The translations under genes and the position numbers were made by a program. Under the pieces are notes generated by a model. That model ran no database searches and had not been told where the DNA came from. It saw only the letters and a list, made by a program, of their open reading frames with translations. Below are positions 1-53,746 of a stretch of DNA of 53,746 nt, piece by piece; within the stretch, counting starts at the first letter, position 1, and every line of letters begins with the position of its first letter. The stretch is from NCBI GenBank assembly GCA_021325295.1, contig JAJPHM010000009.1, positions 1-53,746 of the forward strand, given 5' to 3'. This stretch comes from Nitrososphaeraceae archaeon (GTDB lineage Archaea; Thermoproteota; Nitrososphaeria; Nitrososphaerales; Nitrososphaeraceae).

Positions 1-155
1 AAAGAGCTTTAAAGCTGCCTTGTTGTGCCTTAACTTTCCTTTAATGACATCATATCTGCTAAAACATGGTCAAAACTGCTCAAAAATGTCTGAAAGTGCC
101 AGATATTTGTGTCAGCCACGCGTAAGAGATGTGCTATCTAATGAACCAAGTCATA

Positions 156-326
156 TTATCTCCAAAACACAGAAATGACAGCTAATCCTGCTACCGCCAA
201 GCCCGCAAACGGGAGGAACGGCACTGCAACATAAAGTCCTCCAATGGCGAGTGCTATCCCGCAGGCAATCATGACAGCTTCGCCAACTCTTCTTCTGTGT
301 CTCTGTAGCCAGCTTTGCCTTACCAT
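156..326 (-). CDS. small two-helix membrane protein (56 aa)
   Basis: An ATG-initiated frame of 56 codons not annotated by size-limited callers. A basic N-terminus with an RHRRR run at about residues 9-13 is followed by two hydrophobic stretches, roughly residues 17-36 and 40-55, split by a PFLPF turn. This predicts a hairpin membrane protein with the positive end inside. An AT-rich TATA-like box lies at about 357-365, some 30-35 nt upstream of the start on the minus strand. I do not recognise a family. The hydrophobic pattern and the promoter support a real gene, but there is no homology evidence. Confidence 0.5.
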   Translation of the reverse strand: MVRQSWLQRHRRRVGEAVMIACGIALAIGGLYVAVPFLPFAGLAVAGLAVISVFWR

Positions 327-385
327 GGCAACCGGAAGAGACGTTACGGGGTACTATTTATAAAATTACCTTCACTGGCTGATGG

Positions 386-550
386 CTAGTCCTCGGTATC
401 CGAAATCTCTTTTGGCTTAACCTCGGTATATGTTATTCTGGTCTTGGCCATCTCTGTTTTGTCTTCGCTCTTGTAGTCAGAAAGGTCCGGCTTTTGAGCC
501 ATTCTGTGCTCAGAATCTCTCTCCTGCCTGTCTTGCTCTTCTTCTGACAT
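386..550 (-). CDS. small charged soluble protein (54 aa)
   Basis: An ATG frame of 54 codons, very rich in Glu, Asp, Lys and Arg, with no hydrophobic segment. It opens with MSEEEQDRQ and ends in an acidic SDTED tail. A TATA-like stretch (reading AGTAATATTT on the minus strand) sits about 20 nt upstream. It lies between the small membrane protein and sucD, all on the minus strand. No family is recognised. Composition suggests an intrinsically disordered or partner-binding protein, which is inference only. Confidence 0.4.
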   Translation of the reverse strand: MSEEEQDRQERDSEHRMAQKPDLSDYKSEDKTEMAKTRITYTEVKPKEISDTED

Positions 551-697
551 GCCATATCCGGCGAAATATTACTTTTTACAGTTTCTCCCAAATGTCATGT
601 TAGTCAGTACTGGTAGAAAGAGGAATGCTGCCGTTCATCTAGCCATCGGCGGACATATATGCTGTATTATATGTGAATCGACAAGCAGTGCCGAGCT

Positions 698-1618
698 CTA
701 CCTGCGCATCTTTTTCGCAAGTAGCTCCGGCACTTCAGCCGGCCTCTTTGCTACCGGAACATCGGCTTTGGCATAATTGATAGTCTTGGATTCTGCTGAT
801 CCATAATTGCCATATACTATTGCGCCAGCATGGCCCATCCTCTTTTCCTTCGGAGCCGCTCTTCCTGCAATATATGCCACGACAGGTTTTTGAAATGACG
901 TTTTTATCATGTATTCTGCCAGCCTCTCTTCTGCATCCCCTCCAATCTCGCCGACGACTACTACAGATTCAACATCCTTTCTGTCCCGTATAAGATCAAA
1001 TGCCTCGATAAGATCCGTGCCGTTTACGGGGTCTCCACCAATTCCAAGGCCAAGCCTCTGGCCAAACCCATTCTTTGAAAGGTTGTACGATACTTCATAC
1101 ATCAGGGTTCCGCTCCGGGAAAAGACTACTGTTGTCCCTGCCTTGAATGGCTGTGCGGGCATTATTCCAACCTTCATTATTTCCGGGACAATGACGCCGG
1201 GCGTATTGGGTCCTATCATTCTGGCGCCTTTAGACCTTGCAAGCTCAAGAACCGCGAGTGAATCCCTTATTGGCACATGCTCTGGTACTGCCACAAGCAA
1301 TTTTATCCCGCTCTCAAGCGCGTCTTTTGCAGCATTTAAGAAAAATGGTGCGGGAACAAACATGCCCGATATCTGCGCGCCCGTGACCCTGACTGCTTCG
1401 GCGACTGTGTTGTATACTGGTATTCCCTCAAAGGATTGGCCTCCTTTGCCGGGCGTAACACCGGCGACAATATTTGTGCCGTATGCTTTCATGAGCCGGG
1501 TATGCGTGGAGCCATAGCTTCCAGTCATGCCCTGAATTATGACAGGCTTTTTCTTGTAGTCTGGCCGACCTTCACTGCCGACCAGTATATCAAAAATATC
1601 GAATTTGTTGTTGCCCAA
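698..1618 (-). CDS. sucD: succinyl-CoA synthetase alpha subunit
   Basis: Alpha subunit of succinyl-CoA ligase, the TCA-cycle enzyme interconverting succinyl-CoA and succinate with formation of ATP or GTP in the cytoplasm. At 306 residues it has normal family length. The N-terminal CoA-binding Rossmann region has the QGMTGSYGSTHT segment near residues 29-40. The phosphohistidine loop is the GHAGAI motif near residue 263, so the phospho-carrier His is present. It follows sucC with an 18-nt gap on the same strand, so the two are almost certainly one transcript made from the promoter upstream of sucC. Extra N-terminal residues before the CoA domain are typical of this archaeal group, as far as I know. 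Very secure. Confidence 0.95.
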   Translation of the reverse strand: MGNNKFDIFDILVGSEGRPDYKKKPVIIQGMTGSYGSTHTRLMKAYGTNIVAGVTPGKGGQSFEGIPVYNTVAEAVRVTGAQISGMFVPAPFFLNAAKDALESGIKLLVAVPEHVPIRDSLAVLELARSKGARMIGPNTPGVIVPEIMKVGIMPAQPFKAGTTVVFSRSGTLMYEVSYNLSKNGFGQRLGLGIGGDPVNGTDLIEAFDLIRDRKDVESVVVVGEIGGDAEERLAEYMIKTSFQKPVVAYIAGRAAPKEKRMGHAGAIVYGNYGSAESKTINYAKADVPVAKRPAEVPELLAKKMRR

Positions 1619-1636
1619 TTCAATTTCACCATCTAG

Positions 1637-2812
1637 TTACTTGGTAGTGGTCTGCCCTCTTCCTGCGGCATGGTCGGCTCTGCCTGACATTGCACTGGCC
1701 TTCATGCTCTTGGAGGCTTCAGCCACTACTGCCTGAATAGCTTGCTCGGCGGTATCGTATATCTTTGCCTTGCTTCCTTTCAACATTTCTTTGGCCTTTT
1801 CAGATTCTGCTCCTGAAATTCTGGCAAAGACTGGAACATTGATAACCTTGTCCCTGTAGGCATCAAGTATGGCCTGCGCGACAAGGTTTGTCCTGACTAT
1901 TCCACCAAACAGATTGACCAAGATATCATCTATTTTGTCTATCCTGCTTATTACTTTCAATGCCTCGTAGATTGTCTCCGTAGTTGCACTTCCTCCAAAA
2001 TCAAGAAATGCTCCAGCCTGGCCTCCTGCGTCTGCTACCATATCAAGTGTAGACATGACCAGTCCTGCTCCGTTTCCAAGTATGGCAATGTTGCCGTCAA
2101 GCTCTACAAGTGAAAATCCGCTAGTCTCTGCCTGCATTTCAAGTTCAGAGACATGCTTGTATTTGGCAAGCTCTGGATGGCGGAAGAGAGAGTTGTCGTC
2201 AATTATGACTTTGGCATCAAGGGCCACAAGCGAGCCGTCGCCTATGACGGCAAGCGGGTTTATCTCGGCTAGTTCTGCTTCCTTTTCGCTCACCAATCTT
2301 GACAGCCTTGTTGCAAAGTCAACAAAAAGTTGAACGGCATTGCCTCCTAGTCCAAGCTTGTGTGCAATATCGCTTGCGGTTTCGGATCCAAGACCTGCAA
2401 TGGGAATGTCCACTATTACTTTGTTGCCGACGCTTTCGATATCAACTCCACCTTCAGCAGAGGCAATCAGGGAATAACAGCGCTTGCTGCGATTGAGAAA
2501 AAGTGAAAGATAGATCTCCTTCTTGATATCAGCCATTGCCTCAAGCAAAATGCCTCTGGGCAGTTCACCCTTGATCTCTTTTCGCTGAAGCTCAGTGAAC
2601 TTTTGGTCAAGCTCGGATGCACTGTTGCATTTCACTATCGCCCCGGCCTTGCCCCGTCCGCCTACTGTTACTTGGGCCTTCAGGATCAGGGGAAACCCTA
2701 TCTTGCTGGCGGCATCATGAGCCTGCCTTATGTCATTTGCAAGGTAGGACTTTGGGATCTTGATGCCATACTGCTGAAACAGTTCTTTTCCCTGATATTC
2801 AAGCAATCGCAT
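1637..2812 (-). CDS. sucC: succinyl-CoA synthetase beta subunit
   Basis: Beta subunit of succinyl-CoA ligase: it carries the ATP-grasp nucleotide-binding domain and the succinate site and pairs with the alpha subunit encoded just downstream. The start MRLLEYQGKELF and the VGGRGKAG glycine loop near residue 50 are diagnostic. The C-terminal CoA-ligase domain contains NLFGGIVRTN near residues 300-309. At 391 residues it is full length; the last 25 or so residues form a low-complexity basic tail not normally needed for catalysis. ATG start, with a TATA box about 35 nt upstream. First gene of the sucCD operon. Confidence 0.95.
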   Translation of the reverse strand: MRLLEYQGKELFQQYGIKIPKSYLANDIRQAHDAASKIGFPLILKAQVTVGGRGKAGAIVKCNSASELDQKFTELQRKEIKGELPRGILLEAMADIKKEIYLSLFLNRSKRCYSLIASAEGGVDIESVGNKVIVDIPIAGLGSETASDIAHKLGLGGNAVQLFVDFATRLSRLVSEKEAELAEINPLAVIGDGSLVALDAKVIIDDNSLFRHPELAKYKHVSELEMQAETSGFSLVELDGNIAILGNGAGLVMSTLDMVADAGGQAGAFLDFGGSATTETIYEALKVISRIDKIDDILVNLFGGIVRTNLVAQAILDAYRDKVINVPVFARISGAESEKAKEMLKGSKAKIYDTAEQAIQAVVAEASKSMKASAMSGRADHAAGRGQTTTK

Positions 2813-2842
2813 TTTTAATTTGCAAGGGACAGAGAAATCCTG

Positions 2843-2852
2843 TTATTTATAA
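2843..2852 (-). promoter_or_regulatory. TATA box for sucCD
   Basis: On the minus strand this reads TTATAAATAA, centred about 36 nt before the sucC ATG. An archaeal TBP site here would give transcription starting roughly 10 nt before the start codon. Confidence 0.5.
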
Positions 2853-3051
2853 TCCTATTTCGCCAGTAGGTTCGCACCGGATTATTCGCTGGAGGCCAGC
2901 CGAGCGAGGACAGGTCGCAATACATCTTTCTGGTTCTGTGCACTCATTTTGCCTTTTTTGGGGCCATTGTGACGGCTATTCGAAAGCCAGCTGCAGAATG
3001 TCAATTACTTTTACCCATCGACTTTTTTAATAAAGTAGCCAACGTCACGTC

Positions 3052-3693
3052 ATGTCAGCCTTAATTGATAACCATCAGCAATCCAAATTATACTCATTTA
3101 ACGCAGGATCGTTTAGGCTAGGTGAGCCAGTTGTGGCCCTGTTGAAGTCAAAGGGTGCAATCTCGCTTGATTTCGGTAGCGCTGCATACATCGACTCCGA
3201 GGCAATTCCTGCCATTATTTCCGAACTTGTAGAAAAAGCAAACTCCGCCCCAGAAAAATGCAATCATGAGCAATTAATTGCCGACCTAAAACATGAATTG
3301 GCAAGAAGTATTGAGGAAAGAGAAAACATTGCTAACGAGAATGTAAGGTTATCATTTGACCTCAAGGCTGGGATCTTGGAGATACAGAGTTTGAAGACCC
3401 AGCTTGAGGACTGCAAGAAGGTGATTGCAAACCTAAATGAAGCTGCCCGCCATGTAAACACTGCAAGAGTAGAGCAGGCAACTGAAGCAGCCAAGGCAGC
3501 TCCTCAGAGTGCAGGCGTGACTCAGGCAGATGAAAAGGTCAAAAAAGAGCTGCAGCAGCTCCGGCATGAGCATGTTGAAGCGATAGCTTCATTGAAAGTT
3601 CTGGAAGATGAAAACGAAGAACTGAGAAATGAAATTGAGGCGCTGAAAGCACAGCTAAAGAATACTGCACCTGCAGTCGAGCAAAAGAGATAG
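3052..3693 (+). CDS. STAS-like N-terminus plus long coiled coil, unknown function
   Basis: A 213-residue protein in two parts. Residues 1-65 look like a small beta/alpha domain; the stretch around residues 36-50 (ISLDFGSAAYIDSEA) resembles the conserved strand and DS turn of STAS (anti-sigma-antagonist-like) domains. From about residue 70 to 205 the sequence is strongly charged with heptad periodicity, broken by an Ala-rich linker near residues 140-160, so it is predicted to form two coiled coils. Start ATG, about 22 nt after a TTTAATAAAG TATA-like box. No enzyme motif. The STAS similarity is an impression by eye; a scaffolding or filament role is only inferred. Confidence 0.6.
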   Translation: MSALIDNHQQSKLYSFNAGSFRLGEPVVALLKSKGAISLDFGSAAYIDSEAIPAIISELVEKANSAPEKCNHEQLIADLKHELARSIEERENIANENVRLSFDLKAGILEIQSLKTQLEDCKKVIANLNEAARHVNTARVEQATEAAKAAPQSAGVTQADEKVKKELQQLRHEHVEAIASLKVLEDENEELRNEIEALKAQLKNTAPAVEQKR

Positions 3694-3816
3694 AACAACC
3701 GATTAACTCAGATCAGTATAATGGGAACGATCTTGGCAGAACCATATTCAACCGCCTTCGGCGTAGAACAGAGTAAATCTATCTATCTCGATCCAATTTC
3801 ATTTATTTCGGGTTAT

Positions 3817-4101
3817 TCAGATTTTATAATGAATGGTCTGCCTTTTGAAAGGGCTCTTGAATTCTGAATATGATGCATCGTATAGCTGAAGCCAACCTTC
3901 CAGATCTCTTTCATTGAGGCTGAGCCACAGGGATGACTTGCCATTTTCCTGTTGGACAGAAAAGACTGCCACAAGAGGGACCCTGAACTCCTCGTCAACC
4001 CTGGCACTCTGTCTGCACAGAACAAAGTAGTCAGCATTTACCTTGCCTACTGTGCCGACCCTTTTGCCTTCAATGGTGTAAACTGTTGCCCCCTCAAACA
4101 A
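3817..4101 (-). CDS. PRC-barrel-like small protein
   Basis: A 94-residue protein from a TTG start. The opening GATVYTIEGKRVGTVGKV matches the PRC-barrel/DUF2171 pattern, in which a hydrophobic V-Y strand is followed by G-x-x-V/I-G-x-V. Such domains bind protein or RNA partners (RimM, photosynthetic reaction centre H subunit) and are common as stand-alone archaeal proteins. It is convergent with the coiled-coil gene. A second frame (ATG at 4037) is a shadow. Family assignment is by motif only. Confidence 0.6.
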   Translation of the reverse strand: MFEGATVYTIEGKRVGTVGKVNADYFVLCRQSARVDEEFRVPLVAVFSVQQENGKSSLWLSLNERDLEGWLQLYDASYSEFKSPFKRQTIHYKI

Positions 4102-4286
4102 GTGCTTGATAGATCCATTAGTATAACATTATTTTTATTGATTATCTGCTACGCAGTTTAGGTTTTGAGCACAGTACGAAAAAGGCAGGTCAGACAGAAG
4201 GCTTCAAAGAAACAAGACGCAGGCCGGAGTATGAATAAATGAATGACAGGATAGAAAAACTGCATCCATATCCCCTTTTTGAAAAT

Positions 4287-4295
4287 TTATATATC
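4287..4295 (+). promoter_or_regulatory. TATA box for the 53-aa membrane protein
   Basis: TTTATATAT lies centred 28 nt before the ATG at 4318, the spacing expected for a leaderless archaeal mRNA. It is one of the strongest TATA matches in the window. Confidence 0.55.
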
Positions 4296-4317
4296 CAATT
4301 AAAAGTGAATTGAACTA

Positions 4318-4479
4318 ATGGTACAAAGGATGACTGCTGTGGTGCTAATTATCCTGACAATGATTGTATGTGCAGGAGTGCCTGCAGTGCTTATCTGGCT
4401 TACAACCGTACCCCACGCCAAGATGATCCTTGGAATAGAGCAAGCAATAACAATCAAGTCATTGCTTGTGCCAAGCTGA
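4318..4479 (+). CDS. small single-span membrane protein (53 aa)
   Basis: A 53-codon ATG frame. Residues 6-30 are a continuous hydrophobic segment (AVVLIILTMIVCAG and on), followed by a short polar or amphipathic tail ending in SLLVPS. It could be a membrane anchor or a short secreted peptide with an uncleaved signal. A near-perfect TATA box sits 28 nt upstream, the best argument that it is expressed. No family is recognised. It stands alone between two minus-strand genes. Confidence 0.5.
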   Translation: MVQRMTAVVLIILTMIVCAGVPAVLIWLTTVPHAKMILGIEQAITIKSLLVPS

Positions 4480-4605
4480 GGAAAGGCAGTACCTGGGCAA
4501 CCTTTCTCTTCAATGAATAATCCAAGCCAACTCTTGTTTTGATTTGTTTTATTTTGTACTCATTTCAGGTATCTGGCGTTCCTTGCCCAGGCGGTAAATT
4601 GGGCA

Positions 4606-4749
4606 TTAGCCAACTCCAGTAGGTCTCTGGTTTTGCCGATGTTCAAGCTCTACGTGCTTTTGCTTTTCCTGTTCGCTTAGGAAGACTGCGCCGCAGATGT
4701 GACACTTCAAGTCTACAGCAGAGCTGCCTTGCTTTGTGGCGGCATACAT
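4606..4749 (-). CDS. C2H2-type mini zinc-finger protein (47 aa)
   Basis: A 47-codon ATG frame with a single classical C2H2 finger: Cys16-x2-Cys19, then 12 residues, His32-x4-His37, with aromatic and leucine core residues (Phe23, Val33, Leu35) in the expected positions. Minimal single-finger C2H2 proteins are common in archaea and usually have nucleic-acid or protein-binding roles. A TATA-like ACTTAAACAA lies about 25 nt upstream, fitting a leaderless message. Start choice rests on that box; the frame stays open further upstream. Function is inferred from the finger only. Confidence 0.6.
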   Translation of the reverse strand: MYAATKQGSSAVDLKCHICGAVFLSEQEKQKHVELEHRQNQRPTGVG

Positions 4750-4892
4750 GGACGTACTTATCTGCTCAGTATTGTTTAAGTAGGTTACCAGTTAAGCAAT
4801 GCCTGCTTTTAGCCAACGAATTTGCGCGTTAATTCGCCAGCGTTGCATTTGAAACAAGTAAATTAAATAAAGACCTGGCCGATTGGCTCCTA

Positions 4893-5339
4893 GTGAAAGA
4901 GGTCAGGACAGAGATACAGATCGGCGCGTCTTCCCAGCGAGTATGGCAGGTACTTACAGATTTTGCAAGGTATCCTGAATGGAATCCTTTCATACAAGAT
5001 ATAAGCGGAATACTTGAGCCAGAATCTCGGCTCAAGATAATGATAAGGACTCCCCGAGGCAAGACCAGGAGCTACGAGCCCCTCATTACAAAACTCGTCC
5101 CAGAATCGGAACTTCGCTGGGTAGGAAAGGGAATGCTTCCTGGCTTGTTAGATGGCGAGCATATTTTTTCAATCAAACCGCTAGATGCACACAATGTGCT
5201 ATTTGTCCAGAGCGAGATCTTTAACGGGTTGCTTGTATCAATGTTTGGCAAAAGATTGGATAAAGAAATACGACAGGGTTTCGAAGAGATGAACGAGGCT
5301 ATGAAGAGAATGATAGAAAAGGAAAAGACTTTTGGCTAG
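4893..5339 (+). CDS. SRPBCC (polyketide cyclase/START-like) family protein
   Basis: A 148-residue protein with the helix-grip fold signature: an N-terminal strand (VRTEIQIGASSQRVWQVL), then a DFARYPEWNPFIQ segment near residues 27-39, which is the classic SRPBCC F-x-x-Y-P-x-W-N-P pattern, and a long C-terminal helix (residues 120-145). Members bind hydrophobic ligands in a deep pocket; substrate cannot be deduced. GTG start at 4893. No operon partner: both neighbours run the other way. A role in lipid or isoprenoid handling is possible but unsupported. Confidence 0.8.
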   Translation: MKEVRTEIQIGASSQRVWQVLTDFARYPEWNPFIQDISGILEPESRLKIMIRTPRGKTRSYEPLITKLVPESELRWVGKGMLPGLLDGEHIFSIKPLDAHNVLFVQSEIFNGLLVSMFGKRLDKEIRQGFEEMNEAMKRMIEKEKTFG

Positions 5340-5521
5340 CCCGCTCGGCTATTTGGCCCAACCCCATAGTCACCTATTTGTCCATTGCTTGAGCATTGAA
5401 TTAAACCTGTAAATATTTGATAAGCTGCTACATTCACTTTGTAATCTCGACGGCCATCACTATTTTTCTCTTGTCCATTATTCTTCATTTCTTTTCATTT
5501 CTCTTCCTGACACCATCTTTG

Positions 5522-6058
5522 TTATACAGTGAAAAAGAATGATGCCAGAGAGGAGAAAATAATCACGATATTTGTCGCAAAATGCAATGCATATGAATGA
5601 TTGACATCATATTTGTCATAGATGTGTTTGTAGAAAAAGCCCAGTGGAAGAAGTACTAGCGCGACATGGACAGGCACTCCCATCACGATATGCAGAAAAG
5701 CCCAGATGACAACCCGCTTTGAATTCTTCCTGAAATAAAATTCTTCAAAATAGTTTACGTGCACAAGCATGTAAAACAGCAGAGGTAGAAATGGAAGAAC
5801 ACCCCAGACGCCTTCATTGGCATATGGACCAAGGGCGATATTGTAGCCAAGCCACGACCATCCAAGCACCGGAACTTTTGAAAGAAAATTCAGTCCAAAT
5901 AACACATAGCCAAACAGCCCAGCAACAGTAAGCGGAAGGAACACAAGCGATTTCTTGCCTGCCTTTAGATTGACAAGTCTTGTCTTTGTCTCCTTTACCA
6001 GCAGCAGAGAAGGTCCGACCATGACGGCGTAAAATATTATAAGAAAAATGTCTGCCAA
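5522..6058 (-). CDS. multi-pass membrane protein, unknown
   Basis: A hydrophobic protein with about five predicted membrane segments and a short cytoplasmic basic loop ([15 protein letters not shown]). The open frame extends to a TTG at 6139. The minus-strand AT-rich box at about 6146-6153 would start transcription near 6122, so I prefer the TTG at 6058, which removes a non-hydrophobic 27-residue extension. The start remains uncertain. It is divergent from the J-domain gene and shares its intergenic region. A His/Tyr-rich stretch in the last third ([12 protein letters not shown]) might bind haem or metal, which is speculation. Confidence 0.6.
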
Positions 6059-6176
6059 ACGACGAATTTTAAGCAGATTGGATATTATTATCTTGTCCTT
6101 TGCTGGCTCCAGCGGAAAGGAACCGGGAAAATTCGCCAAAGAAAAAATTATTTACCTGTATCGAGTATTTTTTTGG

Positions 6177-6593
6177 GTGCCAAATCACTACGAAGTGCTT
6201 GGCGTTAGCAAAACTGCAACCCAGAGCGAGATCAAGCAGTCTTTTCGCAGTCTGGCACTAAAATACCATCCCGACAAGAACAAAAATTCTGAAGAATCAA
6301 GGCAAAAGTTCATCCAGATAGTTGAGGCGTATGAGGTCCTGTCGGACGAACAATCAAGAAAGGATTATGACAACAACCCATACACGACTGGTTCAAAGCA
6401 AAAATGGACGCCACCGGCAGATTTTGAACATGTGTACAGCTACGCAGAGATCAAGAAAAAATACAGGCAGAGCACTGTTGGTGGCGGCATGTGGGATATA
6501 AGCGACAGCGCCAGCTTTGGTCTGTGGAAGGCTACGATAATACTTTTTGGCTGCCTTGGAGCAGTTGTGCTGTATATTATGATGCTCCGATAG
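6177..6593 (+). CDS. tail-anchored J-domain (DnaJ-like) protein
   Basis: Starts with [19 protein letters not shown] and carries the HPD tripeptide (KYHPDKN), so the J domain (first 65 residues) should stimulate a Hsp70/DnaK ATPase. There is no Gly/Phe region, zinc domain or C-terminal substrate domain. Instead there is a short linker and a hydrophobic helix at the extreme C-terminus (about residues 118-136), so the chaperone would be tethered to the membrane with the J domain in the cytoplasm. I chose GTG 6177 because the frame upstream (from 6048) encodes non-conserved residues and overlaps the neighbour's promoter. An AT-rich box lies about 27 nt upstream. Confidence 0.8.
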
Positions 6594-6631
6594 CTATACT
6601 ATTTACCGCTTGCATTCACACAAGCTGTCTG

Positions 6632-6835
6632 TCAACTCCGCAAAATTGATTTTCTTTTAAAGATAAATAGCGATCCTAATGCAAGAGTTATTCCCATGGC
6701 AAGGTAGACAGCCTTGTGTCTCTGTCTATTGCGTTGCGCAGGGTTTGACCTTTTTATCCCTATTAGATCAAGATCGTCTATCATATCTACTACTCTGCTG
6801 TCGTTATGGACAGGCAATTGTTTTCTGTCCCTCAA
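6632..6835 (-). CDS. small protein with one C-terminal membrane span
   Basis: 67 residues from a TTG start. The N-terminal half is charged (DMIDDLDLIGIKRS); a basic patch (QRNRQRHK) then precedes a hydrophobic helix at about residues 42-59 and a short KRKS tail. A strong TATA box (ATATTTATAAAG on the minus strand) lies about 20 nt before the start, so a leaderless transcript is likely. It is convergent with the J-domain gene. No family is recognised. Small tail-anchored proteins like this often modulate larger membrane complexes, but no partner is visible. Confidence 0.6.
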   Translation of the reverse strand: MRDRKQLPVHNDSRVVDMIDDLDLIGIKRSNPAQRNRQRHKAVYLAMGITLALGSLFIFKRKSILRS

Positions 6836-6847
6836 ATGGTGACTTGC

Positions 6848-6858
6848 TTTATAAATAT
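6848..6858 (-). promoter_or_regulatory. TATA box for the 67-aa membrane protein
   Basis: Minus-strand sequence ATATTTATAAA about 18 nt before the TTG start at 6835. It supports that start codon and an essentially leaderless mRNA. Confidence 0.45.
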
Positions 6859-6931
6859 TATCTGCCCTGTTTAGAATACGACTATGACTAGCGTAAGATC
6901 AGGTTAATACCTACGGTATCGCAAAAGCTGC

Positions 6932-7525
6932 ATGCCACTGAGTGTAAAAAAGTCTCTGGTTAAATGCGTCAAAGACCTGTATGCAACCGGCCTTACAACA
7001 AGTGTATCAGGAAACCATAGTGTTCGATTTGGAATGCACCACATGTGGATAACACCATCAGCAATGCCCAGGTACAATCTGCGCGAGTGCGACCTTGCAA
7101 GTGTTGACCTGAATACGGGCAGATCAATAGGAAGGCCAAGTATGGAGGTCAACATGCACCTGAAAATATATCTGCAAAGAAAAGATGTCAATGCCATTGT
7201 TCACACTCACAGTCCGTATACTTTAGCAGTTGCAATATCAGGCAAGTTTGAGCAAGTTATCGAAGAGGCATTATTGGTAGTAGGGGAACCTGCTATAGTT
7301 GAAAATCGGCCATCCGGTTCTGTAGAGCTTGCTGACTTGGTCTCTAAAGCATTCTCTGGCAACACTAGGGCAGTAGTTATCAAAAACCATGGAGTTGTTG
7401 CTGCAGGCAAAGACATCTACCAAGCCAGAGCCATTGTCGAGTCGCTTGAAGAATGGGCCAAGGTGCTTGTCTTTTCCAAGGCATTTGGAGGACCTCAGAA
7501 TTTCCTTCGGATTGACAGTCATTGA
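6932..7525 (+). CDS. class II aldolase/adducin-family aldolase
   Basis: A 197-residue member of the L-fuculose/ribulose-phosphate aldolase family. The SGNHS phosphate-binding loop (residue 26 on), ITPSAM (about 40-45), the metal-binding HTHSPY (about 89-94) and the second metal-site NHGVVAAG (about 154-161) are all present, so a Zn-dependent aldolase or epimerase with an intact site is expected. Archaeal members act on fuculose-1-phosphate or take part in sugar-phosphate and methylthioribulose metabolism; the substrate here cannot be told. Start ATG 6932, with an AT-rich region further upstream. No co-directional neighbour within 150 nt. Confidence 0.88.
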   Translation: MPLSVKKSLVKCVKDLYATGLTTSVSGNHSVRFGMHHMWITPSAMPRYNLRECDLASVDLNTGRSIGRPSMEVNMHLKIYLQRKDVNAIVHTHSPYTLAVAISGKFEQVIEEALLVVGEPAIVENRPSGSVELADLVSKAFSGNTRAVVIKNHGVVAAGKDIYQARAIVESLEEWAKVLVFSKAFGGPQNFLRIDSH

Positions 7526-7688
7526 TATACCAACAAGTAAGTCAAAGACAGGTCTGTTCATTTATTTATCAATATTTTAATTTCCATAGGTCAAGTGCTA
7601 GTTGCCATCAGAAAGGTTGAAACATACTCAAGAATATTATAGAGGCAGCCTCGCCATCCAATAAATAAATTTACCGTGAAGCCACTTT

Positions 7689-8393
7689 GTGAACATTCTG
7701 GCCATAGGTGCACACCCTGATGATATTGAGCTTGGCTGTGGCGGATTACTCATAAGGGCAGCCAGGCAGGGACATAACATATTCATGTATACTCTGACAA
7801 GAGGAGGGGCATCTGGAGACCCCGCCCAGAGGACTAGTGAACTAGTCCGGTCGGCCAGGTTTATTGGAGCCAAGAGGCTCTGGGTTGATAATTTTGGAGA
7901 CACCAAGCTTGTGCTTGGAAGCGACCTGATAAACCACATAGAATATTTCATAAACAGATCTAGTGCAGATATTGTGTTTACACACTCGCTTGGAGATACT
8001 CATCATGACCACAGAGCGGTGGCATCTTCGACAGTTGAAGCTGGCAGGTTTGTACCAAATATTCTATCTTATGAGATCCCTGTTACGCGCGACTTTAAAC
8101 CGCAACTATACTACGATATATCTGATGTAATGGACGACAAGATCGAATCGATCAATATTTTCTGGTCACAAAAGAGCAAGATGTTCCTAAAATCAAATGC
8201 CATCCGTGGCCTAGCTGAGTACAGAGCTTTGCAGAGCAGATTGAATACCTCAATAACATGTGTAGAGGCATTTGAAGTTCTAAAGTTGTGCTTTAGCAAA
8301 GACTTTGCCCTGCTTCCGTTCTCCTCGCCGCATGAAGATTCGACAAGGAAAGAACTTGATCTAGCAATTGAAGACATTGTAGAGGCAACTTGA
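7689..8393 (+). CDS. PIG-L/LmbE family deacetylase
   Basis: A 234-residue Zn-dependent N-acetylglucosaminyl deacetylase family protein. The signature AHPDD (residues 8-12) and the HHDH cluster (about residues 103-106) are the metal ligands and catalytic acid/base. Family members deacetylate GlcNAc-phosphatidylinositol, GlcNAc-inositol or bacillithiol precursors. In an archaeon it may act on a glycan or archaetidylinositol-linked sugar; an inositol-lipid-type synthase is encoded 0.4 kb downstream, suggestive but not proof. GTG start directly before the conserved NILAIGAHPDD strand. Confidence 0.88.
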   Translation: MNILAIGAHPDDIELGCGGLLIRAARQGHNIFMYTLTRGGASGDPAQRTSELVRSARFIGAKRLWVDNFGDTKLVLGSDLINHIEYFINRSSADIVFTHSLGDTHHDHRAVASSTVEAGRFVPNILSYEIPVTRDFKPQLYYDISDVMDDKIESINIFWSQKSKMFLKSNAIRGLAEYRALQSRLNTSITCVEAFEVLKLCFSKDFALLPFSSPHEDSTRKELDLAIEDIVEAT

Positions 8394-8424
8394 CAAGCCA
8401 ATTAATTGCACTGTGACTGGCAGT

Positions 8425-8637
8425 TTAGACTTTTGGAAAAAACCGGCACTTTTGAAAATCAGGATAATTCGACAGGTCAACATGAACCATATTTTTCAGC
8501 ACAAGGACTTTTAATGCATCAATTGTTCTGTCATGCCTGAACCCTGTTTCATACATAAGATATCTACCGCTTATGCCCGGTGCCATTTTGATCAGCCGCA
8601 AGAGAATCGCCGAGTCTTCCGGTATCTGATCATCCAT
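8425..8637 (-). CDS. small winged-helix-like DNA-binding protein
   Basis: 70 residues, ATG start. The pattern ILLRLIKMAPGISGRYLMYETGFRH continuing into DALKVLVLKN matches a helix-turn-helix with a following helix and wing, like half of an ArsR/MarR-type domain. No effector domain is present, so it would act as a dimer or through a partner. A TATA-like ATAAAAATAC is centred about 29 nt upstream. It could autoregulate or control the divergent CDP-alcohol transferase gene, since the two share a 138-nt promoter region. Assignment by secondary-structure pattern only. Confidence 0.6.
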   Translation of the reverse strand: MDDQIPEDSAILLRLIKMAPGISGRYLMYETGFRHDRTIDALKVLVLKNMVHVDLSNYPDFQKCRFFPKV

Positions 8638-8775
8638 AATTGATCATTTAATTTACTCCTGTATTTTTATGGGAAAGTGTCATATTTTCTTACTTATGTT
8701 TGCCTCACCATCAATTATCTTTCCATTCCATTCTGCTGCAAAATCAGATGAACGGATATATCTTTATCCCGGCAC

Positions 8776-9384
8776 GTGCTTGGAGAAAAGCAATTGCTGA
8801 ATAGATTAAGAGACTCGCTTGAGCCGGCCATGTCCAAACTTGGGCTTGCCTTTGCACTCACTGGCCTCTCTGCTAACTTTTGGACAGGTCTTGGTCTGGC
8901 TATTTCAATTGCCGCCGGTGCTGTGTATGCATCTGGTCGCATTGGTTTTGACTGGTATATTGCATCCCTTCTGGGCGGGATTTTGCTACTTGCATCTGGT
9001 TTTTTTGACATTGTTGATGGAAGCGTTGCAAGAGCAACCAAAAAAACCTCAAAAAAGGGAGCGTTTCTTGATTCTTCGTTTGACAAGATAGCCGAATCAG
9101 TTGTTTTTATAGGAGTCGCAGCAGGGCATCTGGCAAGTCCTGTTTTGTGCATGGTGGGGCTTGCACTGTCTCTGCTGGTAAGCTATACTAGGGCAAGGGC
9201 AGAATCTCTCGGGGTGGAATTGAAGGGCATTGGAATAGGCGAGCGAGCAGAGAGGCTCTTGATTCTAGCTGTCATAGGAATGATTCCTGTCAAAGGCGCA
9301 ATGACATGGGCCATAGTGATTGTTTCAATAGTAGCAGGAATAACACTTGCCCACAGGATAATTGTCACTTCGAAAAGATTGTAA
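8776..9384 (+). CDS. CDP-alcohol phosphatidyltransferase, archaetidylinositol-phosphate-synthase type
   Basis: A 202-residue multi-pass membrane enzyme with the complete family signature D-x2-D-G-x2-A-R-x8-G-x3-D-x3-D at about residues 77-103 (DIVDGSVAR, then GAFLDSSFD). It transfers a phospho-alcohol from a CDP-linked lipid; in archaea the closest characterised type joins CDP-archaeol and inositol phosphate to make archaetidylinositol phosphate, a membrane-lipid head-group step. The substrate is inferred from family resemblance. GTG start. The upstream PIG-L-type deacetylase could act in the same lipid-glycan pathway. Confidence 0.85.
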   Translation: MLGEKQLLNRLRDSLEPAMSKLGLAFALTGLSANFWTGLGLAISIAAGAVYASGRIGFDWYIASLLGGILLLASGFFDIVDGSVARATKKTSKKGAFLDSSFDKIAESVVFIGVAAGHLASPVLCMVGLALSLLVSYTRARAESLGVELKGIGIGERAERLLILAVIGMIPVKGAMTWAIVIVSIVAGITLAHRIIVTSKRL

Positions 9385-9485
9385 TTGGCTGGCAAAAGAA
9401 AAAGTAGCAGCATACACAGTTAGACAACAGAAACAAAACAAAATTTCGTAGCTCGTCAGATATACAAAAAGGCTTGCCGGTTCTA

Positions 9486-9773
9486 TCAGCGCAATCTTCC
9501 AGAAGTGCGGCGATCCAACTCGGATCTGACCTTAACTACACCCCTGTGAACGGCACACGATACGCAATAGAACTTTACATCAGTATTTCCGGCAATGTAT
9601 GCTCCTGCAGCGCGCAGCTCTTTTGCAAGAGCAGGTTCTACCAAAGTTATTCTTCCTGTGACTTTTTTGGCTTTGTCACGCGGAACCATAGCGCCACACT
9701 GGCTGCAATGAACAGTACCCGAACTGCCCTTGCCGCCCTTTGACCGGCCGCGGCTGGCTCTTTTCTTCGGCAT
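9486..9773 (-). CDS. rps26e: 30S ribosomal protein S26e
   Basis: A 95-residue basic protein beginning MPKKRASRGRSKGGKG, with the S26e zinc motif (HCSQCGAMVPRDKA, then FYCVSCAVHRG). It belongs to the platform of the small ribosomal subunit near the mRNA exit channel. S26e occurs in eukaryotes and a subset of archaea (TACK lineages), which helps place the organism. A TTTAAAGG-type TATA box about 25 nt upstream suggests a monocistronic, leaderless transcript. It is convergent with the CDP-alcohol transferase gene. Confidence 0.95.
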   Translation of the reverse strand: MPKKRASRGRSKGGKGSSGTVHCSQCGAMVPRDKAKKVTGRITLVEPALAKELRAAGAYIAGNTDVKFYCVSCAVHRGVVKVRSELDRRTSGRLR

Positions 9774-9859
9774 GGAGGTCAGTGAACCTCGCCATCCTTT
9801 AAATCTTGTGATCCTTAAAAATGAGGATTGTTCATCACGCTAGCATATCACATTAAGTA

Positions 9860-9973
9860 TTATCCTCTGTTGCCCGTACTCTTCCAATCAATCTTCTGGG
9901 CAACCTCGTAACTTTCCGGCCGCATCATGAAGAAAAAACCAAAGGCAATAGGGGCTAGATAGTATCGTTGAAT
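9860..9973 (-). other. coding-like small frame without a normal start codon
   Basis: This minus-strand frame reads QRYYLAPIAFGFFFMMRPES and continues VAQKIDWKSTGNRG to a TAA at 9860. It looks like a short membrane span plus a polar tail, but no ATG, GTG or TTG precedes the hydrophobic part; only ATT 9971-9973 is near a TATA-like box (ATTTAAAC, about 9985). An internal ATG pair near 9928 would give only 22 residues. It may be a small gene with a rare start, a gene remnant, or chance. Confidence 0.25.
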
Positions 9974-9981
9974 ATTAGTAT

Positions 9982-9990
9982 GTTTAAATA
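9982..9990 (+). promoter_or_regulatory. TATA box for the MEDS-like gene
   Basis: TTTAAATAC centred about 26 nt before the ATG at 10012, the canonical archaeal TATA-to-start distance for a leaderless mRNA. Confidence 0.5.
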
Positions 9991-10011
9991 CATGCGGTTT
10001 AATGTGATGAC

Positions 10012-10830
10012 ATGAGACACAGTCTCGTTGTTTTACCTCAATGTGGAGCAGAACAACAAGTTATTCCCCAAGAATACATGATAGCGTACGACATTGCAAT
10101 GAACTTTATAAAAAAAGGCTATGTTGTCATTTATGGCCTTGAAGATAATGCCAGCCAGACAGTAAAAAGGATGGCTGCAAGTGAGCTGATTCCACAGGCA
10201 AAAAACCTGATTAGTTCTGGCAACATGGTATTGATAAAGAGAAATTCTGCTGTAGAGCTCAAGTCAAAATCCAGCATGCAGAAAATAAAGAAGACTTGGG
10301 AATCGATTGTATTTAGCAAATCAAGAAAAGTGGTAACACTGTGTGCGGCCTCACCTTTGATAATGAGCAAGAGATACGAACAGCTTGTAGTTTTTGAAAG
10401 GATTATCCAGACAGAAGAAAGAAAGAGAAGTGGAGAAGCCGTATGTTTCTATACGCTTGATGGCCTGATGGCCCTCCCACTCAGCAGAGTAATCGAAGTC
10501 ATAAGGCTCCACGATTTCACACTCCACAGAGGGCTTGTATATTCGGTTTGGACCAGCCGGATGATACTTGACATCATAAAGCAAAGCCTTGATTCTACCT
10601 TGGGTGAGTCGGGAGCATTTGTGACCCTGAAGAGCCTTAAACTCATTTACAAGATAGACGATAATGATATCCTCGTGAATCCACATTTGTTTGAGGGAAC
10701 GATTAGAAGAATGTTTGGAAAGGCCGCCGAAGACCTTCTGGAAACCATAAAGAAAGACCTGTTGCAAAGGACCTTGTTTTTACAATTAACAAACTCAGAT
10801 GACATTGAATCACTGACCCGGCATAGCTAA
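10012..10830 (+). CDS. MEDS-domain-like sensory protein
   Basis: 272 residues. The N-terminal 170 residues follow the MEDS (methanogen/methylotroph DcmR sensory) layout: NFIKKGYVVIYGLEDN near residue 33 resembles the fold's first helix-strand, followed by an SSGNMVLI strand and the closing FYTLDGLMALPLSRVIEVIRL near residue 146, as in the A-V-C-x-Y-D-x-x-x-L-P-x-x-x-L pattern. MEDS domains are thought to sense small hydrocarbon-derived ligands or redox signals and are frequent in soil thaumarchaea. The C-terminal 80 residues have no HTH motif I can identify. ATG 10012 lies 26 nt after a TTTAAATA box: leaderless. Assignment moderately sure. Confidence 0.55.
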   Translation: MRHSLVVLPQCGAEQQVIPQEYMIAYDIAMNFIKKGYVVIYGLEDNASQTVKRMAASELIPQAKNLISSGNMVLIKRNSAVELKSKSSMQKIKKTWESIVFSKSRKVVTLCAASPLIMSKRYEQLVVFERIIQTEERKRSGEAVCFYTLDGLMALPLSRVIEVIRLHDFTLHRGLVYSVWTSRMILDIIKQSLDSTLGESGAFVTLKSLKLIYKIDDNDILVNPHLFEGTIRRMFGKAAEDLLETIKKDLLQRTLFLQLTNSDDIESLTRHS

Positions 10831-10875
10831 CTAACCTTAGGATACAGACCGTCATTCTTTATCTACAAAACAACG

Positions 10876-11004
10876 ATGAGCAAAAAAGAAATCCATGCTG
10901 GAAGACATTCATCATATTCAAAGCAATTTCTACAGGCAAGAAGCCAATCTACTTCAGGTCTGCTTTTCAGTCGAATGATATTTGAGTCAATTGTATCAGA
11001 CTAA
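10876..11004 (+). CDS. possible 42-aa basic protein
   Basis: ATG frame of 42 codons (MSKKEIHAGRHSS start) in an otherwise empty 230-nt stretch. A weak TATA-like TTCTTTATCTA lies about 20 nt upstream. No recognisable motif; composition is Ser/Lys/Gln-rich and could be chance. Listed because nothing else explains the interval. Confidence 0.25.
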   Translation: MSKKEIHAGRHSSYSKQFLQARSQSTSGLLFSRMIFESIVSD

Positions 11005-11060
11005 TTTAACTAATTTAATAAACTGAAAGCTTATAGCTTGGTTTGAGCTATAATGAGTAG

Positions 11061-11225
11061 TCAAGCGTCGGCTTCGGGATAATTAGCCATCCCAAACATC
11101 TCGCAGTGCGGCGCTTGAACTTTTACTCTTTGCACTCCATTTGCAACTACCCTACCAACAACTAAATTATCATATAGACGGCCAATGCTACAGAATCTGC
11201 ATTGAAAATAGGTATTGTATCTCAT
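11061..11225 (-). CDS. possible small protein with a CxxC pair, overlapping the PfkB start
   Basis: Minus-strand frame of 54 codons from ATG 11225. It has a CRFC pair near residue 9 and a regular beta-like stretch LVVGRVVANGVQRVKVQ followed by APHCEM; the alternation of hydrophobic and polar residues looks protein-like. The problem is geometry: its 5' end overlaps the divergent PfkB gene by 24 nt, so one of the two starts may be wrong. A shorter start (GTG at the VQRVKV segment) would avoid this. No family recognised. Confidence 0.35.
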   Translation of the reverse strand: MRYNTYFQCRFCSIGRLYDNLVVGRVVANGVQRVKVQAPHCEMFGMANYPEADA

Positions 11226-12116
11226 ATTGTGCTTGATTCTATCCAAGACAGATCAGGAGCAGTTCACAAAAAACTTGGAGGTCCACCATGTTACTGCGGC
11301 CTGACTGCTAGGCGATTTGGCTTTGAAGTAGAGCTTGTGACCCGTGTCGGAAAAAATTTTCCTGAAGCGAGCAGACAGCTTCTTACAAACAACAAGATTG
11401 CAATAAGAGATAACCACACTGTAGATGCTGCAACTACAGAGTTTTTCCTTGATTACAGCAGAGGCGAAGAATCAAGGGCTATGGTGCTAAACTCAAAGTG
11501 CTTGCCTGTTGTAATAAATGACATAAAAGGCCTTGGTGTTGATTGCTGGCTTGTCAGCCCCGTCACTGACGAAGTTCCTTTTGAAGTACTTAAGGCTGTG
11601 AAGAATGATGGCGGCCGGAAAAAATTTGTCATGCTTGACCCGCAAGGCTACATGCGGTTCTTTGGAGAAGATGGCCGTGTTGGGCTAAAGGATAGACTCG
11701 AACTGGATTTGCAGGGCATCTCGGCAGTCAAGGTAGACCCTATTGAACTTGCTGCCCTGACAGGCGGAGAGAGCGGACTGAGGGGAATGCAGGCACTCCA
11801 AGAAATGGGCATAGAATTTGTTGTATATACTGAACCTTACACCATCCATCTTTTGCACAAAAAGGTACACTATTGGGTCAAGCTTGGCAGAGTCGATGCC
11901 CCTGACTCGACTGGAGCTGGGGACATACTTGATGCTGCCTTTTGCTGTGCATATATCAAAGAAAAAGACCCACTCTGGGCGTTATGCTTTGGGGCTGGTG
12001 CATTGAGAGCAGCGCTCGAGACCAAGTCTACAGGCCTTGACAAGATACCGTCCTGGTCCAAGATCGAACAGAGTGCATCGTACTATTATGGTACTGTTGA
12101 GTTCAAACAGCTTTGA
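11202..12116 (+). CDS. PfkB (ribokinase)-family sugar/nucleoside kinase
   Basis: 304 residues. The N-terminal di-glycine motif (KKLGGPPCYCG, residues 24-34) and the C-terminal DSTGAGD anion-hole/catalytic motif (about residues 232-238), with Asp as general base, are intact, so phosphorylation of a sugar, nucleoside or related alcohol with ATP is expected. The TTG start at 11202 is supported by a TATA-like box at about 11165-11177. It is followed 58 nt downstream by the NAD kinase gene. Substrate cannot be assigned; archaeal relatives include ribokinases and inosine/guanosine kinases. Confidence 0.85.
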   Translation: MKIGIVSHIVLDSIQDRSGAVHKKLGGPPCYCGLTARRFGFEVELVTRVGKNFPEASRQLLTNNKIAIRDNHTVDAATTEFFLDYSRGEESRAMVLNSKCLPVVINDIKGLGVDCWLVSPVTDEVPFEVLKAVKNDGGRKKFVMLDPQGYMRFFGEDGRVGLKDRLELDLQGISAVKVDPIELAALTGGESGLRGMQALQEMGIEFVVYTEPYTIHLLHKKVHYWVKLGRVDAPDSTGAGDILDAAFCCAYIKEKDPLWALCFGAGALRAALETKSTGLDKIPSWSKIEQSASYYYGTVEFKQL

Positions 12117-12174
12117 GTCCTTTTGTTTTAGCTTTAAATCTAGCCTAAACGTCAGTGTCTTGCGGCAAAACAAT

Positions 12175-13197
12175 ATGAAAATTGCTTTCGCCGGCGCTGA
12201 TTCGAAGGACAGTTCGGTGCTAGCGCAGATAAGAAAAACCCTGGACTTGCTGAATATAAACACTGTATTTATCAGGCCCGGCAGTGCTGACGACTATGGT
12301 CTGGCAAGACAGGTCGATATCGTCATCGTTGCTGGTGGCGACAGGGGAATACTTGATTATTTTCACAAGGTTGTGGGCGGTTCAGCGCCGGTCATTGGTG
12401 TCTATGAATCAGACTCGACTGGCTTTTTGGCCGAGGTTGATGTTAGAGAATTGGAATCAGTTATCAAGAAGCTCAATCGAGGCGAATATGCAGTAGATGA
12501 AGTCTTTAGGCTCGCAGTTAAGGTCGACAATAAAGAGATTGAACCTGCCCTCAACGACGTAGCTGTCTTTCCAAGCAAGAGTGCAGTACTCATGGAACAT
12601 GTGCTCAAGATAAACTCAAAGGCTGTCTGGCATGACAACAGCGATGGTGTAATCGTCTCTACGCCCATAGGCTCAACAGCATATTCGATGTCAGCAGGCG
12701 GGCCAATGGTGCTGCAAAAATCTCAGGTATTTTTGGTAGTTTCGGTTAATTCGATCGATAACACCAGGCGGCCGCTTGTAGTGCCAAATGACTCGGTGCT
12801 TGAGGTGACTGATATTGCAAGCAGATACCACTGCGAAGTAGTGCTGGATGGAGGTCACAGGATGAGGATAAGAAAGACGCTTGAATGTTCCAGGCATGAA
12901 TTTCCAGCACGTCTGGTTCGACCCCTGGCAGAAGATTCGCAGGCTACATCACTTATCGCCAAAAAAATCAAGCTGGCGGAGGATTTGCTCAAGATGCCCC
13001 CGAGTGCAAAACTCATACTCAAGACGCTAGAGTATGAAGGCGCAATGAGCCAAAAGGACCTAGCATCAAGGACTATGTTACCTGAGCGGACGATACGGCT
13101 TTCGCTGAGCCACTTGCTTGACAGCGGATATGTCAAGAGAAAGACCTCATTGCGAGACGCCAGGCAGAGAATATACGAGCTTGGATACAGACAGTAG
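12175..13197 (+). CDS. NAD kinase-like protein fused to a C-terminal winged helix
   Basis: 340 residues from ATG 12175 (MKIAFAGADS). Residues 1-250 follow the NAD kinase fold: LNDVAVF and STPIGSTAYSMSAGGP near residues 123-175 match the family's NE/D and substrate-binding motifs. The first motif, normally GGDGT, reads GGDRGIL near residue 54, so the invariant Gly-Thr is missing. The last 75 residues form an added MarR-like helix-turn-helix (KLILKTLEYEGAMSQKDLA, then TIRLSLSHLLDSGYVKR). It may phosphorylate NAD to NADP and/or act as an NAD(P)-responsive transcription factor. The longer frame from 12037 overlaps the PfkB gene and adds no conserved residues. Confidence 0.8.
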   Translation: MKIAFAGADSKDSSVLAQIRKTLDLLNINTVFIRPGSADDYGLARQVDIVIVAGGDRGILDYFHKVVGGSAPVIGVYESDSTGFLAEVDVRELESVIKKLNRGEYAVDEVFRLAVKVDNKEIEPALNDVAVFPSKSAVLMEHVLKINSKAVWHDNSDGVIVSTPIGSTAYSMSAGGPMVLQKSQVFLVVSVNSIDNTRRPLVVPNDSVLEVTDIASRYHCEVVLDGGHRMRIRKTLECSRHEFPARLVRPLAEDSQATSLIAKKIKLAEDLLKMPPSAKLILKTLEYEGAMSQKDLASRTMLPERTIRLSLSHLLDSGYVKRKTSLRDARQRIYELGYRQ

Positions 13198-13331
13198 CAA
13201 GGATACTTGGCGGGTACATATAACAGCCATGTTTTTGCCTGATGCTGCACGCAAATGGTTGCCTTTTAACCTGAATATTACATTCCCTTGAATGTTGCCC
13301 TGACCGATTAAATTTGTTCCTTGTTACTCAC

Positions 13332-15017
13332 TTATTGCGCTTCTTTTGTCATTGCTCGCCCAAAGGCTGATTGATTCTTTGTCGATGCACGAACAAAAGA
13401 TGCAAAGGCCTGTTCTGGTCTACCAGGTCTGCTATGAAATTCTGCGTGATACTGGACTGCAAAATAGAACTTTCTGTCAGGTATCTCTAAAATCTCAATC
13501 CTTTTTCCATTATCTGAATGAGCAGAAAGCACAAGGCCGGCCTTTTCAACAATGTGGCGGTAGCTTTGGTTGAATTCGTATCTATGTCTGTGTCTGCGCT
13601 CTATCAGCGTTGACCCATATACTTGAGAAGCCTTTGTACCCGAAATCACAGTTATATCATGGCTACCCAGCCGCATCGTTCCTCCCATATCATGAGCAGT
13701 CCTCTGTTCTGGCATGAAATCAACGACAGCATCCTTTGTATCGACGTCAAGCTCTGTCGAGCTTGCATTATCAAGGCCGCATACATTTCTTGCAAATGCC
13801 ACTATGGCAAGCTGGAATCCAAAGCAGATGCCCAGATAAGGAAGATTCTCTGCCCTGGCATAGTTTGCGGTATTTATTATTCCCTCGCTTCCGCGCTTGC
13901 CAAACCCGCCAGGCACAAGTATTCCATTGAAACTTTTGAGAACTTCAAGGTTGTTTTTATGGGCCCCTTCAAACCTTTCAGAATCAATCCATTCAACTTC
14001 AACCCTTTTGCCTATATCTGCAGCAGCGTGGGAAAGGGCGTGGTATACGCTAACATAGCTATCAGGCAGCGTAACATACTTGCCAACTACGGCGATCCGT
14101 ACCGCACCTTCAGCCTTAGAAAAAGAACTTGATATTGCCTTCCATCCTGCCATCTTTGGAGCCAAGTTATCAAGGCCAAGCCGGTGAGATATCACCCTGA
14201 GCATCCCTTGGCTTTCAAGAACCTCCGGGACCTTGTAAATAGATGGAGCATCATGGCACGAAATCACGGATTCTTGGCCGATACTTGCAAAAAGTGAAAT
14301 CTTTCTTATTGTATCGCTCGTTAGAGGAGTCTTGCAACGGACCGCAAGTATATCCGGCTGTATTCCAATCCTGCGCAGCTCCTGAACGCTATGCTGCGTA
14401 GGCTTTGTCTTTTGCTCCCCAACGACATCAAGAACTGGCGCAAGGGTTACGTGTATAAAGAGTGTATTAGAAGCACCATCCTCTAGTTCCATCTGCCTAA
14501 ATGCCTCCAGAAATGGGAGACTCTCAATATCGCCCACAGTACCACCGCATTCGACGACCATGATATCAAGCTGTTCGTCTTCGGCCGTCTTGCGCAGCCT
14601 GTTCTTTATGGCATCTGTTACATGGGGAATTATCTGGACACACTGGCCGAGGTACTTGCCCTCGCGCTCTGCCCTTATCACGTCAAGGTATACTCTTCCG
14701 GTTGTTATGTTGTGGTCCTTTGTCAGCGCCATATCAAGAAACCGCTCGTAAGTGCCAATGTCCATGTCACATTCGCCTCCGTCATCTGTGACAAAGACTT
14801 CGCCGTGTGCTACAGGGTTCATTGTGCCAGCGTCATAGTTAACGTAAGGGTCTATCTTGATGCATGAAACCTTTTTGCCAGCCAGCTGGAGCAATTTTGC
14901 AGTAGAAGATGTTACGACTCCTTTGCCAAGGCCAGACATTACCCCTCCGGTGACAAAAATAAACTTCGGCTTTTTGTTGGCATTATTGGTATTTGGTTTC
15001 TTGACTGCAGACCGCAC
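13332..15017 (-). CDS. pyrG: CTP synthase
   Basis: 561 residues; converts UTP, glutamine and ATP to CTP, the last step of pyrimidine nucleotide synthesis. The N-terminal synthetase domain has [15 protein letters not shown] (residues 19-33) and the [15 protein letters not shown] segment. The C-terminal class I glutamine amidotransferase domain has the nucleophile loop LGICFGFQ (about residue 395) and a QYHAEF His-Glu pair near residue 524. All essential residues are present. GTG start, about 25 nt after an AATAAAAAG TATA-like box, so likely leaderless. Convergent with the NAD kinase gene. Confidence 0.96.
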
Positions 15018-15296
15018 GTCGAATTTTGGTAGCTCGCCTTTTTATTCCTTTTTAGACTTGACCAGTACAAGAAGAATATCCACCTTTTGTCTTAATGTAT
15101 ACCCTAAAGGTCATAGGAATACCATTGCGATGCAAATAAGTTAAGATAAATAAACTATAAATCAAACCAAAAAGACTTGCACCAGAGCAAGTTTCCAATT
15201 GCTAGACAGATTAAGGATTTCATGATAGCGAGAATAATGTCAAGTAACTTTTCTCCCGGACCTGTTAAATAGAATATTTGCGCACTGCTGACAAAG

Positions 15297-15563
15297 TTGC
15301 CTGACGAATTCGAGTTTGGTCAATTCATGTTCAATATCAGCAGGCATATTTACAATGCAGAGGACAGGCTTAGAAGGCAAGTTGAGACTATTATCAATTC
15401 GAACAAGGAAAATTATCGAAGGGATCTGATTGCCAAGATAAAATACGAGCTGATGGAGACACAGTCCGCAATAGAAGTAGGCAAGTATGATGAGGCGAAC
15501 CGCCACAAGTTAATGGCGGAAATCTTAAAGTCGGCTCTAGATGCTTCGATTGAAATGCATTGA
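15297..15563 (+). CDS. small conserved-looking helical protein, unknown
   Basis: 88 residues from a TTG start, almost entirely charged and predicted helical (ISRHIYNAEDRLRRQVETII, then two further helices). There are no cysteines, membrane spans or catalytic motifs. A TATA-like TTAAATAG lies about 25 nt upstream. It is divergent from pyrG and convergent with the winged-helix gene downstream of orc1/cdc6. It may be a small helical bundle with a protein-binding role; no function assigned. Confidence 0.6.
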   Translation: MPDEFEFGQFMFNISRHIYNAEDRLRRQVETIINSNKENYRRDLIAKIKYELMETQSAIEVGKYDEANRHKLMAEILKSALDASIEMH

Positions 15564-15603
15564 TTTTTTTTAAAGTATCAAAAAAAGCAAGTCAGATCAA
15601 GCA

Positions 15604-15906
15604 TCATTCAAGATATCCCACTTGTCTGAAAAATTCGATCAGTTTGATAACATCTGCATTGTCTCTGTTTATGCTGTACATTGCGTTTGCAAGCATATCT
15701 TCGTTGACCCATCCAATCTTTATCAGGTCCTGAAGATTATTTTTGATATCCTCTCGCTTTAGCTTTGTCTTTTTGTGTAAAAGATAAACAGTTGCCATCT
15801 TGTTCTCTTCGGCCAGAGCTTTGATTATTCTTATCTTCCCGATGCTTCCAAGCCCTATCTCTATAATATCTTTGCTTGCGAGCCGATCGTCAAAACTGGA
15901 TCTCAT
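15604..15906 (-). CDS. winged-helix protein downstream of orc1/cdc6
   Basis: 100 residues, ATG start. The middle part (GSIGKIRIIKALAEENKMAT, then KLKREDIKNNLQDLIKIGWV) is a typical winged-helix arrangement with the recognition helix at KREDIKNNLQDL. It lies 90 nt after the orc1/cdc6 stop on the same strand, so it may share that transcript, and a replication-linked regulatory role is conceivable. Otherwise it is a generic small archaeal regulator. No ligand-binding domain. Confidence 0.7.
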   Translation of the reverse strand: MRSSFDDRLASKDIIEIGLGSIGKIRIIKALAEENKMATVYLLHKKTKLKREDIKNNLQDLIKIGWVNEDMLANAMYSINRDNADVIKLIEFFRQVGYLE

Positions 15907-15995
15907 GGATGCTTACCACTATGCTTTTGCCGCATGATGACTGTCTTGTTTTGTTCTGCCATGTGACTCTTTTTTCCATTGGATCTATCAATCCC

Positions 15996-17165
15996 CTAGG
16001 ATTGTTTTTCTCCAGACTTGATCTGCTCAAGAAGTACAGGCTCAAGTTCCTGCAGCGATGCGCCGTGCAGCCCGATCTCCCTCAGGGATCTGACCTCAAC
16101 CAACTTTCTTGCCTCAAGATCATCAAGATAATCCTCAACATCAATTTTCTTCAACTTTAGTTGCTCACTTAATTCGGATACATAGGATCGCACTTCTTTT
16201 AGTTCGACATATTGCTTTTTTTTGCTCCGCAATGCTCTGACAAGGGCAACAAGGCTCAGCAGGTGATTCCTCGAAAGCTGTTCAATATCTTCAGTAGTTA
16301 TCGATGGATGAACCTGGCCGTGAACCTTTCGAATCTGGTCCCGTGTAACTCTCCCTGTTCCCTGTGATTCGGCAAGATTTCCGGCATAAAGCAGCAGGTC
16401 AAGAGCATACCTGACATCTCCATTTATGTCCCTAGATGTGGTAATCTTGGCTACATCGTCGATAATGTCAGAACCTATCGCCTGCGGATTAAACGCCAAG
16501 GTGCACCTTGCTTCCAGTATGTCGCTAACCTGCTTTATAGAGTATGGCTGGAACTCCATAGGTACCCTGCCCAAAGTGCTCAGTTCTGCAGGATCTAACT
16601 TTTCATAAAACTCGGTGCTTCTTGCGATAAATATTACTCCCTTTACGTTGCAATTTGTACCAGGTTCAAATTCATTTAGCCTTGTAAGGTCGTATATTAT
16701 GCTGCCATCCTTGGTGCTCTTGATAAGGTAGTCAATTTCGTCAAGGATTACAATGGCATACCATTTGTTCTGCCGCATGTGGCGGAGAAGATACCTTAAC
16801 ATTTCTTCTGCGCTGAGTCCCTGGGCAGGAAGCTCCGGGGCAAGACGCTCTAACAAAAACCGGTATATCGCAAACTTGTTTCCGCCCTGAAGTTTTAGGT
16901 TAATGTATGCCGTCTTTAGGGTAAGGCGGCGCTTTTCAAATTCTTGCTCAAGAACATTAGCTGCCTTAATCACTGTCGAAGTCTTGCCTATGCCAGCAGG
17001 TCCTATCACTTGAAGCGTCGTAAGGGGAAATTTTTCAGGGAGAGAACATGATTCGGCAAAAGTTTGCACAATCTGTTTTATCTGCTGCTCTCTATGTGGA
17101 AGCTCGTCCGGCATATATCGTGGTGAGAGTTTCGACCTATCACGAAATATAGGACTGGCAGACAT
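15996..17165 (-). CDS. cdc6: Orc1/Cdc6 replication initiator
   Basis: 389 residues, full length. AAA+ ATPase with Walker A GPAGIGKTST (about residues 54-63), Walker B VILDEIDYL (about 138-146), sensor-1 FIARSTEF and a sensor-2/arginine region GDVRYALDLL (about 246). The last 100 residues form the winged-helix DNA-binding domain. It recognises replication origins and loads MCM. Archaeal orc1/cdc6 genes often sit beside an origin; the 120-nt gap before trpC is AT-rich but I find no clear origin-recognition-box repeat. ATG start. Confidence 0.93.
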   Translation of the reverse strand: MSASPIFRDRSKLSPRYMPDELPHREQQIKQIVQTFAESCSLPEKFPLTTLQVIGPAGIGKTSTVIKAANVLEQEFEKRRLTLKTAYINLKLQGGNKFAIYRFLLERLAPELPAQGLSAEEMLRYLLRHMRQNKWYAIVILDEIDYLIKSTKDGSIIYDLTRLNEFEPGTNCNVKGVIFIARSTEFYEKLDPAELSTLGRVPMEFQPYSIKQVSDILEARCTLAFNPQAIGSDIIDDVAKITTSRDINGDVRYALDLLLYAGNLAESQGTGRVTRDQIRKVHGQVHPSITTEDIEQLSRNHLLSLVALVRALRSKKKQYVELKEVRSYVSELSEQLKLKKIDVEDYLDDLEARKLVEVRSLREIGLHGASLQELEPVLLEQIKSGEKQS

Positions 17166-17312
17166 TTGTCGGATGAAAGATATCAGTCGTCAATCTTATA
17201 TTAACGACTCGGTGTGGAACAGGATTTATGAAAGCCAAGGTCATACTTGTGACCTGCCTGTCATCGAATAGGATTAATACCGAACTTGCTGACCAGTACT
17301 TGCCAGCACAAG

Positions 17313-18119
17313 ATGAGCAGGTTTTCAAGAGCAGGCAGTCTAGGATTAAAGCACCTTGCCGACAATTCATACAAGGCCATAGACGAAGGCGTTTACGACA
17401 GAGCCAAATACGATCTCACCCACAACGCCATGGACATTAGAAAAGCTATCTACTCCTGCCCTCATGCTCCACTCATCACAGAGGTAAAGTTCGCCTCTCC
17501 ATCTGCAGGGCAGATATACAAGGATGCGGCAAGACCACAAGATATCGGAAAATCAATGGTATCCTCAGGAGCAGTTGCTCTGTCGGTGCTGACGCAACCC
17601 CACCTGTTCAACGGATCGCCGGATAATCTAGCAGCAATCAGAAGAGCAGTTGACGTTCCTCTACTTATGAAAGACATTGTCGTCAGCGAAGTTCAGATTG
17701 ATTCGGCAAAGCAGTGCGGCGCAGACTGTGTGTTGCTGATAATGGCAGTCTTTGACCAAGATCTGGCGGAAGGGAGTTTAGACAGGTTTATTGACTATTC
17801 GAGAAGGAAGGGATTACAGGTCTTGCTTGAAGTACACAAGAATGCCGAATTTTTGGATGTATCCAGATACAAGGTTGAACTTGTGGGAATCAATAACCGC
17901 AACCTTGATACTATGAAAATAGATATTGCAATTACGGAAAACCTGCTAAAAGAATATGGCAAGGGCAAAAACACCATAGTCAGTGAGAGCGGCATAAAAA
18001 CGCCCGACGATATAAGATATCTAAGGCAGGCAGGCGCCGATGCCTTTCTGATTGGAACTGGCATAATGGAATCTGCGGATATTGCAGCCAAAGTGCAGGA
18101 ACTTTACCACTCGATATAA
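17313..18119 (+). CDS. trpC: indole-3-glycerol-phosphate synthase
   Basis: TIM-barrel enzyme of tryptophan synthesis converting carboxyphenylamino-deoxyribulose phosphate to indole-3-glycerol phosphate. Diagnostic segments: ITEVKFASPSAG with the catalytic Lys, VLLEVH with the catalytic Glu, GINNRNLDT and the phosphate loop VSESGI. About 268 residues from ATG 17313; the frame extends to TTG 17286 but those residues are not conserved in type. No other trp genes are visible nearby, so the trp pathway is split in this genome or lies elsewhere. Divergent from orc1/cdc6. Confidence 0.93.
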   Translation: MSRFSRAGSLGLKHLADNSYKAIDEGVYDRAKYDLTHNAMDIRKAIYSCPHAPLITEVKFASPSAGQIYKDAARPQDIGKSMVSSGAVALSVLTQPHLFNGSPDNLAAIRRAVDVPLLMKDIVVSEVQIDSAKQCGADCVLLIMAVFDQDLAEGSLDRFIDYSRRKGLQVLLEVHKNAEFLDVSRYKVELVGINNRNLDTMKIDIAITENLLKEYGKGKNTIVSESGIKTPDDIRYLRQAGADAFLIGTGIMESADIAAKVQELYHSI

Positions 18120-18170
18120 CAAACTAACTAACTTGCCTATGCAATAACCTGTTATAATCCCTCAAGAGGC

Positions 18171-18863
18171 TCATGGATCACAGACACCACTCCGGCCAAT
18201 AGAGAACAACGCAGGTTCTTTTCCGGGCGGATGGAGCAGGATTGCTTTGAAAATCGAATCAGCTGGATTAACAATCTCTAGCTTTAGTTTTACGTGGGTG
18301 TAGAGCGATACAGACTGACCTAGAAATTCACGCTGCTCTGAAGGGACGATAGCAGTTGATACATTGTGGCCGCCCTGGTCCACCACAGTGATAGGAGCGT
18401 TTCTTACCATGTTGGTGACGATTATTGCACAATCAAGGTTGATGGCAAGCATGGCAAGCTCATGCAGGTAGTGCATTATGGCAACATGTCTTGAGGGGCC
18501 GGTAAATTCTGCTGAAAAGAGCGATGTAAGACTGTCAATTACCACGAGCTTTGGAGCCATCTCTTGAATCTTGCCAATGGCATTTTCCTGATCTATGGTT
18601 GAAAGCGCCCTCAGGTAAACAATTTTATCTAATGCAGATTCAGAGCCGGAAATCTCGACGATCCTTTCAGGTCTGAAAGTTCCTGCAGTATCAACAAAGA
18701 CAGCGGTGCTTCCATGCTGCCTAGCATAGTTGGAACAGACAGTAAAACATAGTTGGGATTTACCCGACCCGCTTTCTCCAAAAATATCTGTGATCAACCC
18801 TGTGCGGATGCCACCACCGAGCAGCGAGTTGATGGCTCTTGATCCTGTTTCAAAGATAGCCAA
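18171..18863 (-). CDS. RadB/RadA-like RecA-family ATPase
   Basis: 230 residues, a RecA core without the N-terminal HhH domain of RadA. Walker A GESGSGKS (residues 30-37), Walker B KLVVIDSLTSLF (about 106-117) and the LINAVDCAIIVTN-like strand reading LAINLDCAIIVTNMV (about 138-152) are intact. RadB-type paralogs assist RadA in homologous recombination, probably as mediators. TTG start. It is convergent with trpC. KaiC-like ATPases are the alternative, but the length and motif order favour RadB. Confidence 0.8.
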   Translation of the reverse strand: MAIFETGSRAINSLLGGGIRTGLITDIFGESGSGKSQLCFTVCSNYARQHGSTAVFVDTAGTFRPERIVEISGSESALDKIVYLRALSTIDQENAIGKIQEMAPKLVVIDSLTSLFSAEFTGPSRHVAIMHYLHELAMLAINLDCAIIVTNMVRNAPITVVDQGGHNVSTAIVPSEQREFLGQSVSLYTHVKLKLEIVNPADSIFKAILLHPPGKEPALFSIGRSGVCDP

Positions 18864-19097
18864 GGCAGATAATCCTCTTTAGAAATATGAGAATGATCAT
18901 TATGAATATTCTGTGTGGTCATAACCGAGAACCACAAGCCTTTCCTCGAGAAGCTGCAGAAGAGCAGGTATGTTATCGTCAGTATCCGTTTTATGTCTAT
19001 CAAAATTGCAGAATCACTACAGTTTTCAACGCAATCTAGTTCAAGGCAACCTTTTTATTCGAGCCATGATTTTTCAGATTGCAAAGTGATTAGTTGA

Positions 19098-19346
19098 TTG
19101 TCTTCTCCGTCATCGCAGCCTAAACGACCACTTTCGACTTTGCAGCGTTCTATAAATAGAAAAGTTGCAGTGAGATTAAAGAGTGAAGTCGAATACAGGG
19201 GCAAAATGAATAATGTCGACTCGTACATGAATCTCATACTTACTGACGCGGAGGAGTTCAACGGAACAGATGTTCTTGCAAATTACGGCAAAGTCGTAAT
19301 CAGGGGCAACAATGTCCTTTTCATCAAGTTAGAGAAGGAGTTTTAG
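19098..19346 (+). CDS. Sm-like archaeal protein (Lsm)
   Basis: 82 residues with both Sm signatures: Sm1 (VAVRLKSEVEYRGKM, with the Y-x-G and NL-I-L segments, residues 24-50) and Sm2 (YGKVVIRGNNVLFI, residues 63-76). It forms a heptameric ring binding U-rich RNA ends in tRNA and mRNA metabolism. TTG start. In many archaea the next gene is ribosomal protein L37e, but here the following gene is metK after 71 nt, so any operon is rearranged. Confidence 0.92.
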   Translation: MSSPSSQPKRPLSTLQRSINRKVAVRLKSEVEYRGKMNNVDSYMNLILTDAEEFNGTDVLANYGKVVIRGNNVLFIKLEKEF

Positions 19347-19417
19347 GTGGCAAATTGACTGACCTGCCAATCAAATTAGCAGACTCATCCTTTTTGGACA
19401 GGTAAGGTAAAGTAGAC

Positions 19418-20560
19418 ATGGTCAAGCGGTATATCTTTACATCCGAGAGCGTTACTGAAGGTCACCCAGACAAAATCTGCGACCAGATCTCTGACGCAAT
19501 TTTGGATGAATACCTAAAATACGATCCAGATTCCCGCGTCGCGGTAGAATCAATGACCACTACAGGGGTTGTGTTTATTGCCGGCGAAGTAACATCTAAG
19601 GGCAGGCCTGACATCCAAAAAGTTGCCCGTGATACAATCAGAGAGATAGGCTATGATAATCCAGAATATGGCTTTGATTGCGACAGTTGTTCAGTACTTG
19701 CAGCTCTTCATGAGCAAAGCCCCGATATTTCGATGGGCGTGACTGCCACTGCAGACAAGGAGCAGGGAGCAGGAGACCAAGGGCTCATGTTTGGTTATGC
19801 TACAAATGAAACTCCTCAGCTTATGCCCCTGCCTATCACGATGGCACACCAGCTGAGCATGAAGCTGGCTCAGGTGAGAAAGAAAAAAGAGCTTGGCTGG
19901 GTAAGGCCCGATGGCAAATCTCAGGTCTCTGTTGTATATGAGGATGGCAAGCCAAAGAGAATAGATACTATCGTCGTATCAACTCAACACTCGCCAGACA
20001 TAAGCATGAGCCAGCTGAGGGAAGAAATCATCGGCAAAGTAATCAAACCCGTATGCGATGGCTGGATGGATACTAGGACAAAGTTTCTGGTCAACCCTAC
20101 AGGAAGGTTTGTAATAGGTGGACCGCCAGGTGATACTGGCCTTACGGGTAGAAAGATTATCGCTGATACTTATGGCGGCATGGGAAGGCATGGAGGTGGT
20201 GCATTCTCAGGCAAGGATCCATCAAAGGTAGATAGGTCAGCTTGTTATGTGGCTCGGCATGTAGCCAAGAATGTAATTGCTTCTGGAATGGCTGATAAGT
20301 GTGAAGTCCAGGTAGCCTATGCCATAGGTGTGGCAGAGCCGGTATCCATAATGGTCGATACATTTGGCACAGGCAAGGTAGACGAGGAGGAGATAGTAGC
20401 CAAGGTAAGAAAGGTCTTTGATATGAGGCCAGCTGGCATAATCAAGACGCTTGATCTAAAAAGGCCAATTTACCGGCGGACAGCGGCCTACGGGCATTTT
20501 GGCAGAGCCGAGAACGGCTTTACTTGGGAAAAGACTGACAAGGTCTCTTTGCTAAAATAA
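19418..20560 (+). CDS. metK: S-adenosylmethionine synthetase, bacterial-type MetK
   Basis: 380 residues. Makes S-adenosylmethionine from ATP and methionine. The protein begins [17 protein letters not shown] and has the P-loop [12 protein letters not shown] (about residue 118) and [17 protein letters not shown] near residue 260, all hallmarks of the MetK class shared by bacteria and eukaryotes. The usual archaeal MAT class is highly divergent and lacks these strings. All active-site residues seem present. ATG start 71 nt after the Sm-like gene. Assignment secure. Confidence 0.95.
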
Positions 20561-20614
20561 TACATCTGTCAGTTGGTTGTAGTTTTATTTTATATGATTT
20601 CGTTTAATTTCATT

Positions 20615-21553
20615 TCATCTAGCCTGTAGCACCTGCTTTAAGGCTTGGTCCTCTTGTTTTTTGCATCTGAATCTTCTTGCAAAGAACTTGACAACATTGC
20701 GAACGTCCCTTTCAATAAGGTAGGCTGCGTTTGGATGGCTTGTCAGGACTGACTGTGGCCAATCGATTATCCATGCTTTACCGGCCGCATCGATAAGAAC
20801 ATTATATTCAGAAAGATCTGCGTTGATAATTCCCGCCCCATAAACTGAGCCAACATCATATAGAATCTGCTCCAAAACAGAGTCAGGTTCGTCCAGTTTC
20901 TTCACGTTCACCAATCTGGTGCCTTCTATTCTGCCCATCACCACACAGTGCATCCCTCTTCCATAGACGTTGGGTATCCGCGCCTGTACATTTCTTAACT
21001 GTAGTCTCTCAAGTGCGTCAAACTCTCTTTTGGCCGCATCGATATTTACCATCAGCCAGTGGTGACTGCGCCTCTGCGCAGGCATAGAGGATGGCGCATT
21101 TGCAGAACCGACGCTTCTCTTTCTCTGGACATCTCTGAAGCTTGTGCGCCCTATCCGGAAGAACTTTAAGGCAAGTCTTTGACTTGTGCCTGATATGGCC
21201 TCATAGACATCAGACTCCTTGCCAACGCCTATCGGCTTGCCCATCGCATCCACAATATCTCTATCAGCGAGCATCTTCAGGGCCAAAGCATCTAGACCTG
21301 CCATGACCAAGCTGTAGCCCCTGCCGTTTCTGACTATAAGGCCAGACCTCTGAAGCTTTGAAATGCGAAAATCAACAATATCGGGGTGCATCTTTGAAAA
21401 CGCTGCCAGCTGGCTCTTGGACAGGGCTTCATGCCCCTTCAGGCCAGAGCCGAACACTTTTAGCAGCTTAAAATCTTCAGGTTCTAGCTCTCTAACAACG
21501 CTGGCAGCTATTTCTGCAGAGGACATTTGATTTGGTACTTGTGGATTATTCAA
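20615..21553 (-). CDS. rio2: RIO2-type serine/threonine protein kinase
   Basis: 312 residues: an N-terminal winged helix (residues 1-95) specific to the RIO2 subfamily, then the RIO kinase domain. Glycine loop GVGKESDVYEA (about 109-119), catalytic loop INADLSEYNVL (about 242-252) with Asp as catalytic residue, and metal-binding IIDWPQ (about 261-266). The usual His of the catalytic loop (H-x-D) is Asn here. RIO2 acts in 40S/30S subunit maturation. TTG 21553 or ATG ten codons later are both possible starts. Convergent with metK. Confidence 0.9.
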   Translation of the reverse strand: MNNPQVPNQMSSAEIAASVVRELEPEDFKLLKVFGSGLKGHEALSKSQLAAFSKMHPDIVDFRISKLQRSGLIVRNGRGYSLVMAGLDALALKMLADRDIVDAMGKPIGVGKESDVYEAISGTSQRLALKFFRIGRTSFRDVQRKRSVGSANAPSSMPAQRRSHHWLMVNIDAAKREFDALERLQLRNVQARIPNVYGRGMHCVVMGRIEGTRLVNVKKLDEPDSVLEQILYDVGSVYGAGIINADLSEYNVLIDAAGKAWIIDWPQSVLTSHPNAAYLIERDVRNVVKFFARRFRCKKQEDQALKQVLQAR

Positions 21554-21639
21554 GACAACCGTACTTAAGTTCTACTTGCCACTTCATATATCGCCGCCAA
21601 GTATAAGCAGAAATAGCCACGCCGCTGCAATCTAGGCTG

Positions 21640-22392
21640 TTGCTTGGCAATAAAGTGGCGGTGATTACTGGCTCTAGCAGAGGCATTGGCTTTGCAATTG
21701 CCAAAGAGTTTGCTCAAAACTGCGGAGCAACAGTTATCATGTGCTCAAGGTCAATCAAGCAGTCTGAAAAGGCCGCTCAGGATGTTGGCAAGAATGCCCA
21801 TGCTATGCGGCTTGATATTTCCTCCAGTTCAAGTGTCAGGGCCTTTATTGCAAATGTTCTGTCAAGATTCAGCCGGATTGACATACTGGTAAACAATGCC
21901 GGCTACCACTTTGACAAAAAGATCTGGTACAAGCCATTTCATGAAGTTACTGACAAAGAAATGGGTGCAATAATAGATGTTGACCTGAAGGGATCAATCC
22001 GGCTTTCCAGAGCTGTAATCCCGGCAATGATAAAAAATGGCGGCGGGATAGTGATCAGCATATCATCAACTCCTGCCATATCAGGCCACACAGAGGGTGG
22101 CGCTTACTCTATCGCAAAGGCAGGGCTAATCGCGATGACAAAGCACATAGCTCTGGAGTATGGATCAAAAAATATCAGAGCATACACCCTTGCACTGGGT
22201 AACATAAGGACAGAGGCAACGTTTGATTCCATGAATGACGCTCAAAAAAAGGCCGCAGAGCAGGAAAACGCGATGAAAAGGTGGGGCGAGCCTGATGAAG
22301 TGGCCAGAATTGCCGCAAACATTGCAAGTGACAGCTTTTCCTTTGCTACAGGCAACACCATCGTGGTAGACGGAGGATCCGTGTTTCTCTAG
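21640..22392 (+). CDS. short-chain dehydrogenase/reductase upstream of cbiD
   Basis: 250 residues, classical SDR. The NADP-type cofactor loop GSSRGIG (residues 11-17), NNAG (about 86-89), catalytic Ser (ISISS, about 142) and YSIAK (about 157-161) are all present, so it is an active NAD(P)H oxidoreductase. The C-terminus has the family GNTIVVDGG. It ends 33 nt before cbiD on the same strand, suggesting co-transcription. It could be a generic FabG-like reductase, or one serving the corrin pathway, since CbiD's product needs reduction next; that idea is inference. TTG start. Confidence 0.85.
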   Translation: MLGNKVAVITGSSRGIGFAIAKEFAQNCGATVIMCSRSIKQSEKAAQDVGKNAHAMRLDISSSSSVRAFIANVLSRFSRIDILVNNAGYHFDKKIWYKPFHEVTDKEMGAIIDVDLKGSIRLSRAVIPAMIKNGGGIVISISSTPAISGHTEGGAYSIAKAGLIAMTKHIALEYGSKNIRAYTLALGNIRTEATFDSMNDAQKKAAEQENAMKRWGEPDEVARIAANIASDSFSFATGNTIVVDGGSVFL

Positions 22393-22425
22393 TCTAGACT
22401 ACCAAGAAAAAGAAGGAGAAAGAAG

Positions 22426-23598
22426 ATGTCTATAAAGGATCAGAACAATCCATACTTCCAAGATGACGAAATACTCTCAGCTGAGCAGGATCTCCCTGCA
22501 GAGATAAAAGAGAAAAAAAAGACAGGAACCCTAAAGACAGGATACACAACAGGAACAACAGCTACGGCCGCTACAAAGGCGGCACTTTATGCACTCTTGC
22601 ATGGAAAGACCGTGGATAGCGTTATAGTTAGCCTGCCAAAGGGGCAGACTGCGAAGATAAAGGTGGCATGGACCAAAATAGGGCGGGGAATATGTACAGC
22701 TACTTGTATAAAGTATGGTGGCGACGATCCGGATGTGACCCATGGAGCCGAGATATGCTCCACAGTTTCTCTTACAGCCAATCCTGGCGTCATTGAGATT
22801 GATGGTGGCATAGGTGTTGGCAGGGTGACAAAGCCCGGCCTTGGGCTGCAGATAGGCAGTGCTGCAATCAATCCTGTTCCGATGAAAATGCTCGAGCAGG
22901 CAATTAGAGAAGTGGCATCAGAGTGGCTGAAAGCAAGTGGAGTAAACGTAATAATATCAGTCCCAAAGGGCGAAGAAATTGCCAAGAAAACAGACAATCC
23001 TCGGCTGGGCATTCTTGGAGGTATTTCCATTTTAGGCACTACGGGAATTGTGCTGCCATATTCCACGGCTTCATTTGCAGCGTCTATCAGGCAGAGCCTT
23101 GACGTTGCCATAGCCATGGGCTCCGATACAGTTGTGCTTACAACTGGTGGAAGAAGTGAGGACTTTGCCAGAGAGCTATTCAGTACTCTGCCAGACCACT
23201 GTTTCGTTCAGATGGGCGACTTTGCAGGGTATTCAATAAAGCAGTGCGCAGCCAAGAAAATCCGCAAATCCATAATTGCGGCATTTATCGGCAAGCTGAC
23301 AAAAATGGCGATGGGAGTCAAGCAAACCCATGTCGCTGGATCTCATGTAGACATGGAATTCATGGCATCTCTTGCAATGCAGTGCGGGGCTGATGAGCAG
23401 ACAGTTGAGCAGATAAGGCATGCAAATACTGCAAGGCATGTTTCTGAAATTGTCACAAAATATGGCATACAGGGATTCTTTGACCTTGTATGCAAAAAAG
23501 TGTATGATCAGATGCGCGATTATTCAAACAAAGAAGTTGAAATCGAAGTAATAATGTTTGAGTTTGATGGCAGCGTGATTGGTAGATATCCCACATAG
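22426..23598 (+). CDS. cbiD: cobalt-precorrin-5B C1-methyltransferase
   Basis: 390 residues. Anaerobic cobalamin pathway enzyme that methylates C1 of cobalt-precorrin-5B to give cobalt-precorrin-6A, using S-adenosylmethionine. The N-terminal LKTGYTTGTTATAATKAAL (residues 36-54) is the CbiD signature, followed by GGIGVGRVTKPGL and GNP-type motifs replaced here by GSAAINPVP. LTTGGRSEDFA and VAGSHVDMEFM are also family-like. A 35-residue polar N-terminal extension precedes the conserved core. ATG start, with an AAGAAGGAGAAAGA stretch just upstream that includes a GGAG ribosome-binding site. Confidence 0.95.
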   Translation: MSIKDQNNPYFQDDEILSAEQDLPAEIKEKKKTGTLKTGYTTGTTATAATKAALYALLHGKTVDSVIVSLPKGQTAKIKVAWTKIGRGICTATCIKYGGDDPDVTHGAEICSTVSLTANPGVIEIDGGIGVGRVTKPGLGLQIGSAAINPVPMKMLEQAIREVASEWLKASGVNVIISVPKGEEIAKKTDNPRLGILGGISILGTTGIVLPYSTASFAASIRQSLDVAIAMGSDTVVLTTGGRSEDFARELFSTLPDHCFVQMGDFAGYSIKQCAAKKIRKSIIAAFIGKLTKMAMGVKQTHVAGSHVDMEFMASLAMQCGADEQTVEQIRHANTARHVSEIVTKYGIQGFFDLVCKKVYDQMRDYSNKEVEIEVIMFEFDGSVIGRYPT

Positions 23599-23665
23599 AG
23601 GCGATTCTAATCTTTAATTTTGTCTGCTCTTGGTACTCCGGTCAGATAGTGAATGAAAAGCAATT

Positions 23666-25273
23666 TCAATTAGGACTAATAGTCCTTTGTTTGATAGTTA
23701 GGTAACTTCCTTCATAATTCTGATTGAAGCTTGTATAAGGGTATTGATTTAGGCTATAATTGATAACATTTCCTTTAAACGTAGCAACTGTGCGTGATTC
23801 ATTGTCTAATGTCTGCAACTTAATTCTTGTTGATTTATCTTTTTGGAAATGATCATCAGAGACAAGAATGACTTTGCTGGTCTCTATCTGGTAAAATTGA
23901 ACATCCAAGTAATCGAGAAAAGTGTGTTTCATGTGATATACATAGATATACATCCATGTGTATACGGGGCTTGCCACTATACTAGAAGTGTTGTCATACA
24001 GTTTCATAACATATGAAGCCGCTTGAAATTGAGAGGAAGTTAGATCTGTCGTAATAAGAAGCAGAGTGCTAATGAAGCCAAATGCCAATAAACCTCCCAC
24101 TGAGACAGCTTTGACAAGGAGAGAACTTTTCGCAATTTTGAATTTAGTTGTCAGATGATCAACAATCAAAGCAATAGCAATACAAAATGCTGGAATTATC
24201 GGGATAGAGTGAAAGTACTGGACATAGCCAATAATTGATTCAAAAATAAGAAATGGAACCAGCCATAGGATAAGGAATAGATCTTTTCTTAAGAATTGAT
24301 AAGCAAAGCCTACCAGCCCAAGGATTAACAATACAGGATCAAAAGTTAAGAGGTACCGAAAAATTACAAGAATTCCATCAGAGGGACGACCTGCCTGCCA
24401 CAGCACATCCTTTGCCCATAAAGTAAACTCTCCTGTGGCGAAACTCTGTAATGGCCACAGCAATGGAATCAGAATGACCGGAATAAACCATATACCAAGA
24501 TGCTTTTTGTCTGTGCCTGAATATACAAGATACCCAACAAGTGGAATCATTGTGAAGATTGGAATCTTTGTAAAGATCGCCAGTCCCATGCAAATCCCTG
24601 ATATCAGGCAAAACAACCAGCTCTTGCGTTTACCTTCGGCGCGCTGTGAATACAGAGCAAATAATATTGAAGCAAGAAAAAAAGGCAGAAGAATAGAATC
24701 AAGTAATATTCTCCTGGTAAACCAAGTGATTGGCATTACAGCAAAGAGAGAAGATGCAATGAATGCAACTCTCTTGTTATATTTCTTGAGTGAAATCATG
24801 AATATTAAAAGAGTGTCAAAAACACTTAGCACACCCATGATCACTCTCGGTACTAGGTAGAGAGATTCAAGTGATTGAATCGAAGAGTTTGGATGTATCG
24901 AGCCCGGATATCCTGTCAGGTAAAACACACCGGCCAGAAAAATTTGTCCAAAAAAAGGATGATCATGGAAGTACGCTTCTTGTGGATTGCCTGTCTGTTC
25001 CATGTGCATTGCTCTGCGCATGTAAATACCCTCATCGAAAAAGAGGTCTGGAAAACCAACTGGATTCCAAATGTGTGTAAATGATGATAATGACAAAGGG
25101 AAAAGCAAAATAGCCCAGATTCTCGTCATGGCTGGCCTTCTGTTCAGGAACGCAGAAATAATCAATTTTCCGCCTTGATTCGAGACATTTGATGAGAACC
25201 CTCCTATAATAGATTTCCATATGTATCTTTGGCTCCGCCAACTAGGGGAAATTGATATAGATTGAATTGTCAT
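23666..25273 (-). CDS. GT39/ArnT-like membrane glycosyltransferase
   Basis: 535 residues with about 10-11 membrane segments and a soluble C-terminal domain of roughly 110 residues. The first extracytoplasmic loop has FDEGIYMRRA near residue 79, matching the catalytic Asp-Glu of protein-O-mannosyltransferase/ArnT-type (GT-C) enzymes, which use lipid-linked sugars at the outer face. It probably adds sugars to surface proteins or glycans. The first 45 residues before the first span may be over-extended; MTRIWAILLF at residue 49 is an alternative start. It sits on the opposite strand between cbiD and cbiG and looks more AT-rich than its neighbours, suggesting later insertion. Confidence 0.8.
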   Translation of the reverse strand: MTIQSISISPSWRSQRYIWKSIIGGFSSNVSNQGGKLIISAFLNRRPAMTRIWAILLFPLSLSSFTHIWNPVGFPDLFFDEGIYMRRAMHMEQTGNPQEAYFHDHPFFGQIFLAGVFYLTGYPGSIHPNSSIQSLESLYLVPRVIMGVLSVFDTLLIFMISLKKYNKRVAFIASSLFAVMPITWFTRRILLDSILLPFFLASILFALYSQRAEGKRKSWLFCLISGICMGLAIFTKIPIFTMIPLVGYLVYSGTDKKHLGIWFIPVILIPLLWPLQSFATGEFTLWAKDVLWQAGRPSDGILVIFRYLLTFDPVLLILGLVGFAYQFLRKDLFLILWLVPFLIFESIIGYVQYFHSIPIIPAFCIAIALIVDHLTTKFKIAKSSLLVKAVSVGGLLAFGFISTLLLITTDLTSSQFQAASYVMKLYDNTSSIVASPVYTWMYIYVYHMKHTFLDYLDVQFYQIETSKVILVSDDHFQKDKSTRIKLQTLDNESRTVATFKGNVINYSLNQYPYTSFNQNYEGSYLTIKQRTISPN

Positions 25274-25371
25274 AGCTATTCATTGCCCATGAACCACAAT
25301 AGGACAGACTCGAGTTATTATCAGACATGCATTGTACGTATATGCAAAAGGTTATTTTCTGTTCCATGTAA

Positions 25372-26463
25372 ATGCTGTCCAAGATGCCATCACGAACAGC
25401 AGTTGTGGCCATCACAAAACATGGAATTGAGATAGCACGCATAATAAAGAGCAAGATGCCAGAGGTAGAGCTTCACGCGCCGGCAAAGCATAGCGATTCA
25501 AACCAAGATTTCAGGTGGTTCACAGACCCAACAACTGCTGCATTGACAGAGCTCTTCAAGACCTGCGATGCCTTGATATGCATATTCTCTCTTGGTGCGG
25601 TTATAAGGATAATTGCTCCTCATCTTACTGACAAAAAGAATGATCCAGCAGTCATAGTCATTGATGATAAAGCAAACTATGTCATAAGTGCGCTCTCCGG
25701 TCACCTTGGCGGGGCAAACGCCCTTGCGAGGCTTGTGGCCTCTTTCTTGGGAGCAGAGCCCGTCATCACAACCGCAGCAGATGTCAATGAAACTATAGCC
25801 GTGGATTTGCTTGGCAGGGAGTTTGGATGGACGATAGAAAATTTCGAAAATGTAACAAAGGTCAGCGCCATGATGGTAAATGAAGAAAAAATTGCAGTTT
25901 ACCAAGAAGCTGGAGAAAAAAACTGGTGGAGTGGCAGGCCTCTGCCAAAGAATGTAACAATAGTCGATATCCTCGAGAAGATTGAATCGCCTGAATTCAA
26001 GGCTGCACTAGTCATATCTGACAGGCAGATAACAAACCCTGTCGTGCTGGAAAAATCAGTTATTTACAGACCAAAAAGTCTGGTCGTTGGGCTCGGCCTG
26101 CACTGGGACACAAGTGCAGAGACTTTTGAGTTTGGAATAAAGACTGTGATAAATGACTACGGTCTGAGCTTTCAGAGCATCAGAAATATTTCTACTATAA
26201 ACAGGGAGGCAAGAGTCGCCGGCTTGCAAGAGTTTTCTGAAAAATACAACATCCCTGTCATAAAGTACGACAAATCCGAGCTTGCAACTGTTCCGGTCCC
26301 AAATCCTTCAGACACTGTGCAAAAGTTTGAGGGGACTCCAAGCGTAGCCGAAGCATCCTCTCTTCTCAGTTCCAAAGGCTTGCTGATTGTACCAAAGCAA
26401 AAGTTTCCTCCCAATCTGACGGTGGCAGTATCCCGCATCCAATTTAGCGAACAACACTCATAA
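25372..26463 (+). CDS. cbiG: cobalt-precorrin-5A hydrolase
   Basis: 363 residues. CbiG opens the ring-A delta-lactone of cobalt-precorrin-5A and releases acetaldehyde, making cobalt-precorrin-5B, the substrate of CbiD. N-terminal signature ICIFSLGAVIRIIAPHL (about residues 69-85), VIDDKANYVISALSGHLGGAN (with HLGGAN the core motif), then the C-terminal domain beginning LVVGLGLHWDTS, where the usual G-x-G-C-R pattern is altered. Starts ATG 25372 or ATG 25384. First gene of a cbiG-cbiX-cbiC run. Confidence 0.93.
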   Translation: MLSKMPSRTAVVAITKHGIEIARIIKSKMPEVELHAPAKHSDSNQDFRWFTDPTTAALTELFKTCDALICIFSLGAVIRIIAPHLTDKKNDPAVIVIDDKANYVISALSGHLGGANALARLVASFLGAEPVITTAADVNETIAVDLLGREFGWTIENFENVTKVSAMMVNEEKIAVYQEAGEKNWWSGRPLPKNVTIVDILEKIESPEFKAALVISDRQITNPVVLEKSVIYRPKSLVVGLGLHWDTSAETFEFGIKTVINDYGLSFQSIRNISTINREARVAGLQEFSEKYNIPVIKYDKSELATVPVPNPSDTVQKFEGTPSVAEASSLLSSKGLLIVPKQKFPPNLTVAVSRIQFSEQHS

Positions 26464-26522
26464 ACTGCCAGATGGGAACCTGCTTGCTGCTAGACAGTTA
26501 GCAAAGAAAGAAAGAGAATCCG

Positions 26523-27311
26523 GTGAAACTGATGGTTAATCTACAGGCACAGAAGAAGGCGCTTTTGATAATCGATAGAGGAAGCAGGGAACCAGAGGTC
26601 AGGGAAGAGCTGAGCCAGATCTGCAGTATGGCCAAGTCAAAAGGAGGTTATGATTATGCAGATTATTGCTTTCTAGAAGTTATTCCTCCTTTCATTGATG
26701 AAGGAATCAAACGCTGTGTGGACAGTGGAGCATCTTCGGTGACAATAGTTCCTTACTTTCTGTACCCCGGAATGAAGCTAAAAGATAGCGTGAACCAGAG
26801 TGCAAGGATAAGCCTGGAGAACAAGTTGAAAGCAGTAATAGCCAAACCGCTCAGCTACCACCATGCAATGGCAGAAGTGGTAAGGGAGAGAATAACCCGA
26901 GCCAAGAATGAGCATGCTATACGCCAAGAAGACAGGGAATGTGACGTACTTTTGGTAGGTCATGGAAGCAGCGACAAAGCTGCAAGGAGTGCATTCCTGT
27001 ATGTTGCAAATGCGCTAAGGCCATTTTACAGAAATGTAGGTTTCTGCTTTTTGGAGCTTGACCAGCCGGAGATAGATCAAGGAATAAAGAAGGCGATCGG
27101 CTCTGCACCCAAGGTCATGATCATCATGCCTTATTTTCTTCACAGAGGGGCGCATATCAAGAATGATGTTGTAAAGGAGGTCAATGCAGCCCTTCAAAAA
27201 TATGGCTTTACAAACGTATACATGACAGCGCACCTCGGAGTAGATGAAAAGCTTGTAGATCTAGTGATAGAGCGGGCAAGGGAGGTTGAAAAAAGCTCTG
27301 GCATCTCGTAA
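26523..27311 (+). CDS. cbiX: two-domain sirohydrochlorin cobaltochelatase, long CbiX form
   Basis: 262 residues made of two tandem CbiX/CfbA-like domains. It inserts Co2+ into sirohydrochlorin, the first committed step of anaerobic cobalamin synthesis. The first metal ligand motif (H-G-S-x) reads DRGSRE at residues 18-23 in the N-terminal half but GHGSSD at about residues 141-146 in the C-terminal half. The second ligand (P-x-F-L-x-x-G-x-H) is PYFLYPGMK in the first half and PYFLHRGAH in the second. So only the C-terminal half keeps both His ligands. GTG start; ATG three codons later is possible. It overlaps cbiC by 26 nt. Confidence 0.92.
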   Translation: MKLMVNLQAQKKALLIIDRGSREPEVREELSQICSMAKSKGGYDYADYCFLEVIPPFIDEGIKRCVDSGASSVTIVPYFLYPGMKLKDSVNQSARISLENKLKAVIAKPLSYHHAMAEVVRERITRAKNEHAIRQEDRECDVLLVGHGSSDKAARSAFLYVANALRPFYRNVGFCFLELDQPEIDQGIKKAIGSAPKVMIIMPYFLHRGAHIKNDVVKEVNAALQKYGFTNVYMTAHLGVDEKLVDLVIERAREVEKSSGIS

Positions 27312-27996
27312 TCATGATAACAGCAGTCTGGACGCATCACGCAGAGCTATGTCCAGGAAGGCGTTTGACATCGAAAAGGCAAGTTTTGAGTTAATTGACG
27401 CCGAAGTAGGAAACCATGGTTACAGTGCAGCCGAGTGGCCCATAGTCAGGCGTGTCATACATGCAACTGCTGATTTTGATTTTGCAGTGGATAGAAATAA
27501 CAAGCTCGTGTTCCATCCAAAGGCACTTGGATCTGCATTTGACGCAATCAGAAACAAGTGCACCATAGTGACAGATGTAGAGATGGTAATTGCTGCAATC
27601 AACAAAAAGTCTGTTTCAGACCTAGGATTAGAGACTGCATGCTACATTTCAGATAAAGAGGTAATAGAAAAGGCCAGAAGTGCAGGAATGACAAGGTCAG
27701 AGGTAGCCATGCGGCATGCCGCTGTAGATATGGATGGCGGCATAGTAGCTGTAGGAAACGCGCCAACAGCGCTTTATGAGGTTTTGAAGATGGTTAAAGA
27801 AGAGGTAGCAAGCCCGGCTTTGATAATCGGGATTCCAGTAGGGTTTGTTTCGGCGGTAGAGTCAAAGCAAGAGCTACTCAGGACAGCAAGTATTCCATTC
27901 ATTACAAATGCAGGCAGAAAGGGAGGCAGTTCTGTCGCAGGCTCCATAATAAATGCAATAATGCTTCTTTACCAATCGAGACAATTATCGTCTTGA
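27286..27996 (+). CDS. cbiC: cobalt-precorrin-8 methylmutase
   Basis: 236 residues. Moves the C11 methyl group to C12, turning cobalt-precorrin-8 into cobyrinate. Family signatures: RRVIHATADFDFA (about residues 54-66) with the catalytic His, VTDVEMV, and VGNAPTAL (about residues 155-162), plus GIPVGFVSAVESK. It starts at a TTG inside the end of cbiX (26-nt overlap), so translational coupling is likely. Its 3' end overlaps cbiA, on the opposite strand, by 12 nt. Confidence 0.95.
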   Translation: MKKALASRNHDNSSLDASRRAMSRKAFDIEKASFELIDAEVGNHGYSAAEWPIVRRVIHATADFDFAVDRNNKLVFHPKALGSAFDAIRNKCTIVTDVEMVIAAINKKSVSDLGLETACYISDKEVIEKARSAGMTRSEVAMRHAAVDMDGGIVAVGNAPTALYEVLKMVKEEVASPALIIGIPVGFVSAVESKQELLRTASIPFITNAGRKGGSSVAGSIINAIMLLYQSRQLSS

Positions 27997-29391
27997 ATAA
28001 GCAATACAGGCAGAGGCAAGATGCCTTGGCAGCCTAGAGTCTGCAAAATGAACATGCATATAAGATGCAAGGACGTTTTTGCCAACAATAAAGCCATCCT
28101 TTCCAGCCGCCACTCCATTGCCTCGCCTCAGTGAATATGCAAACCGTGAATCTTTGGAGATATCTTTGATTTCAGAGTAATGAAATTCATGGCCTCTTAT
28201 TTTGGCAAGATTACCAAAGATGGGGCCGTTACAATCTGCCTCAGTATAGTTTAACGTCAGCCTTCCTGTCATCGCTGTGTCTGCATCAACCAAGCCTATC
28301 ATCTTCTTTGGTTTGGATTCGCCCCGGTAGCCATTAATCGACCTTGTCAGGTACATTAAACCGCCGCATTCTGCGTAGATAGGCATTCCTTCATTTGCCG
28401 CGTCTACTATTGATTTTTTCATTTTCCAATTATTCTCGAGTCTGTCTGCAAGCACTTCTGGGAAGCCGCCACCCAGAATTACACCGCTAGAGTTATCGGG
28501 TATTTTGTTGTCATGTACTGGACTGAAAAATACAAGATTGAGGTTTTGCTTGCGAAGCGAATCCAGGTTGTCAGCATAGTAGAAGTTGAAGGATTCATCC
28601 AATGCTACGGCAACCCCGGGCGCATTCTTTGCACTCTTGGTTTCTTTAGATTTGTAGCTGTTTCTATCAATTCTAGCGCGTAGTTTTACATTCCATAGCC
28701 GATCTATTTTTTGAATATCAATCTGCTCCGCGATCGCTTTCACTGCCTTTGATATGGCTTTCTTTCTGTGTGGATCAAGCTCTGGAGCCGGGACAAGTCC
28801 CAAGTGACGTTCTTCTAACCTGATTTCACTATTCCGTTTTACTATCCCAACAATTGGCACTTTTATCCTGCCTGAAAACGCTTCCAGAATATAGCTGGCA
28901 TGCCTGTCTCCTGCGATATTGTTGAGGATAATACCAGCAATTTTGAGTCTTTTATCAAATTGTAAAAAGCCAAGAGCAACAGCCGCAATTGACCGGGCTG
29001 CTTTTGACGAATCGATTACAAGAATAACCGGTGCATCCAGTATTCTTGCGATATGGGCCGTACTTGCAAAATCTGTCCTGCCAGATAGCCCATCGAAAAG
29101 TCCCATAACGCCTTCTATCACGGCTATATCAGCATCGATTGTTGCCTGATTGAAGCATTCGATAACACCCTTTTCTCTCATCATCCACACATCTAGGTTG
29201 CGCGATTGTCTCCCTGTCACGAGGGTATGGTATGTCGGGTCAATAAAATCAGGTCCCACTTTGAAAGATTGCACTCTGAGACCTTTTTCTTTCAAGAGAA
29301 ACATGATAGAGGTGGCTATAGAAGTTTTGCCTGCGCCACTAGTTACACCAGCAATAACCAGTCTTGGAACATCATTGAACTTGCTTCTCAT
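27985..29391 (-). CDS. cbiA: cobyrinate a,c-diamide synthase
   Basis: 468 residues. ATP- and glutamine-dependent amidation of the a and c acetate side chains of cobyrinate. P-loop GVTSGAGKTS (residues 15-24), KVGPDFIDP, EGVMGLFDG in the dethiobiotin-synthetase-like domain, and the triad-type amidotransferase domain with the nucleophile motif YAECGGLMYL (about residue 340) and a C-terminal HVHF. All key residues are present. ATG start. It is transcribed towards cbiC, with a tail-to-tail overlap. Confidence 0.95.
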   Translation of the reverse strand: MRSKFNDVPRLVIAGVTSGAGKTSIATSIMFLLKEKGLRVQSFKVGPDFIDPTYHTLVTGRQSRNLDVWMMREKGVIECFNQATIDADIAVIEGVMGLFDGLSGRTDFASTAHIARILDAPVILVIDSSKAARSIAAVALGFLQFDKRLKIAGIILNNIAGDRHASYILEAFSGRIKVPIVGIVKRNSEIRLEERHLGLVPAPELDPHRKKAISKAVKAIAEQIDIQKIDRLWNVKLRARIDRNSYKSKETKSAKNAPGVAVALDESFNFYYADNLDSLRKQNLNLVFFSPVHDNKIPDNSSGVILGGGFPEVLADRLENNWKMKKSIVDAANEGMPIYAECGGLMYLTRSINGYRGESKPKKMIGLVDADTAMTGRLTLNYTEADCNGPIFGNLAKIRGHEFHYSEIKDISKDSRFAYSLRRGNGVAAGKDGFIVGKNVLASYMHVHFADSRLPRHLASACIAYSRR

Positions 29392-29519
29392 GGGCTGCTT
29401 TTAGGTGATTATCCTCACCTTTTATTAATTGCTCGACATAGCGAATACAAGCAAATCCGCTTCCAGACTAACGAATGATTAAGTAATCCAGGCCAAGGTA
29501 GATCTTTGGACCATTTTTG

Positions 29520-30164
29520 TTATTGTCTAAAATGCGCTGCAAACGTATTCTGTTCGTCTCCTGCCAAGTCAAGTTTGAACTGGTCTCTTATGATCTTGCC
29601 ATACACCGTCAGGTCGCGTGCAAGCATGTTAATCCTCTTGGCCAGCCTAGAGTTTCGTAGCTCACCATTAGAGTCATAATCCTGTTCTCCATTGGTTGAA
29701 ATCCCATAGGGGACGCTCCATCCATAGCATTGTCTGACAGCAGTTCGCATCTGATCCATCACCGTCAAGCCTTTCTCATGAGAAGCAACAATGTAGCCAA
29801 ATGTCTTGCCTGAAAACTCTTCCCAGAAATGATCGAGAAAGTTTTTCATCACACCTGACATAGATCCATGGTAATCAGGAGAGGCAAGAATAAAGGCATC
29901 AGCCCACCGTACCAATTTGGATGCTGCTTCCAACTTTGAGTCTTGCGCGGCAGATAAAGTTGGGTCGTATATAGGCAAAGGCGTCTGGCTCAAGTCAAGC
30001 AATTGTACCTGAGCCCCGTAACTTTCAGAGGCAGTTTTGAGTACAGATTTTAATGCCATGGTACTGTATGAATTTTTCCGCATGCTTCCAGCTATGCCTA
30101 AAATATTCAAGTATCCTGCAGTTGCTTGCGGGTCCAGCTTACGAATATGTTGTACTTTTGCCAC
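29520..30164 (-). CDS. NAD(P)H-dependent FMN reductase family flavoprotein
   Basis: 214 residues with a flavodoxin-like fold: GIAGSMRKNSYS (about 24-35) is the FMN phosphate loop and ASPDYHGSMSGVMKNFLDHF (about 93-112) the second FMN/dimer motif. Relatives (SsuE, ArsH, chromate and quinone reductases) use NAD(P)H to reduce FMN or quinones. It lies directly upstream of cbiA on the same strand and divergent from cobO, so it might provide electrons for reducing corrinoid cobalt before adenosylation. That is inference from context; a general oxidoreductase is equally possible. GTG start. Confidence 0.85.
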   Translation of the reverse strand: MAKVQHIRKLDPQATAGYLNILGIAGSMRKNSYSTMALKSVLKTASESYGAQVQLLDLSQTPLPIYDPTLSAAQDSKLEAASKLVRWADAFILASPDYHGSMSGVMKNFLDHFWEEFSGKTFGYIVASHEKGLTVMDQMRTAVRQCYGWSVPYGISTNGEQDYDSNGELRNSRLAKRINMLARDLTVYGKIIRDQFKLDLAGDEQNTFAAHFRQ

Positions 30165-30184
30165 AGCCGTATCATACTGGTTAG

Positions 30185-30194
30185 AATATTTAAG
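30185..30194 (-). promoter_or_regulatory. TATA box for the FMN reductase gene
   Basis: Minus-strand CTTAAATATT centred about 26 nt before the GTG at 30164. This supports a leaderless message from that start. Confidence 0.45.
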
Positions 30195-30209
30195 TTTGGT
30201 AGTAATTGC

Positions 30210-30224
30210 CTACTACGTAAGTAG
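30210..30224. promoter_or_regulatory. 15-bp inverted repeat upstream of the FMN reductase
   Basis: CTACTACGTAAGTAG has perfect 5-bp arms (CTACT/AGTAG) and an inner TACGTA palindrome. It lies just upstream of the TATA box of the flavoprotein gene, where archaeal activators or repressors bind. No regulator is identified; a chance palindrome is possible. Confidence 0.3.
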
Positions 30225-30408
30225 CCAGTGCCATCCATAGTAAGCCTTTTCTGACTACCAAGTTCTAACGTGCAATCAGCGAACTGTATTCTGCAATAGT
30301 GCAACAAGTGCACTCCACTCAAATAGATTGGTAAACTCATGACAGGTCGTCTTGGCTTTGATTGATTGACTCGTCAGTTCCCCTCAGATTGATTTTTATC
30401 CTTTACCC

Positions 30409-30957
30409 ATGCCAGCTCAGGTTGCTTTGTCTCGAGGACTTGTGATAGTATATACTGGAAAGGGCAAAGGCAAGACAACTGCTGCTCTAGGTATTGCCCT
30501 GCGTGCTGTAGGCCATGGATACAAAGTTGGCATGATACAGTTTATCAAAGGGGAATGGTTTTACGGCGAGCTTAATAGCTCAAAAAGACTTGAGCCGGAA
30601 TTTGAAATGATTGCGGCTGGAAAAGGATTTGTGGGCATAATAGACGACGACCATCCGATACAAGATCATCAGAATGCTGCGCGGGACGCCTTGAGGATAG
30701 CCAGAGAAAAGATTTCACAAGGAATCTATGACATCATGATTCTGGATGAAATCAATTATGCAGTAAAGCTGAAACTTGTCGCTGTCGAGGATGTTCTCGA
30801 CCTTATCAAGTCAAAGCCTGAAAAGACTACGATTGTTATTACAGGAAATTATGCCCCTGAAGCTGTAATTGCAGCTGCAGACCTCGTTACAGAGATGAAA
30901 GAAATCAAACATCCATACCAGCTTGGAATTAAGGCAAAGAAGGGTATTGATTTTTGA
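30409..30957 (+). CDS. cobO: corrinoid adenosyltransferase
   Basis: 182 residues of the CobO/BtuR/CobA type. Transfers the 5'-deoxyadenosyl group from ATP to Co(I) of cob(I)yrinic acid a,c-diamide. P-loop YTGKGKGKTTAALG (about residues 15-28), FIKGEWFYGE (about 45-54), the catalytic-site ILDEIN (about 110-115) and the closing ITGNYAP segment (VITGRxAP in most members). Product supply comes from CbiA, encoded 1.1 kb away. ATG start about 25 nt after an ATTTTTATCC TATA-like box. Confidence 0.95.
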   Translation: MPAQVALSRGLVIVYTGKGKGKTTAALGIALRAVGHGYKVGMIQFIKGEWFYGELNSSKRLEPEFEMIAAGKGFVGIIDDDHPIQDHQNAARDALRIAREKISQGIYDIMILDEINYAVKLKLVAVEDVLDLIKSKPEKTTIVITGNYAPEAVIAAADLVTEMKEIKHPYQLGIKAKKGIDF

Positions 30958-31063
30958 TAGAGTCTGTCACATTGACAAATCTTTTTCCCCAATCTATGAT
31001 AATTTTTGATACAAGAGCAACCTTAAAGTACATCATTTGCACCGTGTATCGTATCGCAACACC

Positions 31064-31873
31064 ATGACTGCTATAGACGAAATCCAGCGGCTTCCGGAGG
31101 AAGGAGAGATTGTTATTGCAACAGTACGAGAAGTGACCGGCCACGGAGCATACGTCACTCTGGACGAATATAATGGAATGACAGGCTTTCTGCATATTTC
31201 AGAGATCGCCACCGGCTGGATAAGAAATATCGAGCGCTATGTCAGGCCAAAGCAAAAGGCAGTCCTCAAGGTGATCAGGGTCAACAGGCAAAGAGTTGAG
31301 GTAGATACTTCACTCAAGCAGGTCTCTGGCGAAGAGAGAAAATCAAAGCTTATCGAAGTAAAAAAGAATGAAAAGGCAACCGCATTTATGGATTTTATAA
31401 AAAAGAGGCTTAATCTGACAGAGCAGCAGGCCCGCGAGATAGAGGACAAGATACTGCAAAAATATGACTATGCTTATGATGCATTTGAGGCAGTCGCCAA
31501 AAAAGGCCCTTCAGTTCTTGATAGTCTGGATCTTTCGCCCCAGGTCAAGGCTGCAATGCAAGAAGAAAGCAAAAAGATTCAGATTCCACAGGTCGAGGTC
31601 AGGGGCGTGCTTGAAGTTTCTTCCAAAAGGTCTGATGGGATAGAGGTTATCAAGAACATTTTTGGAAGCATAGATGCAGGCAAAAGCGGTGCAAATGTAG
31701 AGATCACCTATATCGGAGCTCCCAGGTACAGGATTGTAGTTACCGCAGAGAACTTTAAAGTGGCCGAGAAAGTGATGAATAACTGCGTCGAGAAGATCCA
31801 ATCAGCAATAGAAAAGCAGCACGGCACATTCAAGTTTACACGGGAAGAATCTAAAAAATCCCATCAGCAATAA
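31064..31873 (+). CDS. eif2a: translation initiation factor aIF2, alpha subunit
   Basis: About 269 residues from ATG 31064 (MTAIDEIQRLPEEGEIV). N-terminal S1 domain (VTGHGAYVTLDEYNGMTGFL, then HISEIATGWIRNIERYVR), helical middle domain and a C-terminal alpha/beta domain. Subunit of the aIF2 heterotrimer that delivers initiator tRNA to the small subunit. A longer frame from TTG 31037 exists, but the CTTAAAG TATA-like box near 31025 places the transcript start at about 31050, which favours the ATG. It is followed 17 nt later by nop10, a conserved archaeal pairing. Confidence 0.95.
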   Translation: MTAIDEIQRLPEEGEIVIATVREVTGHGAYVTLDEYNGMTGFLHISEIATGWIRNIERYVRPKQKAVLKVIRVNRQRVEVDTSLKQVSGEERKSKLIEVKKNEKATAFMDFIKKRLNLTEQQAREIEDKILQKYDYAYDAFEAVAKKGPSVLDSLDLSPQVKAAMQEESKKIQIPQVEVRGVLEVSSKRSDGIEVIKNIFGSIDAGKSGANVEITYIGAPRYRIVVTAENFKVAEKVMNNCVEKIQSAIEKQHGTFKFTREESKKSHQQ

Positions 31874-31889
31874 ATGACAGGCCAGCGGC

Positions 31890-32102
31890 ATGAAACACCT
31901 GATAAGAAAGTGCCCAAAATGCGGCCTTTATACAATGAAGTTGCAGTGCCCAAAATGTTCCATCGCAACTGTTGATCCCCATCCTCCAAAATATTCTCCT
32001 GACGATAAGTATGCCAGCTATAGAATAGCTGATAGATATGTTCAGCATAACAGCATCAACATCAGCGGCAATAGCAGCATGGATAAGTCCAACGCAAGTT
32101 AG
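31890..32102 (+). CDS. nop10: H/ACA ribonucleoprotein protein Nop10
   Basis: 70 residues. Zinc ribbon KCPKCGLYTM, then LQCPKCS, followed by the family hallmark PHPPKYSPDDKYASYR (about residues 31-46). Component of the H/ACA guide-RNA pseudouridylation complex with Cbf5, Gar1 and L7Ae. Usual archaeal length is 55-60 residues; about 15 extra polar residues at the C-terminus are not conserved in type. Same strand as aIF2-alpha with a 17-nt gap, so co-transcribed. Confidence 0.95.
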   Translation: MKHLIRKCPKCGLYTMKLQCPKCSIATVDPHPPKYSPDDKYASYRIADRYVQHNSINISGNSSMDKSNAS

Positions 32103-32256
32103 AAATAATATTATTATTAGAAGTATCAGATACAAATTGTACTCAATCGAGATGGATCCTGACTCATTATTCGGCATTACAAGATATTCTATGCCAGGAA
32201 TGGCTCTTGTTCTCCCCAGTGTCCTTGCTCGTTTATCATACCTTGACGTTAATTCT

Positions 32257-32262
32257 GGAGGT
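32257..32262 (+). promoter_or_regulatory. Shine-Dalgarno site for the geranylgeranyl-reductase-like gene
   Basis: GGAGGT ends 8 nt before the TTG start at 32271. It is one of the few clear ribosome-binding sites in the window and it decides the TTG as start; the gene must be translated from a leadered transcript. Confidence 0.6.
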
Positions 32263-32270
32263 CTAAATTA

Positions 32271-33344
32271 TTGGCTGGCTTGAATATTGCCATAGCTGGC
32301 GCCGGCGTGGCAGGAAGCTATCTGGGTCATATGCTGCAAAAGATGGGCCACAATGTAGAGGTTTTTGAGTCTTCTAAAAGGGAAAACCACTGGGCAGTTT
32401 GTGCTTGGGGTGCATCAAGGCACATGCTCGAAAAATTTTCAGTCCAAGCAGATCTTGACTTTGACGACTATATCTTTCATGTCGGCAAATCGCTCAGAAT
32501 GGATCTGCCAAATAACTCGGTCGAATACCTGGATCTCATAGGTTTGGTAACGTATGACAAGCATAGATGGGAACATGACCTTTTAAAAGATGTAAAAGTG
32601 ACATATGGTGTCAGGTGCACTTCTGATACTTTTCCATTCGAAAAATACGATTACATAATTGACTGTACAGGCCTTCATCGAACTCTCCTGCCAAGATCCG
32701 AGCAGGACTTTCTTATACCAGCATACGAATACCTTCTGGAAAATGTAAAGGGAATTGACGAGTTTCAAGTAATTGCATATGCTGGGGCAAGTGGATATTT
32801 CTGGTATTTTCCCCTTGACAGGGGCCGCGGATACATGGGTGCAGGAGATATTAAGAAGAAATATTTTGGCGTAAAAGAGTTTTTTGAGCAGCACCCTGAA
32901 GCCCAGATTGTGCGCAAGATTGGAAGGCCGATACGTCTGGCCCCTCCAAAACGCATGGAGCCTTTCTTTAGCGGCAAGGTTATAGGAGTAGGCGAGTCCA
33001 TAGGCTGCGTCTTTCCAATGCTAGGTGAAGGGATAATTCCATCTCTAATATGCTGCGACATTTTTCTGGACGTCCTTGGCAACTCTGCTAAGAGCGGAGG
33101 AACTGGAAACGGAAAGGGCGGAGGAAAATTCGATACCAATCGGTACAGGAAAATGGTGCTGGATAGATTTGGATACTATGACGATGTTTACAGAATAATA
33201 AGACTCAAGATGGAAGGAAAGCTAAGCACCATAAAGCACATGGGGCTTATGATGAGCATGTATCGCCATATGAAAAAAGAGGAAAAGCGCTTTGGGTTTG
33301 AAATCAGCCTAGACAAGATGACCCGGCTGGTCAACGCCCTCTGA
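32271..33344 (+). CDS. geranylgeranyl-reductase-like FAD-dependent oxidoreductase
   Basis: 357 residues. N-terminal FAD-binding GAGVAGSYLGHML (residues 10-22) with the acidic VEVFES end of strand 2; GIDEFQVIAYAGASGYFWYF at about residues 163-182 and GESIGCVFPMLGEGI (about 243-257) fit the second FAD contact of the geranylgeranyl reductase group. Such enzymes saturate isoprenoid chains of archaeal lipids or quinones. A Gly-rich insertion (SGGTGNGKGGGK) sits near residue 280. TTG start set by a clear GGAGGT site. The lipid substrate is inferred, not shown. Confidence 0.82.
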   Translation: MAGLNIAIAGAGVAGSYLGHMLQKMGHNVEVFESSKRENHWAVCAWGASRHMLEKFSVQADLDFDDYIFHVGKSLRMDLPNNSVEYLDLIGLVTYDKHRWEHDLLKDVKVTYGVRCTSDTFPFEKYDYIIDCTGLHRTLLPRSEQDFLIPAYEYLLENVKGIDEFQVIAYAGASGYFWYFPLDRGRGYMGAGDIKKKYFGVKEFFEQHPEAQIVRKIGRPIRLAPPKRMEPFFSGKVIGVGESIGCVFPMLGEGIIPSLICCDIFLDVLGNSAKSGGTGNGKGGGKFDTNRYRKMVLDRFGYYDDVYRIIRLKMEGKLSTIKHMGLMMSMYRHMKKEEKRFGFEISLDKMTRLVNAL

Positions 33345-33366
33345 GTATAGTATTATGTTTGTTATG

Positions 33367-34239
33367 TTATATTACATAGCGCTTCTCAAGTTCCATGTAT
33401 TTTTGGAGCTCTACTAGCTCGTTGAAATCTTTGAACGTGACCATGAACTTGCGCCAGTTCCTAGTCGATCCTGTCTTTCTCAGCTCGGTAAAAACCTGCT
33501 TCATAGCATAGGTAGCACTGTACAGGCCCGAGAGTGGAAAGACTGCAATTCTGTACCCTAATTTGAATAGCTCGTCAGCTGTCAGATTGGGCGTGATTCC
33601 ATCCTCTATCATGTTTGCAACAAGGGGAGCATCCACCTCCTTGGCTACCCTGGCAAGTTCCTTGACTGACCGTGGTGCTTCGACAAAAATTACGTCAGCC
33701 CCCGCCTTGCAGTATGCCTTTGCCCGGTTTATCGCTTCGTCAAGGCCTATTGGAGCACGGGCATCGGTCCGTGCGACAATAACAAAGTCCTTGCTGCTCC
33801 TCGCTTCAATGGCAGACCTTAGCTTTTGAAGGTACTGATCCTGCGAAATGACATCCTTGCCGGTCATATGGCCGCATCTCTTTGGCCAGGCCTGATCCTC
33901 AAGAAATATGCCTGCTGCGCCGGCAGCTTCAAGGTCTCTTACAATCTTCCATACATTGAGAGGGTTGCCATATCCCGTATCTGCATCGACCAGCACCGGG
34001 ACACCGACTGCGCGTATTATACGCCTTGCATTGCTGACTGTTTCACTAGAATCAAGAAATCCAAAATCAGGCATGCCAAGCAAGGCGGCAGCAGAACCAT
34101 AGCCTGTCTGGAACATTGCATCAAATCCTGCCTGCTCTGCTATCTTGGCGCTCAGAGCATCAAACACGCCGGGCAGAACAATCAGCCCATCTGTCTTCTC
34201 GATGCGTCTCTTTAGTGAAAGTTTCCCTTGGCCTTTCAT
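33367..34239 (-). CDS. isocitrate lyase/PEP mutase superfamily enzyme
   Basis: 290 residues, TIM barrel. DADTGYGNP (about residues 90-98) gives the Mg-binding Asp pair, EDQAWPKRCGHMTGK (about 119-133) carries the catalytic Cys of methylisocitrate or isocitrate lyases (KRCGH), and VARTDAR follows. It cleaves a 2-methylisocitrate-like or oxaloacetate-like substrate. KRCGH favours a lyase of the PrpB type, but no other methylcitrate genes are nearby, so carboxyphosphonoenolpyruvate- or oxaloacetate-type activity remains possible. ATG start. Confidence 0.85.
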   Translation of the reverse strand: MKGQGKLSLKRRIEKTDGLIVLPGVFDALSAKIAEQAGFDAMFQTGYGSAAALLGMPDFGFLDSSETVSNARRIIRAVGVPVLVDADTGYGNPLNVWKIVRDLEAAGAAGIFLEDQAWPKRCGHMTGKDVISQDQYLQKLRSAIEARSSKDFVIVARTDARAPIGLDEAINRAKAYCKAGADVIFVEAPRSVKELARVAKEVDAPLVANMIEDGITPNLTADELFKLGYRIAVFPLSGLYSATYAMKQVFTELRKTGSTRNWRKFMVTFKDFNELVELQKYMELEKRYVI

Positions 34240-34364
34240 TTGCAGCAGATGGCATTCACGAACAATTTAACTATATGCTCAAGCAGTCGATGATCTACTT
34301 CGCATCGAGTGCTCAAGTACCAATCACCCTGACCATTTGCAATGTGTTTATTTGTTCTTCCTAG

Positions 34365-34790
34365 CTAATCCACAGGCCACTGGCCAGGCGTTATCAACTC
34401 CACCAGATTTCTAGCAGGGTCTCTAAAGTAGATTGACCTTGATCCGCCCTTCCAAGAAACTTCAGATTCAATATTGATCTTGTGGTCTGCCAAAAGATTT
34501 TTCCAGCTATCAAAATCCTCGCTGCTCACCTCCAGAGCAAAATGTATTCCCGCAGTTGGAAACGTGATGCCATGTGTCGGCAGACTTGCATTATTTACAG
34601 ATGTCTTTGAAGGATTGAATATCAAAAGCATGCTCTGTCCTGCCTTTAGAAAAATTAGCTTGTCATTTTCCTCTGAAACAAGAGGCAGGCCCAACAAGTT
34701 AACGTAAAAGTCTTTCATGCTTTCAATATTGTCCGAATAGATGCATGTCTCAATTACTTTGTTGATTTTCAAAGACCTTGCTTTGTTCAT
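34365..34790 (-). CDS. VOC (glyoxalase/dioxygenase fold) protein
   Basis: 141 residues: two beta-alpha-beta-beta-beta repeats (ETCIYSDNIESMKDFYVNLL and the FALEV, then RSIYFRDPARNLVELI). The closing D-P-x-x-N-x-x-E-L pattern with Glu as metal ligand is present, and His in GIHFALEV is another ligand, so a metal-dependent lyase or dioxygenase-type site is plausible. Specific substrate unknown. ATG start; same strand as the PEP-mutase-family gene but 125 nt away. Confidence 0.82.
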   Translation of the reverse strand: MNKARSLKINKVIETCIYSDNIESMKDFYVNLLGLPLVSEENDKLIFLKAGQSMLLIFNPSKTSVNNASLPTHGITFPTAGIHFALEVSSEDFDSWKNLLADHKINIESEVSWKGGSRSIYFRDPARNLVELITPGQWPVD

Positions 34791-34826
34791 TCACAATAAC
34801 TACTGACTATTCCTTTACTTGTCTAT

Positions 34827-35009
34827 TCATTCTTCTGCTTCAGGAGCTTGGGTAATTTCATACGAGCCATCAGCATATTTTGTGAGCTCGATATTGCACC
34901 TTCTGCACGAATAATATTTTGTTGGTGGATCATGTGCAACTGAACCATTTAACCAGACCATCAATGCCCCGCACTGCGGACAATTCATTGTCATGTTTGA
35001 CGCTCGCAT
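34827..35009 (-). CDS. small zinc-ribbon protein
   Basis: 60 residues from 35009, or 55 from the in-frame ATG at 34994 (MTMNCPQCGALM), which I favour. Two CxxC knuckles, CPQC at about residue 10 and CRRC at about residue 36, make a classic zinc ribbon with a short acidic tail. Such proteins are usually RNA- or protein-binding accessory factors. It lies 36 nt upstream of the VOC gene on the same strand, so they may be co-transcribed. Confidence 0.7.
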   Translation of the reverse strand: MRASNMTMNCPQCGALMVWLNGSVAHDPPTKYYSCRRCNIELTKYADGSYEITQAPEAEE

Positions 35010-35155
35010 AGATAGCTGGCTGGAGACAAATAAATATGTTTTATGAGAGGATCACGGCCAGAATGCCAAACTGAAACAATTTAATTTAGTTTAATTTAAT
35101 TTGATTCAATCCAGAATCAACAATTTTTATCTTTATCATGCTAGCAAATAGCATA

Positions 35156-35770
35156 ATGATAATATCAGATAGCGATGGAGAAGAGCTAGTAAGGCTTGCC
35201 AGAGAGGCTGTATCAAAGTATCTTTCAGACTCGACCATCATCCAGAAGGACATGCACTCAAGCGCGTTGGCAGAAAAGGCGGGAGTCTTTGTCACTTTAA
35301 ATTACCTTACGAGAACCAGGGAGGAGCATCTGAGGGGTTGCATTGGCTTTCCTCTGCCAGAGAAGAGTCTTTACCACTCAGTAGTAGAGGCTGCAATAGC
35401 TTCAGCCACCCAGGATCCACGTTTTCCACCAGTCGACATGCACGAGCTTCGCAACATCTTATTTGAGATAAGTGTCCTTACTCCACCTGTTGAGATCAAA
35501 GCAAAAAGTCCAGCAGATCGCAGAAACGAGATCAAGGTAGGAAGAGATGGCCTTATCCTGCGATGGACATATGGGTCTGGGCTTTTGCTGCCGCAGGTGC
35601 CAATTGAGCAGAAATGGGATATAGATGAATACTTGGCGAATATATGCTACAAGGCAGGGGCACCGCCTGACACATGGCTGATTCCTGATTCAAAACTTTA
35701 CCGGTTTGAGGCTATTATCTTTAAAGAAATCGAGCCTGGAGGCAAAGTTGTACGGGTCAATATTGCTTGA
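35156..35770 (+). CDS. AMMECR1-family protein
   Basis: About 204 residues from ATG 35156; the frame opens at ATG 35138, but the TTTTTATCT TATA-like box near 35127 fits a leaderless start at 35156. The LRGCIGFPLP core (family signature L-R-G-C-I-G) near residue 60, SATQDPRFPPV and a C-terminal WTYGSGLLLPQVP segment are diagnostic. The family is universal in archaea and eukaryotes; the strictly conserved Cys suggests enzymatic or redox chemistry, recently linked by others to peptide or protein modification, but the reaction is unsettled. Confidence 0.92.
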   Translation: MIISDSDGEELVRLAREAVSKYLSDSTIIQKDMHSSALAEKAGVFVTLNYLTRTREEHLRGCIGFPLPEKSLYHSVVEAAIASATQDPRFPPVDMHELRNILFEISVLTPPVEIKAKSPADRRNEIKVGRDGLILRWTYGSGLLLPQVPIEQKWDIDEYLANICYKAGAPPDTWLIPDSKLYRFEAIIFKEIEPGGKVVRVNIA

Positions 35771-35932
35771 CAGTTCTTTATTCGCTCAAGCGGGTCCAAG
35801 TCTGTGAATCTTGGATTGAACAGGATCAAGTAATTTAGGTAAATCTGGCCAGCCGTTTCTTGTCCATAGTAGCTTGCTTCCCTAGCATTATATAATCAAC
35901 TCTGGCTAAGAGCCTCTTGGGTTCTGTCAGGA

Positions 35933-37105
35933 TTGAGTAAGGCGTACCTCGCTCCATATGGAGTCGGTTTGGGCCATGCAAGCAGGCTTGCAATGGTCGC
36001 AGAGCAGCTCCACATTTCAGGAGTAGAGACAATGTTCTCTTCATTTGGAGAAGCCGTGCGATACCTTACAATGCATGGCTTTGACTGCAGTATCAGTCCT
36101 GAAGTAGAGTTTGCATGGAGCATGGAGGGCGGCTTTTCGGTTAAGGATAGCATTGCAAATATCCCCCGCTGGTTTGTCAATTTTTCAAAACAGATGGTTC
36201 ATGAATCACACAACTTGGCCAAGTATGATCCCGACATAATACTTTCAGACTCCAGGCTATCTCCCATCCTGGCAGGCAGGCTTTTGAAGGTGCCGTCAGT
36301 TGTGGTGCTAAACCAGATAAAGCTGCTATTATCGCCACGACTCAGAGAGTTTAGGGCCGCGAGGATATTTGAAAGAATGAACGGCGAATTCCTTGGCGTA
36401 ATATGGGCAGCTGCAGACAGGATTCTTGTCCCCGACCTCCCTCCGCCATTTACCATAGCCGAGCACAATATCTGGGAGATAAGCTCTGTCTCTTCAAGGC
36501 TTGAATACATTGGGTTTACGACCCCAAGACACCTCACAAGTAAAGAGCAGATAGACAAAGTGGCCAGGGCACTTGAGTTTGATACGTCCAAGCCCATAGT
36601 ATTCATACACATCAGCGGCCCTCATCAGACCCGCATGCCAGTCATCAGGACAGCCATTGAAGCATGCAAGCTATTTGGTCCAGGAATCCAGTTTGTAATT
36701 TCGGAAGGCAGGGCAAAAGGCAAGATAGAGCCTACAAGGGTCGCGCACTCTGGATGGTATTATGAGTGGTGCCCTGTGCGCGACGAAATTTTTGCAATGA
36801 GCAGTGTCATCGTATTGAGAGGTGGACATGTTGCCATTTCTCAGGCAATCCAGCTTGGCAAACCGATTGTAACAATACCTATAGACAATCATGGCGAACA
36901 GCTTGGTAACTCAGAGAAGGTCGTCAAGCTGGGCCTTGGAATAATGCTTCGGCAAAAAAGCCTCACAGCAGACCAGATTGCACGTGCAGTACATGAGGTA
37001 ATTCAAGAACCAAAGTACAGAGAAAAAGCAATGGATATGATGAAGCTTGCAGCCAGCCTAAATGGAATCGATAATATCGTGAAGATAATTCGGTCCTATC
37101 TTTGA
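35933..37105 (+). CDS. GT28/MurG-like glycosyltransferase
   Basis: 390 residues, GT-B fold. N-terminal GVGLGHASRLAMVAEQL (about residues 10-26) is the acceptor-side glycine loop of the family; C-terminal VLRGGHVAISQAIQLGKPIV, then PIDNHGEQ (about residues 295-325) is the UDP-sugar-binding signature (GG-x-x-x-x-E-A replaced by GGHVAISQA). It probably transfers an N-acetylhexosamine or hexose to a lipid or glycan carrier. TTG start. Its 3' end overlaps the convergent ThiI-like gene by 48 nt. Confidence 0.83.
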   Translation: MSKAYLAPYGVGLGHASRLAMVAEQLHISGVETMFSSFGEAVRYLTMHGFDCSISPEVEFAWSMEGGFSVKDSIANIPRWFVNFSKQMVHESHNLAKYDPDIILSDSRLSPILAGRLLKVPSVVVLNQIKLLLSPRLREFRAARIFERMNGEFLGVIWAAADRILVPDLPPPFTIAEHNIWEISSVSSRLEYIGFTTPRHLTSKEQIDKVARALEFDTSKPIVFIHISGPHQTRMPVIRTAIEACKLFGPGIQFVISEGRAKGKIEPTRVAHSGWYYEWCPVRDEIFAMSSVIVLRGGHVAISQAIQLGKPIVTIPIDNHGEQLGNSEKVVKLGLGIMLRQKSLTADQIARAVHEVIQEPKYREKAMDMMKLAASLNGIDNIVKIIRSYL

Positions 37106-38212
37106 CAGGCTGATCAACCTTATGCTCTCTATTGATTGTTTAACAATACTGGCCAGTTTCTTCTCGTAGTTTGTGCTTGTATAACTTTTCTTTGATATAT
37201 CACGGAGATTGAGATTAGATTCCTGGCTAAGGATCAGATCTTTTTTTGCGTCAAATCCTCCGACAGAATTCAAATCAGATAAAAATAGCAGAGGTAGCCA
37301 CGGCACTTTTCCCTCTGCGACGACCTGCTTTATGATGGATTCTATGAACCATGCGGGATGGATGGCCGCAGAAAGTGGAAGGGCAACCCTTTCAGTTGAC
37401 AATGAGGTTAAAATCATGCAACGCGCATGCTCGGCGAGCAATGGAACGATTTTGTTGTTGACATCTTTTGGTAAGCTGAGCCGAGCTAGCCTAACTTTTC
37501 CTTCTGCAGTATCGATCGCCTCCAATATCCTGACAAAAATCTTGACATTTTGCCGCAGGTTCTGCTCCCCATCATAAAAGATGAAAAATTGAGGCACAAA
37601 TCCTGACTTTACAGCAAGATAACAAGACAGAGCAGACAAAGGTCCATCAACTCCGCAAAATATTGCTTGTCCGAGTGAGCCATACGGCAGGCCTCCGCGC
37701 CCTTGACTGGAGCTTATCCAAACATATGCTGACCTCCATCCAACGTATGATCTAACCAGCCTATCGGCTTGGTCGGCTCTCTTTGCAGGTCTGGAGCCGG
37801 CTGAGGAAAGTTCGGACGTTAGTTTTCCTGATGTGAAAAATTCTACGTCCCTTCCTGCATAATCAATGGTAGTGTCTGCTATGTCCACCCGGACACAGAA
37901 TTTCTCGCCACGCAAGATCGATTTTTTTGCAACATCGACAATCGCTGATGACAAACTTGCAAAGTCCTTTCTTACAGCTCTTGCCACTGCCGCCCTTTCT
38001 ATGCCAAACAGTCCTGCCGCTATGGAGGCGGATTCGACAGGATCAGCTGTCCAGAATGCAACGCAATCCTGCTCAAAGACTACATCGCTAACTGCAATCT
38101 TGCGGGCAGCAAGCTTTGAGCGAATAAAGCTAGCAAGCTTTTTCCTGTCATTTGTGTTGCATAGCGCAGAAGGATAAACCAGTAGCACATTATCGAACAA
38201 TGGCTTTCGCAA
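37058..38212 (-). CDS. THUMP/ThiI-like protein with a degenerate PP-loop
   Basis: 384 residues. The first 170 resemble the NFLD-THUMP region of ThiI (ILRGEKFCVRVDIADTTIDYA strand pattern), and a Rossmann-like part follows where ThiI has its adenylation P-loop S-G-G-x-D-S. Here the loop reads CGVDGPLSALS near residue 202, losing the second Gly and the Ser. The later ThiI motif G-E-S-L-G-Q is also absent, and there is no rhodanese domain. ThiI makes 4-thiouridine in tRNA; this protein would be inactive in that, or repurposed for RNA binding. Assignment by pattern, moderately sure. Confidence 0.5.
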   Translation of the reverse strand: MRKPLFDNVLLVYPSALCNTNDRKKLASFIRSKLAARKIAVSDVVFEQDCVAFWTADPVESASIAAGLFGIERAAVARAVRKDFASLSSAIVDVAKKSILRGEKFCVRVDIADTTIDYAGRDVEFFTSGKLTSELSSAGSRPAKRADQADRLVRSYVGWRSAYVWISSSQGRGGLPYGSLGQAIFCGVDGPLSALSCYLAVKSGFVPQFFIFYDGEQNLRQNVKIFVRILEAIDTAEGKVRLARLSLPKDVNNKIVPLLAEHARCMILTSLSTERVALPLSAAIHPAWFIESIIKQVVAEGKVPWLPLLFLSDLNSVGGFDAKKDLILSQESNLNLRDISKKSYTSTNYEKKLASIVKQSIESIRLISLSKIGPNYLHDIIDSI

Positions 38213-38332
38213 TTACGGCATAGTCACAAGTCGACCCTTATAACTCAATTCAGCTGAAGGAAATGAAAGCCAGAAAGGAGATAAAAGAAACAAAGAAAAG
38301 AAGTTACGGGGTATTCCCCCAAGTCGGACGTT

Positions 38333-38575
38333 TTACCAGTGGTGCTTCTCGTCTGGAATGAGACCGATCTGTTCTCTTTCAAAGTATCTTTCCAGTTCTT
38401 GTGACCACTTCTCTCTTGCCGAGCCGCCTCCGAGCCCCTTTCTCCTTAACCAGAAGGCAATGACGCCTAGGAGGAACACTGCGAAGAGCATGGTGCCGAA
38501 TATGTAGATAATGACGTCGTAGAACAGGGGGTCATATGTCGGCCCAATCTGCCCAATTAGACCTATGATGCTCAT
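38333..38575 (-). CDS. small membrane protein with cytoplasmic amphipathic tail (80 aa)
   Basis: 80 residues. A polar-aromatic N-terminus (GPTYDPLFYD) is followed by one long membrane span (about residues 19-43), a basic RRKG stop-transfer sequence, and a charged helical tail ending in HHW. A very strong TATA (TGTATATATC on the minus strand) lies 30 nt upstream of the ATG, implying abundant expression. It pairs with the signal-peptide membrane protein 320 nt upstream on the same strand. Size, topology and pairing recall small accessory subunits of respiratory or ammonia-monooxygenase complexes in ammonia-oxidising archaea; this is only a suggestion. Confidence 0.7.
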   Translation of the reverse strand: MSIIGLIGQIGPTYDPLFYDVIIYIFGTMLFAVFLLGVIAFWLRRKGLGGGSAREKWSQELERYFEREQIGLIPDEKHHW

Positions 38576-38599
38576 TATTTTATTGCAGATAAAACCTAA

Positions 38600-38609
38600 G
38601 ATATATACA
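38600..38609 (-). promoter_or_regulatory. strong TATA box for the 80-aa membrane protein
   Basis: Minus-strand TGTATATAT centred about 30 nt before the ATG at 38575; a near-consensus archaeal TATA element. Confidence 0.6.
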
Positions 38610-38794
38610 TTTTGGTCAGGATATAGCAGGACTACAGGGTAGAGTAATTTTTGACATAAACCGCGTCAGGACCTCTGATTGTTTATAACCTCAATGGCAG
38701 TAGAGATGAGGATTATGTGTATAACCTATTTTGGAATCATCCTGTATTACGCGTTATCCCTTGATCACAGAAATGGATTCAAGCAGACGTCGAT

Positions 38795-38806
38795 AAGCTT
38801 AAGCTT
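38795..38806. other. 12-bp perfect palindrome in a 320-nt intergenic region
   Basis: AAGCTTAAGCTT followed by T residues, in the gap (38576-38895) between the two small membrane-protein genes. It might be a regulator site or part of a terminator. The rest of this gap holds T-rich minus-strand sequence just after the upstream gene (about 38867-38880), consistent with a terminator, and a spurious plus-strand frame, and nothing else I can support. Confidence 0.3.
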
Positions 38807-38895
38807 TTTTGCAGCAAAGTTATGTTTACTGGAACTACCTGCAAACACAGAAAATAGACAGACAAGAATCAAAAAAACAAAATGTAAGAGGGAAG

Positions 38896-39297
38896 TTATG
38901 TCGTCACTTGCTTTGAGCTTCTGCCCTTGAGGAAGAATGCTGCTGCAACGCCACCGAATATAGCACCAAGTGCTCCGACGTATATTGCCATCTGGCCTAG
39001 TGCGCTGTTTGGATCACTGATATTTGCCAACATTGCAGTACCAGAGCCAGTAGGAGCGTTACCATAGGTAGTTGATTCGGCGGATGTCAACCTTTTCTTG
39101 GCCAAGATAGTTAAGTCGCTGCATGTGCCTTGTGGAATATTCAATTGCTGACATTCTTGCAGTTGTTGCGGAGTCGCAGTTTGACCACCACCGCCTCCTG
39201 CAGAGTAGTATTGAGCGTGTGCATCGGACGAGGCTGCCACCACGACCATTAGAACTGATGTTACTAACGCGGAGGCAATTGCGATTGGCTTGTTCAT
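38896..39297 (-). CDS. signal-peptide protein with C-terminal membrane span and a two-Cys ectodomain
   Basis: 133 residues. Signal peptide residues 1-28 ending in AHA, a Gly-rich linker (YYSAGGGGGQT), then an extracytoplasmic helical domain with two cysteines (LQECQQLNIPQGTC, about residues 49-59) likely forming a disulfide, and a C-terminal membrane helix (about residues 103-123) with a basic end. So the ectodomain faces the pseudo-periplasm and the protein is membrane-anchored. A strong TATA (AGTTAAATAT) is 28 nt upstream. It may be an accessory subunit of a membrane complex; no enzymatic motif. Confidence 0.75.
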   Translation of the reverse strand: MNKPIAIASALVTSVLMVVVAASSDAHAQYYSAGGGGGQTATPQQLQECQQLNIPQGTCSDLTILAKKRLTSAESTTYGNAPTGSGTAMLANISDPNSALGQMAIYVGALGAIFGGVAAAFFLKGRSSKQVTT

Positions 39298-39320
39298 TAT
39301 TCTAACCAGACAGATTTCTA

Positions 39321-39330
39321 ATATTTAACT
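39321..39330 (-). promoter_or_regulatory. TATA box for the two-Cys membrane protein
   Basis: Minus-strand AGTTAAATAT centred 28 nt before the ATG at 39297, matching a leaderless promoter. Confidence 0.55.
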
Positions 39331-39564
39331 TTTATGTGCAGGCCGGCTTTGTGGAAAAACTCGGCAATCGTCTATACTTTTTAAACAAAAACTTGACGCT
39401 GTTAAATTAGCTGCGGATTTTCATGTATCTTGTCGACTGTTGATTTGCGGCTGATTTTATGGCAGGGAAAAAATGGATGTTATGTCCGGGATGCCAACTC
39501 GTCCACAAACTTTACTTTATACCATTCTTTTCATATCCACAGGGGGAAGACTAAGTTAAGTCAT

Positions 39565-40000
39565 ATGAGTAACAAGGCCGGAAAGGCTTTTGTTTCTGGA
39601 GAATTGTTCAAGCGTGGTATCGAACGAGATGATATGGGACGGACGTCAGGAGTTAATCAAGATCAGTAGAGCTAAACAAGTCGGTTATATTCACGTGTTT
39701 GCTTCTCATCCAGATATGGGACACACTTTTGATGTGAAGGCAGACCGTGCAAAATACAGTGGTGACAAGTCAGAAAATCAATTTGTAGTCTTTGTGTCTT
39801 TGGGTTCGGTTAAAGGAAATGGGAGTCCGTCATTTTGGATTGCAAGAAAAAATGAGGTTGGAGAACTTGTTAAAGAAGTTCGTAACTACTACCGCCCTGA
39901 TCCTCGGAATAACGAAGCGAGATTTGGAAGAGATTGGCTTGATAAGAAGTGATGGAAAGATAATTGGAAGATATTCACATATTATGAGACAAAGAACTAA
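39565..40000 (+). pseudogene. broken nuclease-like gene (frameshift plus early stop)
   Basis: Three pieces of one reading direction. The first frame starts MSNKAGKAFVSGELFKRGIE at 39565, stops at 39669 and looks like the N-terminus of a restriction-endonuclease-like (PDDEXK) protein. The next frame (to 39952) continues ISRAKQVGYIHVFASHPD, then VVFVSLGSVKGNGSPSFWIA and a WLDKK end. Reading through its TGA gives WKDNWKIFTYY before a TAA at 40000, as expected for the family tail. The middle, where the catalytic D-E-x-K residues should be, is missing or scrambled. A decayed gene, probably a former mobile or defence element. Family assignment is tentative. Confidence 0.6.
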
Positions 40001-40401
40001 GATTCTCCATCAAGACACCTTTATCCAGCAGATATTCTTGCCGTTTGACAGCCAGCTAAACCCATTCATTTTAAGTATGTCATTAATCTCTCGCCACTCC
40101 TGCTTTTCAACACAGCATTTTTTGCTTCAATTTGACATAATAAGCATCAATCTTTTATTGTTGGACGACTATCATCTATTCGAGAGGGTAGGGCTTTCTA
40201 GAGGCCCGCACTTGACATCTAATAAATGCGAGTGTGAGAAGTGTCAGCCGTGGAGGCACCTCTGCGCCAATCAAGGCGTATCATCTCAAGGCGTGGTGGT
40301 ACTGCCAAATGTCCCGTGAAGTCCATTAGGACAGTCGGGCAATATCTCCCCTCTCAAGTTTACGATTGTATTCTGGATACAAAATCAACAGATATTCAAG
40401 C
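40001..40401. other. gene-poor debris interval
   Basis: About 400 nt between the broken nuclease-like gene and the transposase remnant. An open frame continues across part of it to 40319, but its composition changes along the way and no family is recognisable; short stretches such as CECEKC are likely chance. I see no RNA gene or promoter here. Confidence 0.4.
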
Positions 40402-40620
40402 TCATTCATTTCTTTCTTGAATAATCACAAAAATATTGAGGCAGAGTATCTTTAGCAGCACTTCATTCTGCTGAGCTATCGTCTTTGCTCCTTACATTAT
40501 CTTTGAAATTTGTCTTGAGTATGTAAAACGTAGTTTCTACATTGCCTCTTTTGTGGTAATGCTTCATGAAGCCTTCTCTATGTGTTCCAAAATAGTGCAA
40601 CATCTGTGCCAAGCACGAGC
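40402..40620 (-). mobile_element. transposase C-terminal remnant (IS4/IS5-like DDE type), frameshifted
   Basis: Read on the minus strand, QMLHYFGTHREGFMKHYHKR, then GNVETTFYILKTNFKDNVRS corresponds to the end of a DDE transposase: the H-Y-H-K-R-x-N-V-E-T-T-F string holds the last catalytic Glu, and V-R-S-K follows. After a frameshift near 40466 the frame resumes as AQQNEVLLKILCLNIFVIIQ, the usual C-terminal helix, ending at a TGA at 40402. Only about 70 residues remain, with no terminal inverted repeats found. A dead insertion-sequence fragment. Confidence 0.65.
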
Positions 40621-40718
40621 TCCCCTGACAAGCTTGCAACTTTACAGGCTGAGTTCATTAATTCAAGCTTCTGAATTTCCATTTGTACATTGCATAGTTC
40701 TCCAAGTCTTGTCCCGAA
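40578..40718 (-). other. coding-like fragment abutting the transposase remnant
   Basis: Minus-strand open stretch reading GTRLGELCNVQMEIQKLELM, then NSACKVASLSGELVLGTD, ending in TAG at 40578, overlapping the transposase remnant in another frame. Its regular composition suggests the 3' part of a former gene disrupted at an insertion junction. No start codon or family recognised. Confidence 0.3.
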
Positions 40719-40774
40719 TCAAGTAACATTTAAGATATGCAATCGCCTGTTGACTCGCAGGTTAAAAGAACACA

Positions 40775-41224
40775 ATGGCACGAATTCATGTTCATACTAG
40801 AGGTAAATCTCACTCCGTTAGGCCTATCGCAAAGAGTCATCCATCGTGGATAAGCGAGAATCCTGATCAAATTTCTGCACTTGTTGTCAAGATGGCAAAG
40901 GACGGGACAAGTCCGAGTGAAATTGGAGTCAGACTCAGAGACGAGCACGGAATCCCTCTTGTAAAGTCGGTCGCAGGCAAAACAGTCACAAGAATTCTGG
41001 CTGAGAAAGGGGTGCTTGGTGAGATGCCTGAGGATCTAGACAAGCTTGTACACAAAGCCGTCGGTCTGCAGAAGCACCTGAAGACACACAACAGCGACCA
41101 CCGAAACGTCAGGTCGCTTGAGCTTGTAGAGGCCAAGATCCACCGCCTGTCAAAATATTACAAACGCATAGGCAAGCTGGCTAAATCATGGAAGTATGCA
41201 GCCGTGATAGCTCAGCTAGAATAA
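40775..41224 (+). CDS. rps15: 30S ribosomal protein S15
   Basis: 149 residues of the archaeal/eukaryotic S15 (uS15) type with the N-terminal extension MARIHVHTRGKSHSVRPI and the bacterial-like C-terminal four-helix part (LQKHLKTHNSDHRNVRSLEL, containing the DHR rRNA-binding motif). Binds the central domain of 16S rRNA. ATG start, about 20 nt after a weak AT-rich region. First gene of a long plus-strand translation/RNA operon running to 46339. Confidence 0.97.
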   Translation: MARIHVHTRGKSHSVRPIAKSHPSWISENPDQISALVVKMAKDGTSPSEIGVRLRDEHGIPLVKSVAGKTVTRILAEKGVLGEMPEDLDKLVHKAVGLQKHLKTHNSDHRNVRSLELVEAKIHRLSKYYKRIGKLAKSWKYAAVIAQLE

Positions 41225-41263
41225 TAATAACAACAAAAGAAAACAAGATAGGTCACGCATCTA

Positions 41264-42724
41264 ATGGAAGGAACCTCGACAGAGAAACCGAAATTCCAGC
41301 AGGCGCTAGAACCCTTTTGTGAGAAAATACGTTCTGTAGCTGACGGAAGCGATATTTCTGTTATAACCCATCTTGACGCAGACGGAATAACTGCGGGAAG
41401 CATCATGGGTGTTGCGCTAAAGAGGCTCGGGGCAAGATGCAGTGTCCGGACTGTTTCTGACATGAACGAGTCTGTCATAGAGAGGATGAAGGCAGAAGGG
41501 CGCGACTTTTACATCATCACTGACCTTGGCGGCGGGATGGCAGCTAAATTCCAGAAGGCACTTGGCAAAAAGTGGCTAATCATAGACCACCACCAGATCC
41601 CTGACGAGGAAATGATTACAGACGATGATAACAGAATTCTCAATGCCTGGAAATACGGGATAGATGGGAGCAAAGATGTATGCTCAGGGGGAATGGCGTA
41701 TCTGGTAGCCAGTGCGTTAGACAAGAAAAACAAAGACCTATCCTGTATTGCAGTAGTATCGGCAGTAGCTGACAGACAGGATCAAGGGGAGAAAAAGTCG
41801 TTCACCGGACCCAACCTAGAAATTTTAAAGGCTGCCCAGTCTGCCGGGCTTGTGCAGGTCGAGATGGACATGATGCTTACAGGCAGAGAAACAAGGCCTG
41901 TTCATGAGGCGCTTGCATTTACATCTTTTCCGTTCATAGAAGGCCTTACGTGGAACAGAGAAGCTTGTTACTCTCTTTTAAAGAATGCAGGAATAAGGAT
42001 GAAAAATAATGGCAGGTGGAGGGTTCCTGCCGAGCTATCGCAAGAAGAAAAAAGCACAATTCTTGATGCTGTGGCAAGGTTTGTCGCGACATACACAAAG
42101 TCAAGCGCAGCAGCAACCAAGATAATAGATGACATGATAGGGTATGTCTATACCCTCGCTTGCGAAGACAAGAGGAGCCAGCTGCGTGATGCCAGAGAAT
42201 TCTCGACTATGCTCAATGCTTGCGGCAGAATCAGAAAGGCAGGCGTAGGTGTTGCAATATGCATGGGTGATAGGAATGCAATGCTGACAGAAGGCGAAGA
42301 AATAATTCAGTCATACAGATCGGCTCTCCGGAATTACATCTCTACCATATTTGCAGAAAAGTGGAGGATTGCCGATGAAAAGGGTAGCATAGCGTTTGTT
42401 AATGGCGAGGGCTTGGTGCCTGAAGACATGCTGGGTGCAGTCTCTTCCCTCTTGAGCGGATCCCCTACGTTGCAGGGCAGGGTCCTGTTTGTAAGGACAC
42501 GGGCCAGTGATTCAACTTATAGGTTCTCTTCACGCAAGTGCACAGGTTGCACATCTGAGGTAAATCTGGGTGTAGTAATGCGGGAATGCTCAGCATCCCT
42601 CGGTGGAACAGGCGGAGGTCATCACTCGGCCGCAGGCTGCAGGATTCCGCTTTCTGCACTTGAAGACTTTATGGCTGCATTGAGGCTGAGGGTGAGCGAT
42701 GCAAAATTTGCCAAGGCCGCTTGA
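41264..42724 (+). CDS. DHH-family nuclease, RecJ/GAN type
   Basis: 486 residues. Metal-binding motifs: THLDADGITAG (about residues 36-46), IIDHHQI (about 108-114) and, in the DHHA1 domain, GTGGGHHSAAG (about 444-454). All are intact, so a Mn-dependent 5'-3' exonuclease is expected. In other archaea such proteins associate with GINS and the CMG helicase (GAN) and follow rps15, as here. The gene is 39 nt after rps15 and overlaps pcc1 by 26 nt, so it is part of the operon. ATG start. Confidence 0.92.
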   Translation: MEGTSTEKPKFQQALEPFCEKIRSVADGSDISVITHLDADGITAGSIMGVALKRLGARCSVRTVSDMNESVIERMKAEGRDFYIITDLGGGMAAKFQKALGKKWLIIDHHQIPDEEMITDDDNRILNAWKYGIDGSKDVCSGGMAYLVASALDKKNKDLSCIAVVSAVADRQDQGEKKSFTGPNLEILKAAQSAGLVQVEMDMMLTGRETRPVHEALAFTSFPFIEGLTWNREACYSLLKNAGIRMKNNGRWRVPAELSQEEKSTILDAVARFVATYTKSSAAATKIIDDMIGYVYTLACEDKRSQLRDAREFSTMLNACGRIRKAGVGVAICMGDRNAMLTEGEEIIQSYRSALRNYISTIFAEKWRIADEKGSIAFVNGEGLVPEDMLGAVSSLLSGSPTLQGRVLFVRTRASDSTYRFSSRKCTGCTSEVNLGVVMRECSASLGGTGGGHHSAAGCRIPLSALEDFMAALRLRVSDAKFAKAA

Positions 42725-42998
42725 AATACATGTCAACATTGCCATAACATTTTCCTCTACTCAGGAAATGAATTCGGTAATGAATGCATTAATACCAGAC
42801 AATGTCAACTTTCCTTCCGGTTTATCTATGAGCATCTTTCCATCCAAAGCAGGCAGCAGAAAGAAACGACTGCAAAGCGGAAGCCGCTCAAGAACTGTTG
42901 TTATCAAGTTGACCAGTACAGGTCAAGTCAGCACTCTTGTTAACACCCTCGATGAATTGCTTGAACATGCTTCTGTTGCAAGTAAGGTGATTCACTAG
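42699..42998 (+). CDS. pcc1: KEOPS complex subunit Pcc1
   Basis: 99 residues. The beta-alpha-beta arrangement IAITFSSTQEMNSVMNALIP, then SRTVVIKLTSTGQVSTLVNT is the Pcc1/CTAG fold. Pcc1 is the dimerising subunit of KEOPS, which makes the N6-threonylcarbamoyl-adenosine of tRNA. Position between the GAN-type nuclease and serS is conserved in archaea. It overlaps the upstream gene by 26 nt and the serS start by 1 nt, indicating coupled translation. It has a short non-conserved N-terminal extension. Confidence 0.88.
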   Translation: MQNLPRPLEIHVNIAITFSSTQEMNSVMNALIPDNVNFPSGLSMSIFPSKAGSRKKRLQSGSRSRTVVIKLTSTGQVSTLVNTLDELLEHASVASKVIH

Positions 42999-44272
42999 TG
43001 CTTGATCCAAAGCTGCTCAAAGAAAGCCCCGATACCATAAGGGAAATGCTTCAGAAAAGAAAGGCCGACTTTCCACTCGACGAGCTTGTCTCACTCGATA
43101 GGCGACGGCGCGAGTTAATTGTAGAGACGCAGAAGGTAAAACATGACAAGAACACCATTACAAACACCATAGCCTTGCTCAAGAAAGCGGGCAGGAGCGC
43201 GGAAGGCGAGCTCCAGAAAATGAAAGAGGTCTCGAAGTGCATAGAAGAGCTGCAGCAGGAGCAGAATCAGGTGGAGGCAAAATTCCATGACTTGGCCATG
43301 CTTGCTCCAAATCTTTTGGACGAATCCGTTCCTATAGGAAATGACGAGAAAGACAACAAGATCATCAGAGAATTTGGAACAATCACAAAGCCCGCGTTCA
43401 CCCCAAAGGATCATGTGGACATCGCTACAGTGCTGGATCTGGTGGACATTGAGCGGGCCGCAAAAATCTCCGGCTCGCGATTTTACTTTCTGAAAAACAA
43501 GCTTGTAATGCTCAACCAAGCGCTGATACACTTTGCCTTAGACTTTCTTTCACAAAAAGGCTACACCCCCTTACAACCACCTTTCATGATAAGAAAAGAG
43601 GCCATGGAAGGTGCAGTAATCATGGGTGACTTTGCAGATGTTATCTATAAGGTAGAGGGAGAAGACCTTTACATGATCGGCACGTCTGAGCATGCGCTGG
43701 CAGCAATGCACAAAGACGAGATTCTGGATGGCAAAACTCTACCCATAAGGTATGCTGGCTTTAGCCCTTGCTTTAGAAAAGAAGCAGGAGCTCACGGCAA
43801 GGACATGAAGGGGATATTCAGAGTCCACCAGTTTGAAAAGGTCGAGCAGTTTGTTTTCTCTCGTCCGGAAGATTCAAGGCAGGAGCATGAAAGGATGATA
43901 GAGAATTCAGAATCATTTTTCCAGAGCCTCGGCATTCCACATAGAGTTGTTCTGCTCTGTTCTGCAGATACAGGCAAGGTCTCGGCCAAGACATACGACA
44001 TTGAAGCATGGATGGCAGGTCAGGGCGCATACAGGGAAGTCGTATCATGCTCCAACTGCCTTGACTACCAAGCTCGCAGGTTATCTATAAGGTTCAGAGA
44101 CAAAACAAACGAAGAAACCAGACTTGTACATACGCTGAACGGAACTCTGGTTGCAACTGAAAGGACGATGGTTGCAATACTTGAAAACTACCAGACGGCA
44201 AATGGTACAGTGGAGATCCCTCAGGTCCTTCAAAAGTACATGGGGGACCAAAAAGAGATATCGCTGCAATGA
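42998..44272 (+). CDS. serS: seryl-tRNA synthetase
   Basis: 424 residues, class II synthetase of the common (non-methanogen) type. N-terminal antiparallel coiled coil (about residues 28-100) that grips tRNA-Ser, then class II motif 2 FRKEAGAHGKDMKGIFRVHQF (residues 258-278, shortened here to its core RVHQFEKVEQF) and motif 3 LNGTLVATERTMVAILEN (about 376-393). GTG start overlapping the last base of pcc1. All catalytic motifs intact. Confidence 0.97.
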   Translation: MLDPKLLKESPDTIREMLQKRKADFPLDELVSLDRRRRELIVETQKVKHDKNTITNTIALLKKAGRSAEGELQKMKEVSKCIEELQQEQNQVEAKFHDLAMLAPNLLDESVPIGNDEKDNKIIREFGTITKPAFTPKDHVDIATVLDLVDIERAAKISGSRFYFLKNKLVMLNQALIHFALDFLSQKGYTPLQPPFMIRKEAMEGAVIMGDFADVIYKVEGEDLYMIGTSEHALAAMHKDEILDGKTLPIRYAGFSPCFRKEAGAHGKDMKGIFRVHQFEKVEQFVFSRPEDSRQEHERMIENSESFFQSLGIPHRVVLLCSADTGKVSAKTYDIEAWMAGQGAYREVVSCSNCLDYQARRLSIRFRDKTNEETRLVHTLNGTLVATERTMVAILENYQTANGTVEIPQVLQKYMGDQKEISLQ

Positions 44273-44316
44273 CTCGGCGCACAATATATATTCTGGGCGA
44301 TTGAGTTTGACTGCTG

Positions 44317-44985
44317 ATGGTTAAAGGAGCCAAGAAAGGTGGACGGGTCCGCGACAAGTGGCGTGACAAGCAATGGATTATCGTAAACGCACCGTCTGCT
44401 TTTGGAGGAGGAGCGCTAAATTACATTCCTATTACTGATCCGGTTCAAGCCCAAGGCAGGGTCATAGAAAATACGATGTATGACATCATGAAACAGGATC
44501 CGACCCAGCATCAGACCAAAGTGTTTGTCCAGATTGATAAAATCAATGACGGGGTAGCAAGCACCATATTCAAAGGCCATGAATATGCAAAAGAATTCCT
44601 GCGAAGCCTCATACGGAGAGGTAGCTCAATGATAACATTCATGCATGATTATACAACCATGGATGGCTACACTTTCAGGGTTGCTGTAGTCGCATTCAGT
44701 CAGAGGAGGCTCAATTCGTCAAAAAAACATGACATCAGAATGATATCTCACAGGATTCTTTCATCCAAGATCCCCAAGCTGACAGTCGACCAGTTTGTCC
44801 AGGAAGCAACAATGGGCAAGATGAGTGCAGACATCCTCGTAGAGGCCAAGAAAGTGGCATCAATTAGGCATATCGGGATCAAGAAAACAAAGCTGATTTC
44901 GACAAAGGAATCAAGGGCCATCGAAGATGCCAAGACTGTCGAGGTGGCAGGAAGCGAAACGCAGGCTCCGGCTCCAGCAGTCTGA
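44317..44985 (+). CDS. rps3ae: 30S ribosomal protein S3Ae (eS1)
   Basis: 222 residues. DKWRDKQWIIVNAPSAFG at residues 14-31 and the R-R-G-S-S-M-I segment (about residue 104) are S3Ae signatures; it sits at the mRNA exit region of the archaeal small subunit. The Ala/Glu-rich last 15 residues are a flexible tail. ATG start, preceded by a TATA-like AATATATATT about 30 nt upstream, so it can have its own promoter inside the operon. Confidence 0.96.
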   Translation: MVKGAKKGGRVRDKWRDKQWIIVNAPSAFGGGALNYIPITDPVQAQGRVIENTMYDIMKQDPTQHQTKVFVQIDKINDGVASTIFKGHEYAKEFLRSLIRRGSSMITFMHDYTTMDGYTFRVAVVAFSQRRLNSSKKHDIRMISHRILSSKIPKLTVDQFVQEATMGKMSADILVEAKKVASIRHIGIKKTKLISTKESRAIEDAKTVEVAGSETQAPAPAV

Positions 44986-45065
44986 GCCCCAGCCTGTTCT
45001 TTAGCATCAAGATAGTTGATAGATAGGTAGATACCTGGCTGCACAGTATTGATTGATCTACAAAA

Positions 45066-45509
45066 ATGGCAGAAGCCGCGAAATTCTCCAGCGCAGACAT
45101 TAGCTTTCTGGTACATGCCACCGAAGACAAGGACAGGGTATCGCAGGCAGTATCTGAGTCTCTAGGGGTTGCAGCTGAGAGGTTTTCCTTCTCCGAATCC
45201 GAGGGGCACTTTGGGAACAAGATTCTGCTTGCTTTTGCAACTATAGAGGCAAATTCTGCCACAACCCTCGTTAGCAGGATTGTCTCGTCCCTTACCACAT
45301 CTGATAAAGATACCCTTGCTCGCAAACTTGACCAGTATACAGATGAAAAAGGTAACCTGTACATTCGCTTGGATAAACAAAAGGTCATGCGCCGCAAAAT
45401 CTCGCTCTCTGAATCAGATTCAATAAGGGTAAGGTTCAGGCCGATACGCAGGTACAGACCAGGCAGCAATGTCCAAACTTACAGGGGGCTACTATCTTTT
45501 ACAGAATAG
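45066..45509 (+). CDS. PF01877-type RNA-binding protein
   Basis: 147 residues. The ribosomal-L5-like fold has ISFLVHATEDKDRVSQAVSE at residues 11-30 and a VRFRPIRRY stretch near residue 122; this small family is annotated as RNA-binding in archaea. It commonly precedes the RNase P p30 gene, as here (29-nt gap). The acidic N-terminal half and positive C-terminal half suggest RNA contacts by the latter. ATG start. Confidence 0.8.
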   Translation: MAEAAKFSSADISFLVHATEDKDRVSQAVSESLGVAAERFSFSESEGHFGNKILLAFATIEANSATTLVSRIVSSLTTSDKDTLARKLDQYTDEKGNLYIRLDKQKVMRRKISLSESDSIRVRFRPIRRYRPGSNVQTYRGLLSFTE

Positions 45510-45538
45510 ACCTCTGCATAAAGGGAGATGCTCATAAT

Positions 45539-46039
45539 ATGGCCAAGCTGGCTCGCACGATAGGAATCAGCAGGATTGGAGCGGAGTTTGGCGATAGCAC
45601 TCAAGCCAATATAATATACAGAGTCACCACCAGACCCGAAGGGGCAACGAAGTATCCGTACTTGGTAGTTTCGCATCTGGATAAGGGCGGAAATTTTGGG
45701 GCAGACCTTGTTCAGGTCAGAGACCCAAGGTTTAGAGATAGACAGCTTAGAAAAAAGGCAAGGAGCGGTCTTGGAATTGAAGTTTCTACTTACCCATTGC
45801 GTAAGATGAATAGCTATGCTGTAGCCAAGTGGTTCAGCGATGTGAAAGAGTTGTATTCGTTCTGCAAATCTTCAGGATGTCAGCTTGTACTTGTCAGCGA
45901 AGCCACTTCAATTTATGAAATGATCTCAGGCGCATGCTTTGATTCTATCCTCAAAAACTGCAGCATAGATCCCAAGCGATACTGGCAAGAATTACAGAGT
46001 TGGCTTGACCTTAAATTGCAAAACAGGGTGTATCTCTGA
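45539..46039 (+). CDS. rnp3: RNase P protein component 3 (Rpp30), short form
   Basis: 166 residues. C-terminal segments LVLVSEATSIYEMISGACFD and ILKNCSIDPKRYW match the end of the Rpp30 TIM barrel (S-x-A-x-S-x-Y-E-M-R). Subunit of archaeal RNase P, which matures tRNA 5' ends. Usual length is 200-230 residues; this frame is shorter at the N-terminus, and I find no upstream start in the 29 nt after the preceding gene. Supported by its position directly before the Pop5 gene. Confidence 0.75.
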   Translation: MAKLARTIGISRIGAEFGDSTQANIIYRVTTRPEGATKYPYLVVSHLDKGGNFGADLVQVRDPRFRDRQLRKKARSGLGIEVSTYPLRKMNSYAVAKWFSDVKELYSFCKSSGCQLVLVSEATSIYEMISGACFDSILKNCSIDPKRYWQELQSWLDLKLQNRVYL

Positions 46040-46339
46040 TTGTTAAACAGAAGAGACAAGCGAAGGTATCTTGCCATAATTAGCAATTCACAACCTGAAA
46101 TGGCGCTCAATGCTTTGACGAAGCGAAACTCGGAGCTCTTTGGACACGTTGCAGCTCAAAAAGCTTCAATAAAGTTGGTACGTACAGTTGGTGCTGTTAC
46201 CATAATTCGCTGCAGCCTGTCGCGCATAGATGATATATTGGCGAGCATAGCCTTGACCGACCCAGCAATGGTAACGCTTGATATATCGGGCAGTATCAAG
46301 AGGCTTGCCAAGCGTGTAGAAGGATTTTCTGCCAATTAG
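46040..46339 (+). CDS. rnp2: RNase P protein component 2 (Pop5)
   Basis: 99 residues beginning NRRDKRRYLAIIS, the Pop5 signature (R-R-Y-x-x), followed by an RNP-like fold with GAVTIIRCSLSRIDDILASI in the C-terminal half. It pairs with Rpp30 in the RNase P holoenzyme. TTG start immediately after the rnp3 stop codon (no gap), so translational coupling is strong. Last gene of the operon. Confidence 0.85.
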   Translation: MLNRRDKRRYLAIISNSQPEMALNALTKRNSELFGHVAAQKASIKLVRTVGAVTIIRCSLSRIDDILASIALTDPAMVTLDISGSIKRLAKRVEGFSAN

Positions 46340-46629
46340 ACATTTTAAGTCAAGTAGACATTCTTTGCTTGCGATTCTGTTGTTTGCTTTCTGCCAATCC
46401 TTTTAGGTAGGCCGCCATTCATTTAATCGAGGAAGGTAAATTCTCCTGATTTCTAGAAATGGTAGATCTAGAAGTCGTCTCGTAAATCGCATTGTAAGGC
46501 AATAGATCTATGGCCATTCGTAAGGTCAAGCATGTTCCGATGCTGCAATGGATTTTTTCTGCATCCTGACTATTTATGAGACAAGTTCTAGTAATCAAAG
46601 AATAGATTTGGATCTAATTAATTAATCAA
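46340..46629. other. 290-nt intergenic stretch
   Basis: No gene is supported. A short frame reading MAIRKVKHVPMLQW at about 46510 may be a fragment or chance. There is an AT-rich tract with a TTAATTAATTAATCAATTAG-like run at about 46611-46630 just past the end of the minus-strand zinc protein, consistent with its terminator region. Confidence 0.35.
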
Positions 46630-46842
46630 TTAGTTACGAGTCATTCGCTCTGCGGCGCATCCATGCTCTTGAAAACAAACAGGGCAAAAGAATGAGCCGC
46701 ATATACATCGATTCAGATTTGGATTAGGTAAACAGCACACGTAGCATAAAGCTGGCATAGGCATTGCAATGGTATGTGATATATCTTCATCTTGTTCTTC
46801 AACTTGCTGAATATGTTGATCATTCAATTTAGGGCTGCTCAT
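46630..46842 (-). CDS. small cysteine-rich zinc-binding protein
   Basis: 70 residues with seven cysteines and one histidine in the second half: CYVC, C, C-x-C, CPVC and EHGC arranged as CYVCCLPNPNLNRCICG and then FFCPVCFQEHGC. This resembles HIT-type or B-box zinc fingers that mediate protein-protein contacts. The first 30 residues are acidic and disordered. ATG start, with a GATTTATAGC TATA-like box about 38 nt upstream. No family assigned with certainty. Confidence 0.65.
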   Translation of the reverse strand: MSSPKLNDQHIQQVEEQDEDISHTIAMPMPALCYVCCLPNPNLNRCICGSFFCPVCFQEHGCAAERMTRN

Positions 46843-46984
46843 ATTCTGTTATAGTACGAATACAGCAAACATAATGATGCTATAAATCTAGTGTGAAAAG
46901 CGTGAAAAGAGATCGACAAAGTATTAGAATCAAAGCACTCCAATTATTATAAAAGCACACGTATCAGTCCAGGAAAGGGATAAT

Positions 46985-47550
46985 TTATCGTCCTAGTGCA
47001 AGGTTTGCCATTATAAAAATTAGAGCAACCTGAAAAATTCCTTGGCTTCCAGAGATTTTTACATTTCTCATTCCCTATCTGATAATTCTATCTCTGTCCG
47101 GGTCCCTTTTTCTTACTTCGAGATATACCTTAAGTTCGGTAGGCAGAATCATTCCAAAACCCTGTACTGACAGGATAACCACGATTACAACAGCTGCTAT
47201 GATAAATGGGGATGAAAAACTAAGTATTCCCATTCTTTGGGCCATATTAATCCCAGAAGTGATTGCGGCAGTAGCCAAAGCGAGCATTAGGAACAACATT
47301 ACTGGAACTAGCTTCTTGAGAACATGGGTACGTGAATCAGGTTCAAGTCCCCTGAGAACTCTGCTCATGACTATGCCCATAAAGAGGTCAATGCCGGTCC
47401 ATGTTCCACCTGTCAGAACATGGACGTAATCCAAAGCCAAGATATTTCCGAAAGCGCTGTAGCGAGACCAATGAGAGGAACTGCCAGCGTTATTATGGAA
47501 TATGGCGATACAATTCTATTGCTATCAGTAGAAGTTCTATTCTCAGGCAA
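46985..47550 (-). pseudogene. membrane-protein gene broken by a frameshift and an in-frame TAG
   Basis: The gene starts at TTG 47550 (MPENRTSTDSNRIVSPYSII), placed by a GTTTATTTAAGG TATA box 30 nt upstream. It reads LAVPLIGLATALS to about 47464, where a 1-nt deletion shifts the frame; it resumes as FGNILALDYVHVLTGGTWTG and continues through membrane helices. A TAG at 47075-47077 interrupts it, after which the same frame continues GMRNVKISGSQGIFQVALIF and ends naturally at TAA 46985. Total length is one base short of 189 codons, as expected for a single deletion. About five spans; conserved His/Asp in ALDYVHVLTGGTW recalls copper- or haem-linked membrane proteins. Family name unknown. Confidence 0.75.
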
Positions 47551-47573
47551 TTATTTAGACTAACACTTTCGAC

Positions 47574-47584
47574 CTTAAATAAAC
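47574..47584 (-). promoter_or_regulatory. TATA box of the broken membrane-protein gene
   Basis: Minus-strand GTTTATTTAAG centred about 30 nt before TTG 47550; it supports the reconstructed start. Confidence 0.45.
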
Positions 47585-47780
47585 TCAGTACTGCATGATA
47601 TACAAAAGCCTCATAGAGACATTTCTAGTATTTTAGCATCAACCTTGAATCCAAATGGTTGTATCTGAATTGAAAACATTGGCTAATAATTCAGCATATC
47701 ATTTGACATCGTAAGTAGCCTTTTCATCTATCCGATTTATAGGCATGGTTTTTTCTTGCATTTTTCCTTCTTTCATAACT

Positions 47781-47853
47781 AGATAGCATAACAAGACTCA
47801 GAATATAGTAAGATAGCAAGTATCTTCAATTGATAAATAAAGATCTGCTATCT
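47781..47853 (+). promoter_or_regulatory. AGATAGCA repeat cluster at the cupredoxin promoter
   Basis: AGATAGCA occurs at 47781-47788 and 47811-47818 and its reverse complement TGCTATCT at 47846-47853. A TATA-like TTGATAAATAA (47829-47839) lies between them and 25-30 nt before the ATG at 47862. One site upstream and one downstream of the TATA box is a typical repressor layout. The regulator is unknown. The remaining intergenic sequence (47585-47780) shows nothing else. Confidence 0.4.
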
Positions 47854-47861
47854 TGGTTGCG

Positions 47862-48407
47862 ATGGTAAAAAAGAACTTTGGCAGTTCATCCAAGATAAGG
47901 ACTATGATGATAGCAGCTACAATAGCTGGAGTATTGATCTCGATAGCATTTTTGACAATACCACATTCAAGCGCAGGAACTGCTCTTGCAATTCCCTGAC
48001 CTACCAAAAACGGAACGCTTGCATTTGGCAGCAACATGACCATGCAATCTGAAAATACTACGGGCACTGCTGGCGTGACTAGTACTACTGCATCCGGCAA
48101 CAAGACATTTTATATATTCAGCTCAGAAGTTGATGTAGGAAACTTTACAGTTGGAATACCAAATGATGTCTATTCTCTGCCTATTATGGTCGTAAACAAA
48201 GGTGATAACGTCACTGTACACTTCAACGTAGACAAAGGAGGCTCACCACACACATTCATAATAGATGCACCCTACAATATCAACAAAGACATCAAACCTG
48301 GTCAGAATGCAACTGCAACGTTTACAGCAGACCAGCCAGGAATATTCTGGTATTATTGCAAATACCATGAACCGGCAATGAAAGGACAGCTAGTTGTGAT
48401 GCCATAA
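47862..48407 (+). pseudogene. cupredoxin gene with an in-frame TGA after the signal peptide
   Basis: ATG 47862 opens a basic start and hydrophobic signal/anchor (MIAATIAGVLISIAFLTIP, residues 16-34), reaching TGA at codon 46 (47997-47999). The same frame continues without a shift as PTKNGTLAFGSN into a Thr/Ser linker and a blue-copper domain with ligands His (GSPHTFII), Cys-x2-His-x4-Met (CKYHEPAM) and a typical GIFWYYC strand. Such domains shuttle electrons outside the cell membrane in ammonia-oxidising archaea. Without readthrough, only the domain from ATG 48030 or 48036 could be made, without export. It could be a pseudogene, a sequencing error, or recoding; the promoter looks intact. Confidence 0.75.
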
Positions 48408-48858
48408 GCAAGCATTTCTTTTATTTTTAATATACTGTAGCTTGCTATTACTCAAATCTAGTCGAAAGCATCGCTAGCCTGCAGACGCATGGCGTAGACC
48501 ATCTTTACGTACAGAAGTTGCCAGCGTAGAAGGACGGTTAGACCTTGCATGGATTTTCGACCTTTGATAATCATTTTGGATTTGTCATGGACTGCAAAAT
48601 TGTTTTGTGTAGCACATGCTTGTATAGCAGACAAGTTACTTTCTGGGTGGTCACCAACGCTTTTAGGTTGGTTCTCCGTTTCAGACCGTTGGGGATGAGG
48701 TAAGTTCGCTGCTCCAGGCTGAGTTAAAAGCGATGAAGATCTCGCGACGAACCGACCCAAATTCATATCTATTACCAGAAATGTTTATCACCAATGGATC
48801 CTTAACTCATTCAGATAGAACAGGAACGAAAACTGAAATCTAGTAGTGAAGTGATTGG
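48408..48858. other. 451-nt interval with a possible remnant
   Basis: A 102-codon minus-strand frame (48458-48766) starts MNLGRFVARSS and reads on as a polar, Gln/Ser-rich sequence without a domain. It may be the tail of a decayed IS605-type TnpB or simply an open frame; no zinc ribbon or catalytic motif is present upstream. No promoter or RNA gene recognised. Confidence 0.3.
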
Positions 48859-49740
48859 ATGGAAATAATCTACGACTACCCTCTGTATAGGCCGCCATCA
48901 GAAGCCAATTCAATGATCTTTCAGGTGACCCTTGGCTGCTCATTTAACAAATGCTCTTTTTGCAACATGTACAGGACGAAGGAGTATTCAGAGAGGCCAT
49001 GGGATGAAATAAAGGCAGAGATTGACATGGCAGCGCGCTACTATCCGCAAACTACGAGGATATTCCTCGCTGATGGCGATGCATTGAACCTTCCCACAGA
49101 GAAGATGATCCAGATTTTGAAATATCTCTATGCAAACTTCCAACACATCGAAAGAATCTCCTGCTATGCGATGCCAAAGAACCTGCTGCAAAAAAAAGAT
49201 GACGAGCTGGAGGCGCTCCAAAAAGCAGGTCTTAACATGTTTTACGTTGGAATCGAGAGCGGTAATGATACTGTCCTAAAAAAAGTCACCAAAGGAGCAA
49301 CCTACAGCAGTATAGTTCGCGCCTGCCTGAAGGCAAAGCGCCACCGCTATACACTTTCATGCATGATTATTCTTGGCTTAGGCGGCAAGACATACACAAC
49401 CGAGCATGCCAGAGATACGGCCCGAGTGCTGAGCGAAGTTGCACCTGACTATGTCGGTGCCCTCACTTTGCAGCTTGAAGATGGAATTTACGAGGAGTTT
49501 ATGAGCAAATTCGGAGAGCCATTCATTGCCCTAGAAGATATGGATATTCTAGACGAGCTTCGGAGACTTGTCCAGGACTTCAATCCTGCTACTCCTGTAA
49601 TATTTCGGGCAAATCATGCATCCAACGTCTACTCACTTGGAGGCACCATGCCCCAAGACAAAGAGAGGCTGCTTGCCACCATTGAAAGCCTCAAATCGCA
49701 CCCAGAACTGCTCAAGCCAAAGTTTCTCCGGCGATTCTGA
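48859..49740 (+). CDS. radical SAM protein
   Basis: 293 residues. The iron-sulfur motif is CSFNKCSFC (about residues 27-35), i.e. C-x4-C-x2-C, rather than the canonical C-x3-C-x2-C, followed by the aromatic NMY; this spacing occurs in a group of uncharacterised archaeal/bacterial radical SAM proteins. FYVGIESGND (about residues 127-136) is the SAM ribose/GGE-type motif. No auxiliary cluster domain. Reaction unknown. ATG start; located upstream of the DUF47 gene on the same strand with 118 nt between. Confidence 0.87.
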   Translation: MEIIYDYPLYRPPSEANSMIFQVTLGCSFNKCSFCNMYRTKEYSERPWDEIKAEIDMAARYYPQTTRIFLADGDALNLPTEKMIQILKYLYANFQHIERISCYAMPKNLLQKKDDELEALQKAGLNMFYVGIESGNDTVLKKVTKGATYSSIVRACLKAKRHRYTLSCMIILGLGGKTYTTEHARDTARVLSEVAPDYVGALTLQLEDGIYEEFMSKFGEPFIALEDMDILDELRRLVQDFNPATPVIFRANHASNVYSLGGTMPQDKERLLATIESLKSHPELLKPKFLRRF

Positions 49741-49858
49741 CAGAATTCAGAATTAATTGTTAACTGCACTCGCATATCCTCTCAAATCTTTGAGACAGAA
49801 ATTTGGTTTTATATTTATCAAAAGAATTATTAGCCTGCCTGAGCTCACTTCAACCAAA

Positions 49859-50512
49859 ATGTACAGTGGGGAGCTGGAGGTTCAGGCCAAGCGAAAGGCG
49901 CTTGCCATTTTGCAAGATGAAATTACTAAAATATTAAACTCTGCAAGGGATTTGTCTGGCTTGGTAAATTCTGCTATCAATGGGCAAGAGAAAGACGTCC
50001 AAGCAAGCCTTGAGCGCATGAGGAACACAGAGGAAGAGGTCGAGAACCTTAGAAGAAAGATAACAAGAGAAGTTGCCGAGATTGGAAGCCTCATGACAAA
50101 CAGAGAAGACATTCTTAGAACCGCCTACATCATGGATGACATTGCAGGATACATCGGTGGAATCGCATTCAGGCTTGCAAACATGAAGATGGCGAGCCTG
50201 AAGAAAGCCAAGTTTGACGAAGACTTGAAACAGCTTGTCGGAATGGTAGTTGATGTGATATTCAAAATAAATGAAATGGGACGCGCTCTGAGCATCAACC
50301 CTGCAAATGCAATAGATATGGCCCAAGAGGTCCAGAAACTAGAGATGCAGGTTGACGCAAAATACAGAGCCGTGATAATCAAAGCCCTCAACGAAATTAA
50401 TGTGACAAAGGACCTTTTGCTTCTGAAAGATGCCGTGGAAGGGATAGAAGGCATGGTGGACAAGTGCCAAGAAGCATCCGATTCGTTTACCATTTTGGCT
50501 CTGAGCATGTAA
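49859..50512 (+). CDS. DUF47/PhoU-like protein
   Basis: About 217 residues from ATG 49859; the longer frame from 49757 adds a non-conserved segment crossing a TTTTATATTTATC promoter. All-helical with the PhoU-like E-x-x-x-D patterns (AYIMDDIAGYIGGIAFRL near residue 92). Related proteins pair with PiT-type phosphate transporters and regulate phosphate uptake; no transporter is visible nearby, so the link is inferred. It is followed 11 nt later by endA. Confidence 0.85.
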   Translation: MYSGELEVQAKRKALAILQDEITKILNSARDLSGLVNSAINGQEKDVQASLERMRNTEEEVENLRRKITREVAEIGSLMTNREDILRTAYIMDDIAGYIGGIAFRLANMKMASLKKAKFDEDLKQLVGMVVDVIFKINEMGRALSINPANAIDMAQEVQKLEMQVDAKYRAVIIKALNEINVTKDLLLLKDAVEGIEGMVDKCQEASDSFTILALSM

Positions 50513-50523
50513 GAGAAAATAAA

Positions 50524-51087
50524 ATGGCAGAAGCTGGCAGTTCCATCACTGGAATACTTGTTGAAAACAGAATATTTATCCAATCTTTGACTGATTCCCG
50601 ACTGCTCTTTGGCAGTGGCTATTATGGCAAACCTATGGGCATACCAAAGCCAAAGGGGCTTGACTTTGAATCCCCTCTGGTGCTTGACCTTATTGAAGGA
50701 TATTATCTAGTTCAGAAGGGAAAGCTCAAGCTGGTGCAACCCGATAGTAGTCCTGTTTCACTCAAGGTCATCAAGGCTGTCTGCGAGAAACAATATGCAG
50801 ATTTTGAATCCAAATACCTTGTTTTCCAGAACCTGCGCGATAAGGGATATGTAGTATCTCCAGGAATAAAATTTGGATGTGATTTTGCGGTATATGAACA
50901 GGGCCCCGGCATAGACCACGCTCCATATCTAGTTCAGGTTCTCAGACAATCAGACGAGATGACTGCAACGAACATCGTTCTTGCTGGCAGGCTTGCAACT
51001 ACCGTAAAAAAGCAGTTTATTATTGCCATTCCAAAGGTCAGAGAGAAGAGAGTTGACTACGTAGGTTTTGACTGGTGGAGAGCATGA
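50524..51087 (+). CDS. endA: tRNA-splicing endonuclease
   Basis: 187 residues from ATG 50524 (MAEAGSSITGILV). The catalytic triad segments are GIKFGCDFAVYE with Tyr replaced by Phe at the usual Y position (Tyr follows in AVYEQ), DHAPYLVQVL with His, and a KKQFIIAI strand with Lys, near residues 135-180. Removes introns from pre-tRNA (and pre-rRNA) at bulge-helix-bulge sites. Co-directional with the DUF47 gene; the longer frame from 50464 lies within that gene and is rejected. Weak hairpin downstream (CAACCT 51098-51103 / AGGTTG 51130-51135). Confidence 0.9.
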   Translation: MAEAGSSITGILVENRIFIQSLTDSRLLFGSGYYGKPMGIPKPKGLDFESPLVLDLIEGYYLVQKGKLKLVQPDSSPVSLKVIKAVCEKQYADFESKYLVFQNLRDKGYVVSPGIKFGCDFAVYEQGPGIDHAPYLVQVLRQSDEMTATNIVLAGRLATTVKKQFIIAIPKVREKRVDYVGFDWWRA

Positions 51088-51212
51088 TATCACAAACCAA
51101 CCTGAAAGAGACAGCAGTTTGAAAAAAGTAGGTTGTTATTGTTTATAGTGCATGTCTGTCGTTGCCCATTATCTTGGCTAGTCATCATGTTGGCTGACAA
51201 ATAACTTTTGTA

Positions 51213-51884
51213 TCATACAAGCGTAGCCTGCTCGGTAGCAATATTTCCTTCCTGCTTTTGACCAAGACCAGAACCTTTGACGGCAGGCTTTGACGGGAGG
51301 TCAAACTTGACAAAGTTTTCCCCGGAAATCGTCAGGCGCGCACTATATTTTTCGGATCCTTGTTCAAGCCATCCTTTGTAGCGAATTGAATTCTTGATAA
51401 TGTCAACAATGCTTGGTTTCTTCTCATCTACCTCTTCATAGCACGACAGGATTTCGCCATATTTTATCTCAGTCTGCCCATTGAATTTTGTCAAATAGTA
51501 TACGAACACGGCAGTCTTTTCATAGTGGTTGCCAGGAGCTTTTTCTGCGTAAAATTCCCTCAATCCAACTTTGGTTCCATTTGCCTTGAGGTCAACTGGA
51601 ATCGGCGGAAGCGTAATAGTCGAAGATTTCACACTGTGTTTTCCGTTGCCGCCGGCTGCATTGGATGAGGTAACAGTCTTTTCCTCAAGTGCTGCCTTTG
51701 GTAAAGTCTGAAGCTCACTTTGAGCAATCTTTTGGCTCAGACGCTGGGTCATAGCTTCATGAATTGCTGTCTTGAAAATCTCCTCGAACTTTTCCAAATG
51801 CTTGTCAACAAAACTTTCCTTTCCTTCCAGCTCTACAATACCATCTTTGACATTTATTGTGAACCTTGCTTCCGGAGCGCTCAA
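51213..51884 (-). CDS. conserved-looking archaeal protein of unknown function
   Basis: 223 residues. N-terminal strand ARFTINVKDGIVELEGKESF followed by a helix (DKHLEKFEEIFKTAI), a disordered Ser/Asn-rich linker (about residues 68-90), then a C-terminal helical domain containing HYEKTAVFVYYLTKFNGQTE, reminiscent of DNA-binding helical bundles. The last 30 residues are disordered. It may be a nucleic-acid-associated protein. No family recognised; good codon use and length support a real gene. ATG start. Confidence 0.65.
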   Translation of the reverse strand: MSAPEARFTINVKDGIVELEGKESFVDKHLEKFEEIFKTAIHEAMTQRLSQKIAQSELQTLPKAALEEKTVTSSNAAGGNGKHSVKSSTITLPPIPVDLKANGTKVGLREFYAEKAPGNHYEKTAVFVYYLTKFNGQTEIKYGEILSCYEEVDEKKPSIVDIIKNSIRYKGWLEQGSEKYSARLTISGENFVKFDLPSKPAVKGSGLGQKQEGNIATEQATLV

Positions 51885-52062
51885 CTTGCCATATACATAA
51901 AATCGACTTTTTAATTAAGTTGTCGGTACATTACCGTAATAGTGATACTTCAAGACATTCACTCGACGCCCTGCCGAGCAAAAACCTCGTGTCTGTTGAG
52001 CCTGCAACCGACGTATTTGAAAAATGCAGCGACTGTCTTAAATATAGACATGGCGTTTGACA

Positions 52063-52275
52063 ATGACAATGGCATTTGTAGTAAAGAGGATGAGTAAAAG
52101 CGGAGTCTGGAATGCCGTGAGCTTGATCGACGAGAATGGGTCCTTCAGGGGCGAGGCTAGGTTCGCGACAAGAGAAGAAGCCCAGCGTTATATGGAAGAA
52201 TATAAGAAAAGAATGAAAACTCCTCAGGAGATCAAGATCTTTGCAGAAAAGTTGCAGGATACTCGTAAAAAGTAA
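52063..52275 (+). CDS. small basic protein, unknown
   Basis: 70 residues from ATG 52063 (TTG 52057 and ATG 52069 also possible). A strand-rich N-terminal half (AFVVKRMSKSGVWNAVSLID, then GSFRGEARFATREEAQ) and a C-terminal amphipathic helix rich in Lys and Glu. The TCTTAAATATAG TATA-like box lies about 22 nt upstream, so leaderless. Not recognised; possibly a small regulatory or RNA-binding protein. Confidence 0.6.
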   Translation: MTMAFVVKRMSKSGVWNAVSLIDENGSFRGEARFATREEAQRYMEEYKKRMKTPQEIKIFAEKLQDTRKK

Positions 52276-52426
52276 ATCTCCAGTATTCGGCAACTGTCTT
52301 AAACAATAGCATTGCTGTCTGCATGGCTACCAATTGAGATGGAAAAGCTGCTTCTTTATATAATTCTCTTGCACAACGACCAAAAAAGCTTTATTCTCGT
52401 ATGTCTAATTATCTGTGTGGTCTAGA

Positions 52427-52537
52427 TTGAAGGTCTGCCAAACCTGCAAAGGAACTGCACTAATCCTTGCAGTCGAAACCGATGGCCAACTTTGTTTTGA
52501 AGAATGTCCCGACTGCAATTCACCTATAGAAAGATAA
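52427..52537 (+). CDS. 36-aa zinc-ribbon mini-protein
   Basis: TTG-initiated frame of 36 codons with two CxxC pairs, CQTC at residues 4-7 and CPDC at residues 29-32, connected by a strand-rich loop (ALILAVETDGQLCFEE) with a further Cys23. Minimal rubredoxin/zinc-ribbon geometry strongly suggests a real metal-binding protein. Upstream AT-rich boxes (CTTTATATAATT at about 52352) support transcription with a short leader. Too short for usual annotation thresholds. Confidence 0.6.
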   Translation: MKVCQTCKGTALILAVETDGQLCFEECPDCNSPIER

Positions 52538-52576
52538 ACAATAGGACCACTATAAGAGAAGGCACTTTGTAGAAAT

Positions 52577-53023
52577 TCAACCAAAATTGGAATTCTGCTC
52601 TGTTATCTCCAGAAGCCCTTTGATTTTCTGCGCAATACTGTCCAACGCTTCATTTGAAGCCACCGTTCTGGCAGGCCACCTCCCATCTGGGCTATCGCCT
52701 TTGAACCTTGGGACTAAATGCACATGGACATGTGGAACAATCTGGTTTGCACTTGTGCCGTTATTTTGTCCCATATTGAACCCATCAGCACCCGTGGCAG
52801 AGACCACGGCCTTCGCAATAACAGAAGCAAGTGAATATAGCCTTCCTACCTCCGTAGAAGGCATCTGAAGCAAGGTCACATAGTGCTTCTTTGGAAGGAC
52901 AAGTGTATGGCCCCTGCTTATTGGATATTTATCCATTATTGCAATGAAATCCTTGTCTTGGAAAACCTCAATGCAAGGAAGGTCGCCAGATATAATTGAA
53001 CAAAAAATGCAATGCTTTGACAT
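52577..53023 (-). CDS. HIT-family nucleotide-binding hydrolase
   Basis: 148 residues. An N-terminal CIFCSIISG zinc pair and the histidine triad HVHVHLVPR (about residues 98-106) with catalytic middle His are intact. HIT proteins of this type hydrolyse adenosine-5'-monophosphoramidates or dinucleoside polyphosphates. KYPISRGHTLVLPKKHY (about residues 32-48) is the usual central motif. ATG start. Convergent with the mini zinc-ribbon gene. Confidence 0.92.
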   Translation of the reverse strand: MSKHCIFCSIISGDLPCIEVFQDKDFIAIMDKYPISRGHTLVLPKKHYVTLLQMPSTEVGRLYSLASVIAKAVVSATGADGFNMGQNNGTSANQIVPHVHVHLVPRFKGDSPDGRWPARTVASNEALDSIAQKIKGLLEITEQNSNFG

Positions 53024-53245
53024 CTGTTCAAATTTGATCGATCTTTTACATGTTTATCTTTTTGCATTCCCGGGGCTTTGTGGATAAGTCATCAATTCAC
53101 GCTCAATTAGCTGGCAAGCCGCCTGACTTTCTTTTTATGAGTTAGTACTTTTTCCAAAAACTCTTTCCCTGCCTATGCTGCCGGCTCAACAACGATATTG
53201 CGGTATTCGGGAAGAGGACTGCAACAGTTCGCCAGCATAGTGAGT

Positions 53246-53255
53246 TTTAAATATA
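53246..53255 (+). promoter_or_regulatory. TATA box for the 62-aa zinc protein
   Basis: TTTAAATATA centred 27 nt before the ATG at 53277, the canonical leaderless spacing. Confidence 0.6.
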
Positions 53256-53276
53256 TGCGCATTCCGACTCTCTGTT

Positions 53277-53465
53277 ATGGGAGAGACGCTTGAGCTTGAA
53301 AGTTTTGATATCAATTTCTCTTTTCGTTGCCCCAAATGTGATTACCTGAATGAAGAAGTTCCAGCCAAGGACCTTTCAAGTGGCAACGCTGAATGTGGCA
53401 TGTGCGAGACAGTATTCAAAGTAGAAGGGCTAGATGCTGTCAAGATAACGGCATCGCTTGAATAG
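53277..53465 (+). CDS. small CPKC/CxxC zinc-ribbon protein
   Basis: 62 residues. CPKC at about residues 18-21 and CGMC at about residues 40-43 form a zinc ribbon flanked by acidic segments. A strong TATA box 27 nt upstream indicates good expression. The arrangement resembles small archaeal RNA-polymerase- or ribosome-associated ribbons, but no family can be named. It precedes the ilvD start by 126 nt on the same strand. Confidence 0.7.
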   Translation: MGETLELESFDINFSFRCPKCDYLNEEVPAKDLSSGNAECGMCETVFKVEGLDAVKITASLE

Positions 53466-53591
53466 TAAGCACATCCATCCCTTTTTCTGGTCTGCCGTTC
53501 TCGATAACAGGCGCGAGGACATTTAACAAGTGCCAGAGCAAGAGCACTTCCTATACCAATCTTAAAATATGCAGCAACAATCCCGAATGAC

Positions 53592-53746
53592 ATGAAACTT
53601 CAGAGCAGAAATGTAGTAGAAGGTCCCTCCAGAGCTCCTCATAGAGCAATGTACAAAGCTATGGGTCTGACAGATACAGACCTGTCCAAACCCATTGTAG
53701 GCATATCTTCAACCTGCAATGAAGCAACACCTTGCAACATTCACCT
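53592..53746 (+). CDS. ilvD: dihydroxy-acid dehydratase, N-terminal part (cut by window end)
   Basis: The first 51 codons from ATG 53592. The sequence RNVVEGPSRAPHRAMYKAMG, followed by VGISSTCNEATPCN, is the IlvD/Edd N-terminus; TPCN contains the first cluster-binding Cys. The enzyme dehydrates dihydroxy acids in valine, isoleucine and leucine synthesis using an iron-sulfur cluster. A TTAAAATATG TATA-like box sits about 28 nt upstream. The gene continues beyond 53746. Confidence 0.93.
   Translation, partial: MKLQSRNVVEGPSRAPHRAMYKAMGLTDTDLSKPIVGISSTCNEATPCNIH

Follow-up and report, generated by a model that had tools for sequence, protein, structure and literature searches.

The window analyzed here, a 53,746-nucleotide stretch of DNA from a soil archaeon of the Nitrososphaeraceae (GCA_021325295.1, contig JAJPHM010000009.1, positions 1 to 53,746), contains on its forward strand a single reading frame, 47862-48407, that runs through a signal peptide, an in-frame TGA, a linker and a cupredoxin domain. 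A preliminary description had proposed that this TGA splits the signal peptide from the copper domain, and translation from 47862 bears this out: it gives MVKKNFGSSSKIRTMMIAATIAGVLISIAFLTIPHSSAGTALAIP, a stop at 47997-47999, and then PTKNGTL through to CKYHEPAMKGQLVVMP, ending at the terminal stop 48405-48407. With ordinary termination at the TGA, signal peptide and domain would not be translated together. The promoter, described at first as intact, is at most a putative one: the only candidate is an AT-rich, TATA-like stretch (GATAAATA) about 25 nt 5' of ATG 47862. The features of the locus are as follows.

46340-48440, no strand assigned: stretch of about 2.1 kb between Pop5 and a conserved RNA-like block, absent at the same place in three relatives
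46469-46598, no strand assigned: dispersed repeat of about 130 bp inside this insert, with a 93% identical copy on another contig of the source genome (G000:C35:80186-80317)
46991-47550, minus strand: neighboring multi-helix membrane-protein gene, disrupted twice: frameshift near 47450-47456, TAG at 47075-47077
47862-47996, plus strand: signal-peptide segment of 45 codons, ended by the TGA; most family homologues show the same arrangement in an uninterrupted frame
47997-47999, plus strand: in-frame TGA in the linker, directly 3' of the signal peptide, at a hypervariable-linker column of the alignment
48000-48407, plus strand: linker and cupredoxin domain of CuA-like scaffold with a His/Cys/His/Met site, from translation and from profile and fold matches
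48249-48251 (His), 48357-48359 (Cys), 48366-48368 (His) and 48378-48380 (Met), plus strand: ligand codons, in invariant alignment columns

The part downstream of the TGA matches Pfam Cupredoxin_1 at 46.5 bits (cut-off 27), and AlphaFold returns a confident beta sandwich over most of residues 54-135, with the Thr/Ser/Asn-rich linker disordered. Consistent with the copper site originally described, all four ligands (His84, Cys120, His123 and Met127, numbered from 48000) are present and occupy columns that do not vary in an alignment of 17 sequences, and copper binding is predicted. The best match in both sequence and fold is the CuA domain of the nitrous-oxide reductase NosZ (1fwx; profile E 2e-14, Foldseek E 1.2e-8); the fold is also matched by a CuA-domain chimera bearing an amicyanin loop (5u7n). 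Unlike the binuclear CuA site of NosZ, which has two cysteines, the window protein has a single Cys and its ligand loop is short, and the rest of NosZ is absent. A mononuclear type-1-like site is therefore expected, and overall the protein resembles a CuA-type scaffold fitted with a short, single-Cys type-1-like loop. Nitrosocyanin is likewise a single-domain cupredoxin with detectable similarity (TIGR03096, 29.8 bits; 1iby), although this score is far under the NCBIfam equivalog cut-off of 142.85. The exported blue-copper proteins of thaumarchaea, termed "plastocyanin-like" in ammonia-oxidizing archaea, share the signal peptide, a Ser/Thr/Asn-rich linker and one H...CxxHxxxM domain, whereas in the copy described here a TGA follows the signal peptide and the Tyr of the HFYN motif is missing.

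Homologues within the Nitrososphaeraceae begin with a hydrophobic segment, followed by a linker that varies and then by the domain, all in a single open frame, at 42-52% identity to the window protein over the domain (52-53% for the closest homologue). The unbroken frame across the TGA, as first reported for this locus, is not a chance arrangement: most family homologues, indeed nearly all, have these same parts in one open frame, and for this reason the open frame spanning the TGA is ancestral. Because the TGA lies in a hypervariable linker that cannot be aligned, the codon that stood there originally cannot be read off from relatives. Across the domain's 123 codons, neither another stop nor a frameshift is found. 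The initial statement that everything is there except one codon is slightly too strong, as the Tyr of HFYN, present in all 16 aligned homologues, is missing here as a clean 3-nt gap. Together with a Thr to Ile change, this missing Tyr accounts for the 2 of 19 columns, invariant among the other 16 sequences, at which the window differs; the intact homologue L022 likewise differs in two invariant columns. Judged by this alignment, erosion of the domain appears not to be measurable beyond divergence, which would mean either that the stop is recent or that the domain is still made.

Were translation to re-initiate, or to start internally, at ATG 48036, the product would be a cytosolic cupredoxin lacking a signal peptide, and an exported protein would have become an internal one. 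This ATG is the sole in-frame internal ATG start ahead of the domain and opens a 123-aa open reading frame that contains the whole copper site, and one family locus, L155, has a shortened signal peptide ahead of an intact domain. On reading the sequence, though, no Shine-Dalgarno-like or TATA-like element is evident before 48036, most homologues keep the signal peptide, and the neighboring gene is broken as well, making an internal start a highly improbable explanation.

The in-frame stop previously attributed to the neighboring gene is real (TAG, 47075-47077, minus strand) and replaces a Trp or Leu of the homologues. It is accompanied by a frameshift, with the first helix lying in a different frame and the shift falling near 47450-47456. 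Homologues L047 and L048, from relatives G011 and G019, are intact, with open frames of 190-194 aa at 70-73% identity. The 29 codons past the TAG are still well conserved, and this gene, too, was therefore broken recently.

The surroundings of the two genes differ from those of related genomes. Three relatives (G011, G003 and G019) share the gene order Rpp30, Pop5, radical-SAM gene, with a gap between Pop5 and the radical-SAM gene of about 290 bp, 323 bp and 265 bp, respectively; the gap here spans 2,520 bp and contains both broken genes. As a whole, the insert looks like dispensable, lineage-specific DNA in decay. A copy from elsewhere in the genome was rejected as its source, the only matches found being the AT-rich repeat of about 130 bp (TTAATTAATTAA) and a 46-bp partial match on contig C68, and so was a viral origin, as the segment has no relative among viral contigs. 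A 42-bp DNA match between window positions 47721-47762 and an MFS gene of another genome (G007) is probably due to chance or is a small remnant. Separately, a block of about 70 nt upstream of the radical-SAM gene (window ~48690-48760) is shared by 13 relatives at 79-95% identity and matches nothing in Rfam. Its sequence resembles a double C/D-box guide RNA (GGGATGAGG ... CTGAG ... C[G/T]ATGA ... CYGA), and a 12-mer complementary to part of its second putative guide has no other occurrence in the genome.

Broken copies of the cupredoxin are also found elsewhere in the family. The sole close paralogue in the source genome (contig C24, L003 ~1400-1890) has its signal peptide and C-terminus in one frame and its middle in another; the two apparent frameshifts cancel out, restoring the frame for the copper-ligand loop, and the apparent losses sit in a GA repeat and a G run. 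Among the 24 loci L144-L167, the signal peptide of L154 is out of frame with its intact copper domain, L155 carries a signal-peptide deletion with the copper domain likewise intact, and L164 is truncated; L224 is likewise truncated and L225 has several stops. In one copy from relative G034 (L226:328-636, minus strand), the Cys ligand of copper is replaced by Asp (FYDTSHQPTM), which suggests that the copper site has been lost. Relative G034 has several close family members, and G011 is without one.

The clustering of three lesions within about 1.1 kb, next to a nearly pristine domain, could also reflect base errors in the assembly, in which case the gene of the living organism is intact and the stop, perhaps along with the lesions of the neighbor, stems from poor local sequence. 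Further in favor of such errors, the source record is a 79-contig assembly, and both indels of the C24 paralogue fall in short repeats. We compared open frames from 800 kb of the G011 genome with about 307 kb of the source genome plus the window. Internal stops occurred in 2 of 71 conserved genes (~65 kb aligned), one of them the neighboring gene and the other a shadow frame opposite a 328-aa open reading frame, leaving the neighbor as the sole true disruption among the 71. Apparent stops in other sampled genes, where inspected, proved to be in antisense shadow frames or outside the gene. The small number of core-gene disruptions, together with three lesions in ~1.1 kb, fits pseudogenes better than it fits uniform error: the lesions hit accessory genes, as pseudogene lesions do, whereas errors would strike core genes too, and the stops in both genes, being of the substitution type, do not stem from homopolymer errors. 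The base error suggested at the outset is thus disfavored in the form of a generally error-rich assembly, while errors confined to this locus could still have occurred; we consider it unlikely that base errors explain the stop.

Read-through of the TGA, whether as regulation or as leaky decoding, would supply a small amount of full-length exported protein, and the frame downstream of the TGA is indeed open and conserved. In-frame stops under purifying selection are reported for bacteria in one study (PMC7918605). In the source genome, however, TGA is a normal and common stop, terminating 27 of 68 sampled conserved genes at homologous ends, and its reassignment to an amino acid was rejected. 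A search of the genome for tRNA-Sec gave no match above threshold, with two weak matches identified by ARAGORN as tRNA-Arg and tRNA-His, and RNA folding past the TGA (47980-48120) is no better than that of shuffled sequences (z 0.38); selenocysteine recoding was rejected on these grounds. While archaeal selenocysteine recoding shares with this locus an in-frame UGA followed by an open frame, the UGA here lies in a non-conserved linker rather than at a catalytic site, and homologues are without Cys or UGA at that place. A review of archaeal recoding describes as demonstrated only selenocysteine and pyrrolysine read-through, along with one frameshift case (PMC8211752). The recoding option raised in the preliminary description found no positive support in these results, and read-through appears extremely unlikely; if it did take place, it would be an unexpected case of recoding in archaea. 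The separation of signal peptide from domain does recur in the family, at L154 and L155, but that the stop is kept on purpose, for a low-level read-through product or a cytosolic form from 48036, seems to us very doubtful.

Four things are observed directly: the TGA itself, a frame that was ancestrally open, the damage to the neighbor and, in three relatives, the lack of the insert. From these we conclude that the cupredoxin gene is likely a recent nonsense pseudogene standing beside an independently broken gene. Of the three options originally offered, a nonsense mutation is the best supported, given the adjacent doubly broken gene, the lineage-specific insert and the broken members of the family. 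We propose that a TGA arose in the linker of an accessory, lineage-specific gene whose product was a blue-copper protein with a single domain, destined for export. If translation ends there as usual, just the 45 residues of the signal-peptide segment would be made, export of a copper protein would not be expected and the function of the gene would be lost. Selection on the ~2.1-kb insert may have been relaxed, and the adjoining membrane-protein gene has independently acquired its two disabling lesions, both genes lying in DNA that is absent from relatives between the genes for RNase P proteins and the radical-SAM gene. The good conservation of the domain counts against a pseudogene, such that the decay would have to be recent or some expression would have to persist. 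The underlying biology is probably ordinary.

In ammonia-oxidizing archaea, many copper proteins are believed to take over the electron-carrier role of cytochromes (PMC7785015). The broken copies described here suggest that the small exported cupredoxins of this family are readily gained and lost, and a raw count of such genes would therefore be a poor guide to electron-transport capacity.
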